A stretch of 64,000 nt of DNA from Phytohabitans suffuscus (GTDB taxonomy: Bacteria; Actinomycetota; Actinomycetes; Mycobacteriales; Micromonosporaceae). The position numbers and the translations under genes are program-made. The notes below the pieces were generated by a model. It worked only from the letters and a program-made list of their open reading frames with translations, was not told the origin of the DNA and did not search any database. The stretch is from the NCBI RefSeq assembly GCF_011764565.1, contig NZ_AP022871.1:1488001-1552000 (forward strand), written 5' to 3'. Shown here piece by piece: positions 1 through 64,000 of the stretch (within the stretch, counting starts at the first letter, position 1; every line of letters begins with the position of its first letter).

Positions 1-901
1 ACTCGCGATCGTGGCCGGCGAGGCGGGCCCGGACCGTGCGGTACCCGAGGGTGCCGGCGCCCGCGCGCGGTGGTTCGTGGCCCACGCGCACCTGCGGCTC
101 GGCGACGTCCCGGCCGCCGGCGCGCTGGTCGAGCAGGCCCTCGCCGCGTTCCGCGAGGCCGGCGACCGCTGGGGCGAGGCGGCCGCGCTCGCCAGCCGCG
201 CCAGGCGGGCCATCCTGCGGGGCGACCTCACGGCGGGCGCCCGGGACGGCGAGCGGAGCCTGGCCGTCTTCACCGAGGTCGGCGACCGGTGGGGCCAGCG
301 GTACGCCGGCGAGCAGCTCGCCCACCTCGCCGAGATCGCCGGCGACTACGCGACCGCGGCCCGGCTGTACCAGGACGGCTCGCTCGGCCAGGGCCGGGTC
401 GCCATGCTGACCGGCGACCACGACCGGGCCCGGGAGTCCTTCGAGCGGGCGCTGCGCCTGGCGGTGGAGCGGTCCGACGGCTTCGAGCAGGAGGGGGCCC
501 GGCTGGGGCTGGCCCAGCTCGCCCGGCGCACCGGCGACCTCGACGGTGCCGAGGCGCAGCTGCGTACGATCCTCGCCCGGCACGAGCGCCTCGCCGCCGA
601 CCACGGCCGGCCCTTCCACGGCGTGACGCTGGTGCTGGCCGAGCTGGGCTTCGCCGCCGAGGAGCGGGGTGACGCCGCCCTCGCGAGGTCGCTGCACGAG
701 CGGGGGCTCGCCGCCGCGCACGAGATCGGCGACCCCCGCGCCGAGGCGCTGGCCCACGAGGGCCTGGCCGCTGCCGCCGCGCTCGACGGCGACCGCCGCG
801 CGGCGTGGACCCACCTGACCCAGGCGATCCGCCTCCGCGGCCCGGACACCCCGCTGCCCCGGCCGAACGCCGCGACGTCGAGCGCACCGTCGCCACGCTG
901 A
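1..901 (+). CDS. TPR-repeat protein, C-terminal part (5' end outside window)
   Basis: The reading frame is open from the first base (first whole codon at position 2) to TGA at 899-901, so the N-terminus is missing. The visible part of about 300 residues is almost entirely helical and alanine/arginine/leucine rich. Repeated units of the type 'A...LxxRAxxAxLxGD' and 'GDxxxARxxxExALxLA' are the signature of tetratricopeptide repeats. Such arrays form the C-terminal half of actinobacterial AfsR/SARP- and LuxR/MalT-like regulators, but no DNA-binding or ATPase domain lies inside the window, so the full identity is open. The last 15 or so residues are a low-complexity, Pro/Ser-rich tail. Confidence 0.7.
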   Translation, partial: LAIVAGEAGPDRAVPEGAGARARWFVAHAHLRLGDVPAAGALVEQALAAFREAGDRWGEAAALASRARRAILRGDLTAGARDGERSLAVFTEVGDRWGQRYAGEQLAHLAEIAGDYATAARLYQDGSLGQGRVAMLTGDHDRARESFERALRLAVERSDGFEQEGARLGLAQLARRTGDLDGAEAQLRTILARHERLAADHGRPFHGVTLVLAELGFAAEERGDAALARSLHERGLAAAHEIGDPRAEALAHEGLAAAAALDGDRRAAWTHLTQAIRLRGPDTPLPRPNAATSSAPSPR

Positions 902-955
902 GCGGCCGGCGCTGATCGGCGAGCCTGATCGACCCGGGCGGGGGAGGATGGGCGG

Positions 956-1858
956 ATGCGGGTTGTCATCTCCGGCGCGTCGGGGTTTCTCGGCCAGCGG
1001 TTGGCGCGGTGGCTGACCGAAAACGGGCACCAGGTCACCCGGCTCGTCCGGCGCGCGGCCGGGAGTCCCGGCGAGGTCTCCTGGGATCCGGCGGCGGGCC
1101 GGCTCGACCCGGCCGCGCTGGCACCGCACGACGCGGTGGTCAACCTCTCCGGCGCGAACATCGGCGACCATCGCTGGACCGACCGGTACAAGCGGGTGCT
1201 GGTCTCCAGCCGGATCGACACCACCGGCACGCTCGCCCGCGCCCTCGCCGCGCTGCCCGGCGGTGAGCGGCCCGGCACGCTGGTCAATATCGGGGGCATC
1301 AACGTGTACGGCGACACCGGCGACAGCACGGTCGACGAGCAGTCCCCGCCGGGCACCGGCTTCCTCGCCGACCTCTGCCAGCGGTGGGAGGGGGCCACCG
1401 CGCCGGCCGAGGAGGCGGGTGTACGGGTCGTGCGGGTGCGCAGCGGCACGCCCCTGCACCGCGACGGCGGCTACCTCAAGCCGCAGATGCTCCCCTTCCG
1501 CCTGGGTATCGGCGGCAAGCTGGGCAGCGGCCGGCAGTGGATGCCGTGGGTCTCGATGGTCGACTGGCTGCTGGCGATGGCGTTCGTGCTGGAGCGCGCC
1601 GAGCTCGCCGGCCCGGTCAACGTGGTCTCCCCGGAGCCGGTGCGAAACTCCGACTTCACCAGGGAGTTCGGCGCGGCGCTGCACCGGCCGGTGATCATGC
1701 CGCTCCCCACGCCCGCGCTGCGGGTCGCGCTCGGCGAGATGGTGCCGGAGACCCTGGCCAGCGTGCGGGCCCGGCCGGGCGTGCTGCTCGACGCGGGCTT
1801 CAGGTTTCGGCAGCCGGGTGTGCGAGAGGCGCTGGAGGCCGCGCTCCACGACCGCTGA
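956..1858 (+). CDS. TIGR01777 family NAD(P)-dependent epimerase (YfcH/SulA-like)
   Basis: The protein has 300 residues and starts with the Rossmann motif GASGFLGQRLARWL, which fits the extended short-chain dehydrogenase fold. VNLSGANIG and the C-terminal domain with RPGVLLDAGFRFRQP are hallmarks of the TIGR01777 family (E. coli YfcH, cell-division inhibitor SulA-like proteins in plants). The start at ATG 956 follows a GGGGGAGGATGG purine stretch. The substrate is not known for the family. The last 59 bases overlap the 3' end of the convergent oxidoreductase gene on the other strand, an unusually long tail-to-tail overlap. Confidence 0.9.
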   Translation: MRVVISGASGFLGQRLARWLTENGHQVTRLVRRAAGSPGEVSWDPAAGRLDPAALAPHDAVVNLSGANIGDHRWTDRYKRVLVSSRIDTTGTLARALAALPGGERPGTLVNIGGINVYGDTGDSTVDEQSPPGTGFLADLCQRWEGATAPAEEAGVRVVRVRSGTPLHRDGGYLKPQMLPFRLGIGGKLGSGRQWMPWVSMVDWLLAMAFVLERAELAGPVNVVSPEPVRNSDFTREFGAALHRPVIMPLPTPALRVALGEMVPETLASVRARPGVLLDAGFRFRQPGVREALEAALHDR

Positions 1859-2774
1859 GCCGCGGCAGCACCTCCGCCCCCAGCGCGGCGATCAGCTCCA
1901 GCGTGGCGGCGCGGTCGCCGGCCGCCTCGACCATCAGCAGCACCCGGGACGCGCCGGTGGCCAGCAGCCCCTCCGCCACCTCCGCGGGCGTACCGATCGG
2001 GCTGGTGCGGATCAGGCGCTCGGCGTACCCGTCGGTGTCCCGGGCGGGCGCGCCGTCGAGGCGCACGTACCCGCTGGTGGTGGCCAGCCACGGCCGCAGC
2101 GTGCCGCGGAGCCGGCGTTCGGCGGCGGCCCGGCTCTCCCCCAGCGCCACCAGCCGCGCGACCGCGTGCTCCACACCGGACGGTCCGTACCGGTCGAGCA
2201 GCGCCGCCGGGTCCTCGTGCACGCCGAGCAGCAGCGGCAGCCCGCGTGCGGCGGCGACGTCCACAGTCGACGGCGAGGTGGCGGCGACCCACACCGGCAG
2301 CGGCCGGGCCGGTCGCGGCACGACGGCCACCTCCCGGAACGCGAAGTGCCGCCCGGCCGCCGTCGCGGTGGGGCGGCCGGAGACCCAGTCGAGCAGCACG
2401 TCCAGCGACTCGGCGAACCCGTGCTCGTAGCGGGGCAGCCCGGTGCCGAACACCTCCAGGTCGACCCAGGGGCCGCCGCGCCCCACGCCGAGCCGGAAGC
2501 GCCCGCCGGACGCCTCGTCGAGCAGCACCGCCTCCTCGCCGAGCGCGACGGGGTGGCGGTTGGAGAGCACGCACGCGGCGGTGCCGGCGGTCAGCCGGCT
2601 GGTGCGGCCCAGGATCACGCCGGCCAGCGCGGTGGCGGAGGGGCAGCGACCGTACTCGATGAAGTGGTGCTCGGCGAGCCAGACCCCGGCGAACCCGGCG
2701 GCCTCCGCGGCGACCGCGTAGTCCACGGTCGCCGCGGCGCCATGCGCCGAAAGCAGGAACAGATCGGCGATCAC
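1800..2774 (-). CDS. LLM-class flavin-dependent oxidoreductase
   Basis: A protein of about 324 residues with a bacterial luciferase-like TIM barrel. It shows the N-terminal 'AAEAAGFAGVWLAEHHF' segment, 'LTAGTAACVLSNRHPVALGEEAVLLD', 'GRFRLGVGRGG' and 'GTPAEVAEGL', all standard for F420/FMN-dependent monooxygenases. The start is placed at GTG 2774, 11 bases after the stop of the upstream gene at 2786, so the two are probably co-transcribed. No ATG is available near this position. The substrate cannot be read from sequence. The 3' end overlaps the convergent epimerase gene. Confidence 0.88.
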   Translation of the reverse strand: MIADLFLLSAHGAAATVDYAVAAEAAGFAGVWLAEHHFIEYGRCPSATALAGVILGRTSRLTAGTAACVLSNRHPVALGEEAVLLDEASGGRFRLGVGRGGPWVDLEVFGTGLPRYEHGFAESLDVLLDWVSGRPTATAAGRHFAFREVAVVPRPARPLPVWVAATSPSTVDVAAARGLPLLLGVHEDPAALLDRYGPSGVEHAVARLVALGESRAAAERRLRGTLRPWLATTSGYVRLDGAPARDTDGYAERLIRTSPIGTPAEVAEGLLATGASRVLLMVEAAGDRAATLELIAALGAEVLPRLSGRGARPPAPLAHPAAET

Positions 2775-2785
2775 CCGTAGGCGCG

Positions 2786-3178
2786 TCAGCAGTCGCGCAG
2801 CTCGGGCGACTGGTTGCGGATCTGCGCCACCGGCGAGATGAAGTCCTGGTACGTCTCGCCGCCGACCGCGGACAGCCTGAACGCGGCCACCCGGTGGCAG
2901 TTCTGGAACGCCAGCTTCACGCCGAAGTGCCGCTCCAGCCCGCCCCGGATCGCGTCGCTGGCCAGCGCCCGCAGCAGCTCGCCGCGCTCCTTTTCGCTCG
3001 GCGGCGGGACGGCGTGGTCGGCGAACTCGGCGCTCGTGGTCGCCGAGCGGGCGGCGACCTCCGAGACGACCGCCCAGGCGTAGGGCAGCGACGCGCGCAC
3101 GCACGCGACGAACTCGGCGTCGTCGACCTGGCCGCTCTCGGCACGCTCCAGCAGGGCGGCGGGTACGTCGAGGGACAT
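2786..3178 (-). CDS. Conserved actinobacterial protein of unknown function (SCP/ACP-like small protein)
   Basis: 130 residues, starting at an ATG behind a very good ribosome-binding site (AAGGAGAGAGA, read on the minus strand). I do not recognise a named domain. The protein is charged, has no signal peptide or membrane span, and ends in a cysteine. 'FQNCHRVAAFRLSAVGGETYQDFISPVAQIRNQSPELRDC' style composition (aromatic, buried-looking C-terminal half) suggests a folded globular protein. It immediately precedes the luciferase-like oxidoreductase on the same strand and the two probably form an operon. Confidence 0.75.
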   Translation of the reverse strand: MSLDVPAALLERAESGQVDDAEFVACVRASLPYAWAVVSEVAARSATTSAEFADHAVPPPSEKERGELLRALASDAIRGGLERHFGVKLAFQNCHRVAAFRLSAVGGETYQDFISPVAQIRNQSPELRDC

Positions 3179-3192
3179 TCTCTCTCCTTAAG

Positions 3193-3286
3193 ACTCCTGG
3201 CGTGCCGCCGCCCGCTTCGGGGACGGCGACGCCGCCTAAACTCCTGGCGTGCCGCCGCCCGTCTCGCGGACGGCGGCGCCGCCTAC
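3193..3286 (-). repeat. Two tandem 47-bp hairpin units, with a degenerate third
   Basis: Positions 3193-3239 and 3240-3286 are two adjacent 47-bp copies that both open with ACTCCTGGCGTGCCGCCGCC and end in GCCGCCTA. They differ at a handful of positions in the middle. Each copy can fold on itself (GGCGTGCCGCCG against CGGCGACGCC or CGGCGGCGCC). A third, divergent copy follows from 3287. They fill the 149-bp gap between the CooC-like ATPase gene (which ends at 3328, minus strand) and the next gene downstream, so a repeated terminator is the simplest reading. Confidence 0.65.
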
Positions 3287-3327
3287 TGTCCTGGGCGGTG
3301 CCGCCCTTCGCGCGGCAGCACCGCGGC

Positions 3328-4335
3328 TCAGTGGGCCATCACCTGTGGCCCGAGCACGAAATCCGGATCGACCTGGCCGGCGAGGTCTTCGCCGACCTTG
3401 TCGTTGGCCCAGGCCGTCGCGTTGCGCAGGTGAAACTCGACCGCCTGCCGGGTGTAGGCGGCCCAGTCCTTCGCACAAGCATCGACCGCTTTACGCATCG
3501 TGTCCAGGGCGTCACGGTTAGCAGTCTCGAGTGCGGAGAGCGGTCGCGGGCGGCCCCGCTCGGCCGCCTTGACGTACGCCGAGCGCCCCACCCAGGTCAG
3601 CAGGTCGGCGCCGACGTGCTCGCGCAGGAACTCCACATCGGACTCGTCGTCGACCTTGTTACCCACGACGTACACCCGCACGCCGAAGTCCCGGGCGTAG
3701 CCGACGTACTGCCGGTAGACGCCCACGCTGCGCAGTGTCGGCTCGCACACCAGGAACGTGGCGTCGAAGCGGGTGAAGAGCCCGGACGCGAACGAGTCGG
3801 CGCCGGCCGTCATGTCCACCACGGCGTACTCCCCCGGGCCGTCGACCAGGTGGTTGAGCAGCAGCTCGACCGCGCCGACCTTGGAGTGGTAGCAGGCCAC
3901 ACCCAGGTCCTCGGTCGCGAACGGCCCGGTGACCGCGAGCCGGATGCCGCCCACCTCGCGCACCAGCAGGTCGTAGATCGGGTTGGCCTCGGTGATCGAC
4001 AGCAGCTGGGAGCCCCGCCCGGGCGGGGTCGTCTTGACCATCGCAGCGGCCGAGGAGATCCGGGGGTTGCTCCCGCGCAGGTACTCCTTGATGCCGGGCA
4101 GGTGGTCGCCGAGCGCGGGCAGCAGCACCGCCTCGTCCTCGGCTGCGCCGAGCGCGGCGGCCAGGTGCTGGTTGATGTCCGCGTCGACGGCGAGCAGCGG
4201 GGCGCCGCTGCTGGCCAGATGGCGGGCGAAGAGGGCGGCCAGCGTGGTCTTGCCGCTGCCGCCCTTCCCGACAAGGGCGATTTTCACGGTACGGGGCTCC
4301 TCGGGCTCACGTTTCTTGCTCGTATTGGATGTCAT
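3328..4335 (-). CDS. CooC/MinD-type P-loop ATPase
   Basis: 335 residues. A deviant Walker A motif near the N-terminus, VGKGGSGKTTLAALFARHL, and the following VDADINQHL place it in the SIMIBI class with CooC, MinD and ParA proteins. 'YAVVDMTAGADSF' is the Walker B/switch region and 'VVGNKVDDESD' the NKxD-like element. CooC-type proteins insert metal or mature enzymes; which enzyme is served here is unknown, since no CO dehydrogenase or other metalloenzyme gene is next to it. ATG 4335 is used as the start; it lies within a short inverted repeat (4324-4342). An upstream in-frame GTG near 4359 is an alternative. Confidence 0.85.
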   Translation of the reverse strand: MTSNTSKKREPEEPRTVKIALVGKGGSGKTTLAALFARHLASSGAPLLAVDADINQHLAAALGAAEDEAVLLPALGDHLPGIKEYLRGSNPRISSAAAMVKTTPPGRGSQLLSITEANPIYDLLVREVGGIRLAVTGPFATEDLGVACYHSKVGAVELLLNHLVDGPGEYAVVDMTAGADSFASGLFTRFDATFLVCEPTLRSVGVYRQYVGYARDFGVRVYVVGNKVDDESDVEFLREHVGADLLTWVGRSAYVKAAERGRPRPLSALETANRDALDTMRKAVDACAKDWAAYTRQAVEFHLRNATAWANDKVGEDLAGQVDPDFVLGPQVMAH

Positions 4336-4342
4336 TTCCAAT
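4324..4342. promoter_or_regulatory. Inverted repeat over the start of the ATPase gene (possible operator or RNA hairpin)
   Basis: ATTGGA-7 nt-TCCAAT forms a perfect 6-bp inverted repeat that contains the ATG of the ATPase gene. It lies in the divergent control region between that gene and the membrane-protein gene starting at 4396. The region is noticeably richer in A and T than its surroundings. A role as operator or translation-blocking hairpin is a guess. Confidence 0.3.
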
Positions 4343-4395
4343 AGAGACGCAAGCACTTTCGGGCGTGTCAAACCAGATTGGTAGGGTTGCGGGCC

Positions 4396-6291
4396 GTGAC
4401 GTTGACCGAGCCCGTGGCCGCGCCCGCCGACCCGCCGGCCACCTCGCGCCGCCGGCCGGACCTGGTCGTCGCCGCGCTCGCCCTCGGGCTCGCGGTGCTG
4501 GTCACGGCCGGTCTCTGGGCCGACCCCAACCACCGCACCATCAAGGTCAACTCCAGCGACCAGGCGCTGTTCGAGTGGCTTCTGGCGTTCGGCGCGCACG
4601 CGCTCACCCACGCCGAAAACCCGCTCTTCACCCACCTGATGAACGTCCCCGACGGGGTGAACCTCGCGGTCAACACCTCGATCACCGTGTACGCGGTGAT
4701 CTTCGCCCCGCTCACGCTGCTGGCCGGGCCGCAGTGGTCGTTCGTCGTGATCCTCACGCTCAACCTGGCCGCGACCGCGTTCGCCTGGTACCTGCTGATG
4801 TCCCGCGTCTTTCGCCTGCCGGTGCTCGCCGCGGCGGTCGGCGGGCTCTTCTGCGGTTTCGCGCCCGGCATGGTCTCGCACGCCAACGCCCACCTCAACT
4901 GGACCGCCGGCTGGCTGGTACCGCTGGTGGTATGGCGGGTGTTCGCGCTCCGCGAGCCCGGCCGCTGGCGGCGCAACGGCCTGGTCCTCGGCGTGCTGGT
5001 GGCGGTCGCGTTCTCGATCGCGGCCGAGGGGCTCTTCTTCACCGCGCTGGCCTGCGGCGTGTTCCTCGGCGTGTGGGCGCTCGCCCGGCGCACCGAGGCA
5101 CGCGCGGCCCTGCCCGTGTTCCTGCGCGGCCTGGCGGTCACCGCCGGCACCGCCCTCGTCCTGCTGTCGTACCCGCTGTGGCTGCACTTCTTCGGCCCGC
5201 AGCGCTTCCACGGCACCGGCTTCGACCCGAAGGTGCACAACGAGGACCTGGCCGCGTTCGCCGCGTTTCCGGAGCGCTCGCTGGCCGGTATCGCCGGGCT
5301 GGGCACCGGCCTGGCACCCAACCCGACCGAGGAGAACTCGTTCTTCGGCCTGCCCCTGTTCGCGCTCACGGTCGCCTGCTTCGCCCTGCTCTGGCGCCGT
5401 GCCGGCCTCCTGCGCCCGGCACGGCCGGAGACCGGCGCGGCTCGGATGGAGACCGGCGTTACGCGGGCGGAGGCTGGCCCGGCGCGGGCGGAGACCGGCA
5501 CGGCGCGGGCGGAGGCGGGCGGGGGCCGCCGGGCGGTGCTGCGCGCGCTGGCGGTCACCGCCGGGGTGTTCTTCGTGCTGTCGCTGGGGCCCGAGCTCAA
5601 GGTCGGCGAGCGGCTGACCGGGATCCCGCTGCCGTACGCCGCGCTGGGCGGCCTGCCGGTCTTCAACGCCGCGCTGCCGGCCCGGCTGGCGCTCGTGGTG
5701 ATCCCGCTGATCGGGCTGGTGCTCGGGTACGCCCTGGCCGCGCTGGGCCCGCGCCCCGGACGGGTGTGGCTGGGCGCGTTCGCGCTCGCGCTCGTGCCGC
5801 TCGTGCCGGTGCCGCTGCACACGTCGGAGTACGAGCCGGTCCCCCGCTTCATCACGTCCGGCACGTGGCGCGAGTACGTCAGCGACGGCGGTGTGCTCGC
5901 CCCGGTGCCGCCCACCTCCGACGTACTGCCGGACGGGCAGCGCTGGCAGACGTACGCGCTGGCGCACGGGCAGGGCGAGTTTCGCATCCCGGCCGGCTTC
6001 TTCCTCGGCCCTGGCGGCCCGGACGGCACGGGCCGGATCGGTCCGGTCCCCCGCCCCTCGGCCGACCTGCTCTTCGAGGTGGCCCGCACCGGCGTGGTAC
6101 CCCCGATCACCGACGCGGACCGGGCCGCCGCGCGCGAGGACCTGCGCTACTGGGGCGCGGAGGCGGTCGTGCTCGCCGACCGGGTGCACGGTGCGAAGTT
6201 TCCGGCCCACCCGGAAGCCCTGCTGCGCGCGACGACCGAGCTGCTGGGCCCGCCGCGGCGGGTCGACGACGTGTGGCTCTGGCGCGCCTGA
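4396..6291 (+). CDS. Large polytopic membrane protein, glycosyltransferase-C-like
   Basis: 631 residues from GTG 4396 (weak AGGG upstream; a TTG at 4378 is possible). The N-terminus is cytoplasmic and proline-rich. About ten hydrophobic spans follow, such as LVVAALALGLAVLVTAG and LVVIPLIGLVLGYALAAL, and there is a soluble C-terminal domain of about 140 residues. The large first loop carrying NSSDQALFEWLLAFGAHAL with acidic residues, and the overall plan, resemble GT-C fold mannosyl/arabinosyltransferases and related actinobacterial membrane proteins. No catalytic residue can be assigned with certainty. A cytoplasmic loop holds five 21-bp units (5416-5520) coding for heptads such as PARAETG. 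The gene is transcribed divergently from the ATPase. Confidence 0.8.
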   Translation: MTLTEPVAAPADPPATSRRRPDLVVAALALGLAVLVTAGLWADPNHRTIKVNSSDQALFEWLLAFGAHALTHAENPLFTHLMNVPDGVNLAVNTSITVYAVIFAPLTLLAGPQWSFVVILTLNLAATAFAWYLLMSRVFRLPVLAAAVGGLFCGFAPGMVSHANAHLNWTAGWLVPLVVWRVFALREPGRWRRNGLVLGVLVAVAFSIAAEGLFFTALACGVFLGVWALARRTEARAALPVFLRGLAVTAGTALVLLSYPLWLHFFGPQRFHGTGFDPKVHNEDLAAFAAFPERSLAGIAGLGTGLAPNPTEENSFFGLPLFALTVACFALLWRRAGLLRPARPETGAARMETGVTRAEAGPARAETGTARAEAGGGRRAVLRALAVTAGVFFVLSLGPELKVGERLTGIPLPYAALGGLPVFNAALPARLALVVIPLIGLVLGYALAALGPRPGRVWLGAFALALVPLVPVPLHTSEYEPVPRFITSGTWREYVSDGGVLAPVPPTSDVLPDGQRWQTYALAHGQGEFRIPAGFFLGPGGPDGTGRIGPVPRPSADLLFEVARTGVVPPITDADRAAAREDLRYWGAEAVVLADRVHGAKFPAHPEALLRATTELLGPPRRVDDVWLWRA

Positions 6292-6367
6292 CCGCCCCCC
6301 ACGCCCCCGACCACTGTGCGAAAATCGGCCCCCAGGAGGGCCCGACCCATGGAAGGGCTTGTGCACT

Positions 6368-6538
6368 GTGGACGATGCCAGAGTCGCTGACGAGTACGAG
6401 CGGATCGACCTGCACGTAAAGCTCGAAAAAGATCGGCAAATTGTCGCCAACTACGAAACCGCATTGGCTGGCTATCGCCAATCCGTCCTCGAAAGGCAGT
6501 ATCGGCTCGGACGACTGGACGAAAGGTTGGACTCGTGA
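6368..6538 (+). CDS. Small charged coiled-coil protein, first of an overlapping pair
   Basis: 56 residues from GTG 6368, about ten bases after GGAAGGG. The protein is about one third charged, with no hydrophobic span, and the spacing of L, V, I and A residues in 'RIDLHVKLEKDRQIVANYETAL' predicts a continuous helix. Its TGA overlaps the GTG of the next gene in the sequence GTGA, the usual sign of translational coupling. I do not recognise a family. GC content is clearly lower than in the neighbours (codons such as AAA, ATT and TAT are used). Confidence 0.55.
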   Translation: MDDARVADEYERIDLHVKLEKDRQIVANYETALAGYRQSVLERQYRLGRLDERLDS

Positions 6539-6744
6539 CTCCCTGGGAAGACGTCGACCGCCACATGAAGGAGATGCGCGACTTCCTGATCAAGGATCGG
6601 GCGGACACGGTCGCGCAGGCACAGCGTGAGGCGGATGAGGCCAGAGCACGCGGCGACGAGCGGTGGAGCCGGCTCTGGCAGGGCCGCGCCGACGAGCTGA
6701 CCGCCTACCGGTTCCACTGGGAGCGGGCGGAGGAGGCGGCCTGA
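6535..6744 (+). CDS. Small charged helical protein, second of an overlapping pair
   Basis: 69 residues. The GTG start at 6535 overlaps the stop codon of the preceding gene by four bases. The sequence is highly charged (D, E, R and K) with three tryptophans and appears helical: 'VAQAQREADEARARGDERW' is a good amphipathic or coiled-coil segment. Co-translation with its partner suggests that the two proteins interact. The pair sits upstream of lipB with 62 bases between, so a shared transcript is possible. Function unknown. Confidence 0.65.
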   Translation: MTPWEDVDRHMKEMRDFLIKDRADTVAQAQREADEARARGDERWSRLWQGRADELTAYRFHWERAEEAA

Positions 6745-6806
6745 GGGGCGTGACGTGAGGAGCGACACGCCGTGATGGGACCCCTACCCGGGTTTAGGCT
6801 GGGTGG

Positions 6807-7448
6807 GTGACTAGCGCACTCACCGAGCTGCGACACCGCTGGCTCGGCAGCATGGAGTACGTGGCGGCCTGGGACGAGCAGCGGCGCCTGCACGAGGCCG
6901 TCGTCGCCGGCGCGGAGCCCGACACGGTGCTCCTGCTGGAGCACCCGAGCGTCTACACGGCCGGCAAGCGCACCGAGCCGCTCGACCGGCCGATGGACGG
7001 CACACCCGTCGTCGACGTCGACCGCGGCGGCAAAATCACCTGGCACGGTCCCGGGCAGCTGGTCGGCTACCCGATCCTCAGGCTGCCCGACCCGATCGAC
7101 GTCGTGGCCTACGTACGCCGCACCGAGCAGCTGCTCATCGACGTATGCGCCGAGTTCGGCCTGGCCACGACGCGGATCGAGGGCCGCAGCGGGGCCTGGG
7201 TGCCGGCCGACGAGCGGGGGCCAGACCGCAAGGTCGGCGCGATCGGCATCCGGGTGTCGCAGGGTGTGACCCAGCACGGCTTCGCGCTCAACTGCGACTG
7301 CGACCTGGCCGTCTTCGACCGCATCGTGCCGTGCGGCATCCGCGACGCGGGCGTGAGTTCGCTGAGCGCCGAGCTAGGCCGCCCGGTCACCGTCACCGAC
7401 GTCCTCCCGGTGGTCGAGCGCCACCTGGGCACCCTGCTCGCCGGCTAG
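6807..7448 (+). CDS. lipB: Octanoyl-[acyl-carrier-protein]:protein octanoyltransferase LipB
   Basis: 213 residues from GTG 6807. LipB moves the octanoyl group from acyl carrier protein to the lipoyl domains of 2-oxoacid dehydrogenases and GcvH, the first step of lipoate synthesis. The family signature [16 protein letters not shown] is present. The catalytic lysine lies in RKVGAIGI (about residue 142) and the catalytic cysteine in IVPCGI (about residue 176). The partner gene lipA begins 2.4 kb downstream on the same strand; the insertion of aspS between them is unusual, as lipB and lipA are often adjacent in actinomycetes. Confidence 0.97.
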
Positions 7449-8130
7449 ATAGCTTCAGGGCCGGGGTGGCTTGGGATCCTTCCACGGAGCTGGCAATCCA
7501 GATCAGGGAGCTTTGAGCTGCCAGCCCTCCGGGCCCGAGGCGAGGTAGCTCGCGCACAAGGCTCCGAAGCTGGGCGCACCGACGCGCCCAGCTTCAGAGC
7601 TTCCGGGATCAGGCTCTCCGGTCTGTCTCCCACTGGCGGGCTGGGGCAGGACGGCGGCGCTGAGTTCGCCTGTTTGTTCTTCTGACGGGGTGACCGTGGA
7701 CGTGGGCCGCCCTCGTAGGGGCGGTTGAGGGCGAACGCTCGGCCGTTCGTGTCACTCCGCGCCGCCTCGAAGAATGCACAGCCCACAACCTTGGTCGAAC
7801 TAGGCCGAGTGACATTGGGTCCGGACCACCGCTCCCGCAGCCTCACCCTCCGCGTCACCGGACCCAACCCCGCCCCTCGGGCGGTAGGTGACGGTTGACC
7901 GCGCCCGCGCGGGGCCGTGTCTGTTGTTGATCAGGGACTTGATGGCGGGACACACCGGCCGACACGCCCACCAAACCCCTGATCAACCCCGGCCGGACAC
8001 CCGCCCGGGCCGGGAGAGTTGGGCGGGCGTCGCGAAGCGACGCCCGCCGGTTGTCGAGTACCGGGAGAGGGCTTGGGTTGTGTCACGCGCGGGGCGAGGC
8101 CGAGGGAGCAACGAACGGTCCGGACCACCG
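7449..8130. other. 682-bp non-coding gap rich in perfect hairpins
   Basis: No convincing gene on either strand. The stretch holds several separate inverted repeats: 7566-7577 with 7584-7595 (GAAGCTGGGCGC arms), 7926-7936 with 7977-7987 (GTTGATCAGGG arms), 8022-8033 with 8037-8048 (GGCGGGCGTCGC arms, loop GAA), and 7815-7824 with 7858-7867 (TTGGGTCCGG arms). Two copies of the dispersed GGTCCGGACC element lie here, at about 7818-7853 (inverted) and 8086-8131. lipB and aspS converge on this region, so terminators are expected, but the number of hairpins exceeds what two transcripts need. Confidence 0.6.
7818..7853 (-). repeat. Dispersed GGTCCGGACC element, copy A (inverted)
   Basis: Read on the minus strand this copy gives GCGGAGGGTGAGGCTGCGGG, then AGCGGTGGTCCGGACC. 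It matches the left half of the copies at 41511 and 55692, including the palindromic core. Ten-base arms TTGGGTCCGG and CCGGACCCAA flank it and would place the whole copy in a hairpin loop. Confidence 0.6.
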
Positions 8131-8131
8131 C
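8086..8131 (+). repeat. Dispersed GGTCCGGACC element, copy B
   Basis: This copy reads GCGAGGCCGAGGGAGCAACG, then AACGGTCCGGACCACCGC. It ends exactly at the stop codon of the aspS gene on the minus strand. A 12-bp perfect hairpin (8022-8048) lies just before it, similar to the arrangement at 41461-41574. Confidence 0.6.
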
Positions 8132-9565
8132 TAGGGTGTCAGCCGGTGGCGGTCCCTCGGAAACGCCGTGACCTCGCGCACATTGCCGGCGCCGGTGAGC
8201 CGGGCCACAAAGCGTTCCAGCCCGATCGCAAACCCGCCGTGCGGCGGCATCCCGTGCCGGAACGCCTCCACATAGGACTCGTACGGCGCGAGTGGCTCGC
8301 CCGTGCGGCCAGCGCCGCCAGGTAGTCCTCGTACCGGTGCAGCCGCTGGCCGCCGGTGACCAGCTCGACGCCGCGAAAGAGCAGGTCGAAACCGTTCGTG
8401 TAGCCGGGGCGGTCGGGGTCGGGATGGGTGTAGAAGGGGCGTTTGGCCATCGGATAGCCGGTGACGAACACGAAGTCCGACCCGTGCTCGCGCAGCGCCC
8501 ACTCCCCGACCGCCCGCTCGTGGGCCGGCGCGAGGTCGGGCTCGTCAGACGGCGCGCCGGCGATCCTCAGCGCCTCGGTGAAGTGCAGCGCGGGAAACTC
8601 GCCAGGCATCGCCACAAGCAAACCAGCCGCCACAGGCAAACCAGCCGCCACAGGCAAACCAGCCGCCACAGGCAAGCCGGCCGCCGCGCGCAAGCCGGCC
8701 GCCGCAGGCAAGCCCGCCGCCGCAGGCAAGCCCGCCGCCACCACCATGCCGTGGATCACCTCGGTCAGCACCGCCATGACGTCGCGGTGGTCCTCGACGA
8801 AGCCGAGCTCGGCGTCGAGCGACGTGTACTGGGCCAGGTGGCGCCCGGTCTCGTGCGGCTCGGCGCGGAAGACCGGCCCCACCTCGTACACGCGCTCGAA
8901 GACGCCCACCATCATCTGCTTGTAGAACTGCGGCGACTGGGCCAGGAACGCCGGCCGTCCAAAGTAGTCGATGGCGAAGACGTTCGCCCCGCTCTCGGTG
9001 GAGCTGGCCACGATCTTCGGAGTGTGCACCTCCACGAAGCCCAGGCGGTCCAGTGTGGACCGGAAGCCGGCCGTGGCCGCCGCCGAGAGGCGCAGCGCGG
9101 ACGCGCGTGTGGCGTGGCGCAGCGAGAGGGACGCGTGGTCGAGCTGGGTCGGCAGGGTCGCGCCCAGCTCCGGCCGGAAGAGGTCGAACGGTGGTGGCTG
9201 GGCGGGCGCGCCGAGCACCCGTACCACCGGGTCGACCACCTCGACCCCGGCGGGCGCGGCGACGTTCGCGACGGCCTTGCCGGTGACCTCGACGGCGGTC
9301 TCCTCCCCCGCGGCCTCGAGCTGGGCGCGGACGCCGGGGTCGGTGACCACGACCTGGCTGAGCCCGGCGCGGTCCCGCACGATCAGGAACGCCACCGACT
9401 TCAGCAGCCGGCGGCGGTGCACCCACCCGGCGAGCCGCACGGCCTCGCCGACATGGGTGGGGAGCTGGGTGGAAAGGATGCGCTGCGCCCTCCCTCCAGG
9501 TCCGTCGTGGCCGCAGGTGAAGGTGGGGCGCTGGCGCCGCGCCGTTCAGGTTGAAAAAAGTTCAT
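8131..9565 (-). CDS. aspS: Archaeal-type aspartate--tRNA(Asp/Asn) ligase, frameshifted as sequenced
   Basis: Charges tRNA with aspartate. The N-terminal OB fold ([20 protein letters not shown]) and class II core (motif 2 [18 protein letters not shown]; motif 3 [10 protein letters not shown]) match the short archaeal/non-discriminating type of about 430 residues. The gene is not one frame. The frame open from 9440 to 8139 loses motif 3, which continues in another frame to 8131; one extra G at 8300-8302 (read as GGG on the coding strand) restores [16 protein letters not shown]. At the 5' end, the conserved [15 protein letters not shown] segment lies upstream of GTG 9440 with no start codon in that frame, while an ATG with a strong AGGAGG site lies at 9565 in another frame; again one added base joins them. 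An 18-bp repeat (8611-8736) inserts six-residue units in the catalytic domain. Whether it is discriminating cannot be judged. Confidence 0.85.
8611..8736 (-). repeat. Seven tandem 18-bp units inside aspS
   Basis: Seven consecutive 18-bp copies of the GCCGCCACAGGCAAACCA type code, on the minus strand, for six-residue units [18 protein letters not shown] and AAGLLV. Because 18 is a multiple of three, copy-number change keeps the frame. The insert lies after [11 protein letters not shown], at a loop between class II motifs 2 and 3, where homologues vary. Confidence 0.9.
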
Positions 9566-9786
9566 TCGGCACCTCCTCGTCGAATCGCGCAACGCGATCC
9601 CCGGACGGGCGCGGGCGAGTGGGGAAACTCGCGGTGCCACCGCGCCTTCACCCCCGGAGGGGCCTCATTCTCGAAGCGGCTCAGGAGTGTCTTCGCGCCC
9701 CGTCGCCGGGCCACCTTCACAGCCGCCGGTGGCTCTCTCGGCCGGCGGATCGGGGCGCTACTTGGTTCCGTCGTCGCCGCTGCGGG
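9566..9786 (-). promoter_or_regulatory. T-box leader with Asp (GAC) specifier, translational type
   Basis: Minus-strand leader of aspS. The T-box sequence GGTGGCACCGCG is at 9641-9630. Stem I has an AGTA bulge followed by GCGCCCCG, which pairs perfectly with CGGGGCGC. After the latter comes GAA-GAC-A, the usual 'GAA-specifier-A' form of the specifier loop, with GAC (9691-9689), an aspartate codon that fits the gene downstream. The base of stem I pairs AGCGGC with GCCGCT. GGCACC of the T-box is complementary to GGTGCC (9573-9568), which overlaps the ribosome-binding site GAGGAGGT of the ATG at 9565. This indicates control by sequestering the ribosome-binding site rather than by transcription termination. 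Uncharged tRNA-Asp would open it. Confidence 0.85.
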
Positions 9787-9889
9787 CCACGCTAGCAGGA
9801 CAAACCGGTGGTAGGCATCACATTAAGGGGAGGGTGAGGCTCGTCGCCTAGTGTTCATGCGCGACCACGGCGAGCGTAGGCTCAGATCT

Positions 9890-10816
9890 GTGACCATCGC
9901 TCCAGAGGGACGGCGCCTGCTGCGCATCGAGGCGCGCAACGCCGAGACGCCGATCGAGCGCAAGCCTGCGTGGATCAAGGTCAAGGCCAAGATGGGCCCG
10001 GAGTACACCGAGCTGCGTGGCCTGGTCCAGCGTGAAGGCTTGCACACCGTCTGCCAGGAGGCCGGCTGCCCCAACATCTACGAGTGTTGGGAAGATCGCG
10101 AGGCCACCTTCCTCATCGGCGGCGACCAGTGCACCCGGCGGTGCGACTTCTGCCAGATCGACACGGGTAAGCCGGCCGAGTTCGACGCCGACGAGCCCCG
10201 ACGCGTCGGTGAGTCGGTCGCCACGATGGGCCTGCGCTACGCCACGGTCACCGGCGTGGCCCGCGACGACCTTCCGGACGGCGGCGCCTGGCTGTACGCG
10301 GAGACGGTCCGCCAGATCCACAAGCTCCAGCCCGGCTGCGGTGTCGAGCTGCTCATCCCCGACTTCAACGGCGACCCGGCGCAGCTCGGCGAGGTCTTCG
10401 ACGCGCGGCCCGAGGTGCTCGCCCACAACGTCGAGACGGTCCCGCGCATCTTCAAGCGCATCCGCCCCGCGTTCCGCTACGAGCGCTCGCTCGACGTGCT
10501 CACCCAGGCCCGCGCCGCCGGCCTGGTGACGAAGTCCAACCTGATCCTCGGCCTCGGCGAGGAGCGCGACGAGGTCTCCCAGGCCCTGCGCGACCTGCAC
10601 GCGGCCGGGTGCGAGCTGGTGACCATCACGCAGTACCTTCGCCCCACGCCGCGCCACCACCCGGTGGAGCGCTGGCTCAAGCCGGAGGAGTTCGTGGAGC
10701 TCAAGGAGGAGGCCGAGCGGATCGGCTTCGCCGGCGTGATGAGTGGCCCGCTGGTCCGCTCGTCGTACCGCGCCGGTCGCCTTTACCAGCAGGCCCTGGA
10801 CGCCCGCAGCGCCTGA
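9890..10816 (+). CDS. lipA: Lipoyl synthase LipA
   Basis: 308 residues. A radical S-adenosylmethionine enzyme that inserts two sulfurs into protein-bound octanoate to form lipoate. It has both iron-sulfur ligand sets: the family-specific auxiliary cluster in [12 protein letters not shown] (about residues 54-65) and the radical [11 protein letters not shown] (about 80-87). GTG 9890 is chosen because [17 protein letters not shown] aligns with the usual start of actinobacterial LipA; an upstream ATG at 9857 would add eleven arginine-rich residues. The terminal [10 protein letters not shown] motif, including the conserved serine, is present. Confidence 0.97.
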
Positions 10817-10826
10817 CGCGCGAGAT

Positions 10827-10846
10827 CACGCGATGGCGTGATTTAC
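10827..10846 (+). terminator. Weak hairpin after lipA
   Basis: ATCACGC-GATG-GCGTGAT forms a 7-bp stem with a 4-nt loop followed by TT, eleven bases after the lipA stop codon. It is a plausible but weak intrinsic terminator. Confidence 0.4.
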
Positions 10847-10894
10847 GGACGGCACGTGTTGAGGAATCCGATCGAGACAGTTAGATTCCCCGCC

Positions 10895-11959
10895 ATGAGC
10901 CTCCCGACCGAGCCGATCGGAAGCATCCCCCGCCCCTCCGCCCTCCTCGCCGGCATCGCCGACCACGCCGCCGGTCGCATCGACAAGGACGTGCTCGACG
11001 GGCTGTACGACGACGCCCTGCGCGAGACGATCGCCACCTTGGAGTCCGTCGGGTCGCCGGTGGTGACGGACGGCGAGCAGACCAAGCCGTCCTTTGTGAC
11101 CTATCCCCTCGCCGGGCTCGACAACCTCGCGCCGGACGGTGCCGTCATCCCGTTCGCCGACGGCCACACCCGGCAGCTGCCCCGGCTGGCGGCGGGCCCG
11201 TTCCGCTACGCGGCCCGCTCCGGCGACTACCTGCGGGCCGCACGCCGGCACGCGACCGCGCCGGTCAAGCAGGCGGTCATCGCGCCCTCGGCGCTGAGCC
11301 TGCTCTACCCGCAGGACGGCATCCCCGGATACAGCCGGGAGGAGTTCCTCGACGACCTCGTCGACGAGGCGGAGGCCGACATCCGCGGCGCGCTCGACGG
11401 CGGCGCGCACAGCGTCCAGCTCGACTTCACCGAGGGACGGCTGTCGCTCAAGCTCGACCCGTCCGGCGGCGTGCTCCGGTCGTTCGTCGAGCTCAACAAC
11501 CGGGTGCTCGACCGCTTCGGCGACGGCGAGCGGTCCCGCATCGGCGTACACACCTGTCCCGGCGGCGACCAGGACTCCACGCACAGCCTCGACGTCGACT
11601 ACACGGCTCTGCTGCCCGAGCTGTTCGCCATGAACGCCGGCAACTTCTACGTGCAGCTCGCCAGCGAGCCCGACCCCGACCGGGCACTCGCCACCATCGC
11701 CGCCAACCTCCGCCCCGGCCAGCGGGTGTTCGTCGGCGTCACCGACCCGATCGACCCGGTGGTCGAGACACCCGACCAGGTGCGCGACCGCGTGCTCCGG
11801 GCGGCCGGGCACATCCCGCCGGACCGGCTCGGCACCTGCGACGACTGCGGCTTCGCGCCGTTCGGCGACGACACGTCGACCTCGCGGGAGACGGCGTTCG
11901 CCAAGGTGCGGGCGCGCGTCGAGGGGACCGCGCTGGCCGCCGAGGCGCTCGGCGTCTAG
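10895..11959 (+). CDS. MetE-like cobalamin-independent methyltransferase domain protein
   Basis: 354 residues from ATG 10895. The sequence follows the C-terminal catalytic barrel of methionine synthase MetE: start TEPIGSIPRP, 'VVTDGEQTKPSF', 'GAHSVQLDFTEGRLSLKLD', 'RIGVHTCPGGDQDSTHS' and a C-terminal 'GTCDDCGFAPFGDD'. The His, Glu and Cys positions of the family zinc site are plausible in HTCPGG and CDDCGF. It lacks the N-terminal MetE half, so it belongs to the stand-alone UROD/MetE-like group. The methyl donor and acceptor are unknown. It is not evidently in an operon: the next gene downstream is nearly 0.9 kb away on the other strand. Confidence 0.85.
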   Translation: MSLPTEPIGSIPRPSALLAGIADHAAGRIDKDVLDGLYDDALRETIATLESVGSPVVTDGEQTKPSFVTYPLAGLDNLAPDGAVIPFADGHTRQLPRLAAGPFRYAARSGDYLRAARRHATAPVKQAVIAPSALSLLYPQDGIPGYSREEFLDDLVDEAEADIRGALDGGAHSVQLDFTEGRLSLKLDPSGGVLRSFVELNNRVLDRFGDGERSRIGVHTCPGGDQDSTHSLDVDYTALLPELFAMNAGNFYVQLASEPDPDRALATIAANLRPGQRVFVGVTDPIDPVVETPDQVRDRVLRAAGHIPPDRLGTCDDCGFAPFGDDTSTSRETAFAKVRARVEGTALAAEALGV

Positions 11960-12843
11960 AGATCTCCCGCAGTCGGGGTCACGGCCGCGGTGGGGCCCGC
12001 CGGCTGTGCGGTGGGGTTCATTCAGACAGCTGTTCCCCGGTCCGTCTCAGCTGGAGACCGCATGCTCCCGCGGGCACCGCTGCGGCCGGCGGCTCGCGGG
12101 GCGAGCCGACTTCCCCGGCCTCCGCTGCCGGGCCCGCGGACCGCGAAGAGTGCGGCCGCGGGGACGCACCCCGCGCACCGGCCATTTCTTCAGATTCCTT
12201 GGGTCCTCGGGGTGGAGATCGTTCGCCCGGAATCCGCGTCCATGTACGGCGTATCACGCGGATTTCGGGCGAACGGTCACCGCGCCGACTTCGAGTTCCC
12301 CAGCAGCCAGGAGATGCGGGCCGGCTGCGCCGGCCCGGGATCGGGATCGGGGTCGGGGTCGCCGAAACGCGGAAGGCGAGGCTGCGGGTCTGCTTTCTGT
12401 GGGTTTGTCTGCTCGTCGCGCCGGTCCGGGGCAAGGCTCGCTGCTTCGAGCAGGGCGCTCCGGCAGATCGTGGTATGAATTTGCCCCCAGGGGGGCCAAT
12501 CCGTACCACGATCTGCTTCCTGTGCTACCAGGCTGCGCGAGCAACGGTCCGGACCGGCGCGGACGTCGCGGTGGCTCGGATCTCCTGGGGTTTGATCCTC
12601 TTTGGACGGTCAGGGCCGGCGCACCCTGGTCGCGGAAGCTACCTGGAGCGCAGCTCGCGCACCCCGCGCCGGCCGATGTAGACGGTCGCGGCGGCCGACC
12701 CCGGCGGCGCACAGGGCCAGCCACAGCGCGCCGGCGCCCAGGACGCGAGGCTGCCCAGCGCGGCGGCGGCGAGGACGACGGTGCCGGCGACGGCCGGCGC
12801 CGTGATGGCGCCCGCACGCTTGGCGTATCCGGCGTCGTACGCC
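11960..12843. other. 884-bp non-coding gap with long hairpins and possible gene remnant
   Basis: No well-supported gene. A 19-nt inverted repeat lies at 12221-12239 with 12256-12274 (GTTCGCCCGGAATCCGCGT arms, one G/A difference that still allows a G-U pair). A 13-bp perfect repeat lies at 12463-12475 with 12504-12516 (GCAGATCGTGGTA arms), followed by a copy of the dispersed element (12541-12577). Between about 12650 and 12843 the minus strand translates to a hydrophobic, alanine-rich stretch (AGAITAPAVAGTVVLAAAAL) ending IGRRGVRELRSR-stop with no start codon, which may be what is left of a membrane-protein gene. Confidence 0.45.
12541..12577 (+). repeat. Dispersed GGTCCGGACC element, copy C (right half)
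   Basis: These 37 bases match the right half of the copy at 55692 with about three differences (GCAACGGTCCGGACC, then GCGCGGACGTCGCGGTGGCTC). A weaker match to the left half lies earlier, near 12371-12393. A 13-bp hairpin precedes it. Confidence 0.6.
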
Positions 12844-15765
12844 CTAGGAGCGCTCTTCGAGCAGCCCCAGCCGGTGGGCGACCGCGGCCGCCTCGACGCG
12901 GTTGGCCACCGCGAGCTTGGCGATGATGCGGGAGACGTGGACGCTGGCCGTCTTGGGCGAGATGTAGAGCTGCTCGGCGATCCGCCGGTTGCTCAACCCC
13001 TCGGCCACCAGGCGCAGCACCTCCTGCTCGCGCACGGTCAGCAGCTCCGGCTCGTCGGGCGCCGACCGGCTCGACACGCGCAGGCCGACGCGGCGGGCGA
13101 GCGTGTCCAGCTCTTCGCGGAGCGGGGCGGCGTGCAGGTCGTCGGCGATGCAGCAGGCCTCCTCGACCGCCTCGCCGACCAGGCCGCGGTCGCCGGCGGC
13201 CGCGGCGGCCTCCGCGAGGCCGAGCAGGGTGCGGGCCAGCGGGTACGGCTGGCCGTCGGTGCGCCACGCCGCCACCGCCTCCTGCCACGCGGGCAGCGCG
13301 CCGGGGCTGTGCCGGCCCCGCTCGCCGTCGCCGGTGGGCGCGCCGGCGAGGATCGCGCGGGTCTGCGCGGCGCTGGCCCGCTGCGCCGGGTGCTCGGTGG
13401 TCAGGCCGGCGATCGCCGCGTGGACCTGCTCGGCGAGCGCCCGGTCACCGCGCTGGACGGCGGCGCGGGCGGCGACGGCCATCAGCTGCCACGTGTAGCG
13501 CGGGAACTCCTCGATGCGCGGGATCGCGATCGCGGTCTTCGCCGCCTCGACCGCACCGGCCAGGTCGCCGCGCTGGAGGGCGGCCTCGACGCGCAGCTCG
13601 TGCAGCGGGATCGCCAGCTGGTGCTCCAGGTAGGGGCGGCCGAGGAAGCTCAGCGCCCGGGCGACCAGCTCGTCAGCGCCGGGGTGGGCGCGGGCCAGGC
13701 GGAGCTGGGCGCGGATCTGCAGCCAGTGCAGGCCGAGCGTGCCGGGCGGGTCGACGCGGGCGGTCTCGGCGCAGAGCGCGTCGGCCTCGTCCCACCGGCC
13801 GAGCGCGAAGAGCGCCTCGGCGTGGTTGGAGAGCAGGAACGCCCCGGTCGAGCGGCTGATCCCGACCCGCTTGGCCTCGACCGTGCCGTCGGCGGCGCTG
13901 CGGGCGGACTCCGTGTACCGCCCGACCTCGAAGAGCGCGTCGGAGAGGTTGACCAGGGCGTGGACCAGCTGCGGCACGTCGCCGGTGCGGCGGGCCAGCT
14001 CCTCGGCCTTGCGCAGCTGGGCCAGGCCGGCCTCGGCGGAGACCTCCCTGGTGCACACCCGCCCGTAGGTCAGGATGGCCGCGACCCGCGCCGCCGGGTC
14101 ACCGAGCGCCTCGGCGTCGGCCATCGCCTGGTGGGCGATGCGGGTGCCCTCCTCCCGGCCGACCTTGCCGAGGTGGGTGGCGATGTTGGCGAGGATCTTC
14201 ACCCGCTCGGGCTCGTTGGGGACGTCGCGGACCAGCTCGTACGCGCTGCGCAGCTCGGCCGCGCCGTCGCTCTTGCCGAGCACGCGCATCAGCCGGCCGC
14301 GGCGCTCCAGCATCTGGGCGGCGCGCAGCGGCTCGACGTCACCGTCGATCTCGGTGAGCGCGGCGCGGGTGAGGCTCATCGCGCGGGCGTAGTCGCCGGC
14401 CGTGGAGGCGGCGAGCAGCGTCTCCTCCAGCAGCGCGAGGTGATCCATGCCGAGCCGCTCGGCGGCGTCGGGCACCTGCTCCCACAGCTCCAGCACCCGC
14501 TCGAGCAGCCGGCTCTTCTCCGCGTACGCGTATCGCTTGCCGGCGGCCGTCGCCGCGGCCCAGGCGGAGACCAGCGCGCGGGGGTGGTCGTGTGCCGAGT
14601 ACCAGTGGTGGGCGATCTCGGCCGGCGCGCGGTCGGCGCCGACGAGCTGGGGCCGGGCCTCGATCGCCGCCGCGTACCGGGCATGCAGGCGGGCCCGCTC
14701 GCCCGGCAGCGAGTCTTCGTGGACGGCCTCGCGGACCAGCGCGTGGCGAAACTCGTATCCCCCGTCGACGCCAGCGACCAGCAGCTGGGCGACGACCGCG
14801 GTGCGGAGCGCGTCGTCGAGCGCGTGGTCGTGCACCTCGGCGACCTCGGCGAGCAGGTCGTGCCCGATCCGGGTGCCGCCGGCGGCGGCCAGCCGGAGCA
14901 CCCGCTGCGCCGCGTCGGGCAGCCGGTCGACGCGGGCCAGCAGGAGGTCGCGCAGCGTGTCGGGCAGGTCGCGGCAGCCGTCGGGGTCGCTGGAGGCGGC
15001 CAGCTCCTCGACGAAGAACGGGTTGCCCTGGGAACGGTCGTAGACGTTGTCGACGAGGACCGGGCGGGGCTCGGCGCCGAGCAGGTCGGCCAGGATCTCC
15101 ATCGTGCCGTCGCGGTCGAGCCGGTCGAGGTCGAGGCGCTCGACGCCGCGGGCCCGGTCGAGCTCGGCGAGGAACTGCCGCAGTGGGTGGCCGCGGTGCA
15201 GCTCGTCGGAGCGGAACGTGCAGATCAGCAGCGCCTGCGCGGTGCGCGCCGAGCGGATCAGGAACGCGATGAGGTCGCGGGTGGAACGGTCGGCCCAGTG
15301 CAGGTCTTCGACGACCAGGACCAGCGGGCGCTCCCGGGCGAGCCGGCCGAAGAGGCCGGCGACAAGCTCGAAGAGGTAGCCCCGGTTGGCGTCGACCAGC
15401 CCCTCGGGGCCGGCCGGGCCAAGCTCGGGCAGCAGCCGGGCGAACTCGTGCTCGTGGCCGTCGAACGCGGCCGTCCCGTCGCGCCGGAGCAGGTCGCGCA
15501 GGGCGGCCACGAACGGCGCGAACGGCAGGCCCTCCTCGCCCAGCTCCACGCACTGGCCGGTGAGCACCCGCACGCCGTCGGCGAGCGCGTGCCGCCGGAA
15601 CTCTTCGACGAGCCGGGTCTTGCCGATCCCCGCCTCGCCGCCGAGCAGCACCGTCGTCGACTCGTCGCCGCGAACGCGCTTGAGCGCGTCGCGCAGCGCC
15701 GCGAGATCGGCGTCGCGGCCCACGAGGACGGAACTTGTGGCTCGGGCGGTCACGGGGTCGAGCAT
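12844..15765 (-). CDS. LuxR-family regulator with AAA ATPase (LAL/MalT-like)
   Basis: About 973 residues from ATG 15765, behind GAGAGG. The N-terminal ATPase domain has Walker A GGEAGIGKTRL and Walker B LVLVVEDLHWAD. A long helical TPR-like middle section follows. The C-terminal LuxR-type helix-turn-helix is clear: LTVREQEVLRLVAEGLSNRRIAEQ, then SPKTASVHVSRIIAKL. These 'large ATP-binding LuxR' proteins usually activate secondary-metabolism or sugar-use genes after binding a ligand. No obvious target operon is adjacent. The opposite strand is open over nearly the whole gene, which is a codon-bias shadow and not a second gene. A second upstream start (TTG 15783) is less likely. Confidence 0.93.
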   Translation of the reverse strand: MLDPVTARATSSVLVGRDADLAALRDALKRVRGDESTTVLLGGEAGIGKTRLVEEFRRHALADGVRVLTGQCVELGEEGLPFAPFVAALRDLLRRDGTAAFDGHEHEFARLLPELGPAGPEGLVDANRGYLFELVAGLFGRLARERPLVLVVEDLHWADRSTRDLIAFLIRSARTAQALLICTFRSDELHRGHPLRQFLAELDRARGVERLDLDRLDRDGTMEILADLLGAEPRPVLVDNVYDRSQGNPFFVEELAASSDPDGCRDLPDTLRDLLLARVDRLPDAAQRVLRLAAAGGTRIGHDLLAEVAEVHDHALDDALRTAVVAQLLVAGVDGGYEFRHALVREAVHEDSLPGERARLHARYAAAIEARPQLVGADRAPAEIAHHWYSAHDHPRALVSAWAAATAAGKRYAYAEKSRLLERVLELWEQVPDAAERLGMDHLALLEETLLAASTAGDYARAMSLTRAALTEIDGDVEPLRAAQMLERRGRLMRVLGKSDGAAELRSAYELVRDVPNEPERVKILANIATHLGKVGREEGTRIAHQAMADAEALGDPAARVAAILTYGRVCTREVSAEAGLAQLRKAEELARRTGDVPQLVHALVNLSDALFEVGRYTESARSAADGTVEAKRVGISRSTGAFLLSNHAEALFALGRWDEADALCAETARVDPPGTLGLHWLQIRAQLRLARAHPGADELVARALSFLGRPYLEHQLAIPLHELRVEAALQRGDLAGAVEAAKTAIAIPRIEEFPRYTWQLMAVAARAAVQRGDRALAEQVHAAIAGLTTEHPAQRASAAQTRAILAGAPTGDGERGRHSPGALPAWQEAVAAWRTDGQPYPLARTLLGLAEAAAAAGDRGLVGEAVEEACCIADDLHAAPLREELDTLARRVGLRVSSRSAPDEPELLTVREQEVLRLVAEGLSNRRIAEQLYISPKTASVHVSRIIAKLAVANRVEAAAVAHRLGLLEERS

Positions 15766-15919
15766 GCCACGCCTCTCTGACAACTCCTGAGCGATTTATC
15801 CGCCCGGCGACCATACGATCCGCCGGCTCCGGTTATCCGCCCAGCGACCAAACGATCGGCCGGCTCCGGGCGACCCGCCGAATCCGGCCCGCCCCGTGCC
15901 GGGCCGGATTCCAGCGGCG

Positions 15920-16114
15920 TCAGGAGAGTGCCGGCGCCCGGGTCGCGACCCCGTGGTGGCGCCGCCCCGAGCGGGACCACCAGCGTGGCTGCTCGGGGCC
16001 GCTCCCGCCGCGTACGACCGCGCGGGCCAGGCGCGCCCGGTCGGCGTCGGCGAACAGCTCGGCGGAACGGTGGCGGTGCAGGGTCAGTGCGGAGTGCGCG
16101 TCGATATTCATCAT
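15920..16114 (-). CDS. Small hypothetical protein
   Basis: 64 residues starting MMNIDAHSALTLHRHRSAEL. The N-terminal half (ELFADADRARLARAVVR) looks like the short helical proteins of about 60 residues often found in actinomycetes, with an R/H-rich start and a tail rich in W, R, G and H. The ribosome-binding site is weak. It lies alone between the LuxR regulator and the DUF4191 gene. Codon positions show the usual high third-position GC in the first half, less clearly in the tail. Confidence 0.5.
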   Translation of the reverse strand: MMNIDAHSALTLHRHRSAELFADADRARLARAVVRGGSGPEQPRWWSRSGRRHHGVATRAPALS

Positions 16115-16257
16115 GGCGATTACTCTTCGCGCGAAGGCGGCGGTGCCGCATGGGGTGCGGTGCCCATGTTCGGTGCGGGTGGGGTCCTTAGTCGACGCCG
16201 AGTGGGCGGCACGGGGCCGTAAGGTACTTAGCGCGGCGAGCCCTTAGACTTCCTGGC

Positions 16258-16947
16258 ATGGCAAAGCCCGAGGAGAAGGTCACGTTCCGCCAGCGGCTGA
16301 AGCAGATCGGGATGGTTTTCTCGTTCACCGCCAAACGCGACAAGTGGTTCGCGCCGCTCGTCGCCGGAGCGGTGCTCATCCCGCTCGCGCTCACGGCGGT
16401 GGCGGTGATCACCTGGGGCTGGCTGTGGCTGCCGGTGGGCATCCTGCTCACGCTCCTCGCCGTGCTCATCGTGCTCAACCTGCGCTCCAACGCCGCGATG
16501 ATGAACGCGGCGGAGGGCCAGCCGGGCGCGGCGGCTCAGCTCGTGGAGAACATGCGCGGCGACTGGCGGGTGACCACCGCGCTGAGCTCGACCACGCAGA
16601 TGGACATGGTGCACCTCGTGCTCGGCCGCCCCGGCGTGATCCTGCTGGCCGAGGGCAACCCGCAGCGCGTGCGCGGCCTCCTCGGCCAGGAGAAGCGGCG
16701 GCTCGCGAAGGTGATCGGCAACGCACCGATGTACGACTACATCGTCGGTACGGCCGAAGACGAGCTGTCGATCCGCAAGCTGCGGACCACGCTCATGCGC
16801 CTCCCGCGCAACCTCACCGGCAAGGACGTCAACGCCCTGGACAAGCGCCTCACCGCGCTCTCCGCCCGCCCCAACCTGCCCAAGGGCGCGATCCCCAAGA
16901 ACATGCGCCCGCCGAAGGGCGCCTTCCGCCAGATGCGCGGCCGCTAG
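16258..16947 (+). CDS. DUF4191 family membrane protein
   Basis: 229 residues. After a basic N-terminus (PEEKVTFRQRLKQIGMVFSFT) come two adjacent transmembrane helices (APLVAGAVLIPLALTAVAVI and WLWLPVGILLTLLAVLIVL), then a soluble cytoplasmic domain with AEDELSIRKLRTTLMRLP and a basic tail GAIPKNMRPPKGAFRQMRGR. This is the DUF4191 arrangement; the gene usually follows lipA in actinomycetes, and here it lies 5.4 kb downstream of it. Function unknown. It converges on the racemase gene with a 4-base overlap of the ends. Confidence 0.9.
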   Translation: MAKPEEKVTFRQRLKQIGMVFSFTAKRDKWFAPLVAGAVLIPLALTAVAVITWGWLWLPVGILLTLLAVLIVLNLRSNAAMMNAAEGQPGAAAQLVENMRGDWRVTTALSSTTQMDMVHLVLGRPGVILLAEGNPQRVRGLLGQEKRRLAKVIGNAPMYDYIVGTAEDELSIRKLRTTLMRLPRNLTGKDVNALDKRLTALSARPNLPKGAIPKNMRPPKGAFRQMRGR

Positions 16948-18056
16948 GAAGCCAGCTTCAGCCACTCGGTGGCGGTGGTGTGGTCACGCAGGGCGTCCTC
17001 GTCGGGCTCGACGCCCAGGCCGGGGCCGGTGGGTACGCGCACGTGCCCGTCCTCCAGCACGAACGGCGCGGTGATGTCGCGCGCGAAGTAGCGGTCGGAG
17101 GCGGACGTGTCGCCGGGCAGCGTGAAGTTGGGCAGGGCGGCGAGCGCGACGTTGGCCGCGCGGCCCAGGCCGGTCTCCAGCATGCCGCCGCACCACACCG
17201 GTACCCCGTGCGCGGCGCAGACGTCGTGCACCCGCCGGGCCTCCAGGTAGCCACCCACCCGGCCGGGCTTGACGTTGACGATGGCCGCGGCGCCGAGCGC
17301 GACCGCGTCGGCCGCCGCACGGGCCGAGGTGATCGACTCGTCCAGGCAGACCGGGGTGCGGATCTGGCGGGCCAGGGCGGCGTGGCCGCGCACGTCGTCC
17401 TCGGGCAGCGGCTGCTCGATCAGCAGCAGGTCGAACGGGTCGAGCCTGGCCAGGTGGCGGGCGTCGGCGAGCGTGTAGGCGGTGTTGGCGTCGACCTGCA
17501 GCAGCACGCCGTCGCCGAAGCGCTCGCGCACCGCGCGGACCGGCTCGACGTCCCAGCCCGGCTCGATCTTGAGCTTGATCCGCAGGTAGCCCTGGCCGAG
17601 GTAGCGCTCGACGGCGTCCAGCAGCGCGGGGACCGTGTCCATGATGCCGACCGAGACGCCGGCCGGCACCCGCTCGCGCACCGCGCCGAGGTAGCCGCCG
17701 AACGGCAGACCCGCCGCCCTGAGCTGCGCGTCCAGCAGCGCGGTCTGCACGGCCGCCTTCGCCATCGGGTGGCCCTTGATCTCGGCGAACACCGGCTCGA
17801 CCGCGACCGGGTCGGCGCTGGGCAGCGCGGTGACGGCGGGCGCGAGGAAGCGGCGGATCACCTCGGCGGCGCCTTCCACGTACTCGCTGGAGTAGCGCGG
17901 CTCGGACATCGCCACGCACTCGCCCCACCCCTCGGCCTCGGCGGTGACCGCGCGGACCAGCAGCACGTCGCGCTCGTGCTCGGTGCCGAAGGAGGTGCGG
18001 AACGGCGCCACCAGCGGCATCGCCACCCGCCGCAGCTCGATCCCGGTGAGCTTCAC
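16944..18056 (-). CDS. Enolase-superfamily N-acylamino-acid racemase / o-succinylbenzoate synthase
   Basis: 370 residues from GTG 18056. All catalytic elements of the MLE subgroup are visible: the KxK motif in RIKLKIEPGW, metal ligands in VDANTAY, IEQPL and CLDES, and the second-face lysine in VNVKPGRVGG. This subgroup includes o-succinylbenzoate synthase (menaquinone pathway) and N-succinylamino-acid racemase. The gene overlaps the upstream GNAT gene by four bases (GTGA). Established work on Geobacillus links such a racemase with a GNAT succinyltransferase in a D- to L-amino-acid pathway, so racemase is the better guess. No other men gene is nearby. Confidence 0.85.
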   Translation of the reverse strand: MKLTGIELRRVAMPLVAPFRTSFGTEHERDVLLVRAVTAEAEGWGECVAMSEPRYSSEYVEGAAEVIRRFLAPAVTALPSADPVAVEPVFAEIKGHPMAKAAVQTALLDAQLRAAGLPFGGYLGAVRERVPAGVSVGIMDTVPALLDAVERYLGQGYLRIKLKIEPGWDVEPVRAVRERFGDGVLLQVDANTAYTLADARHLARLDPFDLLLIEQPLPEDDVRGHAALARQIRTPVCLDESITSARAAADAVALGAAAIVNVKPGRVGGYLEARRVHDVCAAHGVPVWCGGMLETGLGRAANVALAALPNFTLPGDTSASDRYFARDITAPFVLEDGHVRVPTGPGLGVEPDEDALRDHTTATEWLKLAS

Positions 18057-18883
18057 GAATCCTCCAACACGTACCAGCCGTCGCGGGTGACACCGGCGAC
18101 CCGGTAGCCGCGTTCCATCGCCGCCATGACCGCGTCGCGCAACGCGTACCGCCAGCGGCCGGCGAGCCGCGCGTCGGTGCCGCGCAGCGCCTCGACATCG
18201 GACGGGGCGGCCACCAGCAGGCGCCGGCCGCCCGCCTCGGCGACCGGCACCGGGGCGCCGCCCTCGTCGCGCCCCAGCACGACGACCCCGCCGGCCGGGT
18301 CGACCTCCTGGCACCGGCCGCGGGCCGCCGCGTTCGCGCCGGGCGAGGTGAGGTCCCAGCTCACGTACACGCGGTCGCTCGGGCCGTCGGTGTTGATGCC
18401 GTCGTCCATCGGGCCGTAGAAGTCCGGCAGGTAGGCGGTGGCCCGGGCGCCGAGCTTGCACAGGTTGAAGTACGCGTTGCGCCGGACCAGCGGGTCGTAC
18501 GTCCAGCACACCGCCGGGAGGCCCCGGTCGAGCGCCCAGACCCGCTGGTACAGCTTCATCGCGAACCCGACACCGGAGCCCTGCCGTCCCGGCTCCACGC
18601 CCGCGATGTGCGAGTGCAGGTGGTCGGTGCCGAGGAACGCGACCGCGGCGCCGAGCAGCTGGTCGCCCCGGTAGGCGCCGACGACGTAGTTGCCCGAGTG
18701 GGAGAACGCCCGCATCAGGCTCGCGTTGACCAGCTGGTCGGGTGAGGCGGCGTGCCAGACCCGCTGCAGCAGCAGGGCGGCCGCCCGCTGGTCGTCCACC
18801 TCGGACAGCTCCACGACCCGCACCCCGAGCCGGTCGGCGGCCGCTGCCGCGGCGACCCGCGCCTCGTCGACGAGCGTGCTCAT
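18053..18883 (-). CDS. GNAT family N-acyltransferase, coupled to the racemase
   Basis: 276 residues. The central part has the GNAT acyl-CoA-binding motif: HIAGVEPGRQGSGVGFAMK, with the Q/RxxGxG/A core as RQGSGVG, preceded by LLGAAVAFLGTDHLHSH. The N-terminal region (RVVELSEVDDQRAAALLLQRVW) and C-terminal extension resemble the succinyl-CoA-dependent acyltransferases that occur next to NSAR-type racemases. Its stop codon overlaps the start of the racemase gene, so both are translated together. Substrate, probably a D-amino acid or other amine, is inferred from this pairing only. Confidence 0.8.
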   Translation of the reverse strand: MSTLVDEARVAAAAAADRLGVRVVELSEVDDQRAAALLLQRVWHAASPDQLVNASLMRAFSHSGNYVVGAYRGDQLLGAAVAFLGTDHLHSHIAGVEPGRQGSGVGFAMKLYQRVWALDRGLPAVCWTYDPLVRRNAYFNLCKLGARATAYLPDFYGPMDDGINTDGPSDRVYVSWDLTSPGANAAARGRCQEVDPAGGVVVLGRDEGGAPVPVAEAGGRRLLVAAPSDVEALRGTDARLAGRWRYALRDAVMAAMERGYRVAGVTRDGWYVLEDS

Positions 18884-18931
18884 CGCTCCACGGTACTGAT
18901 CCCCGGGCCGGAAAGTGATCAGGGCTCCCGC

Positions 18932-19969
18932 TCACCGGTCCCGGCGGGTGACCAGACCGGCCAGACCGGTCAGCTCGGCGGCGGGCGCGGCGACCGGATG
19001 GGCCGCCCGGAGGTGGTGCAGCGCCTGGCCGAGCAGGTCGTCCGCCTGCGCCTGGCTCCAGTCCCGCGCGCCGGCCGCGGCGACCAGCTCGGCCGCACGC
19101 ACCAGGTCGGCGCCGGACGGCGGCGCTCCACTGTAGAGCGCGGCCAGCTCACGCCCGGCCGGCGTACCCGAGGTCAGAGCCGCCACCACGGGCAGCGACT
19201 TCTTGCGCTGCCGCAGGTCGGCGTGGACCGGCTTGCCGGTCACCGACGGGTCGCCCCAGATCCCGAGGAGGTCGTCGACGAACTGGAACGCCAGCCCCAG
19301 CCGCTCGCCGAACTCCCGGAACCGGCCGACCCGGTCCCAGCTCGCCCCGCCGAACGCGGCGCCGAGCGCGCACGCGCAGCCGAGCAGCGCGCCGGTCTTG
19401 CCCTGGGCCATGCCCAGGCACTCGCGCAGCTCGACCTCGGCGCGGGACTCGAACGCCAGGTCGGCGCTCTGCCCGTCGAGCAGCTCCTGCACGGCGGCGT
19501 GCATCAGCCGGCCCTCTTCCCGCGAGGCGGGGTGGCCGCTGCCGGCCAGCACGTCGAACGCGAGCGCGAGCAGCGCGTCGCCGGCCAGGATCGCCGGGCC
19601 GACCCCGTACACGGTCCAGGCCGTGTCCCGGTGCCGGCGGGTGCGGTCGCCGTCCATCACGTCGTCGTGCAGCAGGGAGAAGTTGTGTACCAGCTCGACC
19701 GCGACCGCCGCGGGCAGCGCGGTGACCGGGTCGCCGCCCACGGCCTCGGCGCTGAGCAGCACCAGCGCCGGGCGGATCGCCTTGCCGCCGGGCGCGCCGA
19801 CCGCCCGCCCGTCCCGGTCCCACCAGCCGAGGTGGTAGCCGGCGATCTGGCGCAGGGCGCCCGGCAGCGTGTCCACCGCCGCGCGCAGGGCCGGGTCGAC
19901 GCAGGCACGGCTCCAGGCCAGCACCTCCGCGGCGGACCGCCCACCGACCGTCTCGGACACGGCCGTCAC
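18932..19969 (-). CDS. Polyprenyl diphosphate synthase associated with encapsulin shells
   Basis: 345 residues from GTG 19969, overlapping the preceding shell gene by four bases. A trans-isoprenyl diphosphate synthase: [18 protein letters not shown], first aspartate-rich motif [10 protein letters not shown] (DDxxD), and the second motif region [13 protein letters not shown], here DDLLG rather than DDxxD. Product chain length cannot be deduced safely. Family 2B encapsulins are known to occur with polyprenyl transferases and terpene cyclases as cargo. Unlike cargo proteins with a long disordered targeting domain, this one has only about 50 residues before the GGKAIRP motif, with no clear disordered extension. 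Confidence 0.9.
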
Positions 19970-21363
19970 CGTCCGCCCCCGCCCTGGACCTCGACGTTCT
20001 CGAGGATGCCCAGCGCGTCCGGCACCAGCACCGCGGCGGAGTAGTAGGCGCTGACCAGGTACGAGCGGATCGCCTTGCCGTCGATCCCCATGAAGCGGAC
20101 GGACACGCCGGGCTCGTACTCGTCGGGCAGCCCGGTCTCGCGCAGGCCGATCACGCCGCTCTCGTCCTTGCCGGTGCGCATCGCCATGATCGAGGTGGTA
20201 CCGCCCGGCCCGATCGGGATCTTGTCGCACGGCAGGACCGGTACGCCGCGCCACCCCATCACCTGGCGACCACGCACCTCCACCGGCGCCGGGTAGACGC
20301 CCCGCCGGCTGCACTCGCGGCCGAACGCGGCGATCGCGCGCGGATGGGCGAGGAAGAACCGGGTACCGCGCCGGCGGCAGAGCAGGTCGTCCAGGTCGTC
20401 GGGTGTGGGTGGGCCGCTACGGGTGTGTATCCGCTGCTTCAGGTCCGCGTTGTGCAACAACCCGAACTCACGGTTGTTCACCAACTCGTTCTCCTGCCGC
20501 TCCCGCAACGCCTCCACCGTCAACCGCAACTGCTGCTCCACCTGATCCATCGGCTGGTTGTACAGATCCGCCACCCGCGAATGCACCCGCAACACCGTCT
20601 GCGCCACCGAAAGCTCGTACTCCCGAGGCGACAGCTCGTAGTCCACGAAGGCGCCCGGCAGCCGGTGCTCGCCCGCGTGGCCGGCCGACATCGCGATCGC
20701 CGCCTCGCCCTGCCGGTTGCTGCGGCGCTGGCGCGGGCGGGACAGGACGCCGCGCACGTGCGCGGTGACCTCCCGCAGCTCCACGATGGAGCGCCGGGGC
20801 AGGGCGAGCAGGATGCACGGCGTGATCGCCTTCACGCCGAACTCCCACGCCCGCTCGCCGCCGTCCAGCACCTGCTCGCCGAAGTGGTCGCCGCCGGCGA
20901 GCGTGCCGAGCACCGCCGGGTCGCCGTACCGGCCGGTGCCGAGCCGGCTCAGCTTGCCGTGCGCCACGAGGTAGACGTGCTCGGCCGGCTGCCCGGCGGT
21001 CACGACGACCTCGCCGGGGGCGTACTCGCGCTGCTCGAAGCGGTCGGCCAGCGCGGCCAGCACACCGTCGTCGGTCAGCCCGCGCAGCAGCGCCAGCTCG
21101 CGCAGCTCCCGCGGCACCACCCGCACCCGGGCGCCGGTGCTGGTGAAGCTCACCCGCCCGTCGCCGACGGTCAGGGTCAGCCGGCGGTTGACCCGGTACG
21201 CGCCACCCGGCGCCTCCTCCCACGGCAGCATGCGCAGCAGCCACCGCGGCGAGATTCCCCGCATCTGCGGTACGGACTTGGTCGTCGTCGCGAGGTTTCG
21301 CGCCGCCGTCGTGCTCAGGCTCTGGTTCGGTCGAACGTCCGAAGTGGACTCGGTCAGGGTCAC
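19966..21363 (-). CDS. Family 2B encapsulin shell protein with cNMP-binding-like domain (copy 1)
   Basis: About 465 residues. The N-terminal arm [20 protein letters not shown] is followed by a Crp/Fnr-like cyclic-nucleotide-binding fold (roughly residues 95-215: [20 protein letters not shown], then GDHFGEQ), then an HK97-type shell domain ([14 protein letters not shown] to [19 protein letters not shown]). This is the plan of EshA-like family 2B encapsulins. In the phosphate-binding cassette the usual Arg of RAATVKA is replaced by Trp (WEFGVKA). GTG 21363 is chosen by analogy with copy 2; GTG 21366 is equally possible. Codons for residues 239-328 (20380-20649) are identical in DNA to copy 2, although the rest has diverged. 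Confidence 0.93.
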
Positions 21364-21455
21364 CACACACCACCATTCACGCGAGGGACGGTCCGTCGTC
21401 CCGGTCCGGCCGCGCGCGCCGGGCGGCTGCGCGGCCGGACCGGGGGCTGCGGGGG

Positions 21456-22859
21456 TTACCCCTCCCTGCCGATCTCGACGTTCTCCAGGATCCCGAGCGC
21501 GTCCGGCACCAGGACGGCCGCCGAGTAGTAGGCGCTGACCAGGTACGAGATGATCGCCTGGTCACTGATGCCCATGAAGCGCACGGACAGCCCCGGCTGG
21601 TACTCGTCCGGCAGCCCGGTCTGGTGCAGGCCGATCACACCCTGCCGCTCCTCGCCGGTGCGCAGCAGCATGATGGACGTCGTCCGGGTGTCGCTGATCG
21701 GGATCTTGTTGCACGGCAGCAGCGGGATGCCCCGCCAGGCCGGCACCTGGTGGCCGGCGAGGTCGACGCTCTGCGGGTAGATGCCGCGCCGGTTGCACTC
21801 CTGGCCGAACGCGGCGATCGCCCGCGGGTGGGCCAGCATGACGGTCGGGTCCTTCCAGACCGTGGTGAGCAGGTCGTCCAGGTCGTCGGGTGTGGGTGGG
21901 CCGCTACGGGTGTGTATCCGCTGCTTCAGGTCCGCGTTGTGCAACAACCCGAACTCACGGTTGTTCACCAACTCGTTCTCCTGCCGCTCCCGCAACGCCT
22001 CCACCGTCAACCGCAACTGCTGCTCCACCTGATCCATCGGCTGGTTGTACAGATCCGCCACCCGCGAATGCACCCGCAACACCGTCTGCGCCACCGAAAG
22101 CTCGTACTCCCGAGGCGACAGCTCGTAGTCCACGAACGTGCCGGGGAGCAGGGGCTCGCCGCTGTGGCCGGAGGAGACCTCGATCTCCGCCTCCCCGTGG
22201 CGGTTCTGCGGCTGGCCGGAGCTCGCCCGCAGCGCGTCGATGTGCGCGCGCAGCTGCCCGGACTGCTCGGCGAGGCGGTCGACGTCGGTACGGGGCAGGG
22301 AGAGCACGGTGCAGGGCGTGACCGCCTTGACGGTGTACTCCCAGATGCCGGCCGGGTCCACGATGGACTGCTCGCCGAAGTAGTCGCCGTCGGCCAGCGA
22401 GCCGAGCACCGTCTGGTCGCCGTACTGCCCGGTGCCTGTCTTGCACACCTTGCCGTGCGCGATCAGGTACACCTGGTCGGCCTGGTGTCCGAACTCGACG
22501 ATCACGTCGCCGGGCGCGTACTCGCGCTGGTCGAAGCGTTCGGAGAGCGCGACGAGCAGCTCGTCGTCCTCGACGCCGCGCAGCGGGGGCAGCTCCCGCA
22601 GCTCCTGCGGCACCACGCGCACCTGCGCGCCGGTGCTGGTAAACGTCACCCGCCCGTCGCCGATCGCGTACGACATCCGGCGGTTGACCCGGTACACGCC
22701 ACCGGCGGCCTGCACCCAGGGCAGGACGCGGAGCAACCAGCGCGACGAGATGCCCTGCATCTGCGGCACCGACTTGGTCGTCGTCGCGAGATTTCGCGCC
22801 GCCGCGGTGCTCAGGCTCTGGTTTGGTCGAGCGTCCTCGATGGGTTCGGTCACGGTCAC
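21456..22859 (-). CDS. Family 2B encapsulin shell protein with cNMP-binding-like domain (copy 2)
   Basis: 467 residues from GTG 22859. Same domain order as copy 1: arm [20 protein letters not shown], cyclic-nucleotide-binding-like domain ([20 protein letters not shown], then GDYFGEQ) and HK97 shell domain ending [20 protein letters not shown]. The cassette Arg is again a Trp (WEYTVKA). It is the first gene of the operon shell 2, shell 1, polyprenyl synthase. The gap to shell 1 is 92 bases. Two different shell subunits in one operon suggest a mixed, two-component capsid. A divergent promoter region of about 190 bases separates it from the gene at 23047. Confidence 0.93.
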
Positions 22860-23046
22860 TGCGCACACACCACCAATCGCAAAAGGGGTTGGGGAGCGCC
22901 TGGGCAGACCAGGCAGAGAGACGGCGCACGGCCGCTGCGATGGAAGCTAACACCGCGTAATCGACCCCGTACAGGCTCCTGACCTGCGGGTACTTCGAAC
23001 GGGTGGTTCGCCGTAATCGCCGGTCGCGGGCCCGCGTCAGCCGGAC

Positions 23047-23544
23047 ATGAGCACCGAACCCAAGCCCCGGCGAATCGCGATGACGACCCGGCGCAACCAC
23101 CTGGCCGGCCTCGGTCTCGGCCTCGTCGCGGGCGCGCTGGCCGCACCGGCACCGGCCCGAGCGAGGTCTACTGTGGAGCTGGTCGCGCGGCGCAGGCTGA
23201 TCACACTGCCCGACCTGCCGGCGCCCGGGCTGACGTACGTCGCGACGTTCGACCTGACCGGCCCGGCCGGTGCGGCCGCCGGCGCGGCCGCCGCGTTCAC
23301 GTCCATCGTGGACGTCACGCTCGACGGTCCGGTGATCCTGAGCCAGGTCGTGCTCCAGCTCGCCGACGGCGAGATCCACTACCAGCGGATGATCGACCGG
23401 TTCGGCGCCTACCCCCGCGCGGCCGTGGGCGCGATCCTCGGCGGCACCGGCGTGTACGCGATCGCCCGCGGCGACGTACAGGTCATCTGGCCCGACCAGG
23501 ACACCATCAAGATCGCGCTCAACCTCGTGGAGCCGTCCCGCTGA
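23047..23544 (+). CDS. Secreted protein, possibly allene-oxide-cyclase/dirigent-like barrel
   Basis: 165 residues. The N-terminus MTTRRNHLAGLGLGLVAGALAAPAPARA (positions 12-40, in two parts here: basic TTRRNHL, then a hydrophobic stretch) is a signal peptide, with possible Tat character. The mature part of about 125 residues looks all-beta, and its GEIHYQRMIDRF and AILGGTGVYAIARGDVQV segments resemble the GGTGxYxxARG strand of AOC-barrel/dirigent-like proteins. That match is from memory and modest. The gene is divergent from the encapsulin operon and its 3' end meets the sugar kinase gene tail to tail. Confidence 0.65.
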   Translation: MSTEPKPRRIAMTTRRNHLAGLGLGLVAGALAAPAPARARSTVELVARRRLITLPDLPAPGLTYVATFDLTGPAGAAAGAAAAFTSIVDVTLDGPVILSQVVLQLADGEIHYQRMIDRFGAYPRAAVGAILGGTGVYAIARGDVQVIWPDQDTIKIALNLVEPSR

Positions 23545-23553
23545 CCGCCGGCC

Positions 23554-24495
23554 CTACCTGATCGTGGTGCCGGGCACCGCGTCGAGCAGCCCCAGCTCGG
23601 CGCGGGTCGGCAGGCCCTCCCAGTCGCCCCGCGCGGCCACCGCGAACGCGCCGGTGGTCACCGCCCGGTCCAGCCGCCCGATCAGGTCGAGGCCGTCGAG
23701 CAGGCCGGAGAGGTAGCCGGCCACGAACGCGTCGCCGGCCCCGACCGTGTCGACGACCGGCACCCGGCGGGCCGGGCGGTCGACGGTCAGGTTGGGCGTG
23801 TGCGCCGACGCGCCGTCGCCGCCGCGCTTGACCACGACCTCGCCCACGCCCGCTCCGAAGAGCGTGGTCAGCGGGTCGGCGCCGGCGTCGACCAGCACGG
23901 GCAGCTCGTCCTCGGAGGCGACGACGAGGTCGACGCTGGGCAGCAGCGGGCGGAGGGTGGCCGCGGCGCGCTCGACACTCCACAGCCGGGCCCGGTGGTT
24001 GACGTCCAGGCACACCGTCGCGCCGCCCGCCTTCGCCTGGGCGACCGCGCGCGTCACCGCGGCCAGCGGCCCGTCGCCGAGGGCCGGCGTGATGCCCGTG
24101 ACGTGCAGCACCCGCGGCGCCCCGCCCTCGAACGCCGCGACCGCCTCCGCCGCGGAGAGCCGCGAGCCCGCCGAGCCGGAGCGGTAGTAGGTGACCCGCG
24201 TCAGGTCGGCGACCCGCGGCTCGAAGATGATCAGCCCGGTCGGCGCCTCCGGCGCCACCGTGCAGGCGGACACGTCGACGCCCTCGGCCCGCAGCGTGCG
24301 CAGCACGAGCGCGCCCAGCTCGTCGGCACCGGTGACGCCCACCCAGCGGGCGGAGTGCCCGAGCCGGGCCAGCCCGATCGCGACGTTCGCCTCCGCGCCG
24401 GCGATCGAGAGCGAGAGCTGCCCGCCGAGGCGCAGCGGCCCGCCCGCCCGGAAGGCGGCCATCGCCTCACCGAGCGTGAGAACATCGACGCTCAT
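23554..24495 (-). CDS. kdgK: PfkB-family sugar kinase, probably 2-dehydro-3-deoxygluconokinase
   Basis: 313 residues. Ribokinase fold: N-terminal LTLGEAMAAFR, the first signature GAEANVAIGLARLG, and the second signature with the catalytic base, VDTVGAGDAFVAGYLSG (about residues 244-260). The substrate call, phosphorylation of 2-keto-3-deoxygluconate to KDPG, rests on the overlapping KDPG aldolase gene upstream (ATGA overlap at 24492-24495) plus the GEAM start often seen in KdgK. Together the two would catabolise hexuronates or deoxysugar acids to pyruvate and glyceraldehyde-3-phosphate. Confidence 0.87.
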   Translation of the reverse strand: MSVDVLTLGEAMAAFRAGGPLRLGGQLSLSIAGAEANVAIGLARLGHSARWVGVTGADELGALVLRTLRAEGVDVSACTVAPEAPTGLIIFEPRVADLTRVTYYRSGSAGSRLSAAEAVAAFEGGAPRVLHVTGITPALGDGPLAAVTRAVAQAKAGGATVCLDVNHRARLWSVERAAATLRPLLPSVDLVVASEDELPVLVDAGADPLTTLFGAGVGEVVVKRGGDGASAHTPNLTVDRPARRVPVVDTVGAGDAFVAGYLSGLLDGLDLIGRLDRAVTTGAFAVAARGDWEGLPTRAELGLLDAVPGTTIR

Positions 24496-25115
24496 GACGG
24501 GTTGACCGCGTCGAGGAAGCGTTTGGCGCGCTCGCGCAGGGCCGCCACGTCACCGCCGTGCGGGGCGTCACCCAGCAGGGGTGAGCCGACGCCCACGGCG
24601 ATCGCCCCGGTGGCCAGGTAGTCGCGGGCCCGCTCGGCGTCGACCCCGCCGACCGGTACGAACGGCACGTCCGGGAAGGGGTCGCGCAGCGCCTTCAGGT
24701 AGGCCGGGCCGCCGACGGACGCCGGGAAGAGCTTGACCGCGGTGGCACCCGCGCCGGTGGCGGCGATCACCTCGGTCGGGCTGAGCGCGCCGACCAGGGC
24801 CGGCAGGCCGAGCCGGGTCGCCTCGTCGACGCCGGGCCCGTATCCGGGGGTCACCACGAACGCCGCCCCCGCCTCGGCCGCCCGCAGGGCGTCGACGGCC
24901 GTGCAGACGGTGCCGGCGCCGAGCGCCGCCTCAGGGCCGAGCTCGGCCCGCGCCCGCTCGATCACCGCCTCCGCGCCCGCGGTGGTCAGCGACACCTCGA
25001 CGAGCGGCACCCCGGCCTCGACCAGCGCGACGACGCTCCGGGTGGCCGCGTCCGCGTCCCGGCCGCGGACGATCGCGACAAGCCGGTGCCGCTCCAGCAG
25101 TCCCCTCAGGTCCAT
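24492..25115 (-). CDS. eda: KDPG / 4-hydroxy-2-oxoglutarate aldolase
   Basis: 207 residues from ATG 25115, behind GGGAGG. Class I aldolase barrel: LVAIVRGRDADAAT, VEVSLTTAGAEAVIE, the GAGTVCTAVDALRAAEAGA segment, and the Schiff-base lysine in TAVKLFPASVGG. It cleaves 2-keto-3-deoxy-6-phosphogluconate into pyruvate and glyceraldehyde-3-phosphate. First gene of a two-gene operon with the kinase. The regulator and transporter that often accompany this pair are not in the window. Confidence 0.92.
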   Translation of the reverse strand: MDLRGLLERHRLVAIVRGRDADAATRSVVALVEAGVPLVEVSLTTAGAEAVIERARAELGPEAALGAGTVCTAVDALRAAEAGAAFVVTPGYGPGVDEATRLGLPALVGALSPTEVIAATGAGATAVKLFPASVGGPAYLKALRDPFPDVPFVPVGGVDAERARDYLATGAIAVGVGSPLLGDAPHGGDVAALRERAKRFLDAVNPS

Positions 25116-25219
25116 GGGCAACCTCCCGGTCCGCCTGGGCACCCGCGCCCGCGTGAAGATCCACCCCTATCCTGCCCGCCCGCGCCACCGGCCCGGACGC
25201 CGGGCCCGGAACCGGTCCT

Positions 25220-25576
25220 TCAGGGGTTGACGACGATCGACCCGGCGGCCCGGTCGTGCAGGCCGCGCCGGTGCGCGTCCATGATCAGGGCGGGCACGAC
25301 GAGGGCGAGCAGCAGGCCGCGCAGCAGGGCGCGGGGGATGCCGATACGGCCGCCGTCCCTGAACGAGACGCACCTGAGCCGGACCACCGCCATGCCCGGC
25401 GTCTGCGCGAAGAGGCCGATGAAGAATCCGTACTCCAGGACGAGGACGAGCACGGGTGGCCAGCCGTCGCGAAGCGGGTCGCCGAAGAAGTTGGAGATGA
25501 GCAGGCAGAGCACCCAGTCGATGACAAGCGCGCCGAAGCGCTTGGCGAGGCTGGGAAGCTCGTCCGGCTCGGTCAC
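25220..25576 (-). CDS. RDD family membrane protein
   Basis: 118 residues from GTG 25576 (MTEPDELPSLAKRFGAL). The RDD motif is recognisable: KRFGALVIDWVLCLL for the R and D of the first helix, and GLHDRAAGSIVV at the end for the terminal Asp. Two to three hydrophobic spans are present (LVIDWVLCLLISNFF, VLVLVLEYGFFIGLF, LLLALVVPALIM). Function unknown. In many actinomycetes an RDD gene sits just upstream of glnA in divergent orientation, as here. Confidence 0.9.
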   Translation of the reverse strand: MTEPDELPSLAKRFGALVIDWVLCLLISNFFGDPLRDGWPPVLVLVLEYGFFIGLFAQTPGMAVVRLRCVSFRDGGRIGIPRALLRGLLLALVVPALIMDAHRRGLHDRAAGSIVVNP

Positions 25577-25706
25577 GGTCGCCCAGCCTACGGGACACCG
25601 AACCGCATTCCGCCTCCGGTGGCCCATGGGCGGTGTATGGTCCGTTCGGTGACTGGTGACGGCCGAGTGGTGGACTTTGCCACACTGCGCGCCCTCTACC
25701 GCTGAC

Positions 25707-25722
25707 GTAACACGGCGGAAAC
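25707..25722 (+). promoter_or_regulatory. GlnR-type box upstream of glnA
   Basis: GTAAC-ACGGCG-GAAAC fits the Streptomyces GlnR consensus (gTnAc-n6-GaAAc) at every conserved position. It ends 117 bases before the glnA start. GlnR activates or represses nitrogen genes depending on supply; the expected role here is nitrogen control of glnA. Confidence 0.75.
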
Positions 25723-25839
25723 ATTAGAGACACGCCTGGGCAACGGCACAGCCATACCGTCGCGACCAGCCAGCCATGCGGGCGGCCGTGCCGCTCTTCA
25801 GATCAGCGACGTGATAGCTCAGCGACGTGCCAGGAGGAC

Positions 25840-27267
25840 GTGTTGTTCGCCAATTCCGAGGAACTCCTTCGGTACCTCAAAGACGAGGGCGTGAAATTCG
25901 TCGACGTGCGGTTCTGTGACCTGCCGGGTGTGATGCAGCACTTCAACACCCCGGTCGAGTCCGTCGACGACAACCTTTTCACCGACGGCCTTGCCTTTGA
26001 CGGTTCGTCGATCCGCGGCTTCCAGCAGATCCACGAGTCGGACATGCTGCTGCTGCCGGATGTCGCATCCGCTTACATCGACCCGTTCCGCGCGCAGAAG
26101 ACGCTCGCGCTGAACTTCTTCATCCACGACCCGTTCACGCGCGAGGCCTACACGCGCGACCCGCGCAACGTCGCGAAGAAGGCGGAGGCGTACCTCGCCG
26201 CCAGTGGCGTCGCCGACACCGCGTACTTCGGCGCCGAGGCCGAGTTCTACATCTTCGACTCGATCCGCCACGAGACCGCGGCCAACAAGGCGTACTACTA
26301 CATCGACTCGATCGAGGGCGCGTGGAACAGCGGCGCCGAGGAAGAGGGCGGCAACAAGGGCTACAAGACCGCCTACAAGGGCGGTTACTTCCCGGTGCCG
26401 CCGGTCGACCACTACGCCGACCTGCGCGACCAGATCGTGGCCAACATGCTCGGCGCCGGCTTCACCGTCGAGCGGTCCCACCACGAGGTCGGCACCGCCG
26501 GCCAGGCCGAGATCAACTACAAGTTCTCGACCCTGCTGCACGCCGCCGACCAGATGCAGCTGTTCAAGTACATCGTCAAGAACACCGCCTGGGCCGCGGG
26601 CAAGACCGCGACCTTCATGCCCAAGCCGCTCTTCGGCGACAACGGCTCCGGCATGCACACCCACCAGAGCCTCTGGCTCAACGGTGAGCCGCTGTTCTAC
26701 GACGAGACCGGCTACGCGGGCCTGTCCGACACCGCCCGGTGGTACATCGGCGGTCTGCTGCACCACGCGCCGTCGCTGCTCGCGTTCACCAACCCGACCG
26801 TCAACTCGTACCGGCGCCTGGTGCCCGGCTTCGAGGCCCCGGTCAACCTGGTCTACTCGCAGCGCAACCGCTCCGCCTGCACCCGCATCCCGGTCACCGG
26901 CAGCAACGCCAAGGCCAAGCGGGTGGAGTTCCGGGTGCCGGACCCGTCCGCCAACGTCTACCTGGCGTTCTCGGCCATGATGATGGCCGGCCTCGACGGC
27001 ATCAAGAGCAAGATCGAGCCGCCGGAGCCGATCGACAAGGACCTCTACGACCTGCCGCCGGAGGAGTGGGGCAACGTCAAGCAGGTGCCGGGTTCGCTGC
27101 CGGCCGTGCTCGACTCGCTCGAGGCCGACCACGACTTCCTGCTCGAGGGCGGCGTCTTCACGCCCGACCTCATCGAGACCTGGGTCACGTTCAAGCGGGA
27201 GAACGAGGTCGACCCGATCCGCCTCCGCCCGACCCCGCACGAGTTCGAGCTGTACTACAACGTCTGA
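25840..27267 (+). CDS. glnA: Glutamine synthetase type I (GSI-beta)
   Basis: 475 residues. GTG 25840 follows AGGAGG. Makes glutamine from glutamate, ammonia and ATP. GS signatures are present: [10 protein letters not shown], the ATP-binding [19 protein letters not shown], and [18 protein letters not shown] tyrosine at about residue 403 in [10 protein letters not shown] is the adenylylation site, so the enzyme should be regulated by GlnE, encoded 8 kb downstream. The beta-type insertion (residues near 145-160) is present. A strong hairpin terminator follows at 27301. Confidence 0.98.
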
Positions 27268-27300
27268 CCGAAACTACAAGGTCTGACCGAAAGTCCGGGT

Positions 27301-27342
27301 CGTGAAGGCCGGCGCACCTCGGTGCGCCGGCCTTCACGTTTC
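27301..27342 (+). terminator. Strong intrinsic terminator after glnA
   Basis: An 18-bp perfect stem (left arm CGTGAAGGCCGGCGCACC, 2-nt TC loop region, then the complementary arm) is followed by TTT. It lies 33 bases after the glnA stop and could also serve the convergent gene. Confidence 0.9.
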
Positions 27343-27380
27343 TCCCACCCGATCCTCGGCTCTCCCACCCGATCCTCGGC
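27341..27380. repeat. Exact 20-bp tandem duplication
   Basis: TCTCCCACCCGATCCTCGGC occurs twice in a row (27341-27360 and 27361-27380), directly after the glnA terminator and before the end of the next gene. This is a recent slippage or duplication product with no visible function. Confidence 0.9.
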
Positions 27381-27397
27381 CTGGGTGTGGCTCGTGG

Positions 27398-29580
27398 CTA
27401 GAGCAGCTTGCCGAGCCGCATGAAGACCGTCTCGCCGGTCGACTCGTCGACGCCGTCGTTGTCGGTCACCGCGTACGTGCGACCGTCACCCCCGATGGTC
27501 AGGCCCTCGACCTTGTCCTGCGTCCAGCCGCTGCCGGCCTTCAGCAGCGGCAGCAGGTCGATCGCGAGGCGCTTCTTCACGACCGGCAGGCCGGTGCCGC
27601 CGGGCTGGTTCGAGGGCCAGGCGCGCGGGACGTCGAAGGTGTAGACCTTCTTGACCTTCGCCGCCGGGCCGCGCTGGTTGTCCCGCTCGATCACCGCGAA
27701 CGTGCCGTCGTCGACCACGACCAGCTCGGACAGGCCCACCCAGGCTCCGGCGGGAGCGGCGTCCAGCGGGTACGCGAGCCACGCCCACGTCTTGGAGGCC
27801 ACCGAGTAGCGGCCGATCCGGACCAGGCCCTTCTGGTCGCCGGTCAGCTCGCGCTGGATGGCGACCCAGACCTGCTCCTTCGAGCCGTGGCCGGTGACCG
27901 CGACGCCCTCGATGCCGTTGCTGGTGATCGCGGCGGCCACACCGGCGGGCAGCGGCACCTCCTCGGCGACCGCGCCGTTGCCGTTCAAGCGGACCAGCAG
28001 GTTGGGGTTGCCGGTGGGGCCGGTGCCCTCGACGCCGAGCCAGTAGCCGCCGCCGGGGCGGGCGGCGATGCCTTCCGCGTCGTAGCCGATCGGCTCGCCG
28101 TCCTTGGTGACCACCCGCGCGGAGACGATCTTCGCGGGCCGGGAGCCGGTGTCGATCGTGAGCAGGCGGGTGGGCTGGTACACGCTGTCGGTCACCGATA
28201 CGAGGCGGTCCCGCCTGCCCGGCACCGCGGACAGGCCGGAGAGCGCACCCCAGCCGATGTCGCCCGTCGAGACGATCGACGGGAAGTCGCTCTTCGCGCC
28301 GAACTTGTAGAGCTGCACCGAGGCCCGGATGCCGGCGTCGGGCATTTCCTCCTCGCTGGAGACCACGACGAGCCCGCGGGACGGAGCGGTGACCACGCCC
28401 TCCGGACCGTTGACCGTCGGCAGCAGCTGCACGAAGCGCGGCGCCGACGGCTCGCGCACGTCGTACACGGCGACGAAGTTGCCCCGCTCGGCGTTCACGA
28501 ACAGGTACGGCGTGCCGCCGAACGTGCCCACCGCGACGTTCTCCGGCTCCACACCCTTGGCGTCCGACCGCTTGTCCGGGTAGAGCCCGTGCGCGACGCC
28601 GAGCCGGTCGAGCGCGTTGCCGCTGTCGAAGACCGGGCGGCCGGTGCGCTTGTCGAAGACGCTGAAGCCGCGCGAACCGCCCTCGTAGTCGCCCTCGTTG
28701 GCGGTGGCGAACAGGTTGTCGTCCAGCCACGCCACGCCGTCCGGCTCGCGCTTGGCGGTGATGGTGCCGTCCAGCACGATGTTGTCGTCGTCCTTGGTGT
28801 CCACCTTGGACACGGTGACCGAGCCGGCGGAGAAGTGCTTGACGACCTTGCGGTCACGCAGCCGTACCACGGCGAGGTGGTTGTTCTCCTGGAGGCTCAC
28901 CACGGCTTCGTCGTCGCGGTTGATGCTCACGTACTCCGGCTCGGGGTCCTCCGGCGCGACCGCGGCCAGGCCGGTGAGGTCCACCTTGGACACCGACCAG
29001 GTGCGGGTGTCCACGACGGACAGCCAGCCGGCGGGAAACTGCGGGATGGCGCCGTCGTTCACGTCCTCGTCCCGCTCGTTCTCGATGGCGACGGCAGCGT
29101 ACCTGCCGCTCGGCGCGACCGCCACCGAGTCGGGCTGGCCGCCGAGGTCGAGCGTGCGGACCACCTCGCGGGCCTTCACGTCCACCACGACCAGCTGGCC
29201 GGACGGGTTGGTGAAGCTCTCGCTCGTGTTGACGGCGGCCAGGACGTACTTGCCGAACGCGGCGACCGAGGTCGGCTCACCGGCCAGCTCCAGCACCCCC
29301 GACGGCTTCGGGCGGGAGGAGTCGGTGATGTCGATGAAGCCTAGGCGCTCCCCGGGCTGTCGGTGTAGACGACCGTACGGCCGTCGGAGCTGACCGCGGC
29401 GATCTCGGCCGCGGCATCGTCGGTGATGTCGCTGTTGAGGTACGCCGGGACGGTGGCGATGCGCCCGAACGGGCCCGGGCCGCCGTGCGACGGGTTGCCG
29501 TGCGCCGATGCCGGCACGCTGGGCAGCATCGATGCGACGAGCACTCCGGCCGCGAGCGGCCCTATGTGTTTGCGCTTCAT
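27398..29580 (-). CDS. Secreted esterase-like/phytase-like beta-propeller protein, frameshifted as sequenced
   Basis: About 728 residues if the frame is mended. ATG 29580 starts MKRKHIGPLAAGVLVASML, a good signal peptide ending at ASA. Beta-propeller repeats follow (LVVVDVKAREVVRTLDLGG, SVVDTRTWSV, then DNLFATANEGDYEGG). The C-terminal half (GYDAEGIAARPGGGYWLGVEG, KVEGLTIGGDGRTYAVTDND) is typical of the esterase-like phytase domain. The signal-peptide frame ends at TAG 29341-29343 after DSPGSA. The main frame continues from ERLGFIDITD. Adding one G to the G4 run at 29350-29353 gives TDSPGERLGFID and joins both. Confidence 0.8.
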
Positions 29581-29652
29581 CCACTGTGCGTACTCAGCGC
29601 GCCTGTCCGCCCGGGTAACAGCGGGGAAACGTCAAGGCAACGCCCGCCCTGA

Positions 29653-31095
29653 TCAGGGGATCAGCGACCGGACGATCTCCACGAACGCGGTGATGTCCGA
29701 CTCCGTCGTGCGCCAGTTGACGATCGCCGGGCGCAGCGCGACACGGCCACCGTACACAGTGGTCCCGGCGAAGACCCGGCCGTCGGCGAGCAGCGCCGCG
29801 CCCACCTGGCGGTTGAGGTCGTCCAGCTCCTGCTCGGGTACGCCGGCGGGACGCACCCGGAAGCAGACGATGCACAGCGGTACGTCGGCGAGGCGCTCCA
29901 GGTCGGGTGCCGCGTCGACGAGCGCGGCGAGGTGCTGGGCGAGGTCGAGGTGGCGCTCCACCATCGCCTGGTGGCCGGAGCGCCCGTACGCGGCGAGCGT
30001 GGCCCAGATCGGCAGCGACCGCGCGCGGCGCGACGACTCGGGGCCGAGCAGCGCGTAGCCGGGGTGCGGGGCGGTGCCACCCGGTCCCCCGTCGAGCGCG
30101 GCACCGGCGCCCGGCAGGTAGGCGGCCCCCGGCATGCCGAAGGCGACGGCCAGGCGGGCCGGCTCGCGCAGGAACGCGAAGCCGCTCTCGTACGGCACGT
30201 TGAGCCACTTGTGCGCGTCGCAGGCGATCGAGTCGGCCCGTTCGATCCCGGCGACGAGTCCGGCGGTGCGCGGCGACAGCGCGGCGAAGAGCCCGAACGC
30301 GCCGTCCACGTGCAGCCAGGCGCCGTACCGCTCGGCGAGGTCGGCGAGGTCGGCCACGGGGTCGAAGTCGCCCGCGTTCACCTCGCCGGCGTTCGCGATG
30401 ACCACGGCGGGCGCGCGCAGCCCGGCCAGCCGCCGCTCCAGCGCGGCCAGGTCGACGCGGCCGACCGGGTCGCGGGCGAAGACCTCCACGCTCTCCCGGC
30501 CGTGGCCGAGCATCTGCAGGGCCTTGCGGGAGCTGGCGTGCACGTACCCGCTGGAGAGCACCGGCATCCGCGGCAGCCCGGCCAGCCCGTTCGCGGCGAT
30601 GTCGGCGCCGTGCCGCTCGCCCCACCAGTGGGTGGCCGTGCCCAGGCCGGTGAAGTTGGCGAACGTGGCGCTGGCGACGAGCGCGCCGCCGTACCCCTCC
30701 GGCAGCCCGAACAGCTCCCGCAGCCAGCGCAGCGCCACCGTCTCCACCTCGGTCGCGAACGCGGAGGAGTTGCGGAACGCGGCGTTCTGGTCCAGCAGCG
30801 ACGCGGTCCAGTCGCCGGCCAGCGCGGCCGGGGTCACTCCCCCGATCACGAAGTGGAAGAAGCGCGGGCCGGCCGAGTGCGTGGCGGCCCCGGTACCCAC
30901 GTGGAGCAGCCGGCGCACGGCGGCGGCCGCGCCCTCGCCCTTGTCCGGGAGGTCGCCGGCGAGGTCGCGCGGCAGCGACGCCGCGGCCGGGTCGAGGACC
31001 GGGCGGTCGGCGAGCGAGGCGAGGTACGGCCCGGCGGCGTCGTACACCTGGCGGAGCACGCCCTCGCCGTCGCCGTCCATGAGCGGATCGGTCAT
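29653..31095 (-). CDS. PLP-dependent group II decarboxylase
   Basis: 480 residues. The fold-type I lysine that binds pyridoxal phosphate is in DSIACDAHKWLNVPYESG, with the preceding aspartate in AWLHVDGAFG and a His in GYVHASSRKALQMLG. This is the pattern of glutamate/aromatic-L-amino-acid/2,4-diaminobutyrate decarboxylases. The amino-acid substrate cannot be deduced. Its ATG overlaps the stop of the upstream glycosyltransferase gene by four bases, so the two are co-translated, though no functional link is obvious. Confidence 0.88.
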   Translation of the reverse strand: MTDPLMDGDGEGVLRQVYDAAGPYLASLADRPVLDPAAASLPRDLAGDLPDKGEGAAAAVRRLLHVGTGAATHSAGPRFFHFVIGGVTPAALAGDWTASLLDQNAAFRNSSAFATEVETVALRWLRELFGLPEGYGGALVASATFANFTGLGTATHWWGERHGADIAANGLAGLPRMPVLSSGYVHASSRKALQMLGHGRESVEVFARDPVGRVDLAALERRLAGLRAPAVVIANAGEVNAGDFDPVADLADLAERYGAWLHVDGAFGLFAALSPRTAGLVAGIERADSIACDAHKWLNVPYESGFAFLREPARLAVAFGMPGAAYLPGAGAALDGGPGGTAPHPGYALLGPESSRRARSLPIWATLAAYGRSGHQAMVERHLDLAQHLAALVDAAPDLERLADVPLCIVCFRVRPAGVPEQELDDLNRQVGAALLADGRVFAGTTVYGGRVALRPAIVNWRTTESDITAFVEIVRSLIP

Positions 31096-32282
31096 GCCCT
31101 CACAATGCGCTGCTGATCAGCTCCGGCGGAGGACCAATCGGAAAGAGGTGGCTCGCCTCTCCGGTCGGGTATCGGCAGGAGTACGAGCAGGGCGATGCTC
31201 AGCCACACGTACATGTTGCTGCCGACGAAGCCGCTGACGCCGGGCGAGCCGCGCTCCCAGATCCACACGAAGCGGCTGATCAGCATCCCGTACGCGAAGA
31301 CGGCGAACCCGAGGAGCCGGCGGTCGCGGGCGGCCAGCGCGCGGTCGAAGAGCAGGATCAGCGCGGGCAGCAGCCACACGAGGTGGTGCACCCAGGTCAC
31401 CGGGCTGACCAGGCAGCCGACCACGCCGGTGAGCGCGAGCCCGCTGCGCACGTCGGCGTCGCGCACCCGCCACGCCCAGACGACCAGCGTGGCGAGCACG
31501 AGCGCCAGCCACAGGACCGTGCTCGGGTGCACCGGGTCGAGCCGCGCCACGACGCCCCGCAGCGACTGGTTGGAGACGAACGAGAGCGAGCCGATTCGGT
31601 CGGTGTTCCACAGCATCTCGGTCCAGAACTGCCGGGACGCGTCCGGCGCCACGGCGGCGGCCAGGAGCGTCGCACCGGTCGCGGTCGCGCTCGCGGTGAG
31701 CGCGGCCCACCACCGGCGGGTCACCAGCAGGTACAGGATGAAGATCCCCGGGGTCAGCTTGATCGCGGTGGCCAGGCCGATGCCCACGCCGGCCGCCCTG
31801 TGTCCCCGTCCCACCAGCCACAGCAGGTCGGCGGCGACCAGGAAGAGCAGCAGCGTGTTGACCTGGCCGAAGCTGAACGTCTCGCGCAGCGGCTCGAACG
31901 CGGCCACCAGGCAGGCCGCGATCGCGAACGCGAACCAGCGGGTCCAGCCCTCGCGCCGGGCGACCGGGTCGAACAGCCACCACAGCAGCAGGCCGGTGGT
32001 GACCACCGCCGCGGCGCAGCTGAACACGATCGCGACCGGCCAGGAGACGAACGCCATCGGCAGCATCGTGAGCGCGGCGAAGGGCGGGTACGTGTAGCCG
32101 TACTTGCTGTTGGGCTTGAGCCAGTCGTAGATCTGGCCGCCGTCGTGCGCCCAGTAGTTGACCGCGCCGTAGTAGACCTCGAGGTCGAAGTAGCCGTGGC
32201 GGATCGCGGCGAAGCTCAGGAAGGCGGCGGTCGCCAGAACCACGGCGACGACGACGGCGATCCTCCTGTGCACCCGTTCCAT
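31092..32282 (-). CDS. GT87 (DUF2029) family polyprenol-phosphate mannosyltransferase-like protein
   Basis: 396 residues from ATG 32282, with about ten transmembrane helices. Family features: the first extracytoplasmic loop starting FDLEVYYGAVNYW with an essential aspartate, YTYPPFAALTMLP, FGQVNTLLLFLVAADLLWL, and AIKLTPGIFILYLLV. GT-C enzymes of this family (PimE-like, alpha-1,2-mannosyltransferases) build mannosylated phospholipids or lipoglycans in actinobacteria. First gene of an apparent two-gene operon with the PLP decarboxylase. Confidence 0.88.
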   Translation of the reverse strand: MERVHRRIAVVVAVVLATAAFLSFAAIRHGYFDLEVYYGAVNYWAHDGGQIYDWLKPNSKYGYTYPPFAALTMLPMAFVSWPVAIVFSCAAAVVTTGLLLWWLFDPVARREGWTRWFAFAIAACLVAAFEPLRETFSFGQVNTLLLFLVAADLLWLVGRGHRAAGVGIGLATAIKLTPGIFILYLLVTRRWWAALTASATATGATLLAAAVAPDASRQFWTEMLWNTDRIGSLSFVSNQSLRGVVARLDPVHPSTVLWLALVLATLVVWAWRVRDADVRSGLALTGVVGCLVSPVTWVHHLVWLLPALILLFDRALAARDRRLLGFAVFAYGMLISRFVWIWERGSPGVSGFVGSNMYVWLSIALLVLLPIPDRRGEPPLSDWSSAGADQQRIVRA

Positions 32283-32317
32283 GCTGCCAGTACTCTCTGC
32301 GCGAGGTGGAGGTGGGC

Positions 32318-33901
32318 GTGTCCGAGGGTCGTACGGTGGGTGCCACCACGGCCCTGGCGACCGCACTCGCCGCCGCCTACCTCGCGTTACCCAGGATGGG
32401 ACCCGACCTATCCGCACAGGTCGCCCGCGCGGAATTCTTCGCCGACCACGGTCTCACCCCGGTCGACCTGCGCTGGTACGGGGGGACGAACCAGTTCGGC
32501 TACAGCCTCGTGTCGCAGCCGGTCATGGCCCTGCTCGGGGTACGGGTCACCGGCGCGTTGGCGCTGGTCGCGGCCGCGGCGGCGTTCGCGGCGCTGCTCG
32601 TGCGCGCCCGCGTGCCCCGGCCGCTGCTCGGCGGCCTCGTGGGTGCCGTCTGCGTCGCCGGCAACCTCGTCTCCGGGCGGGTCACGTACGCGCTGGGCGT
32701 GGCCTTCGGGCTCGCGGCGCTGGTGGCCCTGGTGTCCGGTTTCCGCCACCGGACCGTCGTGGCCGGCGCGCTCGCGCTCGTGGCCTCCGCGACGAGCCCG
32801 GTCGCCGGGCTCTTCGTGGGGCTCGCCGGGGTGGCCCTGATGATCGGCCGCCGGCCCCGGGACGGCGCGGTGGTCGCGGTGGCCGGCGCGGTGCCGCTCG
32901 GCGTGACGGCGCTGCTGTTCGGTGAGGGCGGCTGGATGAACATCAGCCGCACCGACGCCACCCACGCGATCGTCACGAGCCTGGCCGTGGCGCTGCTCGT
33001 CACGTACCGCCCGGTCCGGGCCGGCGCGCTGCTCTCGGCCGGCGGGGTGCTGGCCGCCGCGCTCGTGCACACGCCGGTCGGGCTGAACGCGACCCGGCTG
33101 GCGGCGATGTTCGCGCTGCCGGTGCTGGCCGGCTGCGCCCGGGTGCCCCGGATGCCGCGCGGGGTCCGCACGCCCCGGATCCACGCCCGGATACGCGTGC
33201 CCCGGCGCACCCGCAACCGGCTCGCCGCCGCCGGGCTCGTGGTCACGCTCGCCGCCGTCTACTGGTGGCAGCCACCGGTCTCCTGGGCGGACCTGCGCGA
33301 CGCCGGCAACCCGACCAGCGACCCGGGCTACTTCGCCCCGCTGCTGGCCGAGCTGCGCGCCCGGCGGCCTGAGGGGCGGGTGGAGATCCCGCCGACCCGC
33401 GACTACTGGGAGGCCGCGCACCTGGACGGCTTTTCGCTGGCCCGGGGCTGGCTGCGGCAGGTGGACATCGAGCGCAACCCGCTCTTCTTCCAGACCGTGC
33501 CGGGCGCGTCGGGCACCGGGGTCGCGCTCACGCCGGCGGCGTACCGGGCGTGGCTGGCCGAGAACGCGGTCGCGTACGTCGCGGTGCCGGACGCGGAGCT
33601 CTCCTGGGTGGGCCGGGCCGAGGCCGCGCTGGTGCCCGAGCTGCTGCCGCAGGTGTGGTCGGGCGGCCACTGGCGCCTCTACGCGGTGCCCGACCCGACG
33701 CCGGTCGTCGCGGCGCCGGCCACGCTGGTGCCGGGCGACGCCGCCACGTTGACGTTCGACGCGCCGGCGGCCGGTGAGGTGCTGGTGCGGGTGCGGCACA
33801 GCCGCTGGCTGACGATCGACGGCGGTGCGACCCTGGCCCCGGACGGCGGCTGGACGCTCGCCCGCGTGCCCGGCCCGGGCCGCTACACGGTCACGTCGTG
33901 A
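32318..33901 (+). CDS. Polytopic membrane protein with extracellular C-terminal domain
   Basis: 527 residues from GTG 32318, behind GGAGGTG. Nine or so hydrophobic helices occupy the first 330 residues (for example VTGALALVAAAAAFAALLV and RLAAAGLVVTLAAVYWW). A soluble domain of about 200 residues follows, with all-beta character at its end (ATLTFDAPAAGEVLVRVRHS). The early RWYGGTNQFGYSLVSQPVM loop resembles GT-C-like or related 6-pyruvoyl-tetrahydropterin-synthase-like membrane proteins of actinomycetes, but I cannot name a family with confidence. It is divergent from the GT87 gene. Confidence 0.75.
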   Translation: MSEGRTVGATTALATALAAAYLALPRMGPDLSAQVARAEFFADHGLTPVDLRWYGGTNQFGYSLVSQPVMALLGVRVTGALALVAAAAAFAALLVRARVPRPLLGGLVGAVCVAGNLVSGRVTYALGVAFGLAALVALVSGFRHRTVVAGALALVASATSPVAGLFVGLAGVALMIGRRPRDGAVVAVAGAVPLGVTALLFGEGGWMNISRTDATHAIVTSLAVALLVTYRPVRAGALLSAGGVLAAALVHTPVGLNATRLAAMFALPVLAGCARVPRMPRGVRTPRIHARIRVPRRTRNRLAAAGLVVTLAAVYWWQPPVSWADLRDAGNPTSDPGYFAPLLAELRARRPEGRVEIPPTRDYWEAAHLDGFSLARGWLRQVDIERNPLFFQTVPGASGTGVALTPAAYRAWLAENAVAYVAVPDAELSWVGRAEAALVPELLPQVWSGGHWRLYAVPDPTPVVAAPATLVPGDAATLTFDAPAAGEVLVRVRHSRWLTIDGGATLAPDGGWTLARVPGPGRYTVTS

Positions 33902-33926
33902 TCCGGCCCGGGGCGGCGCGCGACGA

Positions 33927-34745
33927 TCAGGGCTTGCGGGCGACGCCGACGAGGTTGTCGAGCAGCGGCGGCGGGCCGGACGGGCTGGGGTCGGGCCGCC
34001 AGGTGGTGACGTCGACGAGGCCGGGCTCGACGAACTCGAGCCCCTCGAAGTAGCTGGCGATCTCGTCGGGGCTGCGCATCGTGTACGGCGGGTTGGCCGT
34101 CTGGTTCCAGATCTTCATGACTTCGTTGAGCTCGGGGTTGGTGTCGGTGCCGTCGAGGGCCACCAGGTAGCTGCCGGAGGGCAGCGCGTCCATGATGTGC
34201 CGCACCACCGACCTGGCTTCCTCCACTGTGGGCAGATGGGCCAGGATGCCGGAGAGGATGACCGCGACCGGCTTGCTGAAGTCGAGCGTGCGCCCCGCCT
34301 CGCGCAGGATCGTGGCGGTGTCGCGGATGTCGGCGTCGATGTAGTCGGTCGCGCCCTCGGGGCCGCTGGTCAGCAGCGCCCGGGCGTGCACGAGCACGAG
34401 CGGGTCGTAGTCGACGTAGACGATGCGCGACTCCGGCGCGACCGACTGGGCCACCTCGTGCGTGTTGTTGGCGGTGGGAAGCCCGGTGCCGACGTCCAGG
34501 AACTGCCGGATCCCCGCCTCGCCGGCCAGGTAGCGCACGGCACGGTTGAGCACGGCGCGGTCGGCCCGCGCGATATCCAACATGATCGGGAACGCCTTGG
34601 CGATCTCGTCGCCGAGGGCCCGGTCGACGGCGTAGTTGTCCTTGCCGCCGAGCCAGTAGTTCCACACCCGGGCGGTCTGCGGGACGGTGGTGTCAATCTT
34701 GGGCTTTGCTTCCTCTCCGGCGGAGAGGTCGTTTTCCTCGGTCAC
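33927..34745 (-). CDS. DUF574 SAM-dependent methyltransferase
   Basis: 272 residues. GTG 34745 is chosen because GAAGGG lies eight bases ahead of it; ATG 34751 is the alternative. Family markers: TARVWNYWLGGKDNYAVDRA near the start, the SAM-binding IRQFLDVGTGLPTANNTHEV, VYVDYDPLVLVHARALL and the Asp-rich DYIDADIRD. DUF574 proteins are abundant in actinomycetes, frequently beside XRE/DUF5753 regulators as here (61 bases apart, same strand). Substrate unknown. Confidence 0.92.
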   Translation of the reverse strand: MTEENDLSAGEEAKPKIDTTVPQTARVWNYWLGGKDNYAVDRALGDEIAKAFPIMLDIARADRAVLNRAVRYLAGEAGIRQFLDVGTGLPTANNTHEVAQSVAPESRIVYVDYDPLVLVHARALLTSGPEGATDYIDADIRDTATILREAGRTLDFSKPVAVILSGILAHLPTVEEARSVVRHIMDALPSGSYLVALDGTDTNPELNEVMKIWNQTANPPYTMRSPDEIASYFEGLEFVEPGLVDVTTWRPDPSPSGPPPLLDNLVGVARKP

Positions 34746-34806
34746 GAGCATGCCCTTCGGGGGTGTGTCGCCGTGGATCCGGCGCGCGCCAAGGATATAC
34801 GTCCGG

Positions 34807-35703
34807 TCAGTCCGGCGCCCGGCCGAGGTCGTGGACGATCCGCTCCAGGATCCGCACGGTGTCACGCACCGGCGCCGCCTCGACGAAGAGCCGGTTCACC
34901 GCGTCGAAGTAGTACTCCACGTCATCGCGCTTGTCCAGGTAGAGCGCGCCCGTCAACTGTTCTATGTAGACGACGTCGGGCAGGCTGTCCTGGGGGAAAC
35001 GCAGGATCGTGAAAGGACTGCCGGCAGCGGCGTAGCCACCGGCCGCGAGCGGGACCACCTGCAGGCTCACGTGCGGCGACTTGACGACGATGGAGATCAG
35101 CGTCTCGAGCTGGTCGCGCATCACCCGGCGCCCACCGACCGGGCGGCGCAGCGCGGCCTCGTCGACCACCGCCCACAGCCGGGGCGGATCCGGTCGGGTG
35201 AGCACCTGCTGCCGCTCCAGCCGCAGCCGCACGCGGCGCTCGACCTCGTCGAGGAGCCCGCTGCCGTGGCTGAGCCGCATGACCGCCCGCGCGTAGTCCT
35301 CGGTCTGCAACAGCCCCGGCACGAACGCGACCTCGTACGTCCGGATCAGCGAAGCGGTCGCCTCCAGACCCAAGTAGCGCTGGAACCAGTTGGGCGTCAC
35401 GTCGCTGTACGGCTGCCACCAGCTCGGCGCGTTGGCCTCCCGGACGCGGGCCAGCACCGCCTCACGCTCGGCCTCGTCGTGCACGCCGTAGAGCGTGAGA
35501 AGGTCTTTGACGTCGCGCTGCTTGAAGCCCACCCGGCCCAGCTCCATGCGGCTGAGCTTGGACTCAGAGGCACGGATCGTGTCACCAGCCTCCGCCCGGG
35601 TCAGGCCGCGCGCCTCGCGCAGCTGCCGCAGCTGAGCGCCGACGAGAATCCGGACGGCGGTCGGGCCGTCGACGGGCCGGTCCTGCTCTGGTGATCCAGT
35701 CAC
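34807..35703 (-). CDS. XRE-family regulator with DUF5753
   Basis: 298 residues from GTG 35703, with GGGAGGTGCGG in front. The N-terminal helix-turn-helix reads QLRQLREARGLTRAEAGDTI, then ASESKLSRMELG. The remainder is the DUF5753 domain (VPGLLQTEDYARAVM, RRPVGGRRVMRDQLE, VPLAAGGYAAAGSPFTILRF). This is the BldD-unrelated XRE type that often pairs with DUF397 or DUF574 genes in Streptomyces and relatives. Ligand and targets are unknown. The probable operon partner is the DUF574 methyltransferase downstream. Confidence 0.93.
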   Translation of the reverse strand: MTGSPEQDRPVDGPTAVRILVGAQLRQLREARGLTRAEAGDTIRASESKLSRMELGRVGFKQRDVKDLLTLYGVHDEAEREAVLARVREANAPSWWQPYSDVTPNWFQRYLGLEATASLIRTYEVAFVPGLLQTEDYARAVMRLSHGSGLLDEVERRVRLRLERQQVLTRPDPPRLWAVVDEAALRRPVGGRRVMRDQLETLISIVVKSPHVSLQVVPLAAGGYAAAGSPFTILRFPQDSLPDVVYIEQLTGALYLDKRDDVEYYFDAVNRLFVEAAPVRDTVRILERIVHDLGRAPD

Positions 35704-35902
35704 CCGCACCTCCCGGGCTGTCCCGAGGCATAGCATGCCACCGGCTTGGCGTGGACCGCTAGCGATCTAGCGAGCTTTCGGAAGAGCGTGGCGGCGCGTA
35801 CCCCTCCGGCCACCGCCCGTCACCGTGGCGCGTGACCGCAAACCCTTGGTTCCGCAGCGGCGGGTTTGTTCGGATCTTGGCCGGCGCGCGAGCACCGGGG
35901 GC

Positions 35903-38900
35903 TCAGCTGGCGAGGACGCGTTCGCAGGCGGCGCGCGACCTCCTCGCCGTGCGCAGGTAGTAGTCGAGGAACTCGCCCGGGTCGTTGCCGTCGAGCAGGC
36001 GCACCACGCCGGCGAGGTCGACGCCGTGTCGCGGCAGCTGGTCGGTGGGGCGGCCACGGACCAGGGTCAGCGCGTTGCGCACGCGGGCCGCGAGCGTCCA
36101 GCCGGCGGCCATCGCCTCGGCGTCGGCGGGGTTGACCAGGCCGGCGTCGCGGGCGGCGGAGAGCGCGTCGAGGGTGCGGGTGCAGCGCAGCTCGGGCACC
36201 GCGTGCGCGTGGCGCAGCTGCACCAGCTGCACCGCCCACTCCACATCGGCCAGTCCGCCGCGGCCGAGCTTGGCGTGGGTGGCCGGGTCGGCGCCGCGGG
36301 GCAGCCGCTCGGTCTCCACCCGCGCCTTGATCCGGCGGATCTCGGTCACCTGCTCGCGGGTCAGGCCGTGCCCGGGGTAGCGCACCGTGTCGGCGAGCGC
36401 CTCGAACTCGCGGCCCAGCGCCTCGTCGCCGGCGACCCAGCGGGCGCGCAGCAGTGCCTGCGCCTCCCACACCTTCGACCACCGGGCGTAGTACTGGGCG
36501 TAGGCGGCGAGGCTGCGCACCAGCGGTCCCTGGCGCCCCTCCGGTCGCAGGTCGGCGTCGACGCCGAGCGGCGGGTCCGGTGCCGGGCGCCCGAGCTGGG
36601 CCCGCAGCTGCTCGGCGATCGCGTGTGCGGCGGCGCTGGCGGCGTCTTCCGGTACGCCGTACGGCGGGGCGTAGACGAAGAGCACGTCGGCGTCGGACGG
36701 ATAGCTCATCTCGTAGCCGCCGAGCCGGCCCATGCCGATGATGGCGAAGCGCAGTCCGGGCATCTCCGGCACCGAGGCGCGCGCGGCCCGCAGCGCGGCG
36801 GCGAGCGTCGCGTCGGCCACACGGGACAGTGCACTCCCGACGGACGTGATGTCGACCGGCTGGGCCGGCGCGAGCGTGCCGGCGTTGGCGAGCACGTCGG
36901 CGCAGGCCACGCGGAACAGCTCGCGGCGGCGCAGCGCGCGCACCGCACCGATCGCCTCCTGGGCGTCGGCGTGCCGCTCGGCCGCCGCGATGGCCCCCTC
37001 GCGCAGCACCTCGCGCGGGCGCGGCACCAGCTCCCCGTCGTCGGCCAGCAGGCGCAGCGCCTCGGGGTCGCGGGCGAGCAGGTCGGCCGCGTACCGGGAC
37101 AGGCCCAGCACCCGCGCCAGCCGCAGCGCCACCGGGCCCTCGTCGCGCAGCAGCCGCAGGTACCACGGTGTGCTGCCGAGCTTGTCGGAGACCTGGCGGT
37201 AGCTGAGCAGGCCGCGGTCCGGCTCGGGCGCGTCGGCGAACTCCTGCAGCAGCACCGGCAGCAGCGTCCGCTGGATCGCCGCGGTGCGGGACAGGCCGCC
37301 GGTGAGCGCCTCGATGTGACGCAGCGCGGTGGTCGGCTCGAAGCCCAGGACCCGCAGGCGCTTGGCGGCCGACTCGGGCACCATGCGCAGCCCTTCGGCC
37401 GGCACCCGGGCCACCGCCTCCAGCAGCGGGCGGTAGAGCAGCTTGGCGTGCAGGCGCCGGACCTCGGCGGCGTGCGAGACCCAGTCGGCGCGGAACGACT
37501 CGACCGCCTCGCGCCCCGGCGCGGCCCCGCTTGCCGGCGCCCCCTCCGCTCCCGCGGCACCGCCGATCCCGCTCGTCAGGGCCCGTTCCGCTCGTGCGGC
37601 ACCGCTGGGCCCGGCGCCGTCCGTCCTCGCCTTCTCGCTCCGCGGATCGGCGGTCGCCCGACCCGCGGGACCGTAGCCCAGGGCGTGCGCGAGCCAGCGG
37701 ACGGCGGCCGGGTCGGTGGGGACCGTGTGGGTGCGGCGCAGCGCCTGCAGCTGGAGCCGGTGCTCGACGGCGCGCAGGAAGCGGTAGCCGCGCAGCAGCG
37801 CCTCGCCGTCCGCACGCCCCACGTAGCCACCGGCCACCAGCGCGCGGAGCGCGGTCAGCGTGCCGGGGACGCGCAGCGACTCGTCCACCCGGCCGTGCAC
37901 GAGCTGGAGCAGCTGCACCGCGAACTCGATGTCGCGCAGCCCGCCCGGCCCGCGCTTGATCTCGCGGTCCAGCTCGCGCGGGGGCACGCTGTCGATGATC
38001 TTGCGGCGCATCGCGCGCACGTCTTCGACCGCCTCGGGGCGCTCGGCGGCGTGCCACACCAGCGGGGCGAGCTGGTCGATCCACTCCCGGGCCAGCTCCG
38101 CGTCGCCGGCCGCCGGCCGGGCCTTGAGCAGCGCCTGGAACTCCCAGGTGCGGGCCCACCGCCGGTAGTACGACAGGTGGCTGGCAAGCGTGCGCACCAG
38201 CGGGCCGCGGCTCCCCTCCGGGCGCAGCGCGGCGTCGACCTGCCACGCGACCTGCCCGCAGATCGCGATCAGCCGGGCCGCGACGGTGGTACCGGCGGCG
38301 AGGTCGGCGTCGGTCGCGGCCACGAAGATGACGTCCACATCGGACACGTAGTTGAGCTCGTTGCCGCCGCACTTGCCCATGGCGACGACCGCCAGCCGCG
38401 GCGGCTCGGTGCCCGGGGCCAGCTCGCCGACCGCGATGCCGTACGCCGCGTCGAGCGTCGCGTCGGCCAGCGCCGACAGCGCCGCCATCGTCTGCTCCAG
38501 GCCGCGCCCGCCGGTCAGGTCGGCCGCCGCGATCCGCAGCAGGGCCAGCCGGTACGCGGTGCGCAGCGCGGGCACCGTGGCCGCGGACAGGTGCAGCCCG
38601 CTGTCGCCGTTGGGCGCCACGCCGTCCTTGCCGGTGATCAGCGCGCTCCAGTGGCCCGGGTTGGCGACGAGGTGGTCGCCGAGCGCGGACGACGCCCCGA
38701 GCACCGCCACCAGCCGGCGGCGCAGCCCGGCGTCGGCCACCATCGTGACCAGCAGCGCCCCCTCGTGCCGCCGGTCGGCCTCGACCAGCCGGTGCAGCTG
38801 GCGCAGCGCGAGGTCCGGGTCGGCCGCCCGGGACAGCGAGGTCAGCAGCTCGCCGGCCGCCTCGTCGGTGGGCTCCTGGGTCGCCGGGTCCCACAGCCCG

Positions 38901-38995
38901 AGGCCACCGGGGCCGAGCAGCTCGGCCGCCCGGCCGAGGTCGGCGGCCAGGCCGAACCCGTATCGCGCGAGCCGCGCGCTGGACGGCCGCGTCAC
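35903..38995 (-). CDS. glnE: Bifunctional glutamine synthetase adenylyltransferase / adenylyl-tyrosine phosphorylase
   Basis: 1030 residues, a normal length. Adds or removes AMP on the GlnA tyrosine. Both nucleotidyltransferase domains are clear: N-terminal GKCGGNELNYVSDVDVIF (about residues 208-225) and C-terminal GRLGGYEMSYPSDADVLF (about 755-772). Each is followed by its KRGPGGLRDIEF or GRGGLADVEW helical-domain motif. An alanine/glycine-rich linker of about 50 residues (near 435-490) interrupts the first HD-like region and is probably a lineage-specific insertion. The start GTG 38995 overlaps the amidotransferase stop by one base. Confidence 0.97.
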   Translation of the reverse strand: MTRPSSARLARYGFGLAADLGRAAELLGPGGLGLWDPATQEPTDEAAGELLTSLSRAADPDLALRQLHRLVEADRRHEGALLVTMVADAGLRRRLVAVLGASSALGDHLVANPGHWSALITGKDGVAPNGDSGLHLSAATVPALRTAYRLALLRIAAADLTGGRGLEQTMAALSALADATLDAAYGIAVGELAPGTEPPRLAVVAMGKCGGNELNYVSDVDVIFVAATDADLAAGTTVAARLIAICGQVAWQVDAALRPEGSRGPLVRTLASHLSYYRRWARTWEFQALLKARPAAGDAELAREWIDQLAPLVWHAAERPEAVEDVRAMRRKIIDSVPPRELDREIKRGPGGLRDIEFAVQLLQLVHGRVDESLRVPGTLTALRALVAGGYVGRADGEALLRGYRFLRAVEHRLQLQALRRTHTVPTDPAAVRWLAHALGYGPAGRATADPRSEKARTDGAGPSGAARAERALTSGIGGAAGAEGAPASGAAPGREAVESFRADWVSHAAEVRRLHAKLLYRPLLEAVARVPAEGLRMVPESAAKRLRVLGFEPTTALRHIEALTGGLSRTAAIQRTLLPVLLQEFADAPEPDRGLLSYRQVSDKLGSTPWYLRLLRDEGPVALRLARVLGLSRYAADLLARDPEALRLLADDGELVPRPREVLREGAIAAAERHADAQEAIGAVRALRRRELFRVACADVLANAGTLAPAQPVDITSVGSALSRVADATLAAALRAARASVPEMPGLRFAIIGMGRLGGYEMSYPSDADVLFVYAPPYGVPEDAASAAAHAIAEQLRAQLGRPAPDPPLGVDADLRPEGRQGPLVRSLAAYAQYYARWSKVWEAQALLRARWVAGDEALGREFEALADTVRYPGHGLTREQVTEIRRIKARVETERLPRGADPATHAKLGRGGLADVEWAVQLVQLRHAHAVPELRCTRTLDALSAARDAGLVNPADAEAMAAGWTLAARVRNALTLVRGRPTDQLPRHGVDLAGVVRLLDGNDPGEFLDYYLRTARRSRAACERVLAS

Positions 38996-39729
38996 TACTG
39001 GCCCAGCAGCGGCAGCGGGCGGCGGGCGTCGCTCAGCTCACCGAGCGCCAGCGCCGCGAACCGGGCCGCGAACGGCTGCCACACCTCCTCGATGTCGACC
39101 ATCACCGCGTCGCAGGCGGCGACGATCTCCTCGGGGTCGTAGCCCTCCGGGGCGCTGCGCGCCCATTCCGCGATCATCGGGGTGTCGCACTCGATGTGGA
39201 ACTGCAGCGCCCAGGCCCGCTCCCCCATCCGGAACGCCTGGTGCGGGTAGCGCGTCGAGGCGGCCAGCAGCACCGCGCCGGCGGGCAGCTCGGTGATCTC
39301 GTCGAGGTGCCACTGCAGCACGTCCGGCGCCAGCGGCACGTACCGGAACAGCGTGTCGGTCTCCGCGGCGTCCCGCCGGCCGACCAGCGCCGGCCCGATC
39401 TCCGGCCCGGCGGCGCTGCGCTCGACCGCCCCGCCGTGCGCGGTCGCCATCAGCTGCGCGCCGAGGCAGATCGCCAGCGTGGGTACGCCGTTGCGGGTCG
39501 CCTTGCGCAGCAGCGCCTCCACACCGTCGAACCACGGCGGGCGGGGCGGGTATGCGGACTGGTCACCGCCCAGCACCACCAGGGCGACGAACCCCTCGAG
39601 GTCGGCCGGAAGCGGGTCGCCCGCGTAGGGCCGCACGACCGACAGGGCCAGGCCCGCCTCGGTCAGCCACTCCCCCAGCCGTCGCGCGTCGTCGGTCGGG
39701 TCGTTTTCGATCACCAGCGCCGTGCTCAC
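38995..39729 (-). CDS. Type 1 (class I) glutamine amidotransferase-like protein
   Basis: 244 residues from GTG 39729. The triad region is visible: nucleophile cysteine in TLAICLGAQLMA and histidine in WALQFHIECD, with GGDQSAYPPRPPW as the family loop. GuaA-like amidotransferase domains of this stand-alone type release ammonia from glutamine or cleave gamma-glutamyl compounds. Overlapping and upstream of glnE, so an operon with it and a link to glutamine metabolism are plausible. The exact substrate is unknown. Confidence 0.88.
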   Translation of the reverse strand: MSTALVIENDPTDDARRLGEWLTEAGLALSVVRPYAGDPLPADLEGFVALVVLGGDQSAYPPRPPWFDGVEALLRKATRNGVPTLAICLGAQLMATAHGGAVERSAAGPEIGPALVGRRDAAETDTLFRYVPLAPDVLQWHLDEITELPAGAVLLAASTRYPHQAFRMGERAWALQFHIECDTPMIAEWARSAPEGYDPEEIVAACDAVMVDIEEVWQPFAARFAALALGELSDARRPLPLLGQ

Positions 39730-39792
39730 GTACCTGAGGCTATCCCGGGCTCCACCGGCTGGCTCGCTCCGCCCGCGCCGTACCCTCGTTGG

Positions 39793-40713
39793 GTGAGTGC
39801 CGTCCTTCCCGCCGCCCTGCGTCCGGGTGACACCGTGATGCTCGTCTCGCCGAGCGGGCCCACGAAGCCCGAGCGGGTGGCCCGCGGCGTCGAGCTGCTG
39901 ACCGGCTGGGGCCTGCGCCCGGTGCTCGCACCCAACGCGTACGCGCGGCAGGGCTACTTCGCCGGCGCCGACGCCCTGCGCGCCGCCGACCTCAACGCCG
40001 CCTTCGCCGACCCGGAGGTGCGCGGCATCCTGTGCACCCGCGGCGGGTACGGCGCCCAGCGGATCGTGGACGACATCGACATGGCCGCGGTCCGGTGCGA
40101 CCCAAAGGTGGTGGCCGGCTTCTCCGACATCACCGCGCTGCAGCTCGCGCTCTGGCGTGGCGCCCGACTGGCCACAGTGCACGGTCCCGGCGCGGCCTGG
40201 CTCGACGCGCGGACCCCGCCGGTGTCGGGCGAGTCGCTGCGCGCCGCGCTGATGGGCACCGGGCCGGTCGTGATCAAGCGCGTGGAGACCGAGGAGACCG
40301 CGCCCGTGGTGGTGCCCGGCACGGCGACGGGCCCGCTGATCGGCGGCAACCTCAGCCTCATCGTGTCCTCTGTGGGCACTCCCGACTTCCCCGACCTGCG
40401 CGGCGCGATCCTGCTCGTGGAAGACGTGGCCGAAGCACCGTACAAAGTGGACCGCATGCTCACCCACCTGCGCCGCGCCGGCGCGCTCGACGCGGTGGCG
40501 GGCGTCGCGGTCGGGCAGTTCACCGACTGCGCCGACGGCTGGGACGTGACCGTGGCCGACGTGCTGGCCGAGCGCCTGGGCGGGCTGGGCGTGCCGGTGC
40601 TGGGCGGCCTGCCCGTCGGCCACGGCACCGGGCAGCTCACCGTGCCGGTCGGCACCCCGGCCACCCTGGACGCGGACGCCGGGGTGCTGACCGTGTCGCC
40701 GGGTGTGACGTGA
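39793..40713 (+). CDS. ldcA: S66 family LD-carboxypeptidase (muramoyltetrapeptide carboxypeptidase)
   Basis: 306 residues from GTG 39793. Peptidase S66 signatures: ALRPGDTVMLVSPSGP, the nucleophile-serine loop ILCTRGGYGAQRIVDDID, and later FSDITALQLALW, GPLIGGNLSLI and LLVEDVAEAPYKVDRML with the Glu and His positions expected (VGHGTGQLTVPVG). It removes the terminal D-alanine from murein tetrapeptides during cell-wall recycling. Divergent from the glnE operon with 63 bases between. Confidence 0.92.
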   Translation: MSAVLPAALRPGDTVMLVSPSGPTKPERVARGVELLTGWGLRPVLAPNAYARQGYFAGADALRAADLNAAFADPEVRGILCTRGGYGAQRIVDDIDMAAVRCDPKVVAGFSDITALQLALWRGARLATVHGPGAAWLDARTPPVSGESLRAALMGTGPVVIKRVETEETAPVVVPGTATGPLIGGNLSLIVSSVGTPDFPDLRGAILLVEDVAEAPYKVDRMLTHLRRAGALDAVAGVAVGQFTDCADGWDVTVADVLAERLGGLGVPVLGGLPVGHGTGQLTVPVGTPATLDADAGVLTVSPGVT

Positions 40714-40807
40714 CAGTCATTTTGTCCGTGGCCGGTCGGCCGCCGCGCGGAGCAGGCTGAGAGGTGAGTGGGAGACCCCCACCGTTCTCCTCAGGGAGGT
40801 GGGTCGC

Positions 40808-41227
40808 ATGACTGCGCCCGCAATCGAGCAACACCCCGACATCGCCGCGCTGAGGGCCCGGTACGACCGGGCGGCGCAGACCCCGACCGCACAGCTGGTC
40901 GAGGGCCTGACCCTGCTCGCCGGCCTGTACCTGGCGATGTCGCCGTGGGTCGTCGGCTTCACGGACCACGGCAGCCTGGCCGCGAGCAACCTCTTCTCCG
41001 GGGTCGCGATCGCGCTGCTGGCCCTCGGCTTCGCGTCCGCGTACGGCCGCACGCACGGCATCGCCTGGGTCACCCCGGTGATCGGCGTCTGGACGATCGT
41101 GGCGCCGTGGCTGACCAGCGGCCCGACGGCCGACGCCTCGGCGGTCACCAGCACGGTGATCACGGGTGCCCTGGCGGCGCTCTTCGGCCTCGGCATGCTC
41201 ACGATGGGCATGCGCCGCCGGGCGTGA
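40808..41227 (+). CDS. SPW repeat membrane protein
   Basis: 139 residues; ATG 40808 follows GGGAGGTGGGTCGC. Four hydrophobic helices are predicted in two SPW-type repeats: LAGLYLAMSPWVVGFTD contains the SPW itself, and GVWTIVAPWLTSG is the second, degenerate copy. The rest is cytoplasmic. SPW proteins are of unknown function and common in actinomycetes and cyanobacteria. Confidence 0.9.
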   Translation: MTAPAIEQHPDIAALRARYDRAAQTPTAQLVEGLTLLAGLYLAMSPWVVGFTDHGSLAASNLFSGVAIALLALGFASAYGRTHGIAWVTPVIGVWTIVAPWLTSGPTADASAVTSTVITGALAALFGLGMLTMGMRRRA

Positions 41228-41597
41228 CACCGCCCTCTGTTCGCGACGTTCGTTGACACGCGGCCCGAGGGATCGGTCGCGGGTGATCGTGGACGCGAGC
41301 CGCCCCGGAGCGGTCCACGATCACCCGCCGACAACCGAACATCCGGCTTCTGGACCGAGAGTCGCGCACCGCGGCATCGCCGTTCGACCAATGTGGACAG
41401 ACCGCAAACCCCGACGGCGAACGGTCTCCACAGAGCCTCCGGTTCGTCCTCGATGGATCCCTGAGGTCCGCGTGATCGCGGACCTCAGCCGCGGAAAGGT
41501 CCGGAGGTGGGGAGCGCGGAGGGTGAGGCCGCGGGAGCGACGGTCCGGACCACGACGGAGATCGCGGTAGCTCACATCAATGCCGGGCCCAGGAGGC
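41228..41597. other. 370-bp non-coding gap with two perfect hairpins
   Basis: No gene seen. There is a 16-bp inverted repeat at 41279-41294 with 41313-41328 (GCGGGTGATCGTGGAC arms) and a 12-bp one at 41461-41472 with 41477-41488 (CTGAGGTCCGCG arms, 4-nt loop). The dispersed element copy D follows. Genes converge here, so terminator roles are reasonable. Confidence 0.6.
41511..41574 (+). repeat. Dispersed GGTCCGGACC element, copy D (full length)
   Basis: A 64-bp element that begins GGAGCGCGGAGGGTGAGGCC and ends TCGCGGTAGCTCA. It matches the copy at 55692-55755 at all but five positions. Both lie just downstream of the 3' end of a minus-strand gene and in the same orientation. The centre is the perfect palindrome GGTCCGGACC. 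Confidence 0.8.
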
Positions 41598-42122
41598 TCA
41601 GGCCCAGGAGGCGATGTCGAGGTCGGCGGCGGCGAGCCGGCGCGGGGGTGCTGGCTCGCCCGTGGCCGACAGGGACTCGATGCGGTCGGTGCGGAAGGCG
41701 CGGACCGCGTCGCGCAGGCGGCACCAGGCGACCAGGTACCAGTGGCCGTGGCCCGCTTCTCCGGGGTCTGGTGGCCGCCTGGCGGGTCCGGCAAGCGACC
41801 ACCAGACCCCGGAGGAGACGTAGCCGAGCGGCTCTACGCAGCGGGTGCTGGGCACGCCGTGGCGGTCGACGTAGTCGATCCGCAGGACGGTGCGGTCGTG
41901 CAGCGCGTCGGCGACCACCCGCGGCACCACCGGGGTCGGGCCGCGGGATGCCAGCTCGGCCAGCTCGCGGGCGGTCAGCAGGTCGGCGTCGGGCATCACG
42001 GGCACCAGCTTGCGCAGGACCGCGGCCGCGTCGGCGTGCAGCGGTGTGCCGGCCAGGCCGTAGAGCGCCATCGCGACCGCGACCGCCTCGGACGGGGAGA
42101 CCTCCAGGGTGCAGCGGGTCAT
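41598..42122 (-). CDS. WYL-domain protein lacking the N-terminal HTH
   Basis: 174 residues. The WYL core is recognisable: VLRIDYVDRHGVPSTRCVEP, then GHGHWYLVAWCRLRDAVRAF, with the W-Y-L triplet and following arginines. Most WYL regulators have about 320 residues with an HTH in front. Here translation starts inside what is normally the linker, and the upstream 200 bases encode no HTH in any minus-strand frame. It may be a stand-alone ligand-binding module or a truncated gene. Confidence 0.75.
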   Translation of the reverse strand: MTRCTLEVSPSEAVAVAMALYGLAGTPLHADAAAVLRKLVPVMPDADLLTARELAELASRGPTPVVPRVVADALHDRTVLRIDYVDRHGVPSTRCVEPLGYVSSGVWWSLAGPARRPPDPGEAGHGHWYLVAWCRLRDAVRAFRTDRIESLSATGEPAPPRRLAAADLDIASWA

Positions 42123-42330
42123 CCATCGACGCTACGGCCGGCACATGCGATCGAACAAGCGTTCGAAACAATTCCTGTGCGTGAGCTGGTAGCGCACGAT
42201 GCGAAACCACGCTATCCAGGCATGCCGGGCGCAGACTTTCAGCGCCTGGACAGGCTCCCCAGGGCAGCAGCCCAGGTCACGCCTCCAGCCTCGGTCGGGT
42301 ACCCCCGTTCCAAGCGATTTTGGAGGTTTC

Positions 42331-42732
42331 ATGAATAGGCCGATCACGAAGAAGGCCGCACTAACCGGACTGGCCGTGGCCGGCGTGCTGTCGGTCGGGA
42401 TCGCGGCGCCGATCGCCGCGTACGCCGCCGACCGGGACGGCCGCCCGCCGGCCGCCTCGTACGGCTACGGCAACGGCGAAGGCAACGGGTACGGCCCGAG
42501 CCGGCACGGCAACGGTGACGGCAAGGACCGGGCCGCGCACGACGCCGAGTTCGCGGCGGCGCTCGCCAAGGAGCTCGGCGTTCCGGAGGACAAGGTGGCG
42601 GAGGCGCTCAGCAAGGTGCGCGAGCAGCTGCGCCCTGAAGGCAAGCCGGGCGAGGGCCGCGGCCGTGGCGACCACGGCCCGCGCGGTGGTGGCGAGCCGC
42701 CGTCGTCCCCGGCACCGACCCCGACGAAGTAG
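42331..42732 (+). CDS. Small secreted protein, Gly/Pro-rich
   Basis: 133 residues; ATG 42331 has GGAGG seven bases ahead. Signal peptide: MNRPITKKAALTGLAVAGV, cleaved probably after AYA. The mature protein has a glycine-, asparagine- and tyrosine-rich start (YGYGNGEGNGYGPSRHG), a predicted short helix pair (EFAAALAKELGVPEDKVAEAL) and a proline/threonine-rich tail. The helical part resembles the small two-helix domain seen in other actinobacterial secreted proteins. Function unknown. It converges with glnA2. Confidence 0.8.
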   Translation: MNRPITKKAALTGLAVAGVLSVGIAAPIAAYAADRDGRPPAASYGYGNGEGNGYGPSRHGNGDGKDRAAHDAEFAAALAKELGVPEDKVAEALSKVREQLRPEGKPGEGRGRGDHGPRGGGEPPSSPAPTPTK

Positions 42733-42746
42733 CCCCCCGGGGTCAG

Positions 42747-42821
42747 GGTGACGGTCGTCCGCCCGGTCGCCGCGCTTCACCAAGCGTGTGTCGCGCCGGC
42801 TCCGGGCGGGCGACCGTCGCC
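42747..42821. terminator. Long imperfect hairpin between convergent genes
   Basis: GGTGACGGTCGTCCGCCCGG (42747-42766) pairs with CCGGGCGGGCGACCGTCGCC (42802-42821) with only two mismatches. It lies between the end of the secreted-protein gene and the end of glnA2 and probably terminates both transcripts. Confidence 0.75.
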
Positions 42822-42827
42822 GGTCTC

Positions 42828-44180
42828 TTAGAGTGCGCCCAGGTAGCGCTGCCGCTCGTACGGCGTGACCTCGCGGCGGTACTGCTCCCACTCGGCGCGC
42901 TTGTTGCGCAGGAAGAAGTCGAAGACGTGCTCGCCGAGCACCTCGGCGACCAGCTCCGAGCCGGCCATCACGTCGATCGCCTCGGAGAGGTTTTCCGGCA
43001 GCGCCTCGTAGCCCATCGCCTTTCGCTCGGCGTTGGACAGCGACCACACGTCGTCTTCCGCGCCGGGCGGCAGATCGTAGCCCTCCTCGATGCCCTTGAG
43101 GCCGGCGCCCAGCATGACCGCGAAGGCCAGGTAGGGGTTGGCCGCCGAGTCGAGGGAGCGGACCTCGACGCGGGCCGAGTTGGGCTTGCCGTACGCCGGG
43201 ACGCGGACCAAGGCGGAGCGGTTGAGGTGGCCCCAGCACACGTACGCCGGGGACTCGGTGATCCGGTCGGGCAGCGCCTGCGGGAAGAGCCGCTTGTAGG
43301 AGTTGACCCACTGGTTGGTGACCGCCGTGTACTCCCGGGCGTGCACCAGCAGGCCGGCGATGAACGCCTTGGCCACCTTGGAGAGCTTCATCGGGTCGCT
43401 CGCGTCGTGGAACGCGTTGCGCTCGCCCTCGAACAGCGACAGGTGGGTGTGCATGCCGCTGCCCGGCTGGTCGGTGAACGGCTTGGGCATGAACGTGGCC
43501 CGCACGCCGTGCGACAGCGCGACCTCCTTGACCACGTGCCGGAAGGTCATGATGTTGTCGGCGGTGGTGAGCGCGTCGGCGTAGCGCAGGTCGATCTCCT
43601 GCTGGCCGGGCGCGACCTCGTGGTGGCTGAACTCCACCGAGATGCCGATCCGCTCCAGCGCGAGCACCGCCTGGCGGCGGAAGTCGCGGGCGATCGCGTG
43701 GGTGGTGTGGTCGAAGTAGCCGCCGGCGTCGACCGGGGTGGGGATCGAGCCGTCCGAGGGGCCGTTTTCCAGCAGGAAGAACTCGATCTCGGGGTGGGTG
43801 TAGAAGGTGAAGCCCTTTTCCGCCGCCTTGGACAGCGCGCGGCGCAGCACGTGGCGCGGGTCGGCCCAGGAGCCGCTGCCGTCGGGGAGCAGGATGTCGC
43901 AGAACATCCGGGCGCTCTCGCCGCTCACCCCGCCCTCGAACGGGAAGACCTGGAACGTCGTCGGGTCGGGCATGGCGATCATGTCGGACTCGAAGACGCG
44001 GGCGAAGCCCTCGATCGCCGAGCCGTCGAAGCCGATGCCCTCGTCGAACGCCGCCTCGAGCTCGGCGGGAGCCACCGAGACGCTCTTGAGCGTGCCCAGC
44101 ACATCGGTGAACCACAACCGGACGAACCTGATGTCGCGCTCCTCCAGAGTGCGAAGCACGAACTCCTGCTGACGGTCCAC
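42828..44180 (-). CDS. glnA2: Glutamine synthetase-like protein GlnA2
   Basis: 450 residues from GTG 44180 (MDRQQEFVLRTLEERDIRF, preceded by AGGGGTT). GSI-alpha-type: FDGSAIEGFARVFESD, the ATP-binding GVRATFMPKPFTDQPGSGMH and RVEVRSLDSAANPYLAFAV are present. The adenylylation tyrosine is missing: PGAEDDVWSLSNAERKA stands where GlnA has LYDLPPEE. In Streptomyces coelicolor GlnA2 has been reported as a gamma-glutamylpolyamine synthetase, so glutamine synthesis should not be assumed. A candidate GlnR site lies 77 bases upstream. Confidence 0.95.
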   Translation of the reverse strand: MDRQQEFVLRTLEERDIRFVRLWFTDVLGTLKSVSVAPAELEAAFDEGIGFDGSAIEGFARVFESDMIAMPDPTTFQVFPFEGGVSGESARMFCDILLPDGSGSWADPRHVLRRALSKAAEKGFTFYTHPEIEFFLLENGPSDGSIPTPVDAGGYFDHTTHAIARDFRRQAVLALERIGISVEFSHHEVAPGQQEIDLRYADALTTADNIMTFRHVVKEVALSHGVRATFMPKPFTDQPGSGMHTHLSLFEGERNAFHDASDPMKLSKVAKAFIAGLLVHAREYTAVTNQWVNSYKRLFPQALPDRITESPAYVCWGHLNRSALVRVPAYGKPNSARVEVRSLDSAANPYLAFAVMLGAGLKGIEEGYDLPPGAEDDVWSLSNAERKAMGYEALPENLSEAIDVMAGSELVAEVLGEHVFDFFLRNKRAEWEQYRREVTPYERQRYLGAL

Positions 44181-44256
44181 TTCAACCCCTAGTGACGCTC
44201 TGCCGTGGTGTGGCTCTACCTGCGCAAAAGCTGGCGGATCAGTCTCCCGCCACGCC

Positions 44257-44272
44257 GTTACACCGACGTTAC
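44257..44272 (-). promoter_or_regulatory. Candidate GlnR box between glnA2 and the divergent gene
   Basis: Read on the minus strand this is GTAAC-GTCGGT-GTAAC. The first half fits gTnAc exactly. The second half, GTAAC, differs from GaAAc at one position. The distance to the glnA2 start (77 bases) fits. It is weaker than the glnA site and could also serve the divergent gene at 44365. Confidence 0.5.
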
Positions 44273-44364
44273 GTGAAGAGGGCGCCGGGCGCCGTACCGG
44301 GTCCCGGCGCAACCTGTCCGGTTCGTGGTCGTTCATACCAAACGTACGGGAGGGGACAAGCGTC

Positions 44365-45183
44365 ATGCCACGATTCCGTGCGATTGCCGGCGGGGTCGTG
44401 CTCGGCAGCGCACTGGCCGCCGTTCTCGCGCTGGCCGGCGTGGTCCACGTACGCGTGAACGGCGGTCACCGCCCCGCCCCGCCGAGCCCGTCCGCGCTGG
44501 CCGGGCCGCTCACCGCCACCCAGCCGGAGCTGTCCGGCGCGCTGCTGGAGGAGCGTGACCTGCCGGAGGGGTACCGGTCCGCGCCGGCCACCCACCCCGT
44601 CCCGGTCGGGGACGGCGGCCGTACCGGGGACTGCCGAGCGCTCTTCGAGCGTCCCTGGGACGTGGCCGGCGCCGGCGCGCGGGACCGGGCGGTCGGCGAC
44701 TACGCCGGGCGGCAACGCGCCTCGCTGCTGCGCCAGGCGCTGGCGATCTTCGAGCCGGGCGGCGCGGCGCGCGCGGTGGGCGACCTCCGCCGGGCGTCCG
44801 GCTCGTGCCCCGAGTTCGACGCCCGCCTGGAGGACGGGACCGCCGTCCGGGTCCAGCTCCGCGAGATGGCACTGCGGCCGGTCGGCGACGAGGCCTACGC
44901 GGTCAGGCTCACCGCCCGTCCGCTGGGCCGCCGCGACGCATCGGGTACGCGACACGGGTACCTGGCCGTCGGGCGCCTCGGCCCGGCGCTGTCGGTGCTG
45001 CACCACCTGGGTCCGGCGGGCTCGGCCGATCCGGGGCAGGTGGCGGCGATGCTCACCCGTGCGCTGCGCCGGGCGGCGGCGCTGCTCGTGCTCCCGGACG
45101 AGCGCCGTCTCACAGCGCATGAACGGTCCGGACTTGGGAAGATGGAGCCATGCCGACTCTGCGCCTCGCCCTCGCCCAGGTAA
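44365..45183 (+). CDS. Membrane-anchored secreted protein of unknown function
   Basis: 272 residues. One N-terminal hydrophobic segment (GGVVLGSALAAVLALAGVVHV) acts as anchor or signal peptide and is not followed by a lipobox cysteine. The rest is extracytoplasmic, with a cysteine pair (TGDCRALFER and GSCPEFDARL) that could form a disulfide. The size and plan resemble sensor-like extracellular domains of mycobacterial LpqN/PknH type, but I cannot confirm this. Its last 34 bases overlap nadE. Function unknown. Confidence 0.75.
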   Translation: MPRFRAIAGGVVLGSALAAVLALAGVVHVRVNGGHRPAPPSPSALAGPLTATQPELSGALLEERDLPEGYRSAPATHPVPVGDGGRTGDCRALFERPWDVAGAGARDRAVGDYAGRQRASLLRQALAIFEPGGAARAVGDLRRASGSCPEFDARLEDGTAVRVQLREMALRPVGDEAYAVRLTARPLGRRDASGTRHGYLAVGRLGPALSVLHHLGPAGSADPGQVAAMLTRALRRAAALLVLPDERRLTAHERSGLGKMEPCRLCASPSPR

Positions 45184-46907
45184 ACCCGACCGTCGGCGAC
45201 CTGTCCGGCAACGCGACGACGGTGCGCGGGTGGAGCCGGGCCGCGGCCGACGCGGGCGCCCAGCTCGTCGCGTTCCCGGAGATGATGCTGACCGGATACC
45301 CGGTGGAAGACCTGGTCTTCCGGGAGTCGTTCGTGGCCGCGTCCGGCGCGGCGCTGGAGCGGCTCGCCGCCGACCTGGCGGCTGACGGGCTCGGCGACCT
45401 GGCGGTGGTGGTCGGCTACCTCGACGCCGACGGGCCGGCCCGGATCAGCGCGAACGCCGAGCCCGACCGCGGGCCCCGCGACGCGCTCGCGCTGCTGCAC
45501 GGCGGCCGGGTGGCGGCCCGGTACTACAAGCACCACCTGCCCAACTACGGGGTGTTCGACGAAGACCGCTACTTCGTGCCCGGCGACTTCCTGACCGTGG
45601 TCCGGATCGCCGGCGTCGACGTGGCGCTCACCGTCTGCGAAGACATCTGGCAGGCCGGCGGGCCGTTCGCGATCGCCCGGGAGGCGCGCGTCGGCCTGGT
45701 CGTCAACATCAACGGCTCGCCGTACGAGCTGGACAAGAACGACGTGCGGCTCCCGCTGGTCGCCCGCCGGGCACGCGAGGCGGCCGCCCCGGTGGCGTAC
45801 GTGAACATGGTCGGCGGCCAGGACGAGCTGGTCTTCGACGGCGACTCGATGGTGGTGGCCGGCGACGGCTCGCTGCTGGCCCGCGCGCCGCAGTTCGCCG
45901 AGCACCTGCTGATCCACGACCTCGACCTGCCGGCCGCCGACCCGGACGCGCCCGAGGGCGACCTCGGCGAGATGAGCGTACGGCGGGTGGCGATCGACCC
46001 GGTGCGCCCCGCGCCCGCCACCACCGTCGAGGGCGGCGTCGCCAAGCGGGTCACCGACGAGGCCGAGGTGTGGCAGGCGCTCGTGCTCGGCCTGCGCGAC
46101 TACGTCGACAAGAACGCCTTCCGCTCGGTCGTCCTCGGCCTCTCCGGCGGCATCGACTCCTCGGTGGTGGCGGCGATCGCGGTCGACGCGCTCGGCCCGG
46201 AGCGGGTGGTCGGCGTCTCGATGCCCAGCCAGCACTCGTCGGAGCACTCCCGCGACGACGCGGCGGACCTCGCCAAGCGCACCGGCCTGGACTACCGGAT
46301 CGAGCCGATCCAGCCGATGGTCGACGCGTTCCTGGCCAACATGTCGCTGTCCGGCCTCGCGGTGGAAAACCTCCAGGCGCGCGTGCGCGGCGTCATCCTC
46401 ATGGCACTGTCCAACCAGGAGGGACACCTGGTGCTGACCACGGGCAACAAGAGCGAGCTCGCGGTCGGTTACTCCACTTTGTACGGTGACTCGGTCGGCG
46501 GCTTCAACCCGCTCAAGGACGTGCCCAAGACGATGGTGTGGATGCTCGCCCGCTGGCGCGACGCCGAAGCCGAGCGGCGCGGCACCGAGCCGCCCATCCC
46601 GGAGAACGCCATCAGCAAGCCGCCCAGCGCCGAGCTGCGCCCCGGCCAGCTCGACACCGACTCGCTGCCCGACTACAGCGAGCTGGACGCGATCCTGATG
46701 GGCTACGTCGACGGCGACAAGGGCCGCGACGACCTGGTCGCCGACGGCCACGACCCGGCCGTGGTCGACAAGGTGCTCCGGATGGTCGACCTGGCCGAGT
46801 ACAAGCGCCGCCAGTCCGCGCCGGGCACCAAGATCTCCATCAAGGCGTTCGGCCGCGACCGCCGCCTGCCCATCACGAACCGGTGGCGGGAGCCCTCCGA
46901 CCGGTAG
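45150..46907 (+). CDS. nadE: Glutamine-dependent NAD+ synthase
   Basis: 585 residues. The nitrilase-type glutaminase comes first: E in VAFPEMMLTGYPVEDLV, K in RYYKHHLPNYGVFDE and the nucleophile C in LTVCEDIW. The synthetase domain follows with the P-loop GLSGGIDSSVVAAI and TGNKSELAVGYSTLYGD. It converts nicotinic acid adenine dinucleotide to NAD+, using ammonia from glutamine. The gene starts inside the last codons of the upstream gene, which suggests linked transcription. Glutamine supply ties it loosely to the gln genes around it. Confidence 0.97.
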   Translation: MPTLRLALAQVNPTVGDLSGNATTVRGWSRAAADAGAQLVAFPEMMLTGYPVEDLVFRESFVAASGAALERLAADLAADGLGDLAVVVGYLDADGPARISANAEPDRGPRDALALLHGGRVAARYYKHHLPNYGVFDEDRYFVPGDFLTVVRIAGVDVALTVCEDIWQAGGPFAIAREARVGLVVNINGSPYELDKNDVRLPLVARRAREAAAPVAYVNMVGGQDELVFDGDSMVVAGDGSLLARAPQFAEHLLIHDLDLPAADPDAPEGDLGEMSVRRVAIDPVRPAPATTVEGGVAKRVTDEAEVWQALVLGLRDYVDKNAFRSVVLGLSGGIDSSVVAAIAVDALGPERVVGVSMPSQHSSEHSRDDAADLAKRTGLDYRIEPIQPMVDAFLANMSLSGLAVENLQARVRGVILMALSNQEGHLVLTTGNKSELAVGYSTLYGDSVGGFNPLKDVPKTMVWMLARWRDAEAERRGTEPPIPENAISKPPSAELRPGQLDTDSLPDYSELDAILMGYVDGDKGRDDLVADGHDPAVVDKVLRMVDLAEYKRRQSAPGTKISIKAFGRDRRLPITNRWREPSDR

Positions 46908-46933
46908 CATGGACGGATCGAGGGAGGTGATCC

Positions 46934-47509
46934 ATGACCGCCGTCCGTCCCAGGCCACGGCTGCGCGTGGACCTGCCCGTAGAGGAGCTGACGCTCGACG
47001 ACGTCACGGAGCTGGCCGCCGCCGACGAGCACGGCCATCGGTACGAGCTGATCGAAGGTAGCCTGCTCGTCATGGCTCCGGCCGACTACGACCACATGCG
47101 CGTGATCCTCCGGATCGCCATGTGGTTCGTCCGGCACGGCACCGACGAAGACCTGGTCCTGCCGACGCCGGGCCTTCGTATCAAAGGCCGCACCTCTGGC
47201 CGAAACCCTGACCTGATGGTCCTGCGCCGCAGGGTGTCCGGCGACACCGTCTGGGGTGAGCCCGAGGACGCCCTGCTGGTGGTCGAGGTCGTCTCCCCCG
47301 GGTCCCGTTCCGAGGACCGGATTCGTAAGCCGCTCGAATATGCCGAGGCGGGCATCCAGCACTTCTGGCGGATCGAGCGCGAGGACGGGCCCGCGACCGT
47401 GCACATGTTCGGGCTCGGCCTCAACGAGCGCGGCGAGCGTGCCTACGTCGGCCACCGGGCTGTGCTGCTCGAAGAGCTGCTCGCGGGGTCACCGCCCGCC
47501 CTCACGTAA
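46934..47509 (+). CDS. Uma2 family (DUF820) PD-(D/E)XK nuclease-like protein
   Basis: 191 residues; ATG 46934 has GAGGGAGGTGATCC in front. The Uma2 fold motif is visible: RYELIEGSLLVMAPADYDH, then GRNPDLMVLRR, LLVVEVVSPGSRSEDRIRK and the closing YAEAGIQHFWRIERE. The acidic residues of NPDL and VVEVVSP are the putative catalytic site of the restriction-endonuclease-like fold. Function in vivo is unknown. Uma2 genes are numerous in actinomycetes and may be mobile. It sits between nadE and panB. Confidence 0.9.
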   Translation: MTAVRPRPRLRVDLPVEELTLDDVTELAAADEHGHRYELIEGSLLVMAPADYDHMRVILRIAMWFVRHGTDEDLVLPTPGLRIKGRTSGRNPDLMVLRRRVSGDTVWGEPEDALLVVEVVSPGSRSEDRIRKPLEYAEAGIQHFWRIEREDGPATVHMFGLGLNERGERAYVGHRAVLLEELLAGSPPALT

Positions 47510-47620
47510 CGCGTGTGAAATCTTCCACTAACACCTGACGTGTCCAGCGGGCACGGTGGGACAGTTGGCTTCATGCACCCGGGGACCGCGTGTGCGGCCT
47601 CGAGGCGAGAGGAGACGACG

Positions 47621-48451
47621 ATGTCCGAGCCGACCCTGTACGGCGGCCCAGCCACCCGGCGCGTCCGCACGCGCGACCTGATCGCGGCGAAGCAGCGCGG
47701 CGAGCGGTGGCCGATGCTCACCTCGTACGACCAGTACACCGCCGGCATCTTCGACGAGGCCGGCATCCCGGTGCTGCTCGTCGGCGACTCCGCGGCAAAC
47801 AACGTGTTCGGTTACGAGACGACCGTCCCGGTCACCGTCGACGACCTGCTCCCGCTGGTCCGCGCCGTGGTGCGCGCCACGAAGCGCACGCTGGTCGTCG
47901 CCGACCTGCCGTTCGGCTCGTACGAGGAGGGCCCCACCCAGGCCCTGCGCACCGCCGTCCGGTTCATGAAGGAGGGCGGCGCCCACGCGGTCAAGCTGGA
48001 GGGCGGCCGCCGCGTGGCCGAGCAGATCGCGGCGATCACCGGCGCCGGCATCCCGGTGATGGCGCACGTGGGCTTCACCCCGCAGAGCGAGCACGCGATC
48101 GGCGGTTACCGCGTGCAGGGCCGCGGCGACGCGGCGGAAGACGTGGTGGCCGACGCCCACGCGGTGGCCGAGGCGGGCGCGTTCGCGGTGGTGCTGGAGA
48201 TGGTGACCAGCGAGGTCGCCAAGCGCATCACGCACGACCTCCCCATCCCGACGGTGGGCATCGGCGCCGGCCCGGACACCGACGCCCAGGTGCTGGTCTG
48301 GCAGGACATGGCCGGCCTGCGCACCGGCAAGGGCCCCCGCTTCGTCAAGCGCTACGCCGACCTGGCCGGCGTCCTGACCGACGCCACGAAGCGCTTCGCC
48401 GACGAGGTCCGCGGTGGCGAGTTCCCCGGCCCCGAGCACGCGTTCCACTAG
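47621..48451 (+). CDS. panB: 3-methyl-2-oxobutanoate hydroxymethyltransferase
   Basis: 276 residues; ATG 47621 behind GAGAGGAGACGACG. First step of pantothenate synthesis: transfers a hydroxymethyl group from methylene-tetrahydrofolate to alpha-ketoisovalerate. Family motifs: [68 protein letters not shown] and [19 protein letters not shown]. All metal- and substrate-binding positions look intact. A 12-bp hairpin follows the gene. Confidence 0.97.
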
Positions 48452-48464
48452 TCAGATCGCCTCG

Positions 48465-48496
48465 CTGACGGCCGCCGGCGCACCGGCGGCCGTCGA
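48465..48496. terminator. Hairpin after panB
   Basis: GACGGCCGCCGG-CGCA-CCGGCGGCCGTC is a 12-bp perfect stem with a 4-nt loop, 16 bases after the panB stop and 13 bases from the end of the opposing small gene. There is no T-run, which is usual for actinobacterial terminators. Confidence 0.75.
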
Positions 48497-48506
48497 CGGG
48501 CCGGGC

Positions 48507-48689
48507 TCAGTTTCCGACGCCGAGGCTGGACATGAACGCGGTGCACCCCTTCGCCTCGGCGACTCGACGCAACGCCTCCGCACGGTCACCGGACTCGTCG
48601 AGCGGTTGCGGGCCGCGAGCGCCGACTTCCGCCGGCTCTGGGCCGAGGCGGCTGGAGCTGCTGCTGGTGCTCGGCGTCGAGGAGTTCAC
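48507..48689 (-). CDS. Small serine-rich protein coupled to the RNB gene
   Basis: 60 residues. Its GTG (48689) overlaps the TGA of the RNB ribonuclease gene in GTGA, a typical coupling arrangement. The first third is an S/T/P-rich tract (NSSTPSTSSSSSRLG), the rest a short helix (DRAEALRRVAEAKG) and a C-terminal CTAFMSSLGVGN. No family recognised. The overlap is the main support; it could also be a chance frame. Confidence 0.4.
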   Translation of the reverse strand: MNSSTPSTSSSSSRLGPEPAEVGARGPQPLDESGDRAEALRRVAEAKGCTAFMSSLGVGN

Positions 48690-50101
48690 CCCGCGTGGGT
48701 GAAGAGGATGCGGCGCTGCCCCGGGTCGGCCGCCACCAGGCGGGCGCGGATGCGCTCGCCGAGCGGGAGGTCCCCTTCGCAGCGGGCGCGTACCGGCGGC
48801 TCGTCCAGCGCGATCATCCCGCCGGGCACGCGCTTGGGGCGGTCGTCGAGGTCGAGCACCGCGGCGTCGAACTCCTCGCCCACCCGGCCGGCGAGCAGCA
48901 CCGCCTCGGTGAGGTCCACGGCGGCCCGCTCGGCGGTGGACGCGACGCGGTCGGTGCCGGACATCACCTCGGGCAGCCTGGGCAACGCGACGCCGGCCCA
49001 GTCGGGCACCGGCTCGCCGCCGAAGAGGGCGAGACACACCTCGGTCGCGTACCGGTCGGCCAGGCGCCGCAGCGGGGCGGTCACGTGCGCGTACGGCGCC
49101 GCCACCGCACCGTGCCCCGGATCGTCCGGCACCTTCCCGTCGAACGCGGTGTAGCCGGCGCCGCGCATCAGCTCGGCGGCGTGGTCCAGAAACGCGGCGG
49201 CCCGGGGCTGCGCCGGGTCGACGCCGGCCACCACGCGCCCCACCGGCGCGCCGTCCGGCCACGCCACGTCCAGCGCGGTCGCCGCCGCGCGTAGCTTCGC
49301 GATCGACTGCTCGCGCGGCGCGGGCATGGTGCGCAGCAAGCCGATACCGCCGTCGAGCATCACGCGCGCGGCGGCCATCCCGGTGAGCAGCGAGATCTGC
49401 GCGTTGAACTCCTCGACCGGGTGCGGCGCGCGGAGCACCAGCCGCCACCCCGTGCCGTCCGGTTCGATGTCCTGCTCGGGCAGTGGGAGGTTGATCGCGC
49501 CGCGGTCGAAGCCGCGCTCGACGAGGAGCGCGCCGAGCCCGGGCAGCGCGGCGATCGGCTCGGGGAGCCGGCCCGCGTCGGCGTCGGCCTGCACGCCCGC
49601 GTAGTCGAGCTTGGCCCGGCTGCGCACCCGGGCGCGTTCGAGGTGTACGGACGTGGTGTCGCCCGAGGAGTCGAGGTCGATGGTCCACACGACCGCCGCC
49701 CGCTCCTGGTCCGGCAGGAGGCTCACCGCGCCCTCGCTCAGCGCGACGGGGTGCAGCGGCACCTTGCTGTCCGGGAGGTAGACGGTCTGCCCGCGGCGCC
49801 AGGTCTCCGCTTCGAGCTCACCGCCGGGGCGTACGTACGCCGCGACGTCGGCGATCGCGTAGTGCACCCGGTAGCCGCCCGCACGGCGCCCGATCCACAT
49901 GGCCTGGTCGAGGTCGCGCGAGGTGGGCGGGTCGATCGTGACGAACGGGATGTCTGTGCGGTCGGTGGCCGGAAGTGCGGTGCGGGACGCCGCCTCGTCG
50001 GCCTCGCGCTGCGCCGCGGGCGGGAACGCCTCAGGCAGTTCCAACTCGCGGCGCAGCTCACCGAAGTCGATGCGGGGTGCGAGGACGCGTCGAATAACCA
50101 C
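48686..50101 (-). CDS. RNB-domain exoribonuclease (RNase II/R family)
   Basis: 471 residues. The RNB catalytic core begins IPFVTIDPPTSRDLDQAMWI, with the metal-binding aspartates of the DPP-RDLDQA motif, followed by YRVHYAIADVAAYV and YLPDSKVPLHPVALSEGAVSLLP. The later AHVTAPLRRLADRYATEVCLA motif contains the conserved Arg pair. Length is short compared with RNase R because the cold-shock and S1 domains are missing, as is normal for the actinobacterial form. It degrades RNA 3' to 5'. The gene lies on its own strand run with the histone-like gene upstream. Confidence 0.92.
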   Translation of the reverse strand: MVIRRVLAPRIDFGELRRELELPEAFPPAAQREADEAASRTALPATDRTDIPFVTIDPPTSRDLDQAMWIGRRAGGYRVHYAIADVAAYVRPGGELEAETWRRGQTVYLPDSKVPLHPVALSEGAVSLLPDQERAAVVWTIDLDSSGDTTSVHLERARVRSRAKLDYAGVQADADAGRLPEPIAALPGLGALLVERGFDRGAINLPLPEQDIEPDGTGWRLVLRAPHPVEEFNAQISLLTGMAAARVMLDGGIGLLRTMPAPREQSIAKLRAAATALDVAWPDGAPVGRVVAGVDPAQPRAAAFLDHAAELMRGAGYTAFDGKVPDDPGHGAVAAPYAHVTAPLRRLADRYATEVCLALFGGEPVPDWAGVALPRLPEVMSGTDRVASTAERAAVDLTEAVLLAGRVGEEFDAAVLDLDDRPKRVPGGMIALDEPPVRARCEGDLPLGERIRARLVAADPGQRRILFTHAG

Positions 50102-50144
50102 GCGGTCATTCTTACCGGACGCGCAGCACCCCGCAGTACTAGGC

Positions 50145-50858
50145 CTAGCGGGTGGTGCGGGTGGTCGTCTTGCGGGCGGTGGCCTTGCGCGCGGGCGCCT
50201 TCTTGGCCGCCGTGGTGGTGCGCTTGGCCGCGGTGCTCTTCGCCGCCGTCGTCGTCTTCTTGGCGGCCGTCTTCTTGGCCGGAGTCGCCTTCGCCGTCGT
50301 CGTCTTCTTCGCGGCGGTCTTGCGCGCGGTGGTGGTCTTCGCGGCAGCGGTCTTCCGCGGCGTCGTCGACTTCGCGGCCGCCGTCTTCTTGGCGGTCGTC
50401 GACTTCGCGGCGGTCGTCTTCTTCGCCGCCGTCGACTTGGCCGCGGTCGTCTTCTTCGCCGCCGCCGTCTTCTTCGCCGCCGCCTTGCGCGCGGTGGTGC
50501 TCTTGGTCGCGGTGGCCTTCTTGGCGGGAGCCTTCTTCGCCGCGGTTCTCGTCGCCGGAGCGGTCTTCTTGGCGGCCGCTTTCTTGGCGGTCGTGGTCTT
50601 CTTGGCGGCGGCCGGCTTACGCGCGGTCGTCGCCTTCGTCGCCGAGGCCTTCTTCGCCGCGGCGGTGGTCTTCTTGGCGGGAGCCTTCCTCGCCGTCGCC
50701 TTGCTCGTGACGGTCTTGCGCGCGGTGGTCGCCGCGGTCGCCGGCACTGCCGCCTTGACCTCGTCTGCCACCGGCGCCGCCTCAGGCGTCGCCGTGCTGT
50801 TCTTGGCAGCCGCGCGTTTCGCGGCCGTTGTGCTGGTGGCCTTCTTCGCTACGGCCAT
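50145..50858 (-). CDS. Histone H1-like Ala/Lys/Thr-rich DNA-binding protein
   Basis: 237 residues; ATG 50858 with GGAGGAGAAAGAG in front. Almost the whole protein is built of irregular repeats of K-K/T/A-T-A-A-K (such as KKTTAAKSTAAKKTTAAK), with no acidic residue after residue 33. Such sequences match the C-terminal arm of eukaryotic H1 and of actinobacterial HupB-type proteins, here without an N-terminal HU fold. It should bind DNA or RNA non-specifically and condense nucleoid. The low-complexity repeats make copy number unstable. Confidence 0.88.
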   Translation of the reverse strand: MAVAKKATSTTAAKRAAAKNSTATPEAAPVADEVKAAVPATAATTARKTVTSKATARKAPAKKTTAAAKKASATKATTARKPAAAKKTTTAKKAAAKKTAPATRTAAKKAPAKKATATKSTTARKAAAKKTAAAKKTTAAKSTAAKKTTAAKSTTAKKTAAAKSTTPRKTAAAKTTTARKTAAKKTTTAKATPAKKTAAKKTTTAAKSTAAKRTTTAAKKAPARKATARKTTTRTTR

Positions 50859-50926
50859 CTCTTTCTCCTCCTTGCGTTTGCGATCCTCGCCCGGCTCGAC
50901 GGCCGTGCGCAGCGGAACCGAGTCGA

Positions 50927-51130
50927 TTACTCGTCCTCACCCGTCCAGCGGGCGTCTTCCTCATCCCACTTCTCATTGCGCTCACGCACCTGCTCGAGCG
51001 CACGCTCCGCTTCCTGCGCGGATCCGTACGGTCCGAGCGTGTACTTGGCCGGGCACGAGTTGGAGTCGTCCTCGACGCGGTGATGGCGCACACACCAGTA
51101 GTACCGTGCGCCACTTCCGCTGTTAGTCAT
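50927..51130 (-). CDS. Small conserved actinobacterial protein
   Basis: 67 residues from ATG 51130 (MTNSGSGARYYWCVRHHRVE). The start is rich in aromatic residues, with two cysteines (YYWCVRHHRVE and DSNSCPAKYTLGPY) spaced like a metal or disulfide site. The second half is a highly acidic helix (AERALEQVRERNEKWDEEDARW). The K-YTLGPY-S-EA pattern is reminiscent of SPOR-like small domains. I recognise it as a commonly seen actinobacterial hypothetical, with no known role. An upstream extension is not supported. Confidence 0.8.
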   Translation of the reverse strand: MTNSGSGARYYWCVRHHRVEDDSNSCPAKYTLGPYGSAQEAERALEQVRERNEKWDEEDARWTGEDE

Positions 51131-51418
51131 GGGATCACTGTGCACCGCAAACCGAACAAGCGCCACCTTTTCCGCAGAAAAATCGGCCGCGCCTCCACAA
51201 TAGACCAGGTCGGCTGACAACGGTACGCGGCTCACCGCGCGTCGCGATTCGAAGAGAAAGCCTTATTCGATAAGGGATTTATTCGCATCAGCGCAAGGAC
51301 CTCCCCACGGTGGCGCCCGTGACCGCGTCCCAAAAAATTCTTGTGCGCGGACACCCGCGTGGCGTACCCGAACCTCCACTGTGGGCCGCATTGCGGGCCA
51401 CACACGAAGAGGGTGAGA
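51131..51418. other. 288-bp non-coding region next to rnpB
   Basis: No gene seen. The middle part is A/T-rich for this genome and contains the short palindrome CCTTATTCGATAAGG at about 51260-51275. Close to the 3' end of rnpB, GTGGGCCGCA and TGCGGGCCAC (51381-51406) form a near-perfect hairpin that may end the rnpB transcript. Confidence 0.5.
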
Positions 51419-51841
<423 letters not shown>

Positions 51842-51866
51842 GTCAATCGTACTAGCCTCGGTAGCG

Positions 51867-52619
51867 ATGGATCTGCCAGGAACGGCACTGCTCGCCGTGG
51901 CCGGGCTCGGCGCCGGGACGGTGAACGCCATCGCGGGCGGCGGCTCGCTCATCACGTTCCCCGCGCTCATCGCGGCGGGGCTCGCGCCCGTGCCGGCCAA
52001 CGTGACGAACTCGGTGGCGGTCAGCCCCGGGTACGTCGGGAGCGTGGTCGGCAGCCGCGCCGACCTGCCGCGCGAACGGGTACGCGCGCTCGTGCCGATC
52101 GCCGTGCTGGGCGGCTTCGCGGGGTGCGCGCTGCTGCTCGCCACGCCACAGCGCGCGTTCGAGGTCGTGGTGCCGTTCCTGGTGCTCGGCGCGGCGGCCG
52201 TGCTCGCGTTCCAGGACCGCCTGCGGCGCCTCGTCGGTCACCCCCGTCACATGGCCCCGCGCCGTCACACCGCCGCGCTGTACGCGCTGACGGCGGCCGG
52301 CGGGGTGTACGGCGGGTACTTCGGTGCCGCGCTCGGGGTGATGCTCGTCGCCGGGCTCGCGCTGCTGCTCGACGAACGGCTCGCCCGCATCAACGCGCTC
52401 AAGAACCTGCTCTCCGCGGTCATCGGCGCGGCCACCGTCGTCGCGTACGCGGCCTTCGGCCCGGTCGACTGGGTGGGCGTGGCGGTCATCGCGCCGGCCA
52501 CCCTGCTCGGCGGCTACGCCGGCTCGCGGCTGGCCCGCCGCCTGCCGAGCGCGGTGCTGAAGGCGGTCATCGTGACCGTCGCCACGGTGGTGGGCCTGGT
52601 GCTGCTGTGGCGCGTGTAG
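51867..52619 (+). CDS. TauE/SafE family sulfite/sulfonate exporter-like permease
   Basis: 250 residues with about seven or eight hydrophobic helices. The TauE/SafE hallmark appears twice: GAGTVNAIAGGGSLITFPAL near the start and GGVYGGYFGAALGVMLVAGL in the middle, the two halves being related by duplication. The ANVTNSVAVSPGYVGSVVG loop and the GSRLARRLPSAVLKAVIVTV end are usual. The transported anion (sulfite, sulfonate or acetate) is not known. It starts 25 bases from the 5' end of rnpB, on the opposite strand. Confidence 0.92.
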   Translation: MDLPGTALLAVAGLGAGTVNAIAGGGSLITFPALIAAGLAPVPANVTNSVAVSPGYVGSVVGSRADLPRERVRALVPIAVLGGFAGCALLLATPQRAFEVVVPFLVLGAAAVLAFQDRLRRLVGHPRHMAPRRHTAALYALTAAGGVYGGYFGAALGVMLVAGLALLLDERLARINALKNLLSAVIGAATVVAYAAFGPVDWVGVAVIAPATLLGGYAGSRLARRLPSAVLKAVIVTVATVVGLVLLWRV

Positions 52620-52657
52620 CCGGCGCCGCGCGTCCTTTCCTGAGCCTGACCGCTCGC

Positions 52658-53868
52658 TCAGGCGAGGTGGGCGGTCTCGTTCACCATCCGGACCGCGACG
52701 CCGCCGTCCGCCCACATGTCCACGATGGACAGGCCGGCCGGGTCGAGGTAGAGCCGGTGCAGGAACGCGTCGCCGGCGGCGAGCGCGTCGCGCAGCAGGA
52801 TCTTCAACGGCGAGACGTGCGAGACCACCACGAGCGTGCTCTCCGGGTATCCCTTGTGCAGCGTCGCCACCACGCGGCGGACCCGGGTCGCCACCGCGCG
52901 GAACGACTCGCCGCCCGGCGGTGCCTCCTCAGTGGAGCCCAGCCATGCGTCCATCTCGTCCGGCCACTGTGCACGGACCTCGCTGAAGGTCCGGCCCTCC
53001 CACTCGCCGAAGTCGCACTCGACGAGATCCGGCTCCACCTCCACCGGTACCTCGCCGCCGAGCGTGCCGGCGATGACCTCGGCGGTGCGCATACACCGCA
53101 CCAGCGGTGAGGTGACGATGGCGGCGACGGTGGGCGCGAGCGCCTTCACCCGCGCGGCGGTAGCCCGCGCCTGCGCCAGCCCGGTGTCGGAAAGCGGGAC
53201 GTCCCCACGCCCCGAGTAGCGGCGCTGCGCGGTGAACGCGGTCGCGCCGTGGCGCACGAGCAGCAGGCGGGTGGGGGTGGCCGACGGCGGCTCCCAGGAC
53301 GGCCTCGGCTGGCCGCGCTCGCCGGAGGCCCCGGACAGCCGGCGCGCGCCCTGCTCGGGCCGGAGCTTGCCGGCCACGGGCCGGACGCCACCGGTGGCGG
53401 GCTGCGCCTTTCCCGCCGCCTCACCCCGCCCCGCGCGCCCGAGGCGAGGCCGGCGGCCTCGTCCATCGCCCGGTTGGCGAGCGCGTCGGCGTGCTTGTTG
53501 CGCTCGCGCGGCACCCACACGTACGTGACGAGGTCGAAGCGGCGCATGAGCGTGGCCGCCTGCGCGGCGAGCGGGCGCAGGCCCGGGTTCTTTATCTGCC
53601 AGCGGCCGGACATCTGCTCCACGACGAGCTTGGAGTCCATGCGCACCTCGACCTCGGAGGCGCCGAGGTCCGCGGCGGCGCGCAGCCCGGCGAGCAGGCC
53701 CGAGTACTCGGCGACGTTGTTGGTCGCGATCCCCAGCGCCTCGGCGCGCTCGGCGAGCACCTCGCTGGAGTTGGCGTCGCGCACCACCGCCCCGTATCCG
53801 GCCGGCCCGGGGTTGCCCCGCGCTCCCCCATCCGCCTCGACAACCACACGCAACGCGCTCACTGTCAC
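52658..53868 (-). CDS. Bifunctional RNase H / acid phosphatase, frameshifted as sequenced
   Basis: The N-terminal RNase HI domain is in the frame from GTG 53868: VVVEADGGARGNPGPAGYGA, TNNVAEYSGLLAGL, VRMDSKLVVEQMSG, and the Asp of NKHADALANRAMD. The C-terminal histidine phosphatase is in another frame, ending at 52658: TRLLLVRHGATAFT, then SHVSPLK. Actinomycetes have this as one protein (Rv2228c-type, with phosphatase activity on alpha-ribazole phosphate or other phosphates). In the linker at 53436-53442 the G run of GGCGGGGTGAGG needs one extra G to join both frames (ARGGGEAAGKAQ). Confidence 0.88.
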
Positions 53869-53989
53869 TGTGTCTCCTGGCTCGCTCGCTCGTGCGGCGC
53901 TGAAGGCGACGTCTTCCCTCGCGGCCCCGAAACCCCGACTACGTCGGCGGGACCACTCAGTCCAGACGCCGCCGCGCCAACTCGCTCGC

Positions 53990-54730
53990 TCACAGGCCGG
54001 ACTCGGGGGTGCGGACCATTATGCGGCGGCAGTCGTCGCAGCGGACGACCTCGTCCGGGGGCGCGGCCTTGATGCGGGCGCGCTCGCTGCCGGACAGCTC
54101 CAGGCGGCAGCCGCCGCAGCGGCCGCCCCGCAGCAGGGCGGCGCCGAGGCCGCCGGAGGACTCGCGGATCTTGTCGTAGAGCGTGACCAGGTCGGCCGGC
54201 AGGTCGCCGGCGAGTGGCTGCCGGGCGGAGGTGCGAAACTCCTCCTCCTTGGCGATGTCGGCGAGCGCCTGGTCGCGCCGCGCCTCGGCCGCCTCGCGGG
54301 CCTCGCGGCCGGTGGCCTGCCGGGCGAGCAGCTCGTCGAGGGTGGCCTGGGCGGTCTCCCGCTGCTCCATCAGCTCCAGTTCGGAGTCTTCCAGCTCGGT
54401 CTGCCGCCGGGAGAGCGAGACCAGCTCGTGCTGCAGCGCCTCCAGCTCGCGGGCCGGGCCACGGCCGGTGTCGAGCCGGGCCTGGTCCTTGTCCTTGCGG
54501 GTGCGCACCTGCTCCACGTCGCGCTCGATGCGCGCGATGTCGCGGTCGAGGTCGTCGACGGCGACCTGGGCCCGCACGCGCTCGTCCTCCAGCGCGGAGA
54601 TCTGCCGGGCGAGGGTCTCGATCTCGGCCAGCTCCGGCAGCGAACGGCGCTTGTGGGCCAGCTGGGCCAGCGCGGTGTCGATCGCCTGGAGGTCGAGCAG
54701 GCGTCGCTGTGCTTCCGGGTCTGCCTTCAC
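53990..54730 (-). CDS. DUF164 / C4-type zinc-ribbon coiled-coil protein
   Basis: 246 residues from GTG 54730, which overlaps the Nif3-like stop by four bases. About 180 residues of coiled coil (heptads through LARQISALEDERVRAQVAVD and ELEALQHELVSLSRRQTELE) are followed by a zinc ribbon with two CxxC-type pairs: GRCGGCRLEL and VRCDDCRRIM. The family is highly conserved in actinomycetes and usually found, as here, in the operon Nif3-like, zinc ribbon, RNase H. Its exact role is not known; nucleic-acid binding is likely. Confidence 0.92.
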   Translation of the reverse strand: MKADPEAQRRLLDLQAIDTALAQLAHKRRSLPELAEIETLARQISALEDERVRAQVAVDDLDRDIARIERDVEQVRTRKDKDQARLDTGRGPARELEALQHELVSLSRRQTELEDSELELMEQRETAQATLDELLARQATGREAREAAEARRDQALADIAKEEEFRTSARQPLAGDLPADLVTLYDKIRESSGGLGAALLRGGRCGGCRLELSGSERARIKAAPPDEVVRCDDCRRIMVRTPESGL

Positions 54731-55556
54731 GAGCGGGGCTCCTTCAACGAGTCGTGCACGGTCCACGGGTCGGTGTCGACGTCGGAGACGATCGCCTCGA
54801 CACCACAGGCGGCGCGCAGGTGGGCCGCGAGGTCGTCCAGCCACGGACGCTCGGTCGCCCAGTGCGCGGCGTCGAGCAGCGCCGGCCCGCCGCTCGCGAT
54901 GTGCTCGCTGACCGGGTGGTGGCGCAGGTCGGCGGTGAGGTACGCGTCGACGCCCGCGGCGCTCGCGTCGGCCAGGAACGAATCGCCCGCTCCGCCGCAC
55001 ACCGCGACGGTCGAGATCACGCGGTCGGGCCGCCCCGCCGCGCGTACCCCCAGGCTGTCTGCGGAAGCGTGGCGGCCGCGTGGTGGGTGAGCTCCGCGAG
55101 CGTCATGGGCGCCGGAAGGCGGCCGACCCGGCCGCTGCCGCGGCCCTCGCCGTCGCCCTCGGCCGGGCGCAGCGGGCGCAGGTCGAGCAGGCCCAACCGG
55201 GCGGCGAGCGCGTCGGAGACGCCGGGGTTGGCGACGTCGGCGTTGGTGTGCGCGACGAAGAGGGCGATGTCGGCCTTGATGAGCTGGTGGACGATCCGTC
55301 CTTTGTACGTCGTCGGCGCCACCGACGACACCCCGCGCAGCAGCAGCGGGTGGTGCGCCACGACCAGGTCGGCGGCGACCTCGCGCGCCTGCGCCACGGT
55401 CTCCGGCACGCAGTCGACGACACACAGCACCCGGCGCACCGGTGCCTCCGGCTCGCCGAGCACCAGTCCCACCCGGTCCCACGACTCCGCCCACGACGGT
55501 GGGTATCGCGCGTCGAGGATCGCCGCGACGTCGGCAACGGTGGGTTCGCTTGTCAC
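54727..55556 (-). CDS. Nif3-like dinuclear metal-center protein, frameshifted as sequenced
   Basis: About 277 residues if mended. The N-terminal half (MTSEPTVADVAAILDARYPP to LPQTAWGY) has the metal-binding VVAHHPLLLRG and HTNADVANPGVSDALA. The C-terminal half (AVCGGAGDSFLADA, AYLTADLRHHPVSEHIA) carries the second set of ligands. The two are in different frames; one more G in the G5 run at 55047-55051 gives TAWGVRAAGRPDRVI and restores continuity. Nif3/YbgI-type proteins bind two metals; a GTP cyclohydrolase-like role has been proposed for some. First gene of the three-gene operon. Confidence 0.9.
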
Positions 55557-55691
55557 GGCGGCGAGGCTACCAGCGCGGGCACGCCCTTCTCACGGTCCTC
55601 TCGCACAGAGGTGCCGCAGCGTGTCCCATGATGGAAACCTCCAGACCTGTTCCGGCGCCACCCCGGCGACGGGCGTACCTGGCCGTGGTCC

Positions 55692-55755
55692 GGAGCGCGG
55701 AGGGTGAGGCCGCGGGAGCAACGGTCCGGACCACCGCGGACGTCGCGGTAGCTCA
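55692..55755 (+). repeat. Dispersed GGTCCGGACC element, copy E (full length)
   Basis: A 64-bp copy beginning GGAGCGCGGAGGGTGAGGCC, with the core ACGGTCCGGACCACCGCGG and the end TCGCGGTAGCTCA. It differs from copy D at five positions. It occupies the 223-bp gap between the Nif3-like gene start and the flavoprotein gene end; the rest of that gap shows nothing else. Confidence 0.8.
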
Positions 55756-55779
55756 AGTCCTTGTCTTGGAAGGGGTTTG

Positions 55780-56349
55780 TCAGGGCGTGCCGAGGGGGCC
55801 GGCGTCGATGCGCGTGTGCAGTGCCTCCAGGGCCATCTCCCACGGGAACGTGTCGCGGTGCTGCTCGCCGGTGCCCGGCGGGTGCAGCGGGAAGTAGTCG
55901 TCGCCGAAGAGCACGGTGACGCCCCAGGCGCGCAGGCGCTCGAGGCTCTCGCGGAACGCGGGGTGCGAGCCCATCGCGAGGTTGGTGTAGGGCATCGCCA
56001 CGATCGGCAGCCCTTTGCCCTGGCCCTCGACGACCAGCCCCAGCGCGAGCGTGTCGGCGATGCCGCAGGCCCACTTGTTGACCGTGTTGACGGTCGCGGG
56101 CGCGACGATGATGGCGTCCGGGGCGGGCAGCACGTCCGGGTCGCCGGGGTTCTTGTAGAGCGTGCGGACCGGGTGGCCGCTCTGCAGAGCGAGCGCGGGC
56201 ACGTCGACGAACTTGCGGCCGTCGGGCGTGACCACGACGCACACGTCCCATCCCTCGCGCTGCGCCAGGGTCACCAGCCGGCCCACGTCCCGGGCGACTG
56301 GTGACCCACACGCGATGATGTAGAGAACGCCGCGGTTCACCGCTGTCAC
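55780..56349 (-). CDS. Flavoprotein (phosphopantothenoylcysteine-decarboxylase-like)
   Basis: 189 residues. HFCD-type flavoprotein fold: LYIIACGSPVARDVGRLV for the flavin phosphate, VVVTPDGRKFVD, the DAIIVAPATVNTVNKWACGIADTL motif, and VAMPYTNLAMGSHPAFRESL. It lacks a ligase (CoaB) domain, so it is not the house-keeping CoaBC. Related proteins decarboxylate peptidyl cysteine or bind FMN in regulatory roles. It lies 24 bases after the XRE-TPR gene on the same strand; the two are probably one transcription unit. Confidence 0.88.
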   Translation of the reverse strand: MTAVNRGVLYIIACGSPVARDVGRLVTLAQREGWDVCVVVTPDGRKFVDVPALALQSGHPVRTLYKNPGDPDVLPAPDAIIVAPATVNTVNKWACGIADTLALGLVVEGQGKGLPIVAMPYTNLAMGSHPAFRESLERLRAWGVTVLFGDDYFPLHPPGTGEQHRDTFPWEMALEALHTRIDAGPLGTP

Positions 56350-56373
56350 CCTCTCGTTCGCTCGCTCACGCCG

Positions 56374-57603
56374 TCATACTCCAACCCCCATGTGCTCGGC
56401 CAGCTCCGCGACCGGGGTCGGCGGTGACCCCTTGGTGCGGCGGAGCACGTCCGAGAGCACCTCGTGCGCGATCGGCCGGCAGCGGATCTCCGAGGGGGCG
56501 AGGCGGTCGCCCTCCAGGAGCATCTCGCTGGCCCGCTCGACGTCGCCGATCTGCGTGTACCCCCGGGCGATGTCGATGAAGTGGTGCGCGCGCCGCTCGG
56601 GCAGCAGAGCCGCGAACGCGTCACCGTCGATCTGCTCGTGGGTGTCGACCGCGACCCGCCCCTCGCCCAGCTCGACCGCGGCGGCGGCCCGGTGCAGCTG
56701 CACGTTGGTGGGGCCGAACGAGGTCCAGAAGTGGTTCTGGTCGCTGCCCAGCTGGCGGGCGGCCTCTTCGGCGGCGGCGAAGAGGTCGCGTACGGTCGCG
56801 CTGTCGCCGATCCGCGCGGCGGCCATCGCGCCGTTGAGCAGCAGCATGCCGTAGACCGAAAGCCGCTCGGGTGAGGGCTCGTTGCCCTCGCCGGGCGCGA
56901 TCCGGTTGGCGATGTTGACGTTGACCTCGAGCGCGGGGCGGGCGCGCCCGAGGGCGAGCAGCGCGCTGCCGACGCGGTAGCTGGCGATGCCGGCGAGCAG
57001 CTGGTCGTTGGCCCGCTGCGAGACGGCGATCGAGCGGTCGGCGGCGAGCCAGCACAGCTCGTGCTCGCCCAGCTTGCGCAGCGTGGACGAGGCGATCTGG
57101 TAGATCTGGCCGAGCAGGTGGGCCGCCTCGGTGGCCCGCTCGCCATCCGCGTACGCCGTGTCGGCGGCCTGCCCGTCGCGCAGCAGCTTGGGCAGCGCGC
57201 GGGCCAGCACCCCGTACTTGGCGTGCTGGTAGGTCAGCCAGGCGTGGCTGACCGCCTTGCGCATCTCGGGCAGCGGCAGCGCCTGCGTGGGGGCGAAGAA
57301 GAACGCGCTGATCTGGTCGTAGCGCTCCAGGGCCGCGCGGATCTCCTCCACTTCGACCTGGTCGATGCAGTTGACGCTGTCGATCCGCCGCTCCGGCTCC
57401 TTGCCGAGCAGAAGCTGCACGTCGACCTGGAGGACGTCCGCTATCTCGTAGACGACGGAGAACTTGTCGAGCCGGCGCACGCCCCGCTCGACCTTGTCCA
57501 CCCAGCTCTTCGACTTGCCCAGCCGGTCGGCGAAGACCTGCTGCGACATCTTGCGGCGCCCGCGCCAGTACGCGACGCGGCGCCCGATGGGCAGCTCATC
57601 CAC
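56374..57603 (-). CDS. XRE-family regulator with TPR-like sensor domain
   Basis: 409 residues from GTG 57603, with GGGGAGGTACGAC in front. N-terminal helix-turn-helix: RRVAYWRGRRKMSQQVFADR, then GKSKSWVDKVERGVRRLDKF. The remaining 300 residues are helical repeats of TPR type (ADRSIAVSQRANDQLLAGIA, ALEVNVNIANRIAPGE). The plan is like PlcR/Rgg-type peptide-sensing regulators, common in actinomycetes next to small effectors. Its gene is divergent from the primase-polymerase gene. A direct repeat TGCAAG-T-TGCAAG at about 57731-57743 in the shared control region is a possible operator. Confidence 0.9.
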   Translation of the reverse strand: MDELPIGRRVAYWRGRRKMSQQVFADRLGKSKSWVDKVERGVRRLDKFSVVYEIADVLQVDVQLLLGKEPERRIDSVNCIDQVEVEEIRAALERYDQISAFFFAPTQALPLPEMRKAVSHAWLTYQHAKYGVLARALPKLLRDGQAADTAYADGERATEAAHLLGQIYQIASSTLRKLGEHELCWLAADRSIAVSQRANDQLLAGIASYRVGSALLALGRARPALEVNVNIANRIAPGEGNEPSPERLSVYGMLLLNGAMAAARIGDSATVRDLFAAAEEAARQLGSDQNHFWTSFGPTNVQLHRAAAAVELGEGRVAVDTHEQIDGDAFAALLPERRAHHFIDIARGYTQIGDVERASEMLLEGDRLAPSEIRCRPIAHEVLSDVLRRTKGSPPTPVAELAEHMGVGV

Positions 57604-57836
57604 GTCGTACCTCCCCTTGCCTCGCCGGCGACCGGGCCGGTTGGGCGGTGCGGTCCGTTTCGTCACTCATTTGGGCCCGATCGCACACTCTGTGCGCTCA
57701 TCCCGGGGGCCCCACTCGTAGTTTCTGATGCAAGTTGCAAGCGGTTCTGTCAATGGCAACGACTGCGTGTCGTGCTTGGTGACGGTGCCCGGTGCCTGAT
57801 ATGACGCCGGCCGCTGACGTGGGAGGTTTTCTGACC

Positions 57837-58514
57837 ATGCGGTGGAGTCCTAGACCGCCATTCATACGATCTGTGGTGCTCGACCGCTCCCGGTTGCGCC
57901 ACGCGGCACTGCGCTACGCGGAGCACGGCTGGGACGTTACACCCGGCGCGTACCTCGCGGGGGACAGGTTTGACTGTGCCCGCCCCGGCTGCCCGACCAT
58001 CGGCTGCCACCCGGCGCTGGAGCGCTGGGAGGAGGCCGCCACCTGCGACACCGCGAAGGTCACGCACTGGTGGCGTCGCGCGCCACACGCGGTGCTGCTG
58101 CCGACCGGACGTGCCTTCGACGTGCTGGAGGTGCCCGCCCACCTCGGTCTGCGCGTGCTCGGTGCGGCCCGGCTGCACGCGAGCGTGCTCGGCCCTGGGC
58201 GCGGCCAGGTGCGCGGGCCGGTCGCGGTGACGCCGACCGGGCGCTGGATGTTTCTGGTGCGGCCGGGCGACCCGCTCCGCCCCGAGCTGGACGCCAGCCT
58301 CGACGTGGTGCGGCACGGTGCCGGCTCGTGGGTCCCGGCCCCGCCGAGCCGCCTGCCCGAGGGGCCGGTGCGCTGGTCGGTGTCGCCGGAGGAGACCCGC
58401 TGGCGGCTGCCCGACTCCTACGCGGTACAGGGAATGCTGGTGGACGCGGTCGGTGCGGCGTCGCGTGGGGCACAGCTGCCCCGGCAGACGTCCACGTTGC
58501 GCCGCGCGGCATAG
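57837..58514 (+). CDS. Bifunctional DNA primase/polymerase (prim-pol) domain protein
   Basis: 225 residues from ATG 57837, behind GGGAGG. The domain begins LRHAALRYAEHGWDVTPGAY and contains the cysteines [20 protein letters not shown] plus TGRAFDVLEVPAHLGLRVL, with the Asp/Glu pair (FDVLEV) at the place of the catalytic acidic residues in archaeo-eukaryotic primases. Stand-alone copies like this are common in actinomycetes and have no clear replication role; one known relative is next to a similar XRE gene. Whether it is an active enzyme cannot be told. It is not linked to phage or plasmid genes. Confidence 0.85.
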   Translation: MRWSPRPPFIRSVVLDRSRLRHAALRYAEHGWDVTPGAYLAGDRFDCARPGCPTIGCHPALERWEEAATCDTAKVTHWWRRAPHAVLLPTGRAFDVLEVPAHLGLRVLGAARLHASVLGPGRGQVRGPVAVTPTGRWMFLVRPGDPLRPELDASLDVVRHGAGSWVPAPPSRLPEGPVRWSVSPEETRWRLPDSYAVQGMLVDAVGAASRGAQLPRQTSTLRRAA

Positions 58515-58616
58515 CAGCAAACGTAACGGCGCCCATCGAGCGGGTCGAGCCCCGGATGGGTGATGGCATGGCGTATCTTGGCCATCTTCCCGGCCGCCAT
58601 AGATCCGCCAGATGGC

Positions 58617-59822
58617 CTACGCGTTGAACAGTTTCATCGGCGCGTAACGCCGCTGCGGGAAGATCTTGGCGACCTGCGCGTCGGTGAGACCGAACTGGGC
58701 CTGCGCCACCGAGCCGTACACGTCGAACAGGTTGTTGAACTCCGGCACGTCGCCGCTGTCCAGCGTGCCCAGCCCGTCCCACCGCCCGAGCAGCGAGCTG
58801 GCCAGCCTGCGGCCGGACAGCAGCATCACCACGCCGCCGTGGCCGTGGTCGCTGCCGGTGCCGCTCTCCGCCACCCGGCGGCCGAACTCGCTCGACACGA
58901 GCACGGTGACGTCGGCGGCCGCCGGGCCCAGGTCGGCGAAGAACGCGGCCATCCCCCGGGCCAGGTCGCCCAGCCGCGCGTGCAGGTAGCCGCCGTCCCC
59001 GGTGCCCTGGTCCTCGTGGGTGTCCCAGCCGCCCATCGCGATCGCGGCGACGCGTACGTTGCCGCCACCCTTGATCAGCTGGGCGACCTGGCGGAACGCC
59101 ACGCCGATCCCGTCGTACTCGACGCCGTCCGCCGGCGCGTAGGTCATGCCCTGCACCGCGCGGACGGCACCGAGCGTCGCGGCCACGGTGTCCTGCACGG
59201 GGTGGTTGATGTCCTTGTAGAGCGCGCCGATCGCGGCGAGCGCCGGATCGCTGAAGCGCGCCTCGCCGTTGAGCGCCATTCCGTCCACTGTGCTCAGTGT
59301 GAGCGCGCCGTTGGTGCCGACGAGCGAACGCGGGAGCGTGGTGCCGACGCCGACGCCGCGGAAGGCGGTGCCCGGACCGAGCTGGTCGACGAGGCGGTCC
59401 AGCCAGCCCCGACCGCCGGTCTCGCGCGGCAGCCCACCCAGGTCGCACATGTCGACCGCCTGGAAGTGGCTGCGCGACAGGCGCGGGTCGGAGACGCCCG
59501 GGATGAAGCCGAGCTGCCCGTCCTTCAGCTGCCGCTCCAGCGGCGCGAACGCGCTGTTGAGCCGGAACGAGCGGTCGAGGGCCAGCGCGGTGCGCTTGGT
59601 CATGAGCAGGTTGGGGCGGACGTCGTCCAGCACCGGCTCGTCGGTCGGCGCGACCACGCCCAGCCCGTCGAGGCCACCGTGCAGGAAGACGTGCACGAGC
59701 GTGCCCTTGGCCGACGCCGCGTACGCCGCCCGGCCGGGCAGGACCTGGCTGGTGGCGACCGCGGTCACGGTGGCCGCCGCTCCGGTGAGGAACGCACGCC
59801 GGCTGAGCTCGTGGTGTCCCAT
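58617..59822 (-). CDS. DUF1501 family exported protein
   Basis: 401 residues. A twin-arginine signal peptide (HELSRRAFLTGAAATVTAVA) shows export by the Tat system. The DUF1501 fold is related to alkaline phosphatases and sulfatases: VHVFLHGGLDGLGVVAP, RSHFQAVDMCDLG, MGGWDTHEDQG, VTVLVSSEFGRRVAESG and GSDHGHGGVVMLL contain the usual His/Asp sites. Activity unproven for the family. The gene follows DUF1800 with four bases between, the standard partner pair. Confidence 0.93.
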   Translation of the reverse strand: MGHHELSRRAFLTGAAATVTAVATSQVLPGRAAYAASAKGTLVHVFLHGGLDGLGVVAPTDEPVLDDVRPNLLMTKRTALALDRSFRLNSAFAPLERQLKDGQLGFIPGVSDPRLSRSHFQAVDMCDLGGLPRETGGRGWLDRLVDQLGPGTAFRGVGVGTTLPRSLVGTNGALTLSTVDGMALNGEARFSDPALAAIGALYKDINHPVQDTVAATLGAVRAVQGMTYAPADGVEYDGIGVAFRQVAQLIKGGGNVRVAAIAMGGWDTHEDQGTGDGGYLHARLGDLARGMAAFFADLGPAAADVTVLVSSEFGRRVAESGTGSDHGHGGVVMLLSGRRLASSLLGRWDGLGTLDSGDVPEFNNLFDVYGSVAQAQFGLTDAQVAKIFPQRRYAPMKLFNA

Positions 59823-59825
59823 GCG

Positions 59826-61922
59826 TTACCTCAGCAGGTGTTGGGGGGAGGCGAGGATGACGCGGGCCACGGCCACCACGGCGCCGTTGAGGTTGGCGTC
59901 GACCGCCGCGCCGGGCGCGAGGCCACCCGCGCCGGCGACCGCCGTCAGGTCGTCGCGGTCCAGCGGCTGGTGGACGAGGCGCTGCGCGAGGGCGGCGACG
60001 TAGCCGAGCGCGTTCTTCGGCGGGTTGGCGCCGACGAGCTGCTCCGGCCGCTGGTACGTGAACATGGGGCGGCTGCCCGCGACGGCGTCGGCGGCCTCGT
60101 TCCACAGGCCGACCATCGTGCTGGCCGACGTCCACGCGACGAAGACGTCCGGGTAGCCGGTCGGGCCGGGCGCGCCGGCCGGAAAGTGGCCCAGCTCGCG
60201 CAGCCGCTCCTGGAGCTGCCGCATCCCTTCCGCGAACGGCGTGCGGCCGGGCGTGGCGGCCCGGAAGCTGGCCGGCGTCTGCGGTGAGACGCCGAGCGTG
60301 CGGTACGTCGCGACCACGTACTCCAGCGGGCGGCGCACCTTCTGCCCCACCGCGGCCCAGAACTCCGACGAGCTGAGCAGCTCCAGCAGCACCGGCTTCA
60401 CCGCGCCCCGGTTGACCGTGTAGCTGCGCGCCAGCCGCTCGACGAGCGCCGGCGGCGGGGTGTCGGAGACGAACCGGGTGGCCAGCCGCGCGGCGATCCG
60501 CCGGGCCGTGGACGGGTGGCTGGCCAGGTACCGGAAGTACTCCTCGCCGGCCCGCTCGCCACCCTCGGGGGTGGTGTTGGGGTGGCTGAACCCCATGATC
60601 TTGACCGGGCCGGCGTAGTGCTTGTCGGCCCGGTACACGTACTGGTCGTCCTTGACCGTGCGTCCCGTCTGCAGCAGCGCCGCCTGCCGCACGTCGCGCT
60701 CGGTGTAGCCGCCGTCGACGCCGACCGAGTACAGCTCCAGGTTCTCCCGGGCCAGGTTGTCGGTGACTTCGTCCTTTGTGGACGCCGGCTGGTCGAGGTA
60801 GGTCAGCAGGGCCGGGTGGCGGTTGGCGGCGACCAGCATGTCGGGGTAGTTGTCCAGCGCGTACCGGCGGATCACGTCCCGGTCGAACGACGACCGCAGC
60901 ACCGCCGAGCCCTCGTGGAACGCGGGCACGTGCAGGAAGTCGTTCCAGAAGTCGACCATCACCTCGAAGAGCTGGCGGTCGGACCAGATCTGCCGGGCGA
61001 TCGTGGCCTGCACCATCTCCTCGTCGGCCCGGACGCCCTTGGCCTCCAGGTCCTTCCGGGCCGCGCGCAGGTCCGCGACGCTCATGCCCAGCGTGGTCAG
61101 CTCACCCAGCTTCGCCTCGTCCGGCGTGAGCGCGATCCGCTCCGGGTCGAGCTGCTGCGCGATCCAGTCGTCGATGCCGACCCGCGCGATGTCCGCCATC
61201 ACCCGCTGCGTCGGCCCGAAGGTGAGCCGGCTGGCCAGGTGCCGTATCGGATCGTTGGTCAGCGCGGTCGGCACGGTCACCTTGGTCGCCTGCGCGGCGA
61301 TCGCGGGGCTGGAGAAGCGCCGCCCGCCGGCCGGGATGTTGCCGCGCAACGCGTCGCCGGCTTTGGAGGCCATGTACGACTCGTTCTGTTCGGTGTACGT
61401 GCGCACGGTGCTCGGCTGCTGCCCGCCGGGGCGGCCCGGGTTGCCGTCGCTGGCCGCGTCGGCCGCCGGGTCGTAGTCGGTGCGCCCCAGCGCCCAGTCG
61501 ACGACGTCCTGACCGCTCGGCGTCGCGGCGAACGCGGTGCCGCCGGTGAGCGCGGCGAGCCCGCTGATGCCGAGGATCGCCTTGCGCCGTCCCACCCCTC
61601 TGGCACGCCGCCGGCGCGGCGGCTCCTCCGGCTGCGGGGCCGGCTCCGGCGCGGGTGGCTGGCGGGTCGGGTGCTCCGAGGCGCGATGCTTCGGCGGTGG
61701 CGGCACGTACGGCCGGTAGTGGTGCGAGTGCGGCTTTGCCTGCACCGCGAGCGGCTCTTGCCGCACCGCCGGCTCCGTGTGCGGCTCTTGCCGCACCGCC
61801 GGCTCGGCGTGCCGCGAGTGCGGCTCTTGCTGCACCGCCGGCTCGGCGTGCCGCGAGTGCGGCTCTTGCTGCACCGCCGGCTCGGCGTGCTGCGCGTGGC
61901 GAGGCACACTCCGATCGACCAT
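59826..61922 (-). CDS. DUF1800 family protein with N-terminal Gln/His/Pro repeat extension
   Basis: 698 residues. The DUF1800 part runs from about residue 195 to the end: HLASRLTFGPTQRVMADIAR, WIAQQLDPERIAL, QLFEVMVDFWNDFLHVP and ARENLELYSVGVDGGYTERDV. In front lie a hydrophobic segment at about 110-135 (AILGISGLAALTGGTAFAA, after RRRRARGVGRRK) and a 100-residue tail of repeats of HAEPAVQQEPHSR (39 bp per unit, 61740-61889). The tail should be cytoplasmic if the hydrophobic segment is a membrane anchor or Tat-like signal. First gene of a two-gene operon. Confidence 0.9.
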   Translation of the reverse strand: MVDRSVPRHAQHAEPAVQQEPHSRHAEPAVQQEPHSRHAEPAVRQEPHTEPAVRQEPLAVQAKPHSHHYRPYVPPPPKHRASEHPTRQPPAPEPAPQPEEPPRRRRARGVGRRKAILGISGLAALTGGTAFAATPSGQDVVDWALGRTDYDPAADAASDGNPGRPGGQQPSTVRTYTEQNESYMASKAGDALRGNIPAGGRRFSSPAIAAQATKVTVPTALTNDPIRHLASRLTFGPTQRVMADIARVGIDDWIAQQLDPERIALTPDEAKLGELTTLGMSVADLRAARKDLEAKGVRADEEMVQATIARQIWSDRQLFEVMVDFWNDFLHVPAFHEGSAVLRSSFDRDVIRRYALDNYPDMLVAANRHPALLTYLDQPASTKDEVTDNLARENLELYSVGVDGGYTERDVRQAALLQTGRTVKDDQYVYRADKHYAGPVKIMGFSHPNTTPEGGERAGEEYFRYLASHPSTARRIAARLATRFVSDTPPPALVERLARSYTVNRGAVKPVLLELLSSSEFWAAVGQKVRRPLEYVVATYRTLGVSPQTPASFRAATPGRTPFAEGMRQLQERLRELGHFPAGAPGPTGYPDVFVAWTSASTMVGLWNEAADAVAGSRPMFTYQRPEQLVGANPPKNALGYVAALAQRLVHQPLDRDDLTAVAGAGGLAPGAAVDANLNGAVVAVARVILASPQHLLR
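61740..61889 (-). repeat. 39-bp coding repeats at the 5' end of the DUF1800 gene
   Basis: Two near-identical 39-bp units code for HAEPAVQQEPHSR, followed by two shortened ones (HAEPAVRQEPHT and EPAVRQEPLAVQ). The pattern is in frame and the DNA copies are almost identical, so it is recent. Confidence 0.85.
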
Positions 61923-62322
61923 GCACCAGTCCCAGTTCTCACCGTCAGCCCGGCTCCCATGCCTTACGGCCGGGAGTTCGCTGTCCCTCCCGGCCTACGC
62001 CTTACAGCCGGGCGATCATGTACGCTCCCGGCCTACACTCTGGCCGGAAGACCGAATACCCCAGTGATACGGGACGGTAGTTAACGTTCTGGGCTGGCTC
62101 AAGGCAAGCACCCCTGCCGAGGGACCGGCTTAAGCCCACGCTGCATCGCCTCGGGATGTCGCGGCGGCGGGATTCCCGGCGTGGAGCAGCGCAAACCGAT
62201 CTGTGGGGCAACACGTTCGTTTATCCGCCGCGGATGACCGGCTCAACGAGATTTAAGGACCCGCTAAGAGTGTCGTGCCCGGAGACGCTTGACCCGCGCT
62301 TTCGTTGGGTAAGTGCGCGGTC
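61923..62322. other. Non-coding divergent control region with a 38-bp direct repeat
   Basis: 400 bases between the DUF1800 start (minus) and the DUF3040 start (plus). At 61961-61998 and 61999-62036 two 38-bp copies of GCCTTAC(G/A)GCCGGG ending CTCCCGGCCTAC lie in tandem. In the first copy GGCCGGGAG pairs with CTCCCGGCC; the second has a reduced version of that stem. They lie in the leader or promoter of the DUF1800 operon. Nothing else was recognised up to 62322. Confidence 0.6.
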
Positions 62323-62574
62323 ATGCTCAGCAGCGACGAACGGCGCCGGCTCGATGAGATGGCGCAACACCTTCGTACCACAGACCCGGACTTCGTCGCC
62401 CGCATGGGCGACCAGAAGAAGTCCCGCAGGGGTCGCGTGCTCTTCGCGGCCAGCGCCCTGCTCTGGGCCACGGTGCCGGCACTCGCGTTCATCGGTGGGT
62501 GGGTCGCGGCCATGGTCTCCGCCGCGGTACTCGTGGTCGCCGGGGTCCTGCTCCTGAAAGCCCGGCAGTGGTGA
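62323..62574 (+). CDS. DUF3040 family small membrane protein
   Basis: 83 residues from ATG 62323. The DUF3040 motif at the N-terminus is MLSSDERRRLDEMAQHLRTT. Two adjacent transmembrane helices follow (VLFAASALLWATVPALAF and AAMVSAAVLVVAGVLLL). It is cytoplasmic at both ends. DUF3040 genes are numerous in actinomycetes, function unknown. Its end is only six bases from the end of the opposing ligase gene. Confidence 0.88.
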   Translation: MLSSDERRRLDEMAQHLRTTDPDFVARMGDQKKSRRGRVLFAASALLWATVPALAFIGGWVAAMVSAAVLVVAGVLLLKARQW

Positions 62575-62580
62575 ACCGCC

Positions 62581-63903
62581 CTAGGCCGGCACGCGGCCTG
62601 CCGCGACAAGGGCGGCGGGCCGCTCCCGCATCGGCCCGGTCCAGTCCGAGACCGCCCGCTCGGCGAAGGTGACCCCACCGCGCACCACGTCGCCGAGCGG
62701 ATCGAGCAGGTGCTCCACGCCGGGCGCCTCCACGCCCGCGCGCACCCGCGCCAGCAAACCCTGGCGAGCGAGGCCGAGCAGCGCCTCCGCGGTCGCGCCG
62801 ACCGACCTGTCGCCCACCATCGCGTCGAGACCCTTGACGGCCACGTCCTCCGACGCCTGCGCCAGGTCCGCGGCGGTGAGCCCGTCGAGCAACGCCAGCG
62901 CCGCCCGCCGGGCCGGCGGGTCGTAGGCCAGCCCCACGCAGAACGCCGGGGCCGCCGCGAACGCCTCCCACGGCAACCCGTCGAACGCCCGCATCTCCAA
63001 CGTGTGCCGCGCCCGCACCTGCGGCCACACCTGGGAGAGGTGGCCACGCCAGTCGTCCAGCCCCGGCGTAGTGCCGTCACCGAAGCCGTGCTCGACAAGC
63101 TCGCGGAACGGCCGCTCCGGCCCGGGCACGTAGCCGTCGCCCACCCGCCGGTAGATCATCGGCAGGGCGCTCCCCCACTCGACCACGTCGGCGGCGGACA
63201 CGTCCGGCCGCACCGCGAAACCCAGTACGCCGCAACGCCTCGGGTCGACGAACCCCCACATCTGCATGCGCCGGGAGAGCACCCCCGTCGGCCGCCCCTC
63301 TTCGATCGGCGAGTTGACGAAGAGTGCCGCCGCGATCGGCGCCGCCTTCACCAGCAGGGACAGCTTTTCCCGGAAGTCCTCGGGTGAGAGATAGTCCACT
63401 GTGGTCTGTGTGGAGAGGGTCAGGCCCATCACGTTCTCCGCGTACGCCGCGGCGGCGCCCAGCCCCCGGAAGTAGCGGCGCATGATGTCGATCCGCGGCT
63501 TCGGCGCCCACGGGATCCGCTCCCGCGGCGTGAAGGGCACGAGCCCGCCCGGCAGCAACGCCAGCCCGGACCGCGCGGCCAGCGAGGCGATCACCCCGAG
63601 ATCGCGCCGCGCGGTCGCGACAAGCGCGCTGATCGACTGGTACGGCGGCGACGAGTACTCGATCGCGCCACCCAGCTCCAGCGACAGCTGCGCGCCGTGC
63701 GCAAGCTGCACGCCGACCAGCGCCTCCCCCTCGACGATCGGCTCGGCGCCCAGCTCGCGCCGCACGCGGTCGAGCAAGGACCGCGAGCCGCACGGGCCGT
63801 CGTAGGGTGCGCTCTGCCCGACCCGCTCGTCGACGAGGCCGCACTCGACCTCGATCCCGATCCGCTCCTGCGCCGCCGGTGTGAACAGGCCCTCAAGCAA
63901 CAC
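62581..63903 (-). CDS. egtA: Glutamate--cysteine ligase, GCS2 type (EgtA-like)
   Basis: 440 residues from GTG 63903, behind GGGGAGGCGAAG. Fits the plant-type GCS2 family: ERIGIEVECGLVD near the start, LSLELGGAIEYSSPPYQSIS, MRRYFRGLGAAAAYAENVMG, then TQTTVDYLSPEDF. It joins glutamate to cysteine. In actinomycetes this type (EgtA) supplies gamma-glutamylcysteine for ergothioneine synthesis. The rest of an egt cluster would lie beyond the window, upstream of 64000, so the pathway is inferred and the symbol provisional. Confidence 0.85.
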   Translation of the reverse strand: MLLEGLFTPAAQERIGIEVECGLVDERVGQSAPYDGPCGSRSLLDRVRRELGAEPIVEGEALVGVQLAHGAQLSLELGGAIEYSSPPYQSISALVATARRDLGVIASLAARSGLALLPGGLVPFTPRERIPWAPKPRIDIMRRYFRGLGAAAAYAENVMGLTLSTQTTVDYLSPEDFREKLSLLVKAAPIAAALFVNSPIEEGRPTGVLSRRMQMWGFVDPRRCGVLGFAVRPDVSAADVVEWGSALPMIYRRVGDGYVPGPERPFRELVEHGFGDGTTPGLDDWRGHLSQVWPQVRARHTLEMRAFDGLPWEAFAAAPAFCVGLAYDPPARRAALALLDGLTAADLAQASEDVAVKGLDAMVGDRSVGATAEALLGLARQGLLARVRAGVEAPGVEHLLDPLGDVVRGGVTFAERAVSDWTGPMRERPAALVAAGRVPA

Positions 63904-64000
63904 CTTCGCCTCCCCACAGCGCGGTAACCACCCGTAACTACACGACCACACAGCAAACCTTGGAGCAAGGCCGCCCATCGACTGGCATAAGAAAGTGCCT

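Follow-up and report, generated by a model that had tools for sequence, protein, structure and literature searches.

Gene conversion between paired encapsulin shell genes of actinobacteria and its accompanying strand skew

Two adjacent shell genes on the reverse strand of the Phytohabitans suffuscus chromosome raise the question of how genes that differ along most of their length came to share a stretch without a single difference, written in codons that are rare in the rest of both genes. The window analyzed here is the whole 64,000-nt stretch from position 1,488,001 to 1,552,000 of contig NZ_AP022871.1, and positions below are counted from its first letter. Both encoded proteins match the SrpI-like encapsulin family (PF19307) and carry a cNMP-binding-like insertion (PF00027), and the genes are adjacent open reading frames (ORFs), as in the Family 2B arrangement of two HK97-type shell genes within 10 kb, each with such an insertion. 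Diagnostic motif 1, which distinguishes TVWK from RRRK copies in this family, reads TTVWK in the first protein (Enc1) and CRRRG in the second (Enc2). The features concerned, all on the reverse strand, are as follows, with the motifs, gene order and operon types taken from passages of PMC12407261.

21456..22868, reverse strand: Enc1 shell gene, motif 1 of the TVWK type (ORF; Pfam PF19307 and PF00027; structural relatives 9bje, 9bix and 9bhu; the upstream gene carries TVWK in PMC12407261)
19966..21366, reverse strand: Enc2 shell gene, 466 amino acids, motif 1 of the RRR type (ORF; Pfam PF19307 and PF00027)
21867..22136, reverse strand: conversion tract, Enc1 copy, codons 245–334, with G+T-skewed synonymous sites (identity to 20380–20649; skew)
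20380..20649, reverse strand: conversion tract, Enc2 copy (identity to 21867–22136)
21852..21863, reverse strand: diagnostic motif 1 of Enc1 (TVWK), just beyond the 3′-end of the tract, conversion limit (motif per PMC12407261; quartet map)
20368..20376, reverse strand: diagnostic motif 1 of Enc2 (RRR; motif per PMC12407261)
22263..22526, reverse strand: cNMP-binding-like insertion domain of Enc1, residues 115–202, where the paralogues have diverged (Pfam PF00027; identity by region)
20776..21030, reverse strand: cNMP-binding-like insertion domain of Enc2, residues 113–197 (Pfam PF00027)
18932..20314, reverse strand: polyprenyl synthetase ORF, downstream of Enc2 (Pfam PF00348 at residues 175–404; operon types in PMC12407261)

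The polyprenyl synthetase is the probable cargo of a prenyltransferase-type operon, a type of encapsulin operon described in PMC12407261, and the true start of its ORF probably lies near the Enc2 stop. The closest solved chains (9bje, 9bix and 9bhu) share the Enc layout over nearly the full length, with a TVWK motif in one and RRR-type motifs in two; their depositors named them Crp/Fnr regulator or nucleotide-binding protein. AlphaFold prediction for 16 sequences gave a mean pLDDT of 56.3, too low for structural conclusions. In the Family 2B layout, the cNMP-binding-like insertion comes after an N-terminal portion of the HK97 fold (PMC12407261). The tract occupies Enc1 residues 245–334, beyond the insertion and within the SrpI-like Pfam match (residues 216–468), and ends at diagnostic motif 1; the placement of the tract at the start of the HK97 shell domain, as proposed in an earlier note on this DNA, is wrong.

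Positions 20380–20649 and 21867–22136 are identical base for base over exactly 270 nt and differ at the first base beyond either end, and outside the tract Enc1 and Enc2 are 66–82% identical by region; the identical tract and the strongly differing flanks reported in the earlier note are both confirmed. A search with the tract as query against the single-contig genome of 10,148,719 bp (E up to 0.001) matched these two places only. The deviant codons that had been pointed out in the tract (TTG seven times, GAT, CAT and CGT) likewise stood out when the tract was compared with the rest of the two genes: TTG encodes 7/14 leucines in the tract versus 1/69 in the rest, and 4/322 in six other window genes, while the corresponding shares are 2/8 versus 0/33 for GAT, 1/3 versus 1/15 for CAT, and 2/9 versus 2/72 for CGT. 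A permutation test on synonymous identity, in which protein conservation was controlled for, gave p = 0.0005, the floor of 2000 shuffles.

Comparison within and between genomes strongly supports gene conversion between the Enc1 and Enc2 paralogues as the source of this identity, and points to its recurrence. Of the 16 pair-bearing genomes compared first, four (G000, G002, G001 and G059) have a near-identical tract (96–100% by region) while most of their other regions are not near-identical, and the ends of the longest identical run vary from genome to genome (codons 245–334, 245–326, 232–331 and 223–335). In each of the four, both copies carry the genome's own version of the tract: identity is 99–100% within G000 and within G002 versus 96% between these two sister species, 88–89% between either of them and G001, and 83–84% in comparison with G059. 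The flanks of G000 and G002 follow the paralogue, with identities of 93% between the Enc1s, 91% between the Enc2s and 75–76% between Enc1 and Enc2. The suggestion in the earlier note of conversion between paralogues therefore holds, with recurrence added, and the congeners G001 and G002 do not show one level of identity along the whole genes, near-identity being confined to the tract except for a second stretch in G001 at codons 412–469, near the C-terminus. Maximum-likelihood trees of 21 genomes gave the same picture, the flanks uniting the Enc1s of G000 and G002 and, separately, their Enc2s (support 100/100 each), whereas the tract paired the two G000 copies together and the two G002 copies together and placed the G000, G002 and G001 tracts in one clade. 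The same discordance between tract and flank trees was seen in G059/L162, L142/L144 and L083/L113, with weak support (58/15) at the flank node uniting the L142 and L144 Enc1s.

The comparison was extended to 160 distinct pairs, 31 of them converted; because the pairs were gathered by similarity to the window Enc1, and 60 later regions were hand-picked across genera among the matches listed, 31/160 is not a prevalence. From 80 named loci, nine were dropped as repeats of genomes already included and seven because a second gene longer than 900 nt was absent; five of 20 regions were without an intact pair (including L048, in which the first gene is broken), six of the 60 later regions had no same-strand, full-length pair, and the duplicates L132, L191, L212, L216 and L197 were removed. 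Nine records from a plasmid collection were left out. The analyses based on 111 rows (neighbor count, quartets, excess identity, third-position counts and early contrasts) include L132, a duplicate of L084, neither of which is among the 56 clean quartets described below.

The own paralogue was the mutual nearest sequence in 24 of 111 pairs for the tract, compared with six for the 5′-flank and five for the 3′-flank. When nearest neighbors were combined into 75 quartets, both flanks grouped by paralogue in 56; in these clean quartets the tract followed the genome in 12 and the paralogue in 40, with four unresolved and no crosswise grouping, and in the remaining 19 of the 75 the tract grouped by genome. 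Conversion thus depends on the lineage, since after the species split 40 of the 56 clean quartets show none. When these 56 quartets were mapped with a 30-codon sliding window, genome grouping was located mainly at codons 217–336; elsewhere it was limited to one or a few cases close to either terminus, within the insertion domain and at 347–376. All 56 quartets grouped by paralogue in each of the three windows from 317–346 to 337–366. Even without the 23 pairs that have a significant run, a slight within-genome excess identity was left, with a mean of 0.034 in the tract versus 0.009 outside it (p = 0.0017). Copies are thus closer within than between genomes and flanks group by paralogy, the pattern of concerted evolution, and these sequence comparisons demonstrate that a segment of approximately codons 217–336 evolves in concert in a number of actinobacterial lineages, with the flanks following the paralogue.

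Where conversion stops is related to diagnostic motif 1. This motif is represented by one VW copy and one R/K copy in 158/160 pairs, and the split is retained in 30 of the 31 converted pairs, that is, those with a tract synonymous identity of at least 0.95. The run of synonymous identity ends at codons 323–335, just before or at motif 1, in 19 of the 31 and elsewhere in ten; for L151 and L157 the recorded ends are 346 and 348, since codons with an amino-acid difference are passed over by this measure. L194 has an identical run of 998 nt, and all 34 of its 34 amino-acid differences fall at codon 332 or beyond, as do 34/36 in L195 and 35/36 in L193; the case of L194 suggests that the A-domain side can be enough to set Enc1 and Enc2 apart, with no differences in the N-arm or the insertion domain. 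The exception to the motif 1 rule is L192, in which the two genes are identical over their whole length of 1407 nt, starting from base 4 of the contig, and which may be an assembly artefact. The halt of conversion near motif 1 means that Enc1 and Enc2 stay different there, and we infer that selection keeps them distinct at this site. It is plausible that the tract, as the earlier note proposed, keeps a shared subunit interface identical, contact between Enc1 and Enc2 being possible at every interface of the S. lydicus shells (PMC12407261); however, the constraint visible in the sequences is the opposite one, with conversion halting where Enc1 and Enc2 differ. Encapsulin trees built from whole shell genes thus combine two histories in converting lineages.

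The odd codons of the tract are a strand skew, either toward G+T or mirrored toward C+A. At codons 245–315 of the window tract, third positions of both copies have a T:A ratio of 12:0 and an excess of G over C of +0.59, compared with −0.05 in the flanks. Skew of this kind was found in 28/31 converted pairs versus 6/129 others (Fisher 3.8e-22), where a skewed pair is one with |z| > 3 robust s.d. in third-position keto skew, and where both this cut-off and that of 0.95 for conversion were fixed after viewing the data. By window, 176/240 were skewed at a synonymous identity of at least 0.97 versus 42/2784 below 0.9; over all windows of the first 80 pairs the rank correlation between skew and synonymous identity was nil, the link being confined to near-identical windows. 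Because the 160 pairs are related by descent and are not independent, phylogenetic contrasts were calculated alongside the pair counts: of nine independent contrasts, an average of 5.7 agreed in direction, 3.2 showed no difference and none ran the opposite way (median p = 0.031, range 0.031–0.219; median 0.125 on the first 111 rows). The converted pairs without tract skew are L144, L145 and L196; in L145 the skew lies in converted codons 18–157 (T3:A3 44:0), and its near-identical tract is unskewed. Six skewed pairs fall under the conversion cut-off, of which two (L054 and L076) are clearly unconverted.

The signs of the GC and TA components agree in all 34 skewed pairs (28 positive and six negative), an agreement that is favored by the index, because it sums the two. 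In converted tracts of positive sign, four-fold sites are 0.75 G and 0.08 T, compared with 0.40 G and 0.01 T in unconverted ones, and in the mirror-image genus of L192–L195 four-fold sites are 1.00 C and NNR codons 0.97 A. In L117 (titled as a Nostoc MAG), the converted part is shifted in GC but only slightly in TA (n = 1). Selection on translation rate for TTG was rejected as a cause, since lineages of the opposite sign use CTC for 0.97 of leucines, and cytosine deamination as the sole cause is disfavored, since G prevails over T at four-fold sites.

In the cases tested, the sign of the skew follows the direction of replication: the G+T-rich strand is the leading strand in 15/15 testable repeats, with the origin taken at dnaA and the terminus at the midpoint, and with the repeats not all independent, several being in one genome and two in one genus. 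Encapsulin genes co-directional with the fork have positive skew (4/4: G000, G549, G837 and G1041, the last on the assumption of a circular chromosome), and those oriented head-on have negative skew (2/2, G968 and G963, of one genus). In none of 23 further genomes outside this set does dnaA share a contig with the encapsulin genes, so that the rule rests on no case from these. The remaining repeats come from polyketide clusters of five genomes; G968, which had a single match, was left out. Of 19 cluster segments, picked from ketosynthase matches and covering part of the places listed, 11 contain repeats with an identity of 85% or more. For T3/A3, co-directional polyketide repeats are positive in 7/7 cases, with mixed reading frames and with a frame filter alike, and head-on repeats negative in 2/2, these two being G000_A2 (102 codons at an identity of at least 90%) and G844_c (1452 codons). 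For G3/C3, the co-directional repeats are positive in 7/7 cases in the most identical class present, with reading frames mixed; with a frame filter, which itself tends to drop T-rich parts, the value lies above that of single-copy codons in 6/7 and the shift in G000_D1 vanishes. Non-repeated codons of the same clusters have much less skew. Two clusters of G844 lie approximately 100 kb apart in opposite orientation and have opposite coding skews (G844_b versus G844_c), so that the same chromosomal strand is G+T-rich in both. Two negative repeats, G549_c and G919_a, were left out of the 15, being head-on only if the chromosomes are circular. A perfect split of 11 and four would arise by chance in 1 of 1365 cases by a hand count that ignores dependence within genomes, or in 1 of 364 with the two same-genus genomes counted once. 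This rule points to replication-linked recombination; it was not found stated in the literature searched, and the authors of the primary paper on the skewed repeats known as GRINS, discussed below, may have examined strand orientation.

Taken as a whole, the locus is very probably explained by recurrent conversion bounded by motif 1, with the skew as a proposed by-product of biased conversion linked to replication. Conversion would start where the paralogues are most alike, in the most conserved protein segment with the longest homology, and earlier events would keep that homology high; selection would remove recombinants crossing motif 1, as these would lose what distinguishes Enc1 from Enc2. 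A skew produced by biased conversion at replication forks would account for the odd codons without foreign DNA.

Three other accounts of the identity carry little weight beside this one. Constraint on protein and codons might by itself make the two genes alike without recombination, and the tract does rank with the best-conserved portions of the shell protein (16 pairs), and unconverted pairs also tend to be more alike in the tract than elsewhere. Yet in G000, G002, G001 and G059 the tract is identical or nearly so within each genome, synonymous sites included, and 4–17% different between genomes, both copies share each genome's version, and tract trees group by genome; the mirror-image codon choice of other lineages excludes one common codon optimum. 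Purifying selection alone is hardly credible and, judged by synonymous divergence between genomes that is common to both copies, already refuted. That the tract was acquired from a foreign or third source and then copied into both genes, the other possibility raised in the earlier note, is highly improbable: codon use does set the tract apart from the remainder of both genes and of the window, but two copies and no third were found in the genome, the same skew recurs in the diverged tracts of a sister species and of a more distant congener, the G000, G002 and G001 tracts form one clade, and skew of both signs, including the mirror image, accompanies conversion in separate lineages, with a sign that follows replication where testable. 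An assembly artefact, in which a short repeat was collapsed and one consensus written for both copies, is similarly improbable; L192 may be such a case, but the window genome (10.1 Mb) and that of G549 are each a single contig, each genome has its own version of the tract, and collapse would create neither a skew nor a stop at motif 1 across many assemblies.

The origin of the skew itself can be read in two ways, each tentative. One is ordinary strand-biased mutation in a fragile stretch, through cytosine deamination in single-stranded DNA or through transcription and R-loops, with conversion following or being unrelated; this is possible but doubtful. G-rich non-template strands can favor R-loops. 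Bacterial leading strands are commonly rich in G and, less so, in T, with the same sign as here (PMC3174206, in part). Against it, the four-fold composition of converted positive tracts is unlike that expected from C deamination alone, the sign, taken relative to transcription, reverses when the direction of replication does (G844_b versus G844_c), and the non-repeated codons of the same clusters share little of the skew.

The other reading, put forward as a speculative possibility, is that the skew was left behind by mismatches that escaped repair by NucS during fork-linked conversion. Nearly all actinobacteria are without MutS-MutL and use NucS instead, which cuts G-T, G-G and T-T mismatches, leaves C-C and A-A uncut, and acts on A-C weakly or not at all (PMC11551767, PMC8228993). 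The window genome has a NucS match (PF01939), and no match to the MutS_V profile of MutS was found in it. A single strand of one paralogue would pair with the lagging-strand template of its partner; the C and A that it brings in would escape NucS, and the G and T would be corrected to the resident base, as occurs for G-G in oligonucleotide recombineering of M. smegmatis (PMC11551767). G+T would then accumulate on the leading-sense strand and C+A on the lagging-sense one, so that the GC and TA skews would have the same sign. NucS would also restrain recombination between diverged copies, its loss raising recombination 10-fold at 90% identity in M. smegmatis (PMC8228993). A paper on archaeal skew, in the part consulted, regards NucS as a priori unable to act strand-specifically (PMC12999951); the present proposal differs because a recombination heteroduplex consists of one donor and one resident strand. 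The sign observed in the 15 testable repeats is the one expected under escape from NucS, and, if this reading is true, GRINS would be products of biased conversion and not its drivers.

Concerted evolution by conversion is known in bacteria from rRNA operons and tufA/tufB, whose copies are homogenized within genomes and diverge between species. The encapsulin pairs resemble these in that copies are homogenized within genomes while species diverge, but differ in that one segment only is involved, with its limit at a position of difference between the paralogues, and in that a replication-oriented skew goes with it. The literature searched contained no report of conversion or concerted evolution for encapsulin genes; the single gene-conversion match was a giant-virus paper. 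The two-component Family 2B encapsulin of Streptomyces lydicus, described in a 2025 study in which these motifs serve to tell its two shell components apart, shares the tandem Enc1/Enc2 genes, the cNMP-binding-like insertion and the TVWK versus RRRK motif 1, and the Enc1s cluster with Enc1s in that paper, whereas here the middle of the shell domain departs from that history in converting lineages; a word search of its main text found none of the terms gene conversion, paralog and duplication (PMC12407261). The peptide-synthetase genes wolG1/wolG2 are likewise duplicated actinobacterial genes with a common nucleotide skew pattern for which homogenizing conversion is discussed, but there, in the passages available, the skew is taken as a sign of recent divergence or duplication and no replication-strand rule is given (PMC9205934).

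The closest parallel is provided by GRINS, which among the matches listed were reported from polyketide synthases only. The abstract of the primary GRINS paper of 2021 reportedly calls their mechanism unknown. GRINS are described as near-identical intragenomic coding repeats with GC and TA skew on one strand, linked to conversion and commonest in actinobacteria (PMC10394414, PMC9899208). The encapsulin tracts share the near-identity, the one-strand GC and TA skew and the link to conversion; the difference is that GRINS lie in polyketide synthase modules and the present tract in two separate shell genes. Measured against the published values as excerpted, the identity of the window tract (100% over 270 bp) exceeds the >80% of PMC9899208 and the often >90% of PMC10394414, while its length of 270 bp is below the minimum of at least 500 bp (PMC9899208) or approximately 1 kb (PMC10394414). 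Its GC skew is +0.16 over the whole tract and +0.31 at codons 245–315, so that >0.15 (PMC9899208) is reached by both and >0.25 (PMC10394414) by the latter only, and its raw TA skew of −0.04 over the tract is short of either value (>0.15, PMC9899208; >0.25, PMC10394414), its skew being visible at synonymous sites. Encapsulin pairs offer a far simpler system for GRINS-like skew, with two genes, one bounded tract, many related genomes and both signs, and a copied lopsided stretch of this kind gives a handle on the origin of skewed repeats. Four other pairs, L171 and L193–L195, exceed the GRINS thresholds of PMC9899208, with repeats of 609–975 bp, GC skews of +0.43 or about −0.5 and TA skews of +0.26 or about −0.45.

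In two encapsulin pairs, L194 (genome G968) and L195 (genome G963), the Enc1 and Enc2 shell genes were found to be near-identical through codon 331, with no amino-acid difference between the paralogues up to that codon in L194 and two in L195, while their A-domain motifs are still distinct in both genomes. Third positions within the tract of these two loci are occupied almost exclusively by C or A. The two pairs thus constitute a natural experiment on what sets Enc1 apart from Enc2.

A further locus, L192, begins at base 4 of contig 112 in genome G961; both of its shell genes are complete, lie at the contig edge and are identical over 1407 nt, representing either a recent duplication or an assembly artefact. 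Their diagnostic motif 1 has the unusual sequence GNIYK. On the chromosome of Amycolatopsis sp. 2-2, which also carries a further Enc1-like locus (L103), the Enc1 gene of L076 shows a strong C/A skew both within the tract and before it, although it does not resemble its own Enc2. The skew may have been left by an exchange with some other copy.

A search for ketosynthases in the Phytohabitans suffuscus genome gave 58 matches at E values up to 1e-60. Among the polyketide clusters of this genome (loci L224–L240), near-identical skewed repeats are present in four segments, the skew being positive in three and negative in one.

Beyond the polyprenyl synthetase gene of the window, an ORF and Pfam search yielded the following:

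16947-18883, minus strand, an ORF and a gene downstream of the prenyl synthetase
within 16947-18883, minus strand, the gene, a member of the mandelate racemase/muconate lactonizing enzyme family

The ORF at 18053-18883 (minus strand) returned no match in the Pfam search.

Five weak DnaA-like ATPase matches of equal score and the same length are located on contig C1 of this genome (297599, 1127211, 2504036, 4256333 and 7102455); we presume, as a guess, that they may be copies of the IstB-like helper gene of an insertion sequence.
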